Source: Flavobacteriaceae bacterium
Lineage (GTDB): Bacteria > Bacteroidota > Bacteroidia > Flavobacteriales > Flavobacteriaceae
Length of the DNA: 42,207 nucleotides
Reading direction: 5' to 3'
Assembly (NCBI GenBank): GCA_015494075.1
Contig: WGBX01000138.1
Coordinates: 1 to 42,207, forward strand
In this document: positions 1 to 42,207 of the stretch, in pieces
How positions within the stretch are numbered: position 1 is the first letter of the stretch
How the letters are laid out: every line of letters begins with the position of its first letter
Made by a program: the position numbers and the translations under genes
The notes under the pieces: generated by a model
Databases searched by the model: none
What the model saw: only the letters and a program-made list of their open reading frames with translations
Told to the model about the DNA's origin: nothing

Positions 1-42
1 GTAAATTACCAATTTAAAGTACAGTCAAAATTCAAAAAAAAA

Positions 43-72
43 TTGCTGAAATAAAAAAAAATAGTACTTTTG
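43..72 (+). promoter_or_regulatory. Candidate Bacteroidota sigma-A-type promoter upstream of atpB
   Basis: TTG (43-45), 19-nt spacer, TACTTTTG (65-72), matching the Bacteroidota TTTG/TAnnTTTG architecture; 19 nt before the atpB start. Confidence 0.5.
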
Positions 73-91
73 CAGAAATCTATGACAAGAC

Positions 92-1234
92 ATGATGCAT
101 AAAATATTAAGATACTTATTCTTAGCTTTATTTTTAGGAAATTTTGCCCTTTTTGCTCAAACTCATGAAGCAGACGCACATGGCAAAAGTAATACGGAAG
201 GCCATAAAACCGAATCTACTGAAAAAGAACAGTTTGATGTAGGTGCGTTAGTAGCTCATCATTTGTCTGATTCTCATGATTATAGATTTGAATTACCTTT
301 TACTCATAAAATTTTTCATTTACCTGTTATATTATGGACAGATAAAGGTTTTAGTATTTTTCCATCAAGCAAGTTTAAGGGAGACAATGAAGGAAAAGTT
401 GTGGTGACAGATAATAAAGGAAATCGTTTTGTGAGAAAACATGAAGTTATTTACTATGCAGATAAATTAAAAAACACAGAACATCCTTCGGTTTTTGATT
501 TTAAAACACGGCCTTTAAATTTTTCAATCACAAAGAATGTTATTGGTATTCTTTTCACTTTTTCCCTTTTATTTTTAGTCATGTATTTTTCAGCAAAAGT
601 ATATCAAAACCCTAAAAAACTACCTAAGGGGATAGCCGGTTTTGTTGAACCGATTATTGTGTTTTTGCGCGATGAAGTGGCTATTCCTAATATTGGAAAA
701 GACAAATATGAAAAGTATATGCCGTATCTATTAACAGTTTTCTTTTTTATTTTATTTAGTAACCTTATAGGGCTTATTCCCTTTTCACCTTTTGGATATA
801 ATTTAACCGGAAATATATATATAACTTTTGTATTAGCTACATTTACATTTATAATAACAACATTAAGTGGTAATAAATATTATTGGAAGCATATTTTTAC
901 ACCGGATGTGCCTAAGGCTTTATGGCCTATAATGATTCCAATTGAAATATTGAGTATGTTTACCAAGCCTTTTGCTTTGATGGTTCGGTTGTTTGCCAAT
1001 ATTCTGGCCGGACACACCATAATAATTAGTTTAGTCGCTTTAATCTTTATAAGCGGCACTTTAATAGCAGCACCTGTTTCAGGATTTTTTGTTATATTCA
1101 TGAGCTTTATAGAACTAATGGTTGCTTTTATACAAGCTTATATTTTTACCATTTTATCGGCTTTATTCATTGGATTAGCCTTAGAAGACCATGGGCATGA
1201 ACATGATGCAGAGACTCATAAACAAACAGCATAA
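92..1234 (+). CDS. atpB: F0F1 ATP synthase subunit a, with long N-terminal signal/periplasmic extension
   Basis: C-terminal subunit a signature (FVEPIIVFLRDEVAIPNIG..., FALMVRLFANILAGHTIIISL, FIQAYIFTILSALFIGLALEDH); followed by atpE. Confidence 0.96.
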   Translation: MMHKILRYLFLALFLGNFALFAQTHEADAHGKSNTEGHKTESTEKEQFDVGALVAHHLSDSHDYRFELPFTHKIFHLPVILWTDKGFSIFPSSKFKGDNEGKVVVTDNKGNRFVRKHEVIYYADKLKNTEHPSVFDFKTRPLNFSITKNVIGILFTFSLLFLVMYFSAKVYQNPKKLPKGIAGFVEPIIVFLRDEVAIPNIGKDKYEKYMPYLLTVFFFILFSNLIGLIPFSPFGYNLTGNIYITFVLATFTFIITTLSGNKYYWKHIFTPDVPKALWPIMIPIEILSMFTKPFALMVRLFANILAGHTIIISLVALIFISGTLIAAPVSGFFVIFMSFIELMVAFIQAYIFTILSALFIGLALEDHGHEHDAETHKQTA

Positions 1235-1274
1235 TAAATTTTAAACAAGTATTAACCCTAAAAAACAATAAATT

Positions 1275-1475
1275 ATGGGATCATTAGCAGGAATCGGCGC
1301 AGGATTGGCAGCAATCGGCGCAGGAATCGGAATCGGAAGAATCGGGGGATCAGCCACAGAAGCTATGGCACGTCAACCTGAATTCGCAAACAAAATTCAA
1401 ACAGCTATGCTTATCGCTGCTGCCCTTGTAGAAGGTGTTGCATTATTTGCGGTAGTTGTAGCCATGATTAAGTAA
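1275..1475 (+). CDS. atpE: F0F1 ATP synthase subunit c
   Basis: 66 aa, two hydrophobic helices, GAGIGIGRIGGSATEAMARQPE loop, conserved Glu in ALVEGVALFAVV. Confidence 0.97.
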   Translation: MGSLAGIGAGLAAIGAGIGIGRIGGSATEAMARQPEFANKIQTAMLIAAALVEGVALFAVVVAMIK

Positions 1476-1486
1476 TCCGAATTGCT

Positions 1487-1525
1487 GAAAGAAAATCTTA
1501 AACGGTTGGTTTAAGATTTTCTTTC
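1487..1525 (+). promoter_or_regulatory. Perfect 17-bp stem / 5-nt loop hairpin between atpE and atpF
   Basis: gaaagaaaatcttaaac - ggttg - gtttaagattttctttc, starting 12 nt after the atpE stop codon. Confidence 0.85.
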
Positions 1526-1562
1526 TTATAGCTAAAAACAGTAAAAATAAAAAATAAAAAAT

Positions 1563-2054
1563 ATGAATCTAACATCACCAGAAACGCTAATTTTTTGGAT
1601 GACTTTATTTTTCTTGATCTTTTTTTGGTTACTCAAAAAATTTGCTTGGAAACCCATCTTAAATGCCGTTAAAGAACGCGAGCAATCTATTGAAGAGGCC
1701 TTACTAGAAGCCGATAAAGCCCGTGAAGAAATGGCACGGTTAAAAGCAGATAATCAGAAAATTTTGAATGAAGCGCGTGCCGAAAGAGATCAAATGCTCA
1801 AAGAAGCCAAAGTGCTTAAAGAACAAATTATAAGCAAAGCACGTGAAGAAGCTAAAGTAGAAGCCAACAAAGAAATTCAAAAAGCAAAACAAGTTATTGA
1901 AAGTGAAAAACAAGCGGCTATCAAAGAACTTAAAAATCAAGTTTCTGAATTATCTATTAGTATCGCCGAAAAAGTTTTAGGCGAAGAGCTTAAAGATAAA
2001 GAACAACAATTAAAACAAGCTGAGAAATTGGTTTCAGAAATTAAATTAAACTAA
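1563..2054 (+). CDS. atpF: F0F1 ATP synthase subunit b
   Basis: N-terminal TM plus long charged coiled coil typical of subunit b; position between c and delta. Confidence 0.95.
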   Translation: MNLTSPETLIFWMTLFFLIFFWLLKKFAWKPILNAVKEREQSIEEALLEADKAREEMARLKADNQKILNEARAERDQMLKEAKVLKEQIISKAREEAKVEANKEIQKAKQVIESEKQAAIKELKNQVSELSISIAEKVLGEELKDKEQQLKQAEKLVSEIKLN

Positions 2055-2055
2055 T

Positions 2056-2580
2056 ATGAAAGCAGCCAAACGCTATGCTAAAGCACTTTATGAGTTATCT
2101 ACCGATCAGTTAGAGCGCATTCAACAAGACATGCAACTGATTCAAAAAACCTTTGAAGAAAATCCGGATTTAAACAAAGTTTTAAAGAATCCGACTATTG
2201 CTGCTTCCAAAAAATTGACTATAGTTCAAAAAATTTTTAAAGGAAAAATTTCAGATCTTACCAATAAATTAATTCAATTATTGGGGCAAAAAGATCGACT
2301 CAACTTGTTGCATGACATTGCAGTATCTTTTGATAATCTATACAAGGAAAACAAAGGTATAAAAGATGCACAAGTTATCTCAGCTGTGCCTTTAACCGAT
2401 AATTTAAAAAAACAGCTCTTAAATAAAATCAAAGACTTTACCGGAAGTGGTCAAATCCATTTAACTAATACTGTCGATCCGAGTTTGATTGGCGGTTTTA
2501 TTCTTAACTTGGATGATATGCGTTATGATGCCAGCGTATCCGGAAAATTGGCTAAAATAAAATCAAAATTAGAAGCATAA
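2056..2580 (+). CDS. atpH: F0F1 ATP synthase subunit delta
   Basis: MKAAKRYAKALYEL start and C-terminal DPSLIGGFILNLDDMRYDASVSGKLAKIKSKL. Confidence 0.95.
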   Translation: MKAAKRYAKALYELSTDQLERIQQDMQLIQKTFEENPDLNKVLKNPTIAASKKLTIVQKIFKGKISDLTNKLIQLLGQKDRLNLLHDIAVSFDNLYKENKGIKDAQVISAVPLTDNLKKQLLNKIKDFTGSGQIHLTNTVDPSLIGGFILNLDDMRYDASVSGKLAKIKSKLEA

Positions 2581-2594
2581 AAATATAATATATT

Positions 2595-4175
2595 ATGGCA
2601 GAAATAAAACCATCAGAAATTTCGGCAATCATCAAAGAACAACTTGCCGGCGTCGATTCTCAGGCTTCTATAGAGGAGACCGGATCCGTCTTACAAGTTG
2701 GTGACGGGATTGCTTTAGCATATGGCTTGAATAATGCACAATATGGAGAACTGGTAGAATTTGATAACGGTTCAGAAGGTGTGGTATTAAATTTAGAAGA
2801 AGATAATGTAGGGATAGTAATCTTAGGCCCATATACCGACATCAAAGAAGGATCAAACGTTAAACGTTTAAATCGTATTTTATCAATTCCTGTTGGCGAA
2901 GGTATTATTGGTCGTGTAGTAAATACATTAGGCGAGCCTATAGATGGGAAAGGTCCTGTTCAAGGTGACAAAATCATCCTTCCATTAGAACGTAAAGCCC
3001 CCGGAGTTATTTACCGTCAACCGGTAAACGAACCTTTACAAACCGGTATTAAAGCTATTGATGCTATGATTCCTATCGGTCGAGGTCAACGAGAGTTAAT
3101 CATTGGAGACCGTCAAACCGGTAAAACCACCGTAGCTATTGATACAATTATAAACCAAAAAGAATTTTACGATAAAGGAGAGCCGGTATATGCTATTTAT
3201 GTTGCAATTGGACAAAAAGCTTCCACAGTAGCACAAATACATAAAACCTTAGAAGATGCCGGCGCCATGGCTTATACTACTATTGTTGCTGCAAATGCAT
3301 CAGATCCTACACCTATGCAAGTGTATGCTCCTTATGCCGGCGCTGCTATAGGCGAATATTTTAGAGATACCGGACGTTCTGCCTTAATTGTTTATGATGA
3401 TTTATCAAAGCAAGCAGTTGCATATCGTGAAATTTCGCTTTTATTAAGACGTCCGCCGGGACGTGAAGCCTACCCCGGTGATGTTTTTTATTTGCATTCT
3501 CGTTTATTAGAACGTGCAGCCAAAGTCATTAATAATGATGAAGTCGCTAAGAAAATGAATGATGTGCCCGCACCTTTAAAACCTATGCTCAAAGGAGGAG
3601 GATCATTAACAGCATTACCAATTATTGAAACACAAGCAGGAGACGTATCCGCTTATATCCCAACTAACGTTATTTCTATTACCGATGGTCAGATTTTCTT
3701 AGAATCAGATCTCTTTAATTCGGGTGTTCGTCCGGCCATTAACGTAGGTATTTCCGTATCGCGTGTCGGTGGTTCTGCGCAAATTAAACCAATGAAAAAA
3801 GTTGCCGGAACTTTAAAACTTGACCAAGCACAATTCCGCGAATTAGAAGCTTTTGCAAAATTTGGTTCTGATTTAGATCCGGTAACCTTAGGGGTTATTG
3901 AAAAAGGACATCGCAATGTTGAAATCTTAAAACAAGGACAACATCAACCAATGCCTGTGGAAGAGCAAGTTGCGATTATTTTTGCCGGAACCAAAAATCT
4001 TTTAAAAGATGTGCCGGTTGACAAAGTTAAAGAGTTTGAACGCGATTATTTAGATTATCTCAATGCTAAATATCGAGATACGCTCGATGCAATCCGTTCG
4101 GGTAAATGGAATGATGAAATAGCCGATGTGTTGACAGCTGCAGCCATAGAAGTTGCTGCCAAATACAAACAATAA
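2595..4175 (+). CDS. atpA: F0F1 ATP synthase subunit alpha
   Basis: [10 protein letters not shown]-loop; [61 protein letters not shown]. Confidence 0.98.
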
Positions 4176-4176
4176 A

Positions 4177-4189
4177 AGAACATAGTTCT
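4177..4189 (+). promoter_or_regulatory. Small hairpin (5-bp stem, 3-nt loop) between atpA and atpG
   Basis: agaac-ata-gttct directly after the atpA stop; weak. Confidence 0.3.
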
Positions 4190-4204
4190 GAAAATATATA
4201 ATAT

Positions 4205-5068
4205 ATGGCCAATTTAAAAGACATACGTACCAGAATTCAATCTGTTGGTAGTACCATGCAAATTACCAATGCAATGAAAATGGTATCGGCTGCCAAATTA
4301 AAAAAAGCCCAAGATGCTATTGAGAAAATGCGTCCTTATGCCGAAAAGTTAACAGAATTGTTAGCAGGTTTGAGCGCCAATCTCGATAAGGATTTAGGAG
4401 GAGATTATGCTGCACAAAGAGAAGTGAAAAAGGTGCTTTTGGTTCCCATTACTTCTAATCGAGGATTGTGCGGTGCACTTAATACCAATATCATCAAGTT
4501 AACCAGTAGCTTAATTGAAAATAAGTATAAAGATAAAGATGTAGAATTATTGACCATTGGAAAAAAAGCTTATGATCAATTATCTAAGAAATATAAGGTT
4601 GTTGATAATAAAAGTGAATTATTTGATGATTTGACTTATGAAAATGTAGCCAAGATAGCCCAAAAAATCATGAATGATTTTATAGATAAGAAATATGATG
4701 AAGTTATTCTGATATACAACCGGTTTAAAAATGCTGCAACACAAATAGTTATTACAGAACAGTTTTTGCCTATAAAAACCGAATCGGACGAAATAAGTAA
4801 AGTGGCTTTAGATTTTATTTATGAGCCATCTCAAGCAGAAATTGTTTTGGAGTTGATTCCTAAATCTTTAAGGACGCAATTTTATAAAGCCATCAGAGAT
4901 GCCTGGGCATCAGAGCATGGTGCAAGAATGACGTCTATGCATAAAGCTACTGATAATGCCAAAGATATGAAAGACGAATTGACCTTGCAATATAACAAAG
5001 CCCGTCAGGCTGTTATTACAGGTGAAATTTTAGAAATTGTAAGTGGTGCAGAAGCCTTAAAAAATTAA
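4205..5068 (+). CDS. atpG: F0F1 ATP synthase subunit gamma
   Basis: DIRTRIQSVGSTMQITNAMKMVSAAKL and C-terminal RQAVITGEILEIVSGAEAL. Confidence 0.97.
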   Translation: MANLKDIRTRIQSVGSTMQITNAMKMVSAAKLKKAQDAIEKMRPYAEKLTELLAGLSANLDKDLGGDYAAQREVKKVLLVPITSNRGLCGALNTNIIKLTSSLIENKYKDKDVELLTIGKKAYDQLSKKYKVVDNKSELFDDLTYENVAKIAQKIMNDFIDKKYDEVILIYNRFKNAATQIVITEQFLPIKTESDEISKVALDFIYEPSQAEIVLELIPKSLRTQFYKAIRDAWASEHGARMTSMHKATDNAKDMKDELTLQYNKARQAVITGEILEIVSGAEALKN

Positions 5069-5073
5069 TTTAA

Positions 5074-6612
<1,539 letters not shown>

Positions 6613-6625
6613 TCTTTTGAACTTT

Positions 6626-6658
6626 ATTCCGGTTGCATAGCAACCGGAATGATTTTTT
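6626..6658 (+). terminator. Intrinsic-terminator-like hairpin between atpD and atpC
   Basis: attccggttgc-ata-gcaaccggaat (11-bp perfect stem) followed by gaTTTTTT. Confidence 0.7.
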
Positions 6659-6670
6659 AAGTTAACTTAA
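6657..6670. repeat. 14-bp perfect palindrome ttaagttaacttaa in the atpD-atpC spacer
   Basis: Identical to its reverse complement; abuts the terminator T-tract. Confidence 0.5.
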
Positions 6671-6705
6671 CAGCTTGTAAAGAACTAATCTTTAATAAAA
6701 TTTAT

Positions 6706-6984
6706 ATGAAATTAGATATTGTGACACCTGAGGGTGCTTTATTTTCCGGAGAAATTGAAGCCATTGTAGTTCCGGGCGTTAACGGGACATTTGAAATGTT
6801 AAATAATCACGCGCCTATAGTAGCTATTTTAACAGAAGGCAATGTTCGTATTAAAGGTCAAAATTTGGTTGTTGCCGATGAAGTTGCCAATAAATTTAAA
6901 TACGAACAAAATGAAATAATTTTACCTATTCATTCCGGAACTGTTGAAATGAAAAATAATCAGGTAATTTTATTGGCAGAATAG
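6706..6984 (+). CDS. atpC: F0F1 ATP synthase subunit epsilon (short, beta-sandwich only)
   Basis: MKLDIVTPEGALFSGEIEAIVVPGVNGTFEMLNNHAPIVAIL; only 92 aa. Confidence 0.95.
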   Translation: MKLDIVTPEGALFSGEIEAIVVPGVNGTFEMLNNHAPIVAILTEGNVRIKGQNLVVADEVANKFKYEQNEIILPIHSGTVEMKNNQVILLAE

Positions 6985-7009
6985 CCATATTATTATATTT
7001 TAATCTTTC

Positions 7010-7040
7010 AAAGAGCAGCAATTTTGCTGCTCTTTTGTTT
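7010..7040 (+). terminator. Intrinsic terminator downstream of atpC
   Basis: aaagagcagcaa-tt-ttgctgctcttt followed by tgtttt. Confidence 0.8.
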
Positions 7041-7138
7041 TGAATATGAAAATTATTTACGTGGAGTTATTTACATTATCTCATAAAGGCTCTTAATTTG
7101 TTTAAAAAATATAATTTTTTTTAATTAATAAAAATTTA

Positions 7139-7146
7139 TATTTTTG
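7139..7146 (+). promoter_or_regulatory. Candidate -7 element upstream of the SPOR-domain gene
   Basis: TATTTTTG matches TAnnTTTG, 23 nt before the ATG; no convincing -33 element found. Confidence 0.35.
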
Positions 7147-7169
7147 TGTTTAACACATAAAAGAATCTA

Positions 7170-7787
7170 ATGGAAAATTTTGATCTTGACATCCAAAAAA
7201 ACGAAGAAGAACAATCGACGTTAAATTACCCTCTAATCATAGGGCTAATTGTGGGCTTATTAGTGATTGGTGGCGGTGCTTATTGGTTTTTTTCTAAGGA
7301 CGATACTGCTAATCCGGATGAAACAGAAGCCAATGTTTCTTCTACATCGGAGCAGTCTGATGAAACAAGCGGACAAATGATTGATTCGACAGATTATCAA
7401 GTAGAGCAGTCTGCAACTGATGATGGTCTTAATAATAATGAGGAAACAGGAGAAAATACTACTGAATCTGCGACTATGGATGATACGGAGAATTCTGATG
7501 AGGCTGTTAATTCAACAGAAGATACTCTTGATAACAACACTGTTACAGATCAGTCCAATAATTATATATATTTTATAGTTAGTGGTGCTTTTAAAGATGA
7601 AAATAATGCCCAAAATAAACTTCAAGCTTTAAAAGATCAAGGCTATCAGGCAGTTATTACAGGTCCTAATAAAGTTGGTTTATATATAGTTGCTTATGAA
7701 GGTTTTGACAATATAGAAGATGCAAAACAGAAATTGAATGATATACGTGAACAAAACCCACAAGCTTGGATTTACAAAAAAAATTAA
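7170..7787 (+). CDS. SPOR domain-containing membrane protein
   Basis: Single TM (YPLIIGLIVGLLVIGGGAYWFF), acidic Ser/Thr-rich linker, C-terminal SPOR-like YFIVSGAFKDENNAQNKLQALKDQGYQAVITG...YIVAYEGFDNIEDAKQKLNDIR. Confidence 0.8.
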   Translation: MENFDLDIQKNEEEQSTLNYPLIIGLIVGLLVIGGGAYWFFSKDDTANPDETEANVSSTSEQSDETSGQMIDSTDYQVEQSATDDGLNNNEETGENTTESATMDDTENSDEAVNSTEDTLDNNTVTDQSNNYIYFIVSGAFKDENNAQNKLQALKDQGYQAVITGPNKVGLYIVAYEGFDNIEDAKQKLNDIREQNPQAWIYKKN

Positions 7788-7803
7788 AAGAAGATTATTT
7801 TAT

Positions 7804-7835
7804 AAAAAAACGGCTGTTATTACAGCCGTTTTTTT
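7804..7835. terminator. Bidirectional terminator between convergent SPOR and cydB-like genes
   Basis: aaaaaaacggctgt-tatt-acagccgttttttt, 14-bp perfect stem with A/T tracts on both sides. Confidence 0.9.
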
Positions 7836-8856
7836 ATGTGTTTTTTTCTCCTTTCATAAATTTATGAACTATAATGGAATAAATCAATAAGAGAATACCT
7901 AGAACTAAAATCCACCATTCTATATAAAACCGGTTTGGATTGTCAAAACCGGCATTAAAGGCAGTTAATTTGGCTTTTCCTAAAGGAATAATAAAATTTG
8001 GGTATAGAACAGACATAAGGCTCAACCAGGTAAAAATAATAAAATTAGTCGATAAAATAAAGGCTTTATTTTCACCCGGATAAGTTCTTATTCCCATTAG
8101 TCCTATTAATGAAATTATAGCTAATATAGGAAATATAAATAAAAAAGGGTAGGAGAAATAATTATGAAAAATAGAGGGGTTGATAATATGCCAAGCAATT
8201 AAAAACAGACCAATTAAAATTAATTCTAAAAAAGCTAAAGCCTGAATAATTTTTTTTAGTTTTCTATTGAAAGCGCCACTGTTTTTTAGGACAATCCATC
8301 CTAAGCCATGTATTAATATACCTATAAATATCATACTGCCAGTAAGAATGGTAAACCAATCAAAAAAACCGATTTGATGAGATGTTGGAGAAAAATGTCG
8401 ACTTACAAATGCCAGCTTTTCTGTCGATTCAAAATATAAACCTCTTAAAATATTTGCAAATATTAAACTAATAAAAACTAATAACATTAAATTTAAAAAA
8501 CCGAATAAGTAACCTAAAATATTTTTTAAGAGCGGTTTATTTTTATAGATGTTAAGAAGATTAAATATCAATGTTTTTAAAAGTAGAAATAGTAAAAAAA
8601 GCAAGATATACCCACCAAAGTTATCAAATAAAATTTGGGCATAATGGGGAAAAAAAGCAGCAGAAAGCCCTACAAATGCCAAAAGCCATACTTCATTAGC
8701 GTCCCAAATAGAGCTTATACTTTTGATAACTTTATCTTGTTCTTCAGCTGTATCAGCAAAAAATAAATATGCAACACCTGCTCCAATATCATAGCCATCT
8801 AAAAGAATGTATGTTCCAATCAAAATTGCTAAAATACTATACCAAACTACTTCCAT
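7834..8856 (-). CDS. cydB: Cytochrome d ubiquinol oxidase subunit II (cydB-like)
   Basis: MEVVWYSILAILIGTYILLDGYDIGAGVAYLF...SSIWDANEVWLLAFVGLSAAFFPHYAQ. Start moved from 8886 to M11 because a candidate -7 element (TATATTTG on the minus strand, 8876-8883) overlaps the longer start. Confidence 0.85.
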   Translation of the reverse strand: MEVVWYSILAILIGTYILLDGYDIGAGVAYLFFADTAEEQDKVIKSISSIWDANEVWLLAFVGLSAAFFPHYAQILFDNFGGYILLFLLFLLLKTLIFNLLNIYKNKPLLKNILGYLFGFLNLMLLVFISLIFANILRGLYFESTEKLAFVSRHFSPTSHQIGFFDWFTILTGSMIFIGILIHGLGWIVLKNSGAFNRKLKKIIQALAFLELILIGLFLIAWHIINPSIFHNYFSYPFLFIFPILAIISLIGLMGIRTYPGENKAFILSTNFIIFTWLSLMSVLYPNFIIPLGKAKLTAFNAGFDNPNRFYIEWWILVLGILLLIYSIIVHKFMKGEKNT

Positions 8857-8923
8857 AAATGATGATTTTATAAGACAAATATACATTAATTTTTATCATA
8901 CATATATACCTTAAAATGATTTA

Positions 8924-10018
8924 TTAAGTTGTCTTTTTTGGTAATCGTCTGGCGAACCCTGCTATTATTTCATAAGGAATAGTGTTTAGCTTTTGAGCTA
9001 TTTCATAAACATCCGTATTATGATCAATAACAGTTACTTCATCGCCCGGTTTACAAGGTGTGTGGCTCAAATCGACACTCATAGTATCCATACTGATATT
9101 TCCTACGACCGGAAGTTTGTATCCTCGGCATTTGACTTTAAACCCTATTTGACTTAGACGTCTGTCTATACCGTCGGCATAACCAAGCGGAATTAGTCCG
9201 ATGTAACTTGATGAGGTCGTCGTAAACTTTCTGTTATAACCGACGCTCTCACCGATTGATATTTTTTTTGCTTGCACAATTTTGCTTTTTAATTGTGCTA
9301 CGGGTAATAATTTTGTCTGACTATTTTTAATTAAATTATAACCAAATATGCCTAGTCCGGGTCTAATCATTTCGTATTGCGCTTTTTGAAATCTAAACAC
9401 ACCAGCAGTATTGAGTAAATGTCTAAAAAAATGATTTTTTATTCGTTGTTTTATTGTTTTACTTAATTGGTCAAACAAATGTATTTGTTGCTTTGTAAAA
9501 TTATCTTCCGAGGGGTCTTCGGCCGCAGCCAGGTGAGAAAACACGCTTTTTAAGTAAACTGCCTTTTGGGTTTTAAGAAGGTTAATCAGTTGTGGTATTT
9601 CGGTAGAAGTTATGCCTGCACGGTGCATTCCGGTATCTAACTTTAAATGAATGGGAAAATTCTCAATATGCTGTTGTTGAAGATAATTTATAAGTTTTTT
9701 TAAATAATAAATTGAACTGACTTCAGGCTCTAAGCGGTAAGTGATTAAAGGTTTAAATTCTTCAATAGACGGATTAAAAACCAATAAATTAGTTTGTATT
9801 CCGGCTTTTCTCAGTCTGATGCCTTCGTTAATGTAGGCAACTGAGAAGTAAGCAGCGCCTTTTGATTCTAAAAAACGACCGATTTCTATAGCTCCCAATC
9901 CGTAAGCATTAGCTTTTAAGTTGGCTAATATTTGTCCTTGTGCTTGAATTGAGTTTTTAAAAACTTGCCAATTATGATTTAAACGTGTTAGGTCTATTTC
10001 TATAAAGCTTTCTCGCAT
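8924..10018 (-). CDS. alr: Alanine racemase
   Basis: EIDLTRLNHNW...LANLKANAYGLGA PLP-lysine motif; AGVFRFQ..YEMIRPGLGIFGY; GNISMDTMSVDLS. Confidence 0.95.
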   Translation of the reverse strand: MRESFIEIDLTRLNHNWQVFKNSIQAQGQILANLKANAYGLGAIEIGRFLESKGAAYFSVAYINEGIRLRKAGIQTNLLVFNPSIEEFKPLITYRLEPEVSSIYYLKKLINYLQQQHIENFPIHLKLDTGMHRAGITSTEIPQLINLLKTQKAVYLKSVFSHLAAAEDPSEDNFTKQQIHLFDQLSKTIKQRIKNHFFRHLLNTAGVFRFQKAQYEMIRPGLGIFGYNLIKNSQTKLLPVAQLKSKIVQAKKISIGESVGYNRKFTTTSSSYIGLIPLGYADGIDRRLSQIGFKVKCRGYKLPVVGNISMDTMSVDLSHTPCKPGDEVTVIDHNTDVYEIAQKLNTIPYEIIAGFARRLPKKTT

Positions 10019-10020
10019 TT

Positions 10021-10620
10021 TCAGCTTTTTTTATGCTTTTGGCGTTCTTTCATAGCTGTTACAAAAGCAGTTCGGCTTAGAGGTTCATATTCTTGAGTTT
10101 CTCCTAGTAATACCAATTTGTCATTATCTGTAAGACGGTAACTATAGTGCGCTAAATTTCCGGTACGTGTACATATGGCATGAACCTTGGTAACATATTC
10201 GGCAATAGCCATTAAGTAGGGCATAGGCCCGAAAGGTTTGCCCATAAAATCCATGTCAAGACCGGCAACCACTACACGAACACCATTATTGGCTAAAGTA
10301 TTACAGACTTCAATAATTTCATCAGAAAAAAATTGCGCTTCATCAATTCCGACAACATCAACATTTTGTGCAAGTAATAAAATTTCCTGTGGTGATGAAA
10401 CAGCTGTTGAAGGAATCGCATTTTTATCATGAGATACAATATTTGTGTCATGATAACGTGTGTCAATTTTGGGTTTAAAAATTTCGACCTTTTGTTTAGC
10501 AAACTGGGCTCTTTTAAGCCGACGGATTAATTCTTCAGTTTTGCCCGAAAACATACTGCCGGTTATGACTTCTATCCAACCTAAATTTTCTTTATGATTT
10601 ACCGGTATTTCTAAAAACAT
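10021..10620 (-). CDS. tdk: Thymidine kinase
   Basis: GWIEVITGSMFSGKTEELIRRLKRAQ; VVGIDEAQFF; VVVAGLDMDFMGKPFGPMP. Confidence 0.96.
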   Translation of the reverse strand: MFLEIPVNHKENLGWIEVITGSMFSGKTEELIRRLKRAQFAKQKVEIFKPKIDTRYHDTNIVSHDKNAIPSTAVSSPQEILLLAQNVDVVGIDEAQFFSDEIIEVCNTLANNGVRVVVAGLDMDFMGKPFGPMPYLMAIAEYVTKVHAICTRTGNLAHYSYRLTDNDKLVLLGETQEYEPLSRTAFVTAMKERQKHKKS

Positions 10621-10781
10621 AGTTGTATTGTTTTTCGTTGCAATAAAATACTTAATTTTGTAAATACGAAATTAATTTATTTTTTGTCTATAAATGGATG
10701 ACTATCTAAAATTTTATTAACAATTTTAATTTTAAATAATTAAAGATAGATATATTTTAATTTAGACGAAAGTTATAACTT

Positions 10782-11381
10782 ATGGAGCATAATAAAGAAT
10801 TAATCAACATTTTAAAGGCAGAATTAACTTTGCTAAGTAAAGAGATACTTCAAAATATTCAGCAATCTGATATTAACAAGTTGTATGAAATTTCACGAGA
10901 TTTATTTGAAAAAATGGCTGCGATTAAGGTGTTGCAAGATCAATTGACTTGGACTGAGATTTCAGAAGCCTTAGGCATTGAAGATAAAGAAGATTCTGTA
11001 CTCGAGTCACATGAAACAAAGCCAAAAGAGAAGAATGTACTGACAGATGAAAACCCTTATAAATCGGTTAATAAAATGACTTTTGTTCCGAAAAACAAGT
11101 TAGAACTCAATGGGCATAATAAAAATGTTTTAGGTGCAAATCAAAAATCAGCCAAAACTATTAATATTGGTTTAAACGATCGGATTGCTTTTATAAAACA
11201 TTTGTTTAAAGGAGATGTGTCAGCTTATCAAAAGTTTATAGATCAGTTAAATTCTTTTAAATCTTATGAGTCAGCATTAGCTTTTATCAACCAACAAATT
11301 AAACCTCAATATGATCATTGGGAAGGCTTGGATGAATATGAATTTAGACTATTGCAGTTATTGGAATTAAAATTTGCCTAA
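10782..11381 (+). CDS. Conserved hypothetical protein (family seen in Bacteroidota)
   Basis: 199 aa ORF; C-terminal NDRIAFIKHLFKGDVSAYQKFIDQLNSF...; start/stop overlap (TAATG) with rsmI. Confidence 0.75.
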   Translation: MEHNKELINILKAELTLLSKEILQNIQQSDINKLYEISRDLFEKMAAIKVLQDQLTWTEISEALGIEDKEDSVLESHETKPKEKNVLTDENPYKSVNKMTFVPKNKLELNGHNKNVLGANQKSAKTINIGLNDRIAFIKHLFKGDVSAYQKFIDQLNSFKSYESALAFINQQIKPQYDHWEGLDEYEFRLLQLLELKFA

Positions 11382-12067
11382 TGAACGGAAAATTATTTAT
11401 TGTGCCGACACCAATTGGAAACTTACAAGATATGACTTTCCGAGCGATTGAGGTTTTAAAAAATGTTGATTTGATTTTAGCAGAAGATACACGAACTTCG
11501 GGAAAATTATTAAAATATTTTGATATAGAAACATCGCAGCGTTCATATCATAAATTTAATGAACATAAAATTGTAGACCAACTTGTAAAACAGTTACAAA
11601 ATGGGAGTCATTTTGCTTTAATTTCTGATGCGGGCACGCCGGCGATTTCCGATCCCGGATATCTATTGGTTCATAAAGCTATTGAAAAAGATATTCCGGT
11701 AGAAACTTTGCCTGGTTCTACTGCCTTTGTGCCGGCATTAGTCAATTCGGGATTACCGGCAGAACGGTTTGTGTTTGAGGGATTTTTGCCTGTAAAAAAA
11801 GGCCGTCAAACCCGCTTGAAAGATTTGCAGGCCGAAACACGCACCATGATTTTTTATGAATCACCACATAAATTACTCAAAACGCTGAAAGATTTTGAAA
11901 AATATTTTGGTACGGACAGGCAAATTTCAATTTCGCGTGAAATCAGTAAAATATATGAAGAAACTGTTCGTGGCAGTATAGTAGAAGTGATAAAAATATT
12001 TGAAGAAAAACCAACTATAAAAGGCGAATTTGTATTAGTATTACAAGGTTTAAAAAATAAAAAATAA
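11381..12067 (+). CDS. rsmI: 16S rRNA (cytidine(1402)-2'-O)-methyltransferase
   Basis: LFIVPTPIGNLQDMTFRAIEVLKNVDLILAEDTRTSGKLL; SDAGTPAISDPGYLLV; ALVNSGLP. Confidence 0.95.
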   Translation: MNGKLFIVPTPIGNLQDMTFRAIEVLKNVDLILAEDTRTSGKLLKYFDIETSQRSYHKFNEHKIVDQLVKQLQNGSHFALISDAGTPAISDPGYLLVHKAIEKDIPVETLPGSTAFVPALVNSGLPAERFVFEGFLPVKKGRQTRLKDLQAETRTMIFYESPHKLLKTLKDFEKYFGTDRQISISREISKIYEETVRGSIVEVIKIFEEKPTIKGEFVLVLQGLKNKK

Positions 12068-12792
12068 TGACCAGATTTTATCCATTAAAAGTTATAGAAA
12101 AAAGACAGTTAACTCCCGAAAGCATTTCTATAGGTCTAAAAATTCCGGACAATTTGAAAGATATCTTTCAATTTAAACCCGGACAATTTGTAATGATTGA
12201 AAAAGAAATTGATGGTCATAATTTAAGACGTTACTATTCTATCTATAATACACCGGATGAACCTATCATTCGGTTAGGAATTAAACTTAAGGGAGCAGAT
12301 GGTTTTGCTGATTATGTAATGCAGCATTTAAAACCCGGGCAAACTTTAAATGTGTCTATACCAATGAATGACGTACCTTTTCAATTTGATAATAAAAATC
12401 CTCAAAAACTGTTGGCGATTACAATTGGAAGTGGGATTACGCCCTTTTATAGTTTTATTCAATATATACTTAAACATCAGCCTGAAACAAAATTGGTTTT
12501 GGTTTATGGCAATGAAAGTCCTGAAAAAACCATGTTTTATCAAGAATTACACCATTTGTCACAAAAATATCCGGAGCAATTAAAAATTTATGAGGCTTTT
12601 AGTCAATCTGATCAGGGTGATTTTAACCGTCGAATCAGTCCTGAAGTATTGAATGAAGTTTTACAAAAAGAAGATGCTGATTTTGATGCGACATATATAA
12701 TAGGTCCAGATGATTTAAAAAAAATGGCCGCGAAAGTTTTGGAAATTTCAGGTATTTCCAAAGACAAATTACACTATCGCGTATATTCTTGA
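12067..12792 (+). CDS. FAD-binding ferredoxin/flavodoxin-type oxidoreductase
   Basis: FKPGQFVMIEKEIDGHNLRRYYSIYNTP (FAD-binding RxYS), TIGSGITPFYSFIQYIL, LVYGNESPEKTMFYQEL; no 2Fe-2S domain seen. Confidence 0.8.
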   Translation: MTRFYPLKVIEKRQLTPESISIGLKIPDNLKDIFQFKPGQFVMIEKEIDGHNLRRYYSIYNTPDEPIIRLGIKLKGADGFADYVMQHLKPGQTLNVSIPMNDVPFQFDNKNPQKLLAITIGSGITPFYSFIQYILKHQPETKLVLVYGNESPEKTMFYQELHHLSQKYPEQLKIYEAFSQSDQGDFNRRISPEVLNEVLQKEDADFDATYIIGPDDLKKMAAKVLEISGISKDKLHYRVYS

Positions 12793-12935
12793 TATAATAA
12801 TAGATAACTAAGATATTGAAACGTTTTAAATATAAATTATTGATAATAATATTTATTTTATAAGCCTACATCTCTGGTTTGTTTGTTAGTATTGCAGTTT
12901 TTATTTTCAAAAGTATTTATCATATAAAAAATATT

Positions 12936-13874
12936 ATGCTTGTTAAACATCTTATATTGTTAATATTTTTGATATGTTCTGCAAATATATATGGACAAAA
13001 TGAAGAATTGTGGCAAATAAATTTACAGCATGGAAAATTGAAAGGAAGTTTGATTTGTGCAGACACCATAAACCAAACACCGGTAATTTTACTTATCCCG
13101 GGTTCTGGGCCAACCGATAGAAATGGTAACAATGCGACAATGACAAACAATGCCATAAAATTGCTGGCAGATAGTTTAATGCACTATAAAATAAGTAGTT
13201 TACGTATTGACAAACGCTTAGTTGGACAAAGTCAATTTAATAATTTGTCTGAAAAAGATTTAATTATTGAGCGTTATGTTCAAGATTTGATTTTATGGAT
13301 AAAAAAATTGAAAAATGACCCCCGTTTTTCAAAAATAATTGTGGCCGGACATAGTCAAGGTGCTTTAACAGGTATGCTTGCTGTTCAAAAAATTCCGGTT
13401 GATGCTTATATCTCTATTTCGGGAGCAGGTCGTCCTATTGGCGAAATTTTGAGAAGCCAACTTAAAGAACTTGTTCCTACGGTTAAACAAAAAGCCTATA
13501 GTATTATTGATAGTCTTGAAAATGGGCAGCAAGTTTTAGGAATTAGTGGTCCTTTGTATATGATATTCAGGCCATCTGTTCAAAAATTTTTAATATCTTG
13601 GATGAAATATGATCCGGGCAAAGAGTTGGCAAAGCTTTCTGTTCCGGTTCTGATTGTTCAAGGTACAACAGATTTACAAATAACAGTAAATGATGCTAAA
13701 CGTTTAAAAAAATATAAGCCGGAATCTAAACTGGTTATTATTGAGAAGATGAATCATGTGTTGAAAGAAGTGGAATCTGATAGACAAGAAAATTTACAAA
13801 CATATCATCAACCGTATAGGGCTTTACATCCTAAATTGGTAGGCGCATTAGTTGATTTTATAAAAGGTCTTTAG
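12936..13874 (+). CDS. Secreted alpha/beta hydrolase
   Basis: Signal peptide MLVKHLILLIFLICSANIYGQ; VILLIPGSGPTDRNGN; VAGHSQGALTG nucleophile elbow; C-terminal MNHVLK. Start moved from TTG 12879 to ATG 12936. Confidence 0.82.
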   Translation: MLVKHLILLIFLICSANIYGQNEELWQINLQHGKLKGSLICADTINQTPVILLIPGSGPTDRNGNNATMTNNAIKLLADSLMHYKISSLRIDKRLVGQSQFNNLSEKDLIIERYVQDLILWIKKLKNDPRFSKIIVAGHSQGALTGMLAVQKIPVDAYISISGAGRPIGEILRSQLKELVPTVKQKAYSIIDSLENGQQVLGISGPLYMIFRPSVQKFLISWMKYDPGKELAKLSVPVLIVQGTTDLQITVNDAKRLKKYKPESKLVIIEKMNHVLKEVESDRQENLQTYHQPYRALHPKLVGALVDFIKGL

Positions 13875-13893
13875 CAAAAAACATTTCTTGTTT

Positions 13894-14595
13894 TCAGCTT
13901 ATAATGCTTGCTTTAAAATAGCGACCAAATTGAATTAAGATGTCTTCTTTTAATTGGTTTTTATCCGGAATATAACCGAGTTCTTTTTGCATTGAGGTAA
14001 CTCCTTTCTGTCTGATACCACAAGGAATTATATGTTCAAAATAAGATAAATCAACATCAACATTTAAGGCAAAACCATGCATTGTAACCCAACGGCTGGT
14101 TTTAACACCCATAGCACAAATTTTTCGAGTATTTGATTTTCCAACATCTAACCATACACCTGTTTCGCCTTCACTACGTTCGCCTTTGAGGCCATATTGG
14201 CCCAATACTTCAATAATTACTTTTTCGAGCATACGCATATAACCTAAAATATCTAAATCAAAGTTGTCTAAATCTATAATCGGATAACCAACTATTTGTC
14301 CCGGTCCGTGATAGGTAATATCACCGCCACGATTGGTTTTAATAAAATCCACTTGGCGTAATTGTCGTTCTTTCTCTCCTATTAGCAAATGACTTTCTTT
14401 GCCGCTTTTACCCAAAGTATAAACATGAGGATGTTCGGTAAATAGTATATAATTTGTAGTTTTTTGAGGTTTCTCAAGATGTTTATTATTAATTTTGATT
14501 TGTTTGAGCTTTTCAAATAAATCTGTTTGTATAGCAAATGCTTCAGAGTAAGGCATTAATCCTAAATCTTGTACCACTACTTCTTTATTTTTCAT
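13894..14595 (-). CDS. lipB: Lipoyl(octanoyl) transferase
   Basis: TEHPHVYTLGKSG; TNRGGDITYHGPGQIVGYPIIDL; KICAMGVKTSRWVTMHGFALNV. Confidence 0.96.
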   Translation of the reverse strand: MKNKEVVVQDLGLMPYSEAFAIQTDLFEKLKQIKINNKHLEKPQKTTNYILFTEHPHVYTLGKSGKESHLLIGEKERQLRQVDFIKTNRGGDITYHGPGQIVGYPIIDLDNFDLDILGYMRMLEKVIIEVLGQYGLKGERSEGETGVWLDVGKSNTRKICAMGVKTSRWVTMHGFALNVDVDLSYFEHIIPCGIRQKGVTSMQKELGYIPDKNQLKEDILIQFGRYFKASIIS

Positions 14596-15490
14596 AAGTT
14601 GCAGGTTGTTCTAAAATTACGTGCGTGTTGTTTTGGTGTATAGTTAATTCACGACCTAACATCAATGGAAAATTTTTTGTTACATGACCTATTGGTGCAT
14701 CAAATACAATTGGATAATTACCATTGCTATGTTCAATAATTATATCATAAAGAGTTTTTCCAAATTTGGGTTTATTTTCATTTATTTCTGTAAACTGGCC
14801 TATCAATAAAGCTTTTAATTTTTTAAGTTTTCCAGCTTTTTTTAAAGCTATCATCATACGATCAATAGCATACAATGGTTCGCCTACATCTTCAATAAAT
14901 AAAATTTTGTGATCAGTATCAGGTGATAAATCAGTTCCAAGCAAACTATATAATATTGATAAATTTCCTCCGGTTACAATGCCATTGACTTTTTTAAATG
15001 AGCTGTTTTGTTCTTGTTTTTCAAATTTGTATCGGATAGAACGGCCGAAAAAGGCATTTTTTGTTTGTTGAATTACGTCTTTAGGAATTTTATTTTTTAA
15101 TTGAACCGGCATAATTGCATGTAAGCTTTCATAGTTTAACTGTTGTATTTTTTGATGTATAACTGTAATGTCAGAAAACCCCACAATTAATTTAGGGTGT
15201 TTTTTAAAGGCTGTAAAGTCAAGTTTATCAATAATTCTAATACTGCCATAGCCGCCGCGCAAAGCCCAAATTAATTTAACCTTAGGATGGTCCAAAGCTT
15301 CTTGAAAATCGGCCAATCGTTCTTCATCGGTTCCTGCAAAGTGTCCATTTTTGTTTAAAGCATTTGCTCCAATATAAGATTTGACCTTCCATTTTGTTAA
15401 CAATTTTTGAGCTTCTTTAACAATAATAGAATCAGGTAATTGTCCCGCCGGACTTACCAAGGCTACCAAATCGTCAGGTTTTAAATACAT
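14585..15490 (-). CDS. ldcA: Muramoyltetrapeptide carboxypeptidase (LD-carboxypeptidase, S66 family)
   Basis: LVALVSPAGQL; WALRGGYGSIRIIDKLDF; KLIVGFSDITVIH; VTGGNLSILYSLLGTDLSPDTDHKILFIEDVGE; overlaps lipB by 11 nt. Confidence 0.92.
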   Translation of the reverse strand: MYLKPDDLVALVSPAGQLPDSIIVKEAQKLLTKWKVKSYIGANALNKNGHFAGTDEERLADFQEALDHPKVKLIWALRGGYGSIRIIDKLDFTAFKKHPKLIVGFSDITVIHQKIQQLNYESLHAIMPVQLKNKIPKDVIQQTKNAFFGRSIRYKFEKQEQNSSFKKVNGIVTGGNLSILYSLLGTDLSPDTDHKILFIEDVGEPLYAIDRMMIALKKAGKLKKLKALLIGQFTEINENKPKFGKTLYDIIIEHSNGNYPIVFDAPIGHVTKNFPLMLGRELTIHQNNTHVILEQPATYEK

Positions 15491-15567
15491 GCTTTATTTT
15501 TAGGTAAAAATAAACAAAATTCTTAAAGCTATTTGAAGCAAAAACAAATAAGTATCTTCACAAAAGA

Positions 15568-15583
15568 TATTTTTGTAATTTTG
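15568..15583 (+). promoter_or_regulatory. Candidate -7 elements upstream of gldD
   Basis: TATTTTTG (15568-15575) and TAATTTTG (15576-15583), both TAnnTTTG. Confidence 0.4.
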
Positions 15584-15600
15584 TTTCGCAAATTATATTT

Positions 15601-16149
15601 ATGAAATCGTTACTTATAGTATTTATTTCCTTTTTTTTATTCGCTTGTAATGAGAATGAGGTCATTCCAAAACCTAAAGCTGAGTTGAGCTTAGAATATC
15701 CTCAGCCGCATTATGCACCGGATACACTTCAATATTTTATATTTGAAAAATCCGATCAAGCTATTACCGAAGTATTGTCTGCTGATAAAGTCAATTTGAA
15801 TTATCCGCATCTCAAAGCAAAAATTTATATGACATATAATCCTATAAAGGATAATCTGGATATTTTATTGCGTGATGCTGAAAAATTTACCTACGAACAT
15901 ACCGTTAAAGCCGATGAGATTATTACGCGAGACTTCGTTAACCCACAAAAACAGGTCTTTGCCACGCTTAATTATGTAACAGGTAATGCTGCTTCACAAA
16001 TACAATTTCACATAACAGACAGTTTGCATCATTTTTTAGATGGCTCTCTATATTTTTATGCACAACCCAACTACGACTCTATTATGCCTGCCGTTAAATA
16101 CCTTGAAAAAGATATAAACCATCTTTTAGAAACTTTTAAGTGGCGTTGA
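15601..16149 (+). CDS. gldD: Gliding motility lipoprotein GldD
   Basis: Lipobox LFACNE; PKPKAELSLEYPQPHY; LKAKIYMTYNPIKDNLDILLRDAEKFTYEHTVKADEI; GNAASQIQFHITDSLHHFLDGSLYFYAQPNYDSIMPA; matches remembered GldD pattern. Confidence 0.88.
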   Translation: MKSLLIVFISFFLFACNENEVIPKPKAELSLEYPQPHYAPDTLQYFIFEKSDQAITEVLSADKVNLNYPHLKAKIYMTYNPIKDNLDILLRDAEKFTYEHTVKADEIITRDFVNPQKQVFATLNYVTGNAASQIQFHITDSLHHFLDGSLYFYAQPNYDSIMPAVKYLEKDINHLLETFKWR

Positions 16150-16245
16150 AATAAATTTATTTTTTTTCTTTAATTTTTGCCAAATGGTAACATTTATAAC
16201 GGTATAATTAAATATCTTGTTGTAATATTGCAAGCTTGTTTAATA

Positions 16246-18111
16246 ATGTTTATAATGATTACCGAAAAATATTATCGCATATTTGAAGATCGACAAGCCT
16301 ATGAACCTAGTAAATTTAACCTTTGGAAAGATTCTCTTTTTCAGATCGTATCAATAGTGTTTATTTTTGTCGGCTTTGACTACCTTTATTGGCGTTGGAA
16401 TCATTCCATAAATTGGGATGCGACTTGGATTTCTATTCCATTATATTTTGCTGAAATGATGGCTTTTATAGGTTCTATTTTAACCATCATTAATTATTGG
16501 ACACATAAAGATTTACCTTTAAGTAAACCGGTACATTATTTGTCTGAAATTGAAGATTTATCGCCGGAAGAAGCAGATCGTCCTATCAAGATAGACCTGT
16601 ATATTACCACTTATAATGAAGATCTTGCTATTGTAGAGGACACCATTCGTGATGCGAAAAAAGTCACATATCCTTATGATGACGTGGTTATTAATATATG
16701 CCTCTTAGATGATGGACATCGTGATGGGACCAATCCTGATAAAGAAAATTTTAAAGCATTGGCATTGAAATATGATATCAATTACTTTGTGCGCGATAAC
16801 AATATTGGCTTCAAAGCCGGTAATATGAATAATGCATTTTATCAAACTGATGGTGATTTAATTGTAATTTTAGATGCAGATACTCGACTTTTCCCGAATT
16901 TTTTAAACCATACAACCGGCTATTTTAGAAATAAAAAAATGGCTTGGGTGCAAACGCCGCAATGGTTTTATGATATTCCGGCAGGCGTGCCTTTCAATGA
17001 GTATTTGGAAGTAAAATATGGAAAAATTGGAAAAATTACCGGTAAAATTATCCCTTTTTCTAAAAGCTATTTGATTGGTAAAAATGTTTTTGGTACAGAT
17101 CCCGAGTTGTTTTATGATGTTATACTAAGACATAGAAACGCAGCAAATGCAGCTTTTAGTTGTGGCGCAGGATCATTACAACGCCGTAAAGCTTTGTCTG
17201 AATTAGCGATAAAAGAAAAACATGAAATTATTGCTAAAAAAATAAAAGCTATCAAAAAAAAACAGCCTAAAATTGATCAAGATGCTATAAAACAAAAATT
17301 AAATAAAGAAATACCGTTACGACCATTTGTACATCATATTTCAGAAGATATTTTGACTTCAATTTTATTGCATTCCGATCCTGAAAAATGGCAATCATAT
17401 CAACATCCGATTGTAGAATGTAAAATGTTGTCGCCACAATCATTTGATATTTTTATCAAACAATTTTCACGATATGCCGAAGGTACAATTGATATTACTT
17501 TTAGTAAGCATAATCCTCTTTTTAAAAAAGGCATGACTTTAAGGCAACGTTTGGCATATCTCGAAACAATATGGTCATATTTATCGCCATTATGGTTGTT
17601 GATTTTTGTCTTATATCCCATTGTGTTTTTCTTTACACTTATTCCACCTTTAAAAGCATTTAGTTTTGATTTTTTTGTAAGAATTGTACCATTTTTAATG
17701 CTTAATGTAATTGTTACAGCTGTGGGTAACTGGGGTAAGCCCACCAAAAGGCCCGAACAATTTTATCAAGCCGGTTTTTGGTACAAGTTGCAAGCACTAT
17801 ACAAGGTTTTAATTAAAGGAAAAGTTAAATTTAATGTGACCAGCAAAAGTGTAAAATACAGTCAGTCAAATTTAAAACATGTTTGGCCGCATTTAGCCAT
17901 ATTTATTTTGACATTTTTAGGCATTTGCTATAACTTATATTTAGTATATAAAGGAAGTCATCCTTCATATTCGGCCTTTTTTGCCAATATTTTTTGGAGT
18001 GTGTTTACATTTTATTTGATTTCACCTTTTGTAAGGGCAGCTTATTGGAATGAAAAATTGTTTAAGAAATCATTAGAACATTATCTCAAACAAAAAACTA
18101 AAAACAAATAG
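16246..18111 (+). CDS. Family 2 glycosyltransferase, cellulose-synthase-like integral membrane protein
   Basis: YITTYNED, CLLDDGHRDG, LDADTRLFPNFL, TPQWFY, SEDILTS, QFSRYAEG plus multiple TM helices; no PilZ domain. Start moved from TTG 16177 to ATG 16246 (16255 also possible). Confidence 0.85.
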   Translation: MFIMITEKYYRIFEDRQAYEPSKFNLWKDSLFQIVSIVFIFVGFDYLYWRWNHSINWDATWISIPLYFAEMMAFIGSILTIINYWTHKDLPLSKPVHYLSEIEDLSPEEADRPIKIDLYITTYNEDLAIVEDTIRDAKKVTYPYDDVVINICLLDDGHRDGTNPDKENFKALALKYDINYFVRDNNIGFKAGNMNNAFYQTDGDLIVILDADTRLFPNFLNHTTGYFRNKKMAWVQTPQWFYDIPAGVPFNEYLEVKYGKIGKITGKIIPFSKSYLIGKNVFGTDPELFYDVILRHRNAANAAFSCGAGSLQRRKALSELAIKEKHEIIAKKIKAIKKKQPKIDQDAIKQKLNKEIPLRPFVHHISEDILTSILLHSDPEKWQSYQHPIVECKMLSPQSFDIFIKQFSRYAEGTIDITFSKHNPLFKKGMTLRQRLAYLETIWSYLSPLWLLIFVLYPIVFFFTLIPPLKAFSFDFFVRIVPFLMLNVIVTAVGNWGKPTKRPEQFYQAGFWYKLQALYKVLIKGKVKFNVTSKSVKYSQSNLKHVWPHLAIFILTFLGICYNLYLVYKGSHPSYSAFFANIFWSVFTFYLISPFVRAAYWNEKLFKKSLEHYLKQKTKNK

Positions 18112-18119
18112 TTTAAAAT

Positions 18120-19502
18120 ATGAAAATAGTAATTGATTTAGTTAAAATCGGGCAGTTTTTAAAAAAATTAGTTAAACCCATTGTGATGCTGACAGCATTT
18201 TATTTGGGAGCTAATGCCGTTTTATTTATTGAAAAAGCACGACCTTCCGATTTTGGATTTTATAAGGATATATTTTCTAAGGAAATGGTAATTAAGCCTT
18301 CCAAATCTTATCCTATGCGACAATATGGTGATAGTTTGTCAGCACAAGACTGGCAAGATGCCAAAACAGCTTGGCGATATTTTGAAAATAATTATCAAGA
18401 AAAAACCGGTTTATTTAATAGCGTCAATCAATATCCGGCAACAACCTTTTGGGATATCAGCAGTTCTTTACATGCTTTAATGAGTGCTCATCAAATTGGA
18501 TTGATAAGTTCGAAAGAATTTCGTCAAAAAATGACAAAAGCTTTAAATTCAATCAATCATTTTCAACTTTTTGAAGGACAGTTACCTAATAAAGTTTATA
18601 GTACAGAAACTTTGGCAATGGTTGATTATTCTAATCATATTACCCAAGAAGGCGTTGGTTGGTCCGCAATGGATGTAGGTCGATTTTTGGGTGCAATTTC
18701 ACGCATTCGTAAATTCTATCCCGAATTTACGGCAGTAACAGATAGTATTGTTTCAAAATGGCATATCAATAAAATTTTAGGCACCGATGCTACTTTGCAT
18801 GGTATCGGTTTTAGTTTTAAAGATAAGAGAGCCAAAATAGTACAAGAAGGTAAGCTGGGCTATGAAGAATATGCCTCAAAAGGATACATAGTAAATGCTT
18901 ACGACGCATCCGAATCATACAGATATACAGATTTTATAAAGTTTATAGATATTTATGGTATAGAAATTGGTGCTGATACACGTGAAGTTAAATACCATCC
19001 GGCTTATAATTTTGTATTATCAGAACCTTATATTTTAGATGGTTTAGAGTATGGTTTTGATATCAATTCTCGTGAATTAGCATATCGTTTGTATAAAGTA
19101 CAAAAAAAACGCTATAAAAAAACCGGAATTCCTGTTGCTGTATCCGAAGATCATATAGATAGTGCCCCCTATTTTGTTTATAATTCTGTATATGCCAATG
19201 GAAAAACTTGGGTATGTTATGCCGAAAACGGTGACGAAGCTAATGAATTTAAACAGTTTTCAACAAAAGCCGCTTATGCTTGGGCAACATTGTTTAAAGA
19301 TGATTACAGTCCTGTTTTAAAACAAAGTATCAAAGAATTAAATGACCCCGAAAAAGGATGGTATGCAGGACGTTATGATAAAGATGGTAAAATAAATACC
19401 GTTTTAACAGCCAATACAAATGGTGTAATATTGGAAGCTATAACTTATAAATTAATGGGACCGATCAATCGAATAAATTATCAAAAGAAAAAAGAGAAAT
19501 GA
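18120..19502 (+). CDS. DUF3131 domain-containing protein, N-terminally membrane-anchored
   Basis: TM near N-terminus (IVMLTAFYLGANAVLFI); TTFWDISSSLHALMSAHQIGLIS, GVGWSAMDVGRFLGAI, YEEYASKGYIVNAYDAS motifs of this glycoside-hydrolase-like family. Confidence 0.75.
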   Translation: MKIVIDLVKIGQFLKKLVKPIVMLTAFYLGANAVLFIEKARPSDFGFYKDIFSKEMVIKPSKSYPMRQYGDSLSAQDWQDAKTAWRYFENNYQEKTGLFNSVNQYPATTFWDISSSLHALMSAHQIGLISSKEFRQKMTKALNSINHFQLFEGQLPNKVYSTETLAMVDYSNHITQEGVGWSAMDVGRFLGAISRIRKFYPEFTAVTDSIVSKWHINKILGTDATLHGIGFSFKDKRAKIVQEGKLGYEEYASKGYIVNAYDASESYRYTDFIKFIDIYGIEIGADTREVKYHPAYNFVLSEPYILDGLEYGFDINSRELAYRLYKVQKKRYKKTGIPVAVSEDHIDSAPYFVYNSVYANGKTWVCYAENGDEANEFKQFSTKAAYAWATLFKDDYSPVLKQSIKELNDPEKGWYAGRYDKDGKINTVLTANTNGVILEAITYKLMGPINRINYQKKKEK

Positions 19503-20362
19503 AAAAAGTATTAATATCATGGACAATGCTGCTGAGCTTTCAAATGGGTTTTGCACAAGGTTTTTTTAATGACAGCGGACAATCTGCAACAATGCAAGAT
19601 GTTTTACATCTAGATTGCTGTTTTTTAGGACAATATAAAATAAGTGGTGCTATTAGCACATTTTACAACAAAATTACTTACGAATCAGCAGATTTTAATT
19701 ATGTAGATTATGATAGGTACGGAATAAGTTTTAATATTAATGCCAAATTTTATAAAGAGCTACAATTACGCTTGTCGTTATTTGCAGATTTAAATCAAGA
19801 TGAAAACAAACCACAATGGCTTTCAAATTTTTATTATGCTTTTGGCTATTATAATTGGCGTAATAAAACCTTCTCTTATGGTTATGAAAATTATCAACCC
19901 AATCGTTTTGACGGTTCTTATAATCTCATTGACAATTTAAAACGCGGTTTCTTTTTTATCAGTTATAATTATTACCTTATAGGAGATAGTAACCTTTTAA
20001 AAACCGACGAAACAGCACAAATATACATATCACCTTTTATAAGATATCAGCCGGAATATACCAACCGTTACGGAACGGCAGTTTTAGGAAATAATAAAAT
20101 AACATTAGGAACATCAACACGTTATGTTATTTGGCATAATTTTTATGTAGAAGGCGCTGTATATTTTTATCCGCAATCAGGAACAGAAATGCCTTGGGAT
20201 CCGGATTATACATATGGATTTGGCTATTTTGATTGGAAAAGTTTCAAACTCAATTTTAGTTATGGTAATTGGATTGCCAATCGCTTTCCGGGGCATGAAA
20301 AAGAAACGAAAAATGATTTTACCAATGGCGAATTTAAATTGTCGTTCAGTTACATTTGGTAA
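19499..20362 (+). CDS. Putative outer-membrane beta-barrel protein
   Basis: Signal peptide MKKVLISWTMLLSFQMGFAQ; alternating aromatic/polar strands; C-terminal GEFKLSFSYIW ending in an aromatic residue; ATGA overlap with the DUF3131 gene. Confidence 0.72.
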   Translation: MKKVLISWTMLLSFQMGFAQGFFNDSGQSATMQDVLHLDCCFLGQYKISGAISTFYNKITYESADFNYVDYDRYGISFNINAKFYKELQLRLSLFADLNQDENKPQWLSNFYYAFGYYNWRNKTFSYGYENYQPNRFDGSYNLIDNLKRGFFFISYNYYLIGDSNLLKTDETAQIYISPFIRYQPEYTNRYGTAVLGNNKITLGTSTRYVIWHNFYVEGAVYFYPQSGTEMPWDPDYTYGFGYFDWKSFKLNFSYGNWIANRFPGHEKETKNDFTNGEFKLSFSYIW

Positions 20363-20461
20363 AAATCAAATATCATTAATTTTTGATATAATATATAATG
20401 TATCATTTAGTTAAAAGAAAAGCTGATTTTAGTTTTTATAGAAAAAAATGATTAAAAAAAC

Positions 20462-20490
20462 TTGTATATTTACAAAGTTTTTTATTTTTG
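20462..20490 (+). promoter_or_regulatory. Candidate promoter for acpP
   Basis: TTG (20462-20464), 18-nt spacer, TATTTTTG (20483-20490); 30 nt upstream of the MSDIASRV start. Confidence 0.5.
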
Positions 20491-20520
20491 CCGAACATTA
20501 ATCAATTAAAAATAAATATT

Positions 20521-20757
20521 ATGTCTGACATTGCATCAAGAGTAAAAGCAATTATCGTTGACAAATTAGGTGTTGACGAAAACGATGTAACCCCCGAAGC
20601 TAACTTTACAACTGACCTAGGGGCTGATTCACTTGACACAGTTGAATTAATTATGGAGTTTGAAAAAGAATTTGATATTCAAATCCCTGATGATCAAGCT
20701 GAACAAATCCAAACTGTGGGTCAAGCAATCAAATACATTGAAGAAGCCTTAAATTAA
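20521..20757 (+). CDS. acpP: Acyl carrier protein
   Basis: [21 protein letters not shown]...[30 protein letters not shown] phosphopantetheine site. Start corrected from TTG 20488. Confidence 0.97.
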
Positions 20758-20762
20758 GACTT

Positions 20763-22010
20763 ATGGAATTAAAACGAGTTGTAGTAACGGGTTTAGGAGC
20801 ATTAACACCAATAGGTAACAATGTGCATGATTATTGGCAAGGTTTAATAAATGGTGTCAGTGGTGCAGCACCCATTACCAGGATTGATGCTTCTAAATTC
20901 AAAACTCGTTTTGCTTGTGAAGTAAAAAATTATAATCCGGCAGATTATTTCGACCGGAAAGAAGTACGCAAAATGGACTTATATGCCCAATTTGCTTTAA
21001 TTGCTTCAAAAGAAGCCATTGCAGATGCTAATTTTGACGACGAAAAACTCAACAGAGACAGAGTAGGCGTTATTTTTGGATCTGGCATAGGCGGTTTACA
21101 AACTTATGAGGATGAAGTTCGAAACTTTGTTCAAGGAAATGGGACTCCCCGTTTCAACCCCTTTTTTATTCCGAAAATGATTTCGGATATGGCCGCAGGA
21201 CTAATATCCATAGAAAATAAATTTTATGGACCTAATTATGCTACCGTTTCAGCCTGTGCAACTTCTTCTAACGCCATTATCGATGCTTATAATATTTTAC
21301 GTCTCGGGATGGCAGACGCAATGATTACAGGAGGTTCGGAAGCAGCCATTACCAATGCAGGTGTAGGCGGTTTTAATGCTTTAAGAGCCTTATCTACCCG
21401 AAATGATGATTACAAGACAGCTTCTAGACCATTCGATAAAGACCGTGATGGCTTTGTAATTGGTGAAGGTGGTGGTGCCTTAGTTTTAGAAACTTTAGAA
21501 CATGCACAAGCTCGTGGCGCTAAAATTTATGCCGAAATACTAGGTGCCGGCATGTCAGCTGACGCTTACCATATGACAGCCCCACATCCTGATGGAAAAG
21601 GTGCCGCTTTGGTGATGAAAAATGCCCTGCAAGATGCTAATTTACAACCCCAAGCTATTGACTATGTCAATGTACATGGTACAGCAACACCATTAGGTGA
21701 CATTTCTGAAATTAAAGCCATTAAAGAAGTTTTTGGTGATAATGCATATAAACTTAATATCAGTAGTACTAAATCAATGACCGGACATTTGCTTGGTGCT
21801 GCCGGAGCCATTGAAGCTATAGCTTCCATTTTGGCTATTAATAATGGTATTGTCCCTCCAACTATCAATCATTTTACGGATGATCCTCAAATAGACCCCA
21901 AACTGAATTTGACTTTCAATAAAGCGCAAAAACGTACTGTCAATACAGCTATTAGTAATACCTTTGGATTTGGAGGTCATAATGCATCTGTTATTTTCGG
22001 TAAATATTAA
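20763..22010 (+). CDS. fabF: Beta-ketoacyl-ACP synthase II
   Basis: VVVTGLGALTPIGNN; VSACATSSNAI; VHGTATPLGD; STKSMTGHLLGAAGAIEAI; NTFGFGGHNASVIF. Confidence 0.97.
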   Translation: MELKRVVVTGLGALTPIGNNVHDYWQGLINGVSGAAPITRIDASKFKTRFACEVKNYNPADYFDRKEVRKMDLYAQFALIASKEAIADANFDDEKLNRDRVGVIFGSGIGGLQTYEDEVRNFVQGNGTPRFNPFFIPKMISDMAAGLISIENKFYGPNYATVSACATSSNAIIDAYNILRLGMADAMITGGSEAAITNAGVGGFNALRALSTRNDDYKTASRPFDKDRDGFVIGEGGGALVLETLEHAQARGAKIYAEILGAGMSADAYHMTAPHPDGKGAALVMKNALQDANLQPQAIDYVNVHGTATPLGDISEIKAIKEVFGDNAYKLNISSTKSMTGHLLGAAGAIEAIASILAINNGIVPPTINHFTDDPQIDPKLNLTFNKAQKRTVNTAISNTFGFGGHNASVIFGKY

Positions 22011-22021
22011 ACATTTTTTTT

Positions 22022-22774
22022 TTGAATTTGCTACATAAAATCTTACAGTTTAGAAAGCCTTCTGAATTTAAAGATTTGGAAAGCAAATTAGAGCATGTTT
22101 TACCATTTAAACCTCACAACCTAGCATTATATCAAGAAGCTTTAACACATAAAGCCAATAATATTAAAGATAAAAACGGTCAAAAAGTTAATTTTGAGCG
22201 TTTGGAGTTTTTAGGCGATGCGATTATTGAAGCAGTGGTTTCAGAATTTTTATTTAAAGAATTGCCTCATGCCTCAGAAGGAGAATTGACCATTATGCGA
22301 GCAAAAATAGTCAATCGTAAGCATTTAAACGAATTAGGAAAAGGTCTGGAAATTACAAAATTACTGGAAGTAAAACTTACAGATAAACAGATGGGGCACG
22401 ATATTTCAGGTAATTTGTATGAAGCTTTGGTTGGAGCTATTTTTTTAGATAAAGGCTATAAAGGGGTCAAAAAATTTATCTATTCAAGTATGATTGATTC
22501 TCATATCGATTTAGAAAAACTTGATAAAAAAATTAGTAGTTATAAAAGTTATATGATTGAATGGGCACAAAAAACGCATCAAGATTTTGAATTTGTGGCT
22601 CATACAGACACTAATAAAGGCAAATCGAATTATTTTAAGGTTAACTTTGTCTTAAATAACAAGAAAGTTAGTCAAGGTAGGTCCGGCAGCAAAAAGAAAG
22701 CTGAGGAAATAGCGGCAAGGCGAGCTTATTATATCATTCAACCCGATAAAAATGGCCCCCAAAAAAACAAATAA
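22022..22774 (+). CDS. rnc: Ribonuclease III (apparent TTG start)
   Basis: ALTHKA, NFERLEFLGDAIIEAVVSEFLF, ISGNLYEALVGAIFLDKGY, dsRBD GSKKKAEEIAARRAYYII. Confidence 0.95.
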   Translation: MNLLHKILQFRKPSEFKDLESKLEHVLPFKPHNLALYQEALTHKANNIKDKNGQKVNFERLEFLGDAIIEAVVSEFLFKELPHASEGELTIMRAKIVNRKHLNELGKGLEITKLLEVKLTDKQMGHDISGNLYEALVGAIFLDKGYKGVKKFIYSSMIDSHIDLEKLDKKISSYKSYMIEWAQKTHQDFEFVAHTDTNKGKSNYFKVNFVLNNKKVSQGRSGSKKKAEEIAARRAYYIIQPDKNGPQKNK

Positions 22775-23237
22775 AATTAAAAAATATATTTTAAGACCCG
22801 ATGACCAATCTTTGCGGCATAATTTTCAGCTTATAGGCGTACAGACATCACAAGATCTTTACAAATTTGTTTTCGATTTTAATAAAATTTTAGGATTAAA
22901 TTTTTACTTAAATGAAGATTTGATATTAGAGCGTCGCAACCGTTTAATAGCTTTTGAAAATTACATCACGCCCGAAAATGTTGTCGGTCAAAAAATGAGA
23001 ATTTTAAAAAATGAGGTTCTTATACCCATATCGCATCCCAACACCCTATTTAACAGTTATGAAGCTTTTTATTTATTTCCGGATCTGTCATCTATAAATT
23101 ATATTTTGATGTTGCATAAAGAAGAATGGATTGACTTTCAGTTTATTCAGCAAAATTTCAAGGTTTCATATCCTGTCCGGTTTATTGAAGTCGATTTTAA
23201 TAAATGCGCCACAGTTTTCCCTGTTTTTCCTATTTAA
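22752..23237 (+). CDS. IPExxVDY family protein
   Basis: C-terminal VRFIEVDF variant motif and standard Bacteroidota position after rnc; 23-nt overlap with rnc. Confidence 0.7.
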   Translation: MAPKKTNKIKKYILRPDDQSLRHNFQLIGVQTSQDLYKFVFDFNKILGLNFYLNEDLILERRNRLIAFENYITPENVVGQKMRILKNEVLIPISHPNTLFNSYEAFYLFPDLSSINYILMLHKEEWIDFQFIQQNFKVSYPVRFIEVDFNKCATVFPVFPI

Positions 23238-23264
23238 TTAGTTTTATTATTCTTTATTTTCTTT

Positions 23265-23272
23265 TATCTTTG
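23265..23272 (+). promoter_or_regulatory. Candidate -7 element upstream of the OmpA-family lipoprotein
   Basis: TATCTTTG matches TAnnTTTG; no clear -33. Confidence 0.3.
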
Positions 23273-23342
23273 ATGTTTACAATATCAGTCTGAAATATCA
23301 GTTTGTATGGTTGTTAATACTTTAAAATAAATATAATAAAAT

Positions 23343-24272
23343 ATGAAAAAAATAATTTTAAGTCTTATAGTCTTATCAGTTTTATCCTCTTGTGTAAGTA
23401 CAAAAAAATATCAGGAGCTTGATGATAAATATATTAAATTACGTAGTGAAAATGTTGAATTGAAAGAGCAATTAGACACTTTGGCTAACAAATCCTTAAA
23501 ATGTCAAGCAAATTTAGATCGTTTAACAATTCAATACAATAGCTTAAAAAGCAAATATCAAACGCTTGATAAACTTTATACAGTAAAAGAAAATGCTTAT
23601 AAAAAATTGCAAGCCAGCTATGATGCTTTATCCCAAAGTAGTAGTCAGACTTTGGCTTATGAGGCTGAAAAAAGTCAAAAACTTTTGAAAGAATTAGAAA
23701 AAAAACAACAAGAGTTAGCTAAAGAACGCGCAGCCTTAGACGAACAAATTAAAAAAATAGAACATTTGGAAAATTTAATTGCCCAAAAAGATGCCAAACT
23801 TAACAATTTGAAAGGTTCTTTAAATAGAGCCTTAAATAAATTTAAAGATCAAGGCCTAAAAGTTACCCAAAAAAATGGCAAAATTTATATTTCTATGGAA
23901 AACAAATTACTCTTTGATTCGGGCAGTTGGAATGTTAAAAAGAATGGTCAAGATGCTATTAAAACCATTGGAAATATTTTATCTCTCAATCCGGATGTAG
24001 AAATTATGATTGAAGGACATACTGATAATGTGCCTTATCATGGCAATGTTATAAAAGACAATTGGGATTTGTCTGTAAAAAGAGCCACATCAGTAGTACG
24101 TCAACTTATGAAAAATAAACATATTGATCCCAAACGTTTAATTCCGGCAGGTCGTAGTAAATATGTACCGGTAGCAGACAATAGTACACCGGCAGGTCGC
24201 GCTAAAAATAGGAGAATTGAAGTCATTTTGACACCACGATTTGATGAAATTATGAATTTATTAAATAACTAA
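23343..24272 (+). CDS. OmpA family lipoprotein with coiled coil
   Basis: Lipobox LSSCVS; coiled-coil; C-terminal OmpA: VEIMIEGHTDNVPYHG...NWDLSVKRATSVVRQL...LIPAGRSKYVPVADNSTPAGRAKNRRIEVIL. Confidence 0.92.
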   Translation: MKKIILSLIVLSVLSSCVSTKKYQELDDKYIKLRSENVELKEQLDTLANKSLKCQANLDRLTIQYNSLKSKYQTLDKLYTVKENAYKKLQASYDALSQSSSQTLAYEAEKSQKLLKELEKKQQELAKERAALDEQIKKIEHLENLIAQKDAKLNNLKGSLNRALNKFKDQGLKVTQKNGKIYISMENKLLFDSGSWNVKKNGQDAIKTIGNILSLNPDVEIMIEGHTDNVPYHGNVIKDNWDLSVKRATSVVRQLMKNKHIDPKRLIPAGRSKYVPVADNSTPAGRAKNRRIEVILTPRFDEIMNLLNN

Positions 24273-24274
24273 AT

Positions 24275-25624
24275 ATGAAAATAACTGTTGTTGGTACGGG
24301 TTATGTAGGTTTAGTAACCGGAACATGTTTTGCCGAATCGGGAAATAAAGTTACCTGTATAGATATTAATGCAGAAAAAGTAGCAAAAATGCAAGCAGGG
24401 AGTATCCCTATTTATGAGCCCGGTTTAGAAACACTTTTTAAACGTAACATTAAAGCAGGTCGTTTGCAGTTTTCGACAGATTTAAAGGAAGGCGTTGATT
24501 TTGGAGATATTATTTTTTTGGCATTACCCACACCTGAAGATGAGGATGGTTCAGCCGATTTGTCTTATGTGAAAGATGTGGCTGCCAAAATAGGAGATTT
24601 AATAGCTCAAAATCCGGAAGCAGATTACAAAATTATAGTTAATAAAAGTACTGTTCCCGTTGGTACAGCAGAAATAGTTACCAATATACTCAAAGAACGT
24701 ACCGATAAAACCTTCGATGTCGTTTCTAATCCTGAATTTTTACGGGAAGGTTTTGCCGTTGAAGACTTTATGAAGCCCGAACGTATTGTGATTGGTACAG
24801 ATAGCGAAAAGGCTCGTAATGTTATGAAACAACTATACGAACCTTTTGTTCGCTCTGGCAATCCCATTATAATGATGGATCAACGATCAGCCGAAATAAC
24901 CAAATATGCCGCCAACTCTTTTTTAGCATTGAAAATTACTTTTATGAACGAAATTGCCAATTTTGCCGAAAAAGTAGGTGCTGATGTTGATAAAATACGT
25001 ATTGGTATGGGATCTGACTCGCGGATTGGCAAACGGTTTTTATTTCCCGGTATCGGATATGGCGGTTCTTGTTTTCCGAAAGATGTCAAAGCTTTATATA
25101 AAACCGGTTTAGATCATCAGCATGAATTTAAGCTTTTAAAATCAGTCATAGAGGTTAATGATCGTCAAAAAACCATTTTAGTTCCTAAAATAAAAGCACA
25201 TTTGGGCGATTTAAAAGGAAAGAAAATTGCTATTTGGGGATTGGCTTTTAAGCCTGAAACGGATGATATTAGGGAAGCACCGGCTTTATATATGATTGAT
25301 GAACTATTGAAAGAAGGCGCTGAACTAACTGTTTTTGATCCGGAAGCCATGGAAAATGTCCGCCAAAAGTATGCTCAGAAGTTGCAATATGCTACCGATA
25401 TGTATGAAGCCTTAGAGCAAGCCGATGCATTAGTTATTAGTACAGAATGGAATGTTTTCAGAACTCCCGATTTTGTTGAAATTAAAAAACGTTTAAAACA
25501 ACCCGTTATATTTGATGGTCGAAATTTATATAAGCCGGAACGTTTGCAAGAAAAAGGGTTTGATTATTTTTCAATAGGCCGAAAAGCTGTAAAGATTCCC
25601 CGAAAATTATGGAAAGAGTTTTAA
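24275..25624 (+). CDS. ugd: UDP-glucose 6-dehydrogenase
   Basis: [52 protein letters not shown] catalytic Cys; [15 protein letters not shown]. Confidence 0.96.
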
Positions 25625-26595
25625 TAACAGGTGCTGCCGGATTTTTAGGATCACATTTGTGTGATAAGTTTTTAAAAGAAGGCTTTGAAGTTATAGGGAT
25701 GGACAATTTTTTGACCGGATCGCCTAAAAATATTCGCCATTTAATAAATCATCCTCATTTTACTTTTATAGAGCACGATGTTACGAAATTTATAGATATT
25801 CAAGGGAGTTTAAATTACATTTTACATTTTGCTTCACCGGCAAGTCCAATAGACTATCTTCGGATACCTATTCAAACACTAAAAGTGGGCTCTTTAGGTA
25901 TTCATAAAGTATTAGGCTTGGCAAAAGCAAAAAAAGCCCGTGTTTTGATTGCATCAACATCTGAGGTTTACGGTGACCCACTCACACACCCTCAAACCGA
26001 AGAATATTTTGGCAATGTAAACCCTATTGGTCCTCGAGGTGTCTACGATGAAGCTAAACGTTTTCAGGAAGCTATGACCATGGCTTATCATAATTTTCAT
26101 AATATCAGTACCCGAATTGTCAGGATATTTAATACCTACGGGCCCCGAATGCGCCTAAATGACGGCCGTGTCATTCCGGCTTTTATGGGACAAATTTTAC
26201 GTGGCGAAGATTTAACGGTTTTTGGTGATGGCAGCCAAACCCGTTCGTTTTGTTATGTTGATGATCAAATTAATGGGATTTTTAAATTGTTGTTTTCAGA
26301 TTACCATTTACCGGTTAATATAGGCAACCCGGAAGAAATATCTATCTTGGATTTTGCTAAAGAAATTATAAGGCTAACCAATGGGCAATCAAAAATAATT
26401 TTTAAAGATCTGCCTGTTAACGATCCGCTGCAAAGATGCCCTGATATCAGCAAAGCACAAAGAATACTTGGATGGACACCAAAGGTTGACCGCATCGAAG
26501 GCATGCGACAGACTTTTGAATATTTTAAATCTTTAAGTCATGAAGAACTTTATCAAACTGACTATAAAAACTTTGAAGCTTTTATAAAAAAATAA
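25609..26595 (+). CDS. UDP-glucuronate decarboxylase (UDP-xylose synthase), SDR family
   Basis: [85 protein letters not shown]. Confidence 0.9.
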
Positions 26596-27944
26596 TGAGC
26601 TATAAACAAACACATCGCTTTTCATTTTTGCTATTACCTATCATTTACTTGATAGATAGTACACTTATTTTTTTGTTGCTAACGCGTTTTCAAATATCAC
26701 GTCATTTACTATTTGGATTTATTACATTGAATATTGTTTGGTTTATTATTTCTTATTTCACCAAGTTTTATGAGATATACAGAAATACAAAACCGGCAGA
26801 AATTATCAGCAAAACCTTAAATCAACTCTTTATTTTTGATTTGGTAATTGTCGCTTTTTTTCATTTTTTAAAATTAAGATTTCCGGATACTTTTTTACTT
26901 AAAAATTTGCTGATATTTGATTTCAGCCTTTTGTTTATTAAGCTCATTATTTACCTTGTTTTGAAATTTTATCGTTTTAAAGGGGGCAATATCAGAACAT
27001 ATTTAATTGTAGGATATAATAATGAAACCTTAAAGTTTAAAAAATTATTAGACAAGCGTCCCGATTTTGGCTATAAGTTTGATAGTTTTTTTGGAAATGA
27101 AACAGAACTACAAAGTCATTTTGATGATTTAAAAAACTATTTGTCTAAAAATCCGGTAGATGTTATTTTTTGTTCATTGAAAGAATGTACCGATGCACAA
27201 ATAAAAGAATTAATTATTTATGCAAATGATCATTTTATGGCGGTTAAGTTTATTCCTGATAATAAGGAAATTTTAGGCAAAAACTTAAAAGTTGATTATT
27301 TTGATTACTTTCCGGTTTTGTCTTTAAACAGGTCTCCTTTGACCAAACCGGTTAATAAAATTATTAAAAGAGTTTTTGATCTCGTTTTTTCTACTTTAAT
27401 TATTATTACTGTTTTATGGTGGTTGATTCCTATTTTAGGGTTAATTATCAAATTGGAATCCAAAGGCCCTATTTTGTTTAAACAAAAAAGAAACGGGATA
27501 AATTATAAGCCGTTTTATTGTTATAAATTTCGTTCAATGCGCCCTAATAAAATGGCCGATTTAAAGCAAGTTAGTAAAAATGATCATCGTGTAACTACAG
27601 TTGGTCGTTTTCTACGTAAAACCAGCATTGACGAATTGCCACAATTTTTAAATGTTTTTAAAGGAGATATGTCTGTTGTCGGTCCAAGGCCGCACATGAT
27701 TAAAGAAAATGAGCGTTTTTTAAAACGGGTTGATAAATTTAGAAGTCGCCATTATATCAAACCCGGAATTACCGGTTTAGCTCAAGTTAAAGGTTACAGA
27801 GGCGAAGTTAAAACAGATGAAGACATAATTAACCGTATTAAATATGATATTTTTTATATTGAAAACTGGTCTTTATGGTTAGATGTTAAAATTATTTTAT
27901 TGACTGTTTATAATTTAATAAAAGGGGAAGAAAAAGCTTACTAA
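26595..27944 (+). CDS. Undecaprenyl-phosphate sugar phosphotransferase (WcaJ/WbaP-like)
   Basis: N-terminal TM segments; [81 protein letters not shown]. Confidence 0.92.
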
Positions 27945-27950
27945 ATAATT

Positions 27951-28667
27951 ATGCACAAAAATTTAGTTATCATACCAACATATAATGAAAAGGAAAATTT
28001 ACCCGACATTATTCCTTATGTTTTGCAATTAAAAAAAACTTTCGATATTTTGGTTGTTGATGATAGTTCACCTGACGGAACCGCAACAGTTGTTAAGCGT
28101 TTGCAACAACAGTTTCCAAACAGGTTACATTTATTAAGCAGGCCTCAGAAACAAGGTTTGGGCAAAGCCTATATAGCCGGATTTAAGTGGGCTTTAGCAC
28201 GTTCTTATGAATATATATTTGAAATGGATGCAGATTTTTCGCATCCTCCTGATAAACTAATAGATTTGTTAAAAGTCTTAGAAGATAATGATGCTGATGT
28301 TAGTGTTGGATCGAGATATTTAAAAGGAAAAATAAATGTGGTTAATTGGGATTTAAAACGCATTTTATTGTCTTATTTTGCATCATTATATGTAAGAATA
28401 ATAACAGGACTGCCGGTAAAAGATACTACAGCTGGTTTTGTGGGCTATAAAAAGGATGTTTTACAGGCTTTTGATTTTAATAAAATTGATTTTGTCGGCT
28501 ATGCTTTTCAAATTGAAATGAAATATCTGGCTTGGAAAAAAGGTTTTAAAATTAAAGAAATTCCTATCGTTTTTACAGATCGTGTCAAAGGAAAATCAAA
28601 GATGAACAGTGGCATTATTACAGAAGCTGTTTGGGGTGTGTTAAAAATGCGCTTAAAAAAAACTTAA
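27951..28667 (+). CDS. Polyprenol monophosphomannose synthase / DPM1-like GT2
   Basis: LVIIPTYNEKENLPDIIPYVL; ILVVDDSSPDGTATVV; GLGKAYIAGFKWAL; EMDADFSHPPDKL; DTTAGFVGYKK. Confidence 0.9.
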   Translation: MHKNLVIIPTYNEKENLPDIIPYVLQLKKTFDILVVDDSSPDGTATVVKRLQQQFPNRLHLLSRPQKQGLGKAYIAGFKWALARSYEYIFEMDADFSHPPDKLIDLLKVLEDNDADVSVGSRYLKGKINVVNWDLKRILLSYFASLYVRIITGLPVKDTTAGFVGYKKDVLQAFDFNKIDFVGYAFQIEMKYLAWKKGFKIKEIPIVFTDRVKGKSKMNSGIITEAVWGVLKMRLKKT

Positions 28668-28674
28668 TAAAATT

Positions 28675-29088
28675 ATGAAAATAAAGATATTCATTTTTTT
28701 AGGTTTACTATTTATGGTTGCCTGTCAGTCTAAATCTAAACCGGCTATTGATCCGGAAACCTATAAAAATATCCTCAAAGAGATAATTTTGGTCGATTTG
28801 GTACAAAAAAACTTAGAAACTAAAGATACACTACATTCTAACCTTATCACATTAGTGTATAAAAAATATCATGTAGACAGCCTTCAATTAAAAAAAAATA
28901 CATCGTATTATACAGAACACCCTGATGAATTAGAACAAATATATCAACAAATTTATACAGAATTAAAACAAGAAGCGGATAGTCTATCTAAGTTAAAATC
29001 ATTTTTAAACTCTTCAACTAAAACCGAATCCAAGGTTATAAAAGTCTCTAAAAAAACAGTTCAAAAAGGGCTTCACATAAACAATTAG
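28675..29088 (+). CDS. DUF4296 domain-containing lipoprotein
   Basis: Lipobox MVACQS; Y-x(2)-IL-x-EIIL pattern, HVDSLQLKKNTSYYTEHPDELEQIYQQIY. Confidence 0.75.
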   Translation: MKIKIFIFLGLLFMVACQSKSKPAIDPETYKNILKEIILVDLVQKNLETKDTLHSNLITLVYKKYHVDSLQLKKNTSYYTEHPDELEQIYQQIYTELKQEADSLSKLKSFLNSSTKTESKVIKVSKKTVQKGLHINN

Positions 29089-30371
29089 TTTCTGTTCAGT
29101 AGCTTTTTTAAAGCGCTGAAACTAACTTTTTTATCATTAAAATAAGCATAAGCTATTTGTTTTTCTTTTTCGTTTGCATTGACAAAATTTAACAGGTTAT
29201 TTAAGTGCATTTTCATATGACCCTTTTGAATGCCACTGGTTATTAAAGAGTTAATAGCGGCAAAATTTTGTGCTAAACCTGCAGAAGCTATAATTTTCAT
29301 TAATTTTTCTGCAGATGGATTTTGAAGTAGCTGTATCGAAAATTTTACTAATGGATGTAATCCGGCAATACCGCCAATTGTCCCCACAGATAAGGGCATT
29401 TCAAGCCAAAAATAAAATTGGCCATTTTCAATTTTAGCATGACTTAAAGATGTGTATTGTCCGGAACTTGATGCATAAGCATGCGCATTGGCTTCTATAG
29501 CTCTAAAATCATTACCGGTAGCTAAAACTACTGCATCGACACCATTCATAATACCTTTATTGTGAGTTACAGCTCTGTAAGGCTCTTTTTCAGCTACTTC
29601 AATAGCAGTTACAAATTTGCGTGCATATTCAATTCCGGACATTTCATTTGTTTCCAAAGCTTCTAAAGGGCAATTTACAATAGCTTTTACACGGCAGTCA
29701 GGTGTGTAGTTTGATAAGATACTCATCAAAATATTAAGATTTCCTGTCAGTTGATGCCGAGCTAATATTTTTAGTTTTTCAGCAACTTCTTCCAAAACCG
29801 AGTTAATAAAGTTTGCACCCATGGCATCAGCGGTTTCAAATTTAAACTCAATTTGATAGTAATTATCAATTTTGGAAGTCCGATCTATTAAATTAAGATC
29901 CTTAACGCCGCCGCCCCTTTTTTTCATATTTTCTTCAAGAGGTGCAATAGCTTCTAACAGTAAAGGCCTGTTTCGACGAAAAAATTGAATAAGTTCTTGA
30001 GTACTGCCACTATATAAAAAATGAATATGACCTATTTTGGTTAAACCTAATATCTCAGTTTTAAAACCTCCTTTATCTAACCAAAATTTAGCAGCTTTTG
30101 AAGCTGCAGCTACTACCGAACTTTCTTCTATTACCATTGGAATAGTATATAATTGGTTATCAATTTTAAAATTAGGCGCAATACCATAAGGAAGAAAAAA
30201 ATTGCTAATACTATTTTCAATAAATCCATCATGTAATGCTTGTAATTTTGCATCATTATGCCAATATTGTGTCAATACTCTTTTGGCTTCAGTTTCATTA
30301 TGAAAGTATGTTTGTAGCAACCAATTGATTTTCTCTTTTTTTGATAACTTTGAAAATCCGTTTATTTGCAT
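29085..30371 (-). CDS. mvaA: Hydroxymethylglutaryl-CoA reductase, class II (degradative type)
   Basis: MVIEESSVVAAASKAAKFW; TADAMGANFINSVLEEVAE; AVTHNKGIMNGVDAVVLATGNDFRAIEANAHAYAS; GTIGGIAGLHPLVKFS; QNFAAINSLITSGIQKGHMKMHL. Confidence 0.95.
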   Translation of the reverse strand: MQINGFSKLSKKEKINWLLQTYFHNETEAKRVLTQYWHNDAKLQALHDGFIENSISNFFLPYGIAPNFKIDNQLYTIPMVIEESSVVAAASKAAKFWLDKGGFKTEILGLTKIGHIHFLYSGSTQELIQFFRRNRPLLLEAIAPLEENMKKRGGGVKDLNLIDRTSKIDNYYQIEFKFETADAMGANFINSVLEEVAEKLKILARHQLTGNLNILMSILSNYTPDCRVKAIVNCPLEALETNEMSGIEYARKFVTAIEVAEKEPYRAVTHNKGIMNGVDAVVLATGNDFRAIEANAHAYASSSGQYTSLSHAKIENGQFYFWLEMPLSVGTIGGIAGLHPLVKFSIQLLQNPSAEKLMKIIASAGLAQNFAAINSLITSGIQKGHMKMHLNNLLNFVNANEKEKQIAYAYFNDKKVSFSALKKLLNRN

Positions 30372-30423
30372 GTTATTTTACATTATAATTTAAGCTTGCA
30401 AGATACTTAAAGATTTATAAAAA

Positions 30424-31158
30424 ATGAACTTAATCATAGACATTGGTAATACAGGTATTAAATTAGCCGTTTTTAATGAGCAACAGCAACTTATTTATTT
30501 TAAAAAGACAGATAAATATCAAGTTTTAAATAAATTGGACAAAATAAATAATCATTTTTCGATTAAAGCAGTTATGCTTTCTACTGTCGGCAAACCAGTT
30601 TCGGGCTTAGAGGCATATTTTAAACATAAGAAAATCAAATTTTTTAATTTGTCATCAAATTTAAAATTACCTTTTAAGTTAGCTTATAATACACAGCAAA
30701 CATTAGGAGCTGACAGGTTGGGTTTGGTAGCAGGCGCTTTGAAATATAAAAAAAATGCACATCAACTTATTATTGATGCAGGTACGTGCGTAACATATGA
30801 TTTTATTAATGCAGAAAATATTTATTTAGGCGGTGCTATTTCGCCCGGTTTACAACTGAGATATAAATCCTTAAATGATTATACCGCAAATTTACCGCTG
30901 TTAAATACTCCTGACAAACCGGTTAAACTTATTGGAAATGATACAAATACATCTATTCAAAGTGGTGTTATACAAGGGTTAGCTAATGAAATTGATGGTT
31001 TTATTGTTAATTATAACTTAAAATTTAGACCTTTAACAGTTTATTTAACAGGTGGAGATGAGAAACTTTTGGATAGATACATAAAAAATAAGATATTTGT
31101 GAACTCAAAATTTCTTTTATTAGAAGGAATTAACCATATTTTAAATTTGAACAAATAG
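30424..31158 (+). CDS. coaX: Type III pantothenate kinase
   Basis: MNLIIDIGNTGIKLAVF; TLGADRLGLVAGAL; LIIDAGTCVTYDFI; YLGGAISPGLQLRYKSL. Confidence 0.95.
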   Translation: MNLIIDIGNTGIKLAVFNEQQQLIYFKKTDKYQVLNKLDKINNHFSIKAVMLSTVGKPVSGLEAYFKHKKIKFFNLSSNLKLPFKLAYNTQQTLGADRLGLVAGALKYKKNAHQLIIDAGTCVTYDFINAENIYLGGAISPGLQLRYKSLNDYTANLPLLNTPDKPVKLIGNDTNTSIQSGVIQGLANEIDGFIVNYNLKFRPLTVYLTGGDEKLLDRYIKNKIFVNSKFLLLEGINHILNLNK

Positions 31159-31161
31159 TTT

Positions 31162-32409
31162 ATGAAAATTACACGCTTAGTCATTTTAAATATTTTATTA
31201 TTGTCTATATTGAATAGTTATGCTCAAGATGGCTCTCCTTCTCCTTACTCTTTTTTCGGTTTAGGTGATGTTTCATTTAAAGGAACCACTGAAAATTTGT
31301 CTATGGGTGGTATTAATAGTTATGTAGATAGCTTACATTATAATATTAATACACCTGCAGCATTATCTTACTTAAAATTGGTTAACTTGAATATTGGCAT
31401 CTCTAATAATTTTTTAAATATCAGTGATCAAACTCAACAACAATGGTTTTCGGCACATAATGTATCTTATTTTTCATTAGCTTTTCCGGTAGGTAAAAAG
31501 GCCGGCATAGGCTTTGGATTGTTGCCTGTTAATTCAAGTGGTTATATGATTTATAAAGAAACCGATATAGGGACCGATTCTTATAAAGGTGATGGCGGAA
31601 ACAGTCGGGCCTTTTTGGCAGCAGCTTATAATCTTACCAAATCATTTTCGCTTGGTGCCGAATACCAATATTATTTCGGATATCTTAACCGTGAAAATTA
31701 TTGGATACCGGCAGCTTCTTTAAATTACACAAAAGAAAATGATTTTGTTGACTTTAGCGGCGCCACTTTAAAATTATCAGCTTTGTATAAGCATTCTCTA
31801 CCGAAACAACATTATTTCAATTTATTTGCCAATTATCGTTTTGCAACCCAACTTGATGCGACTTATAGAAGTGGCACCCGCGTAATCACACCATTGCCCG
31901 GTGGCGAAGAAACTGTTGAATATATAACGAATGCTGATGAAAGCGGATCTATTGATTTCCCAGAACAATTTGATGGAGGAATAGGCTATGGGCAAGCAAA
32001 TAAATGGTTTGTAGGTGTACAATATACATATAAGGACTTACAAAGCTTTAGAAACCCATTTTATGATCCGGATTATGTGACTTACAATAAAGCTAATGAG
32101 TTTAAATTTGGCGGAATGTTCATTCCTCAATACAATTCCATTACAAAATATTGGAAAAGAGTTACTTATAGAGCCGGCGCTTACTATAAAAATACCGGCA
32201 TGAATATCTATGATGAAGATATTACGGACTTTGGCATAACTTTTGGAGTAGGTTTACCGGCTGTCAGAGGCGTTTCAAATCTTAATATAGGATTTGAATT
32301 GGGTCAACGTGGCAAAATAACCGACCACTTGGTGCAAGAAAATTATATTAATTTAAATATTGGTATTTCTTTAAATGACCGGTGGTTTTTAAAACGAAAA
32401 ATTAATTAA
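31162..32409 (+). CDS. Putative outer-membrane beta-barrel protein
   Basis: Signal peptide ending NSYAQ; SPYSFFGLGDVSFKGTTENLSMGGI...; barrel-like aromatic strands through C-terminus. Confidence 0.72.
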   Translation: MKITRLVILNILLLSILNSYAQDGSPSPYSFFGLGDVSFKGTTENLSMGGINSYVDSLHYNINTPAALSYLKLVNLNIGISNNFLNISDQTQQQWFSAHNVSYFSLAFPVGKKAGIGFGLLPVNSSGYMIYKETDIGTDSYKGDGGNSRAFLAAAYNLTKSFSLGAEYQYYFGYLNRENYWIPAASLNYTKENDFVDFSGATLKLSALYKHSLPKQHYFNLFANYRFATQLDATYRSGTRVITPLPGGEETVEYITNADESGSIDFPEQFDGGIGYGQANKWFVGVQYTYKDLQSFRNPFYDPDYVTYNKANEFKFGGMFIPQYNSITKYWKRVTYRAGAYYKNTGMNIYDEDITDFGITFGVGLPAVRGVSNLNIGFELGQRGKITDHLVQENYINLNIGISLNDRWFLKRKIN

Positions 32410-32420
32410 ACATTTATATT

Positions 32421-33800
32421 ATGAAAAGGATTTACACATTATTAGGAATTATTTTATTCAGCTTTTGGGGAACATATGCACAAGAAGCTAATAAGTGTGA
32501 TGTGAACTTAAGTTTAGAAAGAGATTATCTCAATGGTAGAAGATATGATGAAGCATTAACATATTGGAACCAATTAATCAAAGAATGTCCCAAGCATAGT
32601 GAGGCTGTATATGCTGACGGGATTAAAATTTTTAAGATAAAATTAAAATCTGCAAAAAAAGCAGGTAATCTAGAACAAGAGAAAAAATACACCAACCAAA
32701 TTTTAACCTTGTATGATCAATGGTTGGCTAATTTCCCAAATTCAAAAAACTTAGCTCGCATTTATCATGACAAAGGTTTGATGATGCTTAACAGTAATAC
32801 CGGCACCAAAGAAGATTTATACAATATTTTTTCAAAAGGTTATAACTTAGACAAAACTAAATTTACCAATCCTAAAGCTATTTACGGTTATTTTGATGCC
32901 GGTGTCACCATCTATAAAGATAAAAAAATTAGTTTTGAACAATTGATAAGTCTTTATGATAACTTAATGGGTTCAATAGATAACTCAACAGAGAAGTATA
33001 CCAAACTAATGGAAGATTTGCAAAAGAAAGAGGATGCCGGTGAATTAATGACAAAAGAAGCTCATAAATTGAAAGCTATTCGTAAGAACTTGCCTGTTTA
33101 TACTATTGTAGCTAAAAATATGGATAATATCTTAGGTGAGTTGGGTGATTGTAAACATTTGGTTCCTTTATATAAAAGAAATTTTGATTTAAACAAAGAT
33201 AACCCTACATGGCTAAGAAAAGCAGCTTCTAATTTGAGTAAAAAAGATTGTTCAAACGATCCTATTTTTGAGAAATTGGTTGTACAATTAGACAAAATAG
33301 AACCATCTTATAATTCTGCTTACTTTTTAGGAATACTAAATGAAAAACACGGTAGAATTAATACTGCTATTAATTATTACAAAAAAGCTATTAATTTGTC
33401 AAACAAAGCCTATGACAAAGCTAAAATTTATTATAAATTGGCTAGACTGGCAGAAAAACGAGGTCAAAAATCACAAGCTCGTACTTATGCTTATAAGGCC
33501 TTAGAATATAAACCTTCTATGGGATCTGCCTACCTCTTAATAGGTCGTTTGTATGCACGTAGTGCAAATAGTTGTGGTACAGATGAGTTTAGCAAACGAG
33601 CTACTTATTGGTTAGCCGCCAGTATGGCTGACAAAGCCGCAAGAGTTGACCCTTCTATGGCTAAAACTGCTCGTAAAATTGCCTCATCGTATCGTTCAAA
33701 AGCTCCCAGCAAAACAGATATTTTTATGAAAAATATGGGAGGCAAAAAAATTACTATGAAATGTTGGATTGGTGGCAGTGTCACGGTTCCTAAAAAATAA
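32421..33800 (+). CDS. TPR-repeat secreted/periplasmic protein
   Basis: Signal peptide MKRIYTLLGIILFSFWGTYAQ; helical TPR-like repeats (AINYYKKAINLSNKAYDKAKIYYKLARLAEKRGQKSQARTYAYKALEYKPSMGSAYLLIGRLY). Confidence 0.78.
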   Translation: MKRIYTLLGIILFSFWGTYAQEANKCDVNLSLERDYLNGRRYDEALTYWNQLIKECPKHSEAVYADGIKIFKIKLKSAKKAGNLEQEKKYTNQILTLYDQWLANFPNSKNLARIYHDKGLMMLNSNTGTKEDLYNIFSKGYNLDKTKFTNPKAIYGYFDAGVTIYKDKKISFEQLISLYDNLMGSIDNSTEKYTKLMEDLQKKEDAGELMTKEAHKLKAIRKNLPVYTIVAKNMDNILGELGDCKHLVPLYKRNFDLNKDNPTWLRKAASNLSKKDCSNDPIFEKLVVQLDKIEPSYNSAYFLGILNEKHGRINTAINYYKKAINLSNKAYDKAKIYYKLARLAEKRGQKSQARTYAYKALEYKPSMGSAYLLIGRLYARSANSCGTDEFSKRATYWLAASMADKAARVDPSMAKTARKIASSYRSKAPSKTDIFMKNMGGKKITMKCWIGGSVTVPKK

Positions 33801-33803
33801 AAA

Positions 33804-34379
33804 ATGTTTATTTTCAAAAGCATAAATTTTAAAAGCATTGCAATGATTACAATCTTTGCAATGCTTTTTTCTTGCTCAAAAAAAATTGAAGAAGTGCACC
33901 GTTTTTATCAAGAAAACGAAAATATACCCGCTTCTGAAACTACAGATTTTAAATTAACTTATACTTTACTAGGAAAAAAAACATTGATATTAACAGCACC
34001 TATTATGATTGATTATAATAATCAAAAAGATTTTGCTTATCAATATTTTCCAAAACATATTAAAATTGTCTTAATTAATCATGATAATAACGAAAAAACT
34101 TTGATTACAGCCAACAAAGCCTATATTTATAAAAATCCGGATATGGCCGAACTCATAGGGGATGTGCATATAATAGGAGCTGATGGTAGTAGCTTAACCA
34201 CCGGACAGTTATACTGGGATGAATTTAACCGTCATATATTTGGAAATGATAAAACTATTTTGCGACAAAATGATGAACAAATTAGTGGCTATGGATTTGA
34301 TTCCAGTTTAGATTTTAAAAATGTCCGGTTAAGTAAAATAAATGGCATACTGAAAGTGCGTCAAAATAAAAATCTTTAA
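33804..34379 (+). CDS. lptC: LPS export ABC transporter periplasmic protein LptC
   Basis: Lipobox MLFSCSKK; LPxC-like beta-jellyroll repeats; position after coaX-OMP-TPR; NPDMAELIGDVHIIGADGSSLTTGQLYWDEFNRHIFG. Confidence 0.85.
   Translation: MFIFKSINFKSIAMITIFAMLFSCSKKIEEVHRFYQENENIPASETTDFKLTYTLLGKKTLILTAPIMIDYNNQKDFAYQYFPKHIKIVLINHDNNEKTLITANKAYIYKNPDMAELIGDVHIIGADGSSLTTGQLYWDEFNRHIFGNDKTILRQNDEQISGYGFDSSLDFKNVRLSKINGILKVRQNKNL
33831..33870 (+). terminator. Terminator-like hairpin inside the lptC signal-peptide coding region
   Basis: aaaagcattgcaa - tgattacaatct - ttgcaatgctttt followed by further T residues; 13-bp perfect stem, 12-nt loop. Confidence 0.5.
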
Positions 34380-34406
34380 CCTTTAGTTTTTTAAATAAAC
34401 ATTTAT

Positions 34407-35261
34407 ATGAAATACTTAGTTAGCTTACTTTTTATTCTTCATTTTAATTTGTATGCACAAAAAACTGCTGCTTATCAAATTTTTAAATCCAATGGTAAAA
34501 AAACCTCTTACAAAAAACTACTTAAAGTTTCTTCCAAAGCCGATATGGTTTTCTTTGGTGAAGAGCATGACAACCCGGTGGCACATTGGTTAGAATTACG
34601 ATTGACAAAAGATTTATATCAGCAAGTGCAAAAGCCCTTGCTCTTAGGAGCAGAAATGCTAGAAACCGATAATCAAAGTGTTTTAAATGCATATTTAAAA
34701 GGTGATATAGACTATAAAACCTTTAAAGAAAAAACACGTTTATGGAATAATTTCAATACAGATTATAAAGTATTGGTCAATTTTGCTAAAAAACATCACC
34801 TGCCCTTTATTGCAACAAATGTCCCAAGACGCTATGCCAGTAAAGTATATCATGGCGGGTTTGCTGCCATAGATACATTAAGCGATTCTGATAAACGATG
34901 GATGGCACCTTTACCTATAAAATATGATCCAAATTTATCTCAATATAAAAAAATGCTTGCGATGATGGGCGGCCATGGAGGAGATAATCTTCCAAAAGCA
35001 CAAGCCTTAAAAGACGCTACAATGGCTTATAATATTTTAAAAAATTACAAAAAAGGCGATTTATTTATTCATTACAATGGTAGTTACCATTCTAATTATC
35101 ATCAAGGTATAGTTTGGTATATTACTCAAAAATTTCCGGCTTTAAAAATTGTTACAATTGATGTAGAAACTCAAAAAAGCCTTAAAAAATTAGATCCAAA
35201 ACATCTTCATAAAGCAGATTTTATAATTATTGTTCCAGAAGATTTTCCGCGATCATACTAA
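34407..35261 (+). CDS. ChaN family protein (Tiki/haem-binding uptake superfamily)
   Basis: ADMVFFGEEHDNPVAHWLEL; LLGAEMLETDNQSVLNAYLKGDI; NVPRRYASKVYHGGFAAI. Confidence 0.82.
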   Translation: MKYLVSLLFILHFNLYAQKTAAYQIFKSNGKKTSYKKLLKVSSKADMVFFGEEHDNPVAHWLELRLTKDLYQQVQKPLLLGAEMLETDNQSVLNAYLKGDIDYKTFKEKTRLWNNFNTDYKVLVNFAKKHHLPFIATNVPRRYASKVYHGGFAAIDTLSDSDKRWMAPLPIKYDPNLSQYKKMLAMMGGHGGDNLPKAQALKDATMAYNILKNYKKGDLFIHYNGSYHSNYHQGIVWYITQKFPALKIVTIDVETQKSLKKLDPKHLHKADFIIIVPEDFPRSY

Positions 35262-35262
35262 T

Positions 35263-35757
35263 ATGAAACCAATACAAAAAATACTCATTTACACAGATGG
35301 TTCGGCTTTGGGAAATCCGGGTCCCGGAGGCTATGGTATTGTTATGAAAACAACAGATGGTCATTTGACCAAAACATTTTCTAAGGGTTTTAAGCACACT
35401 ACCAATAACAGAATGGAGCTGATGGCTGTTATTGATGCTTTAAAAAAAATTAATCAAAAAGAATATCCTATTGAAATCTATACAGATTCAAAGTATGTAT
35501 CAGATGCTATAAATAAAGCTTGGTTAAATAAATGGGAAGCGCAAAGATTCAAAAAAACCAAAAATTCTGATCTTTGGAAAGAATTTCTTAAGGTATCAAA
35601 GGATTTAAATTTTGCTATACATTGGGTAAAAGGACATAATAATCACCCCGAAAATGAACAATGTGACCGTTTAGCAGTTAAAGCTGCTAAAGAGCAAGCT
35701 ATCCATATTGATAAAGGATATGAGCAATCACAACAAAAACCGGACACCCTATTTTAA
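35263..35757 (+). CDS. rnhA: Ribonuclease HI
   Basis: ILIYTDGSALGNPGPGGYGIVM; NNRMELMAVIDALK; IYTDSKYV; HWVKGHNNHPENEQCDRLA. Start corrected from 35230. Confidence 0.96.
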   Translation: MKPIQKILIYTDGSALGNPGPGGYGIVMKTTDGHLTKTFSKGFKHTTNNRMELMAVIDALKKINQKEYPIEIYTDSKYVSDAINKAWLNKWEAQRFKKTKNSDLWKEFLKVSKDLNFAIHWVKGHNNHPENEQCDRLAVKAAKEQAIHIDKGYEQSQQKPDTLF

Positions 35758-35795
35758 TGAGGTATAAATACACTACAAGATTATAATAAATATTG

Positions 35796-35803
35796 TAATT
35801 TTG
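35796..35803 (+). promoter_or_regulatory. Candidate -7 element upstream of osmC-like gene
   Basis: TAATTTTG matches TAnnTTTG, 29 nt before ATG. Confidence 0.35.
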
Positions 35804-35832
35804 CATTAATAATTTTAAAAAAAAAGAATATC

Positions 35833-36261
35833 ATGGCAAATACAAAATTAGTTTGGAAAAGAGGCATGCAGTTTGACGCATTTACTGCCGGAAAAGAAGA
35901 ACCTATTCCTATTGAAGCTGAGGCAAAATTTGGCGGTGTAGGTGAAGGCTATCAGCCAAAACCTTTGATGCTGGTGTCATTAGCAGGATGTACCGGTTTA
36001 GATGTTGCTTCATTAATGAAAAAAATGAGAATTGATGAAGATGTTTCAGATTTTTCGGTTAATGTAGATGCTCATATGACGGAAGAACACCCCAAATACT
36101 TTGATAAGGTACATGTAGTTTACAATTTTAAAGGTCAAAATCTAAATCGTGAGAAATTGACTAAGTGTGTAACTTTGTCTGAGAGCAGATATTGTGGTGT
36201 ATTTAGAATGTTTAGAAGCTTTGCCGAAGTTACCTACGAAATAAATTTTATTGAAGAATAA
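35833..36261 (+). CDS. OsmC family protein
   Basis: QPKPLMLVSLAGCTGLDVASLMKKMR (catalytic Cys) and SESRYCGVFRMF (second Cys). Confidence 0.92.
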   Translation: MANTKLVWKRGMQFDAFTAGKEEPIPIEAEAKFGGVGEGYQPKPLMLVSLAGCTGLDVASLMKKMRIDEDVSDFSVNVDAHMTEEHPKYFDKVHVVYNFKGQNLNREKLTKCVTLSESRYCGVFRMFRSFAEVTYEINFIEE

Positions 36262-36274
36262 AATGACATATTAA

Positions 36275-36303
36275 AAAAAAGCCGGCTACTTGCCGGCTTT
36301 TTT
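36275..36303. terminator. Bidirectional terminator between convergent osmC and ompA-PD40 genes
   Basis: aaaaaagccggc-tactt-gccggctttttt, 12-bp perfect stem. Confidence 0.92.
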
Positions 36304-36309
36304 AGTTTA

Positions 36310-38205
36310 TTAATCATTGGTTTGAATCTGAAATTCGGAACGTCTATTAAGCTGGTCTTGTTTTTTTGTGCAAGGCTTACATTTAATTACAGGTTCACTT
36401 TCGCCTTTTCCTTCAGCAGTCAAACGGCTGGCATCAATGCCTTTCGATATTATATATTGCATAGTTGCATTAGCACGTTTTTCAGATAGCGCCTGGTTAT
36501 ATTTAGCCGAACCATGTGTGTCGGTATGGGCTACGATATGAATTTTCAAATCAGGATATTTCTTCATGGCAGCAACGACTTTGTCTAGTTCAAAAGCTGC
36601 ATCTCGGCGAATATGCCATTTATTATAGTCAAAATATATCGGATTTATATCCAATTCCCGTAGAGATATAATTTTTTCGATAGGATTTAGAGATAAATTT
36701 AAAGAGATATTCTCATCAGCAGTTGCAGGTATATTTTTTTTAGTATTTTCAAAATCTTCTGCTCTGGCTTCAATAGTAACATTTTGTCCACAGGCAATTA
36801 AAAAATCTACTTTGCCTTGGTCATCGGTTAATTTGGTTTTAACAGGATGGCCTTCATCATCAGTTAATGTAACTGATGCTTGTGCTAGTGCTTGGCCGGT
36901 TTTTGCATCTGTTACCAAAGTAGATATAATAACATCGCATGCAGGCTTTATATTTTTAATTATATAAATATTATCGTCTCCTAAACGGGTCGCTTGGCGA
37001 TTGCTGGAAATAAAACCATTTTTGTTTTGATCATTAAAATAAATAGTAAAATCGTCTTTGCTACTATTCAATGGTGTACCCAAGTTTCGTGGTTGTGCAA
37101 AATTATTATTCAAATATTTGCTGAGAAATACATCTAAGCCACCAAGCCCCAAATGACCATCTGAGGAAAAATATAAATCACCGTTTTGACTAATAAATGG
37201 GAAACTTTCTCGACCCGCCGTATTGATATTAGCGCCTAAATTCACCGGTTTTCCAAACTGATTATTTTCTTTAATATCGACTACATACAAGTCAGATTGC
37301 CCATATCCACCCGGCATATCCGATGAAAAATATAATTTTTTTCCATCCGGACTGACTGCGGGATGTCCTACGGAATAGTTATCGTTATTTATTGGTAGTT
37401 CTTGTACATTAGTCCACTCATCATTGATTAAATGCGCTGCAAATAATTTAAGACGATTGATGCCAGTACTATCTGTTTTGTATTCTTTTCCGGTATAATT
37501 GTTACGAGTAAAATAAAGCGTTTTACCATCAGGAGAAAAACAGAATGAGCCTTCGTGATAGCGTGTGTTCACATTGCCCGGTAACTTTTCAATATTAGAT
37601 ATATTGTCATTTACATAATCAGCCTGATAAATATCTAAAAAGGGTTGCTGATTCCAGCCATATTTTTTGTTTTTAGTATCACGAGCAGATACAAAATACA
37701 ATTTTTGTCCTAAAGGTTTGGCGCCAAAATCAGAATATTCTGTATTGATATTTGCCAATTCGGTAACTGTATATTTATCTTTTCCGCGCACTAAAATTTC
37801 GGTTAGAAAATCAGGATGTTTATTAAAATCTTGTGCTCGCGGATCATTGGGTTTTAGTTTGGCAAAACGTTGCATCCAAGGTATACTTTGCTTGTATTTT
37901 CCATTGGCTTGCAGCATTTGTGCATAGCGATAATAGTTTTCCGGATCTTTGGTTTTAGTTACTAAAATAGCATAGTATTTTTCTGCTTTTTGAGGATCAA
38001 AGATTTTATAATAAGTATCTGCCAAATTTTTATAAATATGCAAATCGGTTTCACCTTTATTAAGTGCTTTTTCATAAGTTTCGGCTGCTTTTACATAAGC
38101 CATTTGCTGATAATACCTGTCCGCTTGTTTTACCAAAGAACTTTGAGCTGACAGTCCGGAGATTTGTAAACCGGTTAAAAATATGATAATAAATAATTTT
38201 TTCAT
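36310..38205 (-). CDS. OmpA family protein with TPR, PD40 beta-propeller and carboxypeptidase-regulatory-like domain
   Basis: N-terminal TPR-like; PD40 repeats (SVGHPAVSPDGKKLYFSSDMPGGYGQSDLYVV, SFPFISQNGDLYFSSDGHLGLGGLDVFL); C-terminal OmpA (IHIVAHTDTHGSAKYNQALSEKRANATMQYIISKGI). Confidence 0.92.
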   Translation of the reverse strand: MKKLFIIIFLTGLQISGLSAQSSLVKQADRYYQQMAYVKAAETYEKALNKGETDLHIYKNLADTYYKIFDPQKAEKYYAILVTKTKDPENYYRYAQMLQANGKYKQSIPWMQRFAKLKPNDPRAQDFNKHPDFLTEILVRGKDKYTVTELANINTEYSDFGAKPLGQKLYFVSARDTKNKKYGWNQQPFLDIYQADYVNDNISNIEKLPGNVNTRYHEGSFCFSPDGKTLYFTRNNYTGKEYKTDSTGINRLKLFAAHLINDEWTNVQELPINNDNYSVGHPAVSPDGKKLYFSSDMPGGYGQSDLYVVDIKENNQFGKPVNLGANINTAGRESFPFISQNGDLYFSSDGHLGLGGLDVFLSKYLNNNFAQPRNLGTPLNSSKDDFTIYFNDQNKNGFISSNRQATRLGDDNIYIIKNIKPACDVIISTLVTDAKTGQALAQASVTLTDDEGHPVKTKLTDDQGKVDFLIACGQNVTIEARAEDFENTKKNIPATADENISLNLSLNPIEKIISLRELDINPIYFDYNKWHIRRDAAFELDKVVAAMKKYPDLKIHIVAHTDTHGSAKYNQALSEKRANATMQYIISKGIDASRLTAEGKGESEPVIKCKPCTKKQDQLNRRSEFQIQTND

Positions 38206-38217
38206 AGTAGTAATTTT

Positions 38218-39126
38218 TTAAAAATAGCGCGGTGATAACATAACTTTTTTGCTTAGTCTCCAATCATAATTTAAGAAAAATTCATAAGATACAGGACTAT
38301 AATCTGATATATCAGATATATGTACATCGTAAGCAAAACCAACACGGAGTGTTTCTAACAAACGCACATTGGCCATACCGCTGATGGCATCATTGGTTCG
38401 ATAGGAAACGCCTAATTCGAAAGTATCCAGATAAAGCATATTTAGGTTTATGTCTGCTTGCACGGGTTGATCAATGATATTAAATAGTAAAAAATGAGGC
38501 TTTAATTTAAAATCTTTGCTGAGATCAAAAACATAACCTCCCGCTATAAACAAATGCGTTTCGTCTAAGGCATTGTAGCCGTCGTCACTACCTTCATTAT
38601 TTAAAAAATTAGGGATTGATACAGAAAGATAATATTTGTCAGTATAATAAAAAAGCCCGGCACCTAAATTTAATTGTGTGTCTTTAATGCCGTTTGCAAA
38701 TACAGGATCATTGGGGTTGCGTACATAAAAATCATTGTTGATATCATATGTGTGTATCCCGGCTTTAAGGCCCAAAGCTAAATTGGCTTTTCCTAAACTT
38801 AATGTATGAGAATAGTCTGCTGTAATAACATTTTGTTCAATAGCAGTATATACATCATTTACAAAGGATAGGCCAATGCCATTAGATGGATCAATTGCCG
38901 CATGAATGTCTGCCGTAAGTGTTTTAGGTGCACCCGGCGCATCATCCCATTGAGATCTGTATAATGTGCCGAATGAAATAATATCAGGTCCTTTTGAACC
39001 GGCATATGCCGGGTTCAAGATATTCATATTATACATATATTGTGTATAATGTGGCACTTGCTGTGCATAACTGTTACCTATTGACAGAAACAGTAAAGCA
39101 GCTAAAATTAAAATTGTTTTTTTCAT
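38218..39126 (-). CDS. PorP/SprF family type IX secretion system membrane protein
   Basis: QQVPHYTQYMYNMNILNPAYAGSKGPDIISFGTLYRSQWDDAPGAPKTLTADIHAAI. Start corrected from 39159. Confidence 0.93.
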   Translation of the reverse strand: MKKTILILAALLFLSIGNSYAQQVPHYTQYMYNMNILNPAYAGSKGPDIISFGTLYRSQWDDAPGAPKTLTADIHAAIDPSNGIGLSFVNDVYTAIEQNVITADYSHTLSLGKANLALGLKAGIHTYDINNDFYVRNPNDPVFANGIKDTQLNLGAGLFYYTDKYYLSVSIPNFLNNEGSDDGYNALDETHLFIAGGYVFDLSKDFKLKPHFLLFNIIDQPVQADINLNMLYLDTFELGVSYRTNDAISGMANVRLLETLRVGFAYDVHISDISDYSPVSYEFFLNYDWRLSKKVMLSPRYF

Positions 39127-39137
39127 AATATCTATTT

Positions 39138-40679
39138 TTATCTTGCTATTATTAACCAACCCGTAAGGGTTCTATTGTCCTTTAAATGAATAACGTAAAA
39201 GTAACCTGCCGTGGGCAAATCGGTTCCATTATCGTTTTTTCCTACAAATTGGTCGATATAATTATTTTTTTCGTAAACTTTAACCCCGCGGCGATCAAAA
39301 ATTTCGACTTTGTCAATACCGATTTGATCTGCTAAATAATCCAAAACCCACTTATCGTTTTTACCATCACCATTTGGAGAAATGCCTTGTGGCACCTTAC
39401 AAGGCGATGGATAAGTTTCAACCAAAACTTCAAATTCGTTTTGACAATTATCAGTAGTTATAATTACTTTATAAGTACCTGGCATATTTACGACAACCTT
39501 GGAATCAGAACTGATAGTTTGGCCTTGATCATTGAGCCATGTGTAAGTAATTTGATTATAATCATTTGTGTTTTTTATTTGGGCATCTAAATAAATGGCT
39601 TCATTTTCACAAATATAGGCTTGCGCCGGCAAATCTAATTGTAATGCGGGTAATTTTGTAACTGTTACTTGGTCAGATTCTTGTATTAAGTTGCCATGGC
39701 AGTCTATAAAACTACCTTCTAAAGTAAAAGTAGCTATATCATTCACAACGGCATCAATATTACCGGTTTGTCCTAAAAGCTGATGGTTTTCATCATACCA
39801 AGCCAGGCTCACGAGTCCGTCGGGGGTAAATTTATAGGCCTCTGGTTGTGTTTCCAAAACTTCCCATACGCCGGTGTTACGATTGGGGAGTCCGGTGCTG
39901 GTGTTATCGCCTGGAAAATTACCGCAGGTGTCAGGTAATAAAGCATCATTTTGAATTCCTAAGGTGGCTAAACCGCCGTTCCAAGTAGCGCAAACAGGTT
40001 TGTTTTTAACATGAATCTCAATACTATAATCTGCTTCATTTAAAACAATCATTTGGCTGCTTAGCTGATTTGTACAATCATATTGTGCTACGTTTTGGTA
40101 GATTATTTTAAACTGCCTATTTGGTGCGGTTCCGGTGGTTTTATATTTTAAAGCCAAATCCGAATTAGGAACACTAATATCTAAATCTTGGTAAACGCCC
40201 ATAATAGAAGCATATGAAATTTGATCTGCGTCATTCCAATAGGGGAGTTTATGATCGGGAATTTGAAGATCTTGTGTTAAATACCATTCATCTCGTATTT
40301 GAGCTAAAGTGGGCTGAAAAACCAAATCACCATTGGCTCCCACTATTATATGATCATATTTTTTGCCAAAAAAATAAAAATCGAAAGGTAAGGCAATTGC
40401 ATCACTATATGTATCGTCTTCTCTGAATAATTCTGTATTACCGTTTTTTGTAATCATAACATCATTTGCAGTTGAAAAATCATTATCCCATGTAAAGGGA
40501 ATTGCATTGACTACATAACGACTAGTTGTTGCGTATCCGGATAAAGCATTTAAATGAACTTGGTTTTCATTCATGCATAAAGTTTGATCAGGACCGGCGT
40601 CAATATGTTGAGCTAAAAATGAAGTGGAATAAAGATTAAATATTAAAAAAAAGCTGATAAAGTAATAATTTCTTTTCAT
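39138..40679 (-). CDS. T9SS type B sorting domain-containing secreted protein (gliding-motility-type CTD)
   Basis: Signal peptide; DAGPDQTLC; C-terminal VPQGISPNGDGKNDKWVLDYLADQIGIDKVEIFDRRGVKVYEKNNY...GYFYVIHLKDNRTLTGWLIIAR. Confidence 0.92.
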   Translation of the reverse strand: MKRNYYFISFFLIFNLYSTSFLAQHIDAGPDQTLCMNENQVHLNALSGYATTSRYVVNAIPFTWDNDFSTANDVMITKNGNTELFREDDTYSDAIALPFDFYFFGKKYDHIIVGANGDLVFQPTLAQIRDEWYLTQDLQIPDHKLPYWNDADQISYASIMGVYQDLDISVPNSDLALKYKTTGTAPNRQFKIIYQNVAQYDCTNQLSSQMIVLNEADYSIEIHVKNKPVCATWNGGLATLGIQNDALLPDTCGNFPGDNTSTGLPNRNTGVWEVLETQPEAYKFTPDGLVSLAWYDENHQLLGQTGNIDAVVNDIATFTLEGSFIDCHGNLIQESDQVTVTKLPALQLDLPAQAYICENEAIYLDAQIKNTNDYNQITYTWLNDQGQTISSDSKVVVNMPGTYKVIITTDNCQNEFEVLVETYPSPCKVPQGISPNGDGKNDKWVLDYLADQIGIDKVEIFDRRGVKVYEKNNYIDQFVGKNDNGTDLPTAGYFYVIHLKDNRTLTGWLIIAR

Positions 40680-40768
40680 AACTTTGTTAGTTGGTATTAA
40701 AACCAAAAATAAAAAATATTATTGTGATAAGCTTATAAAACATCCATATTTTCAGTAAAAGATATAGA

Positions 40769-41935
40769 ATGATTGAAAAAAAAGAAAATATTTACGAAAA
40801 AATAATTTTAATTGGTATTATAAATCAACAACAACCACTTGAAAAAGTAGACGAGTATTTAAAAGAATTAGCTTTTTTGGCAGAAACAGCAGGAGGTCAG
40901 GTGGTCAAACAATTTGTTCAAAAATTAGACAAACCCAATCCAAAAACATTCTTAGGAAGCGGTAAGTTGGAGGAAATACGACAATATATAATTGAAAACA
41001 AGGTCGATATTGTTATTTTTGATGATGAATTGTCGCCGGCACAACAAAAAAACTTAGAAAAAATTTTACAAATAAAAATTATGGACCGCACGCGATTAAT
41101 TTTAGATATTTTTGCCCAGCGTGCACAAACTTCTTATGCTCGTACACAAGTAGAATTGGCGCAATATCAATACTTATTGCCACGACTTACCGGTATGTGG
41201 ACGCACTTAGAGCGCCAGCGCGGTGGTATTGGAATGCGTGGTCCGGGAGAAACTGAAATTGAAACAGACCGGCGAATTATTAGAGATAAAATTGCACTTT
41301 TAAAAAAGAAATTAATAGCCATAGATAAACAAATGGCCACCCAACGAAGTAATCGGGGAAAAATGGTGCGGGCCGCCTTGGTAGGCTATACGAATGTCGG
41401 AAAAAGTACTTTAATGAATGTTTTAAGTAAGTCGGATGTGTTTGCTGAAAATAAGCTCTTTGCGACTTTGGATACAACCGTTCGTAAAATTGTAGTACAT
41501 AACATTCCTTTTTTACTGACGGATACAGTTGGATTTATAAGAAAACTTCCAACGCAATTAATAGAATCTTTTAAATCGACTTTGAACGAAGTTACTGAAG
41601 CAGATTTATTGATACATGTGGTTGATATATCGCACCCTAATTTTGAAGAACATATGCAAACCGTTCAACAAATTTTAGCAGAAATTAAAGCAGCAGATAA
41701 ACCATCTGTTATTGTTTTTAACAAAGTTGATTTGTTGCCTGATACTGAACAAAACCGTTTAGATAATTTGAACAAAACCTGGCTGGCTAAAAAACAGTCT
41801 CCAACTGTATTTATTTCGGCTGTTAAAAAAAATAATATTGAAGAATTGAAAAATATATTATATACAGAAGTTCGAAAAATACATATCAAACGGTTTCCTT
41901 ATAATGATTTTCTATATCCTGATTTAGAATTATGA
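40769..41935 (+). CDS. hflX: GTPase HflX
   Basis: LGSGKLEEIRQYI; IFDDELSPAQQKNLEK; QRGGIGMRGPGETEIETDRR; GYTNVGKSTLMNVL; DTVGFIRKLPTQLIESFKSTL; FNKVDLL. Confidence 0.97.
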   Translation: MIEKKENIYEKIILIGIINQQQPLEKVDEYLKELAFLAETAGGQVVKQFVQKLDKPNPKTFLGSGKLEEIRQYIIENKVDIVIFDDELSPAQQKNLEKILQIKIMDRTRLILDIFAQRAQTSYARTQVELAQYQYLLPRLTGMWTHLERQRGGIGMRGPGETEIETDRRIIRDKIALLKKKLIAIDKQMATQRSNRGKMVRAALVGYTNVGKSTLMNVLSKSDVFAENKLFATLDTTVRKIVVHNIPFLLTDTVGFIRKLPTQLIESFKSTLNEVTEADLLIHVVDISHPNFEEHMQTVQQILAEIKAADKPSVIVFNKVDLLPDTEQNRLDNLNKTWLAKKQSPTVFISAVKKNNIEELKNILYTEVRKIHIKRFPYNDFLYPDLEL

Positions 41936-42030
41936 AAAATTAACTACAATTTTATTACGATTAATGCTTTTTTAAGTTTTTAGTTTATTTAAGTTTTAAA
42001 TAGCACCATTTTTTTTAATTTTTTGGTATT

Positions 42031-42059
42031 TTTGAAGCCGAAAAAATGATGTACATTTG
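42031..42059 (+). promoter_or_regulatory. Candidate promoter upstream of the export-lipoprotein gene
   Basis: TTTG (42031-42034), 17-nt spacer, TACATTTG (42052-42059). Confidence 0.45.
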
Positions 42060-42095
42060 TACAAAATGCTTTTAAATTTTTAAGCTGTTAAAATT

Positions 42096-42207
42096 ATGAA
42101 AATAAATCACCTTATTTTGCCGGTATTGTTGCTTTTTTTACAATCATGTGTTCCTTATAAAGATATTATCTATGTGCAAGGATCTGAAAATGGCAATACA
42201 GTTGACG
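42096..42207 (+). CDS. Polysaccharide biosynthesis/export lipoprotein (Wza/BexD-like), 5' fragment truncated by window end
   Basis: MKINHLILPVLLLFLQSCVPYKDIIYVQGSENGNTVD...: lipobox and SCVPxKxIxYxQ start typical of Bacteroidota Wza-like proteins. Confidence 0.65.
   Translation, partial: MKINHLILPVLLLFLQSCVPYKDIIYVQGSENGNTVD

Follow-up and report, generated by a model that had tools for sequence, protein, structure and literature searches.

A three-gene cassette of a BcsA-like GT2 synthase, a DUF3131 protein and a predicted small outer-membrane barrel in a marine flavobacterial genus

The Bcs system (BcsA-BcsB-BcsZ-BcsC) brings together a processive inner-membrane GT2 glycosyltransferase with a gating loop, a periplasmic (α/α)6-type protein and an outer-membrane barrel. 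Known polysaccharide exporter barrels have 16–18 strands. Cyclic glucan synthases pair a membrane glycosyltransferase with a domain of the clan GH-S type, and the osmoregulated periplasmic glucan (OPG) system (OpgH/OpgG/OpgD/OpgC) uses a GT2 synthase and periplasmic processing proteins. Here we describe a cassette that shares features with each of the three systems. An earlier note on this DNA had presented the cassette as possibly uncharacterised, and no description of the system, nor any published operon of the same composition, was found in the open-access papers searched. The term DUF3131 occurs in three papers of that set, none of which addresses its function. The zetaproteobacterial stalk (sfz) cluster, considered as a published equivalent, was ruled out because it encodes a BcsB-like protein and its GT2 is built differently (PMC8250860).

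Layout of the cassette and its distribution within the order

The window (the whole stretch of 42,207 nucleotides that was analyzed) contains the following features:

16150..20522, + strand: cassette-holding interval from gldD to acpP, empty in the close relative G001
16255..18111, + strand: BcsA-like processive GT2 synthase, 618 aa when read from the likely ATG start (644 aa with TTG 16177)
18120..19502, + strand: DUF3131 (PF11329) protein with an N-terminal membrane anchor and a predicted (α/α) barrel of the clan GH-S type
19499..20362, + strand: predicted 12-stranded outer-membrane β-barrel with a signal peptide and an internal duplication, 287 aa

An ORF check of the window recovered all three reading frames at the coordinates given in the earlier note and reproduced the tight, co-directional packing reported there: 8 nt separate the GT2 stop from the DUF3131 start, and an ATGA overlap joins the DUF3131 and barrel ORFs. 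The GT2 reading frame itself (16177–18111) stands, but its proposed start at TTG 16177 is doubtful. Because alignments of orthologues begin only at residues 12–27, mostly 25–27, the true start is probably ATG 16255. Elsewhere in the window, downstream of fabF and rnc, genes for a UDP-glucose dehydrogenase, an epimerase-type sugar-nucleotide enzyme, a bacterial sugar transferase and a GT2 lie in a row (24275–28667), likely a separate surface-polysaccharide locus.

Of 13 genomes from the genus, the same six contain the GT2, DUF3131 and barrel genes, and the other seven lack all three. In G001, whose gene order matches, ~140 bp separate gldD from acpP, leaving a clean empty site. Given this joint presence and absence and the empty site, the three genes constitute one portable unit. 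Among 47 other genomes from the family and the order, none yielded a full-length DUF3131 or a barrel, the few weak DUF3131 matches there being partial; within the order, as sampled by these and the 13 genus genomes, the cassette is confined to one genus. The scattered distribution, together with the empty site, suggests that the cassette was gained horizontally, with loss in the other lineages as the alternative.

Two individual loci deserve mention. The aligned GT2 stretch of one genome (G011 C59:8688-10556, L125) contains one in-frame TAA, which could stem from a sequencing error, from a boundary effect or from a genuine defect. In one MAG (L041 and L093; JALWLE010000042 and JALWLE010000060), the GT2 gene lies at the end of one contig and the DUF3131 and barrel genes at the end of another, an assembly break inside the cassette.

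Sequence features and predicted folds of the three proteins

The GT2 protein matches the Pfam families Glycos_transf_2 and Cellulose_synt, and in a family profile comparison it aligns with BcsA over the whole catalytic and transmembrane region (3.3e-61). It has about six transmembrane helices and carries the DAD, SED and gating-loop FNVTSK (FxVTxK) motifs; residues F552, T555, K557, D233 and D235 are invariant. Where QxxRW is expected, the window protein has QFSRY (QxxRY), with the Tyr invariant in 10/10 aligned family members, and this replacement of the Trp may reflect a different acceptor or sugar. The protein scores 215.8 bits, below the curated BcsA/CelA cut-off of 699.1, and its match to OpgH (MdoH) is marginal. 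It contains no PilZ domain, and a search of the host genome, which has an estimated completeness of 94.6%, found no BcsB, PilZ or GGDEF. This supports the earlier view of a BcsA-like, PilZ-free synthase that lacks BcsB and c-di-GMP control. Since the sub-threshold score, the altered QxxRW motif and the absence of BcsB and PilZ all set it apart, the cassette falls outside the Bcs system, even if its sequence allows it to be likened to synthase-dependent secretion.

The DUF3131 protein matches PF11329 at 1.8e-128 (Pfam). Its N-terminal membrane anchor, which the earlier note had also described, is predicted at approximately residues 17–35, and the barrel domain is presumably periplasmic. The structure model (pLDDT 90.4, pTM 0.85) has as its nearest predicted folds the clan GH-S β-1,2-glucanases and the cyclization domain of cyclic glucan synthase: ranks 1–18 of a PDB fold search are occupied by β-1,2-glucanases, cyclic glucan synthases and putative glucoamylases of that kind. 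BcsZ ranks only 19th, behind clan GH-S, and a GH8, BcsZ-like assignment was ruled out. This corrects the comparison with GH8 BcsZ in the earlier note.

Profile comparisons point in the same direction as the model for the N-terminal half of the protein, where the DUF3131 profile is similar to GH144-like proteins (8.6e-12); it also aligns with the cyclic glucan synthase domain (GH189; fragments) at 4.3e-7 over 161 columns. The clan-defining residues sought in DUF3131 were Glu, Phe and Tyr (E239, F286 and Y367 in XcSGL). In sequence-profile alignments, D185 lines up with the VETAFL stretch of GH144-like proteins and with the STVDSGNL aspartate of GH189, which would place an acidic residue at the position of CpSGL E142. 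D185 is >90% conserved, and the acidic position aligned with it is reported to be catalytic in EeSGL1 and PgSGL3 (PMC12102758). The C-terminal half gave no profile alignment with clan GH-S (hhalign), and E243 and E250 are no more than candidates for the clan catalytic Glu. DUF3131 would therefore agree with clan GH-S in its predicted fold and in one aligned catalytic position. Weak DUF3131 matches were also seen inside ORFs of ~2900 aa that resemble cyclic β-1,2-glucan synthases (L017, L023, L025, L027 and L031), which we read as an early sign, at the sequence level, of the link to clan GH-S.

Sequence searches with the barrel protein gave no match in Pfam, NCBIfam or the PDB. A signal peptide is predicted, and the AlphaFold2 model of the 287-aa protein (mean pLDDT 85.6, pTM 0.77) folds as a barrel, as had been anticipated, with 12 strands, below the 16–18 of the BcsC, PgaA and AlgE exporters, and is narrower. 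A fold search gives it only weak matches (TM ~0.4; AlgE, TM 0.29). A repeated motif, PDxTYxFGYxDW...YxNYxxNRF, marks an internal duplication. Among the gammaproteobacterial barrels sampled, homology between the two halves is clear (local scores of 217–253 versus a shuffle maximum of 66), and the halves of the window barrel show weaker homology (84 versus 72 for the highest of 1000 shuffles). Divergent barrels with 14–23% identity to the window protein are present in Thiotrichaceae and Sulfurovaceae (L086, L092 and L094), one of them preceded by a 1002-aa double DUF3131 protein.

Related loci in other phyla

Scanning 84,980 species genomes yielded 55 loci, 54 of them with a DUF3131 gene, so that 55 DUF3131-holding loci were counted with the window included; ORFs in the scanned loci were called by script, since the plasmid regions of Vibrio and Nostoc carry no annotated features. 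Within the sampled flanks, a GT2 accompanies DUF3131 in 53/55 loci and a barrel in 47/55, the latter being a lower bound because most of the eight barrel-less loci lie on short contigs. The GT2 gene directly precedes a DUF3131 gene in 51 of the 55 loci, and a DUF3131 gene directly precedes the barrel in 20. The association of the three genes is beyond chance, and the co-occurrence in other genomes for which the earlier note had proposed to look is real. Loci that combine homologues of all three occur in Vibrio, Photobacterium, Shewanella, Desulfoluna, Kapaibacteria and Sulfurovaceae, and the DUF3131 family ranges from Nostoc to plasmid or accessory loci of Salmonella and Klebsiella. The conserved three-gene set was thus confirmed. 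The cassette is not specific to Bacteroidota, and most of its relatives are Pseudomonadota with larger clusters that contain 3–4 DUF3131 genes.

Across the scanned loci, three DUF3131 paralogues were found in 29 and four in 11. The larger clusters usually also encode a partner switch, consisting of a SpoIIE-type response-regulator phosphatase, a STAS protein and a HATPase kinase, along with a nucleotidyltransferase, GH2, GH9 and sometimes GH16 enzymes; OpgC or another acyltransferase is present in some. Of these enzymes, the nucleotidyltransferase is very close to a solved UTP-glucose-1-phosphate uridylyltransferase (9.8e-123), and the GH9 has its matches among endoglucanases, from which we infer that the larger-cluster enzymes point to a glucose-containing β-glucan. 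In a Salmonella enterica plasmid locus (L096, 7133-17265), a globin gene adjoins a GT2, three DUF3131 genes, OpgC and partner-switch regulators, and in Pseudooceanicola (L100, 2259-11359) a heme NO-binding protein adjoins the cluster; these neighbors suggest sensing of NO or oxygen.

In the DUF3131 tree, copies 2, 3 and 4 form their own groups and the flavobacterial protein lies among the sequences of copy 1, the type that adjoins the GT2 in other loci. The tree does not resolve it, within copy 1, to any donor lineage. In copy 1, to which the window protein belongs, acidic and aromatic residues of the kind typical for a sugar-cleft enzyme are strictly conserved. In paralogue type 4, Q replaces E in the GYEEY motif and the acidic pair is gone, yet the gene still adjoins the barrel; going by these sequences, some DUF3131 members may only bind glycan, without catalysis. 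Because the flavobacterial protein belongs with copy 1 and the clusters elsewhere carry multiple paralogues, the window cassette represents a reduction of the larger cluster that occurs in Pseudomonadota, Thermodesulfobacteriota, Campylobacterota and Kapaibacteria. The compact device of the earlier note is accordingly a three-gene set here, but a pared-down version of a bigger multi-DUF3131 system rather than a full system.

Proposed mechanism, alternatives and comparison with known systems

We propose, with a probability of roughly 60%, that the cassette is a minimal synthase-dependent module in which a β-glucan is made, trimmed or rearranged in the periplasm and passed out via the small duplicated barrel. 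The analysis shows that the genes are linked and are present or absent together, and it gives their homologies and predicted folds; from these onward we infer the UDP-glucose donor, the β-glucan product, processing by DUF3131 and export through the barrel. Going by its motifs, the inner-membrane GT2 would polymerize a UDP-sugar, most likely UDP-glucose, and would thread the chain across the inner membrane in a BcsA-like manner, without BcsB or c-di-GMP control. The membrane-anchored DUF3131 protein, by its predicted fold a relative of the clan GH-S β-1,2-glucanases and glucanotransferases, would then trim or rearrange the chain in the periplasm, and the predicted 12-stranded duplicated barrel would serve as the outer-membrane exit for the chain or its fragments.

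A different role for the same proteins would be the synthesis of a periplasmic glucan, possibly cyclic or of the osmoregulated type, with the GT2 building the backbone, DUF3131 acting as a GH189-like glucanotransferase or cyclase, and the barrel serving as a slow-release pore or as an outer-membrane protein with a structural or enzymatic function, with no dedicated exporter. The resemblance of DUF3131 to the GH189 cyclization domain in both profile and fold fits this reading, as do the OpgC-type acyltransferases, which substitute periplasmic glucans, in several clusters including that of Klebsiella (PMC12974863), and the co-expression module that DUF3131 genes form under salt shock in Shewanella piezotolerans (PMC8371737). 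We nevertheless consider it rather doubtful: the window cassette contains no acyltransferase, its GT2 is of the BcsA type and not of the OpgH or GT84 type, and a purely periplasmic product needs no dedicated outer-membrane barrel, yet nearly every locus has one.

DUF3131 might instead be a non-enzymatic periplasmic scaffold or glycan-binding guide that replaces BcsB or the TPR part of BcsC between the synthase and the barrel. We hold this to be unlikely given that copy 1 retains its sugar-cleft residues, including D185 at the aligned clan acid position, even though the 3–4 paralogues per cluster, the altered type 4 beside the barrel and the absence of β-1,2-glucanase activity in the clan relative PgSGL4 (PMC12102758) are in keeping with it. 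It is more improbable still that the product is true cellulose, made with the help of unusual accessory proteins. Cellulose synthases are the closest to the GT2, and GH9 endoglucanases occur in the wider clusters, but the GT2 score lies far under the cellulose-synthase cut-off, the QxxRW Trp is replaced by an invariant Tyr, the genome has neither BcsB nor PilZ, and the accessory hydrolase-like protein is nearer to β-1,2-glucanases than to GH8.

Beyond the export module itself, we tentatively suggest, with less than even confidence, that the cassette represents a widespread, previously undescribed secretion class in which a BcsA-like synthase is combined with dedicated clan GH-S enzymes (1–4 DUF3131 paralogues) and with a small barrel of 12 strands that arose by duplication, with a β-1,2-linked or mixed-linkage, possibly remodelled, exopolysaccharide as its product and a three-gene form in one marine flavobacterial genus. 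DUF3131, so far a family with no assigned function, is now tied to a specific synthase, a barrel and clan GH-S, so that its substrate and role become directly testable, and the flavobacterial version is the simplest form for expression. If export is true, the set of synthase, processing enzyme and outer-membrane protein would be unusually small.

In comparison with Bcs, the cassette occurs in a genome without BcsB, PilZ or GGDEF, its barrel has no TPR part and 12 strands rather than 16, its accessory protein is of the clan GH-S type rather than GH8, and QxxRY takes the place of QxxRW. It resembles cyclic glucan synthases in the alignment of DUF3131 with GH189, D185 included, but the GT2 and DUF3131 are separate polypeptides, the GT2 is of the BcsA type and not GT84, no GH94 partner gene adjoins, and there is an additional outer-membrane barrel; Glycoamylase (PF10091) has no match in the host genome. 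Unlike the OPG system, with which some relatives share OpgC, the cassette has a barrel and no OpgG/OpgD gene, and its GT2 matches OpgH only marginally. Finally, the DUF3131 model shares its fold and the similarity of its N-terminal half with the SGL clan (GH144, GH162, GH189 and GH192–194; GH-S), but DUF3131 has ~10–15% identity to these enzymes, is membrane-anchored and is genetically tied to a synthase.
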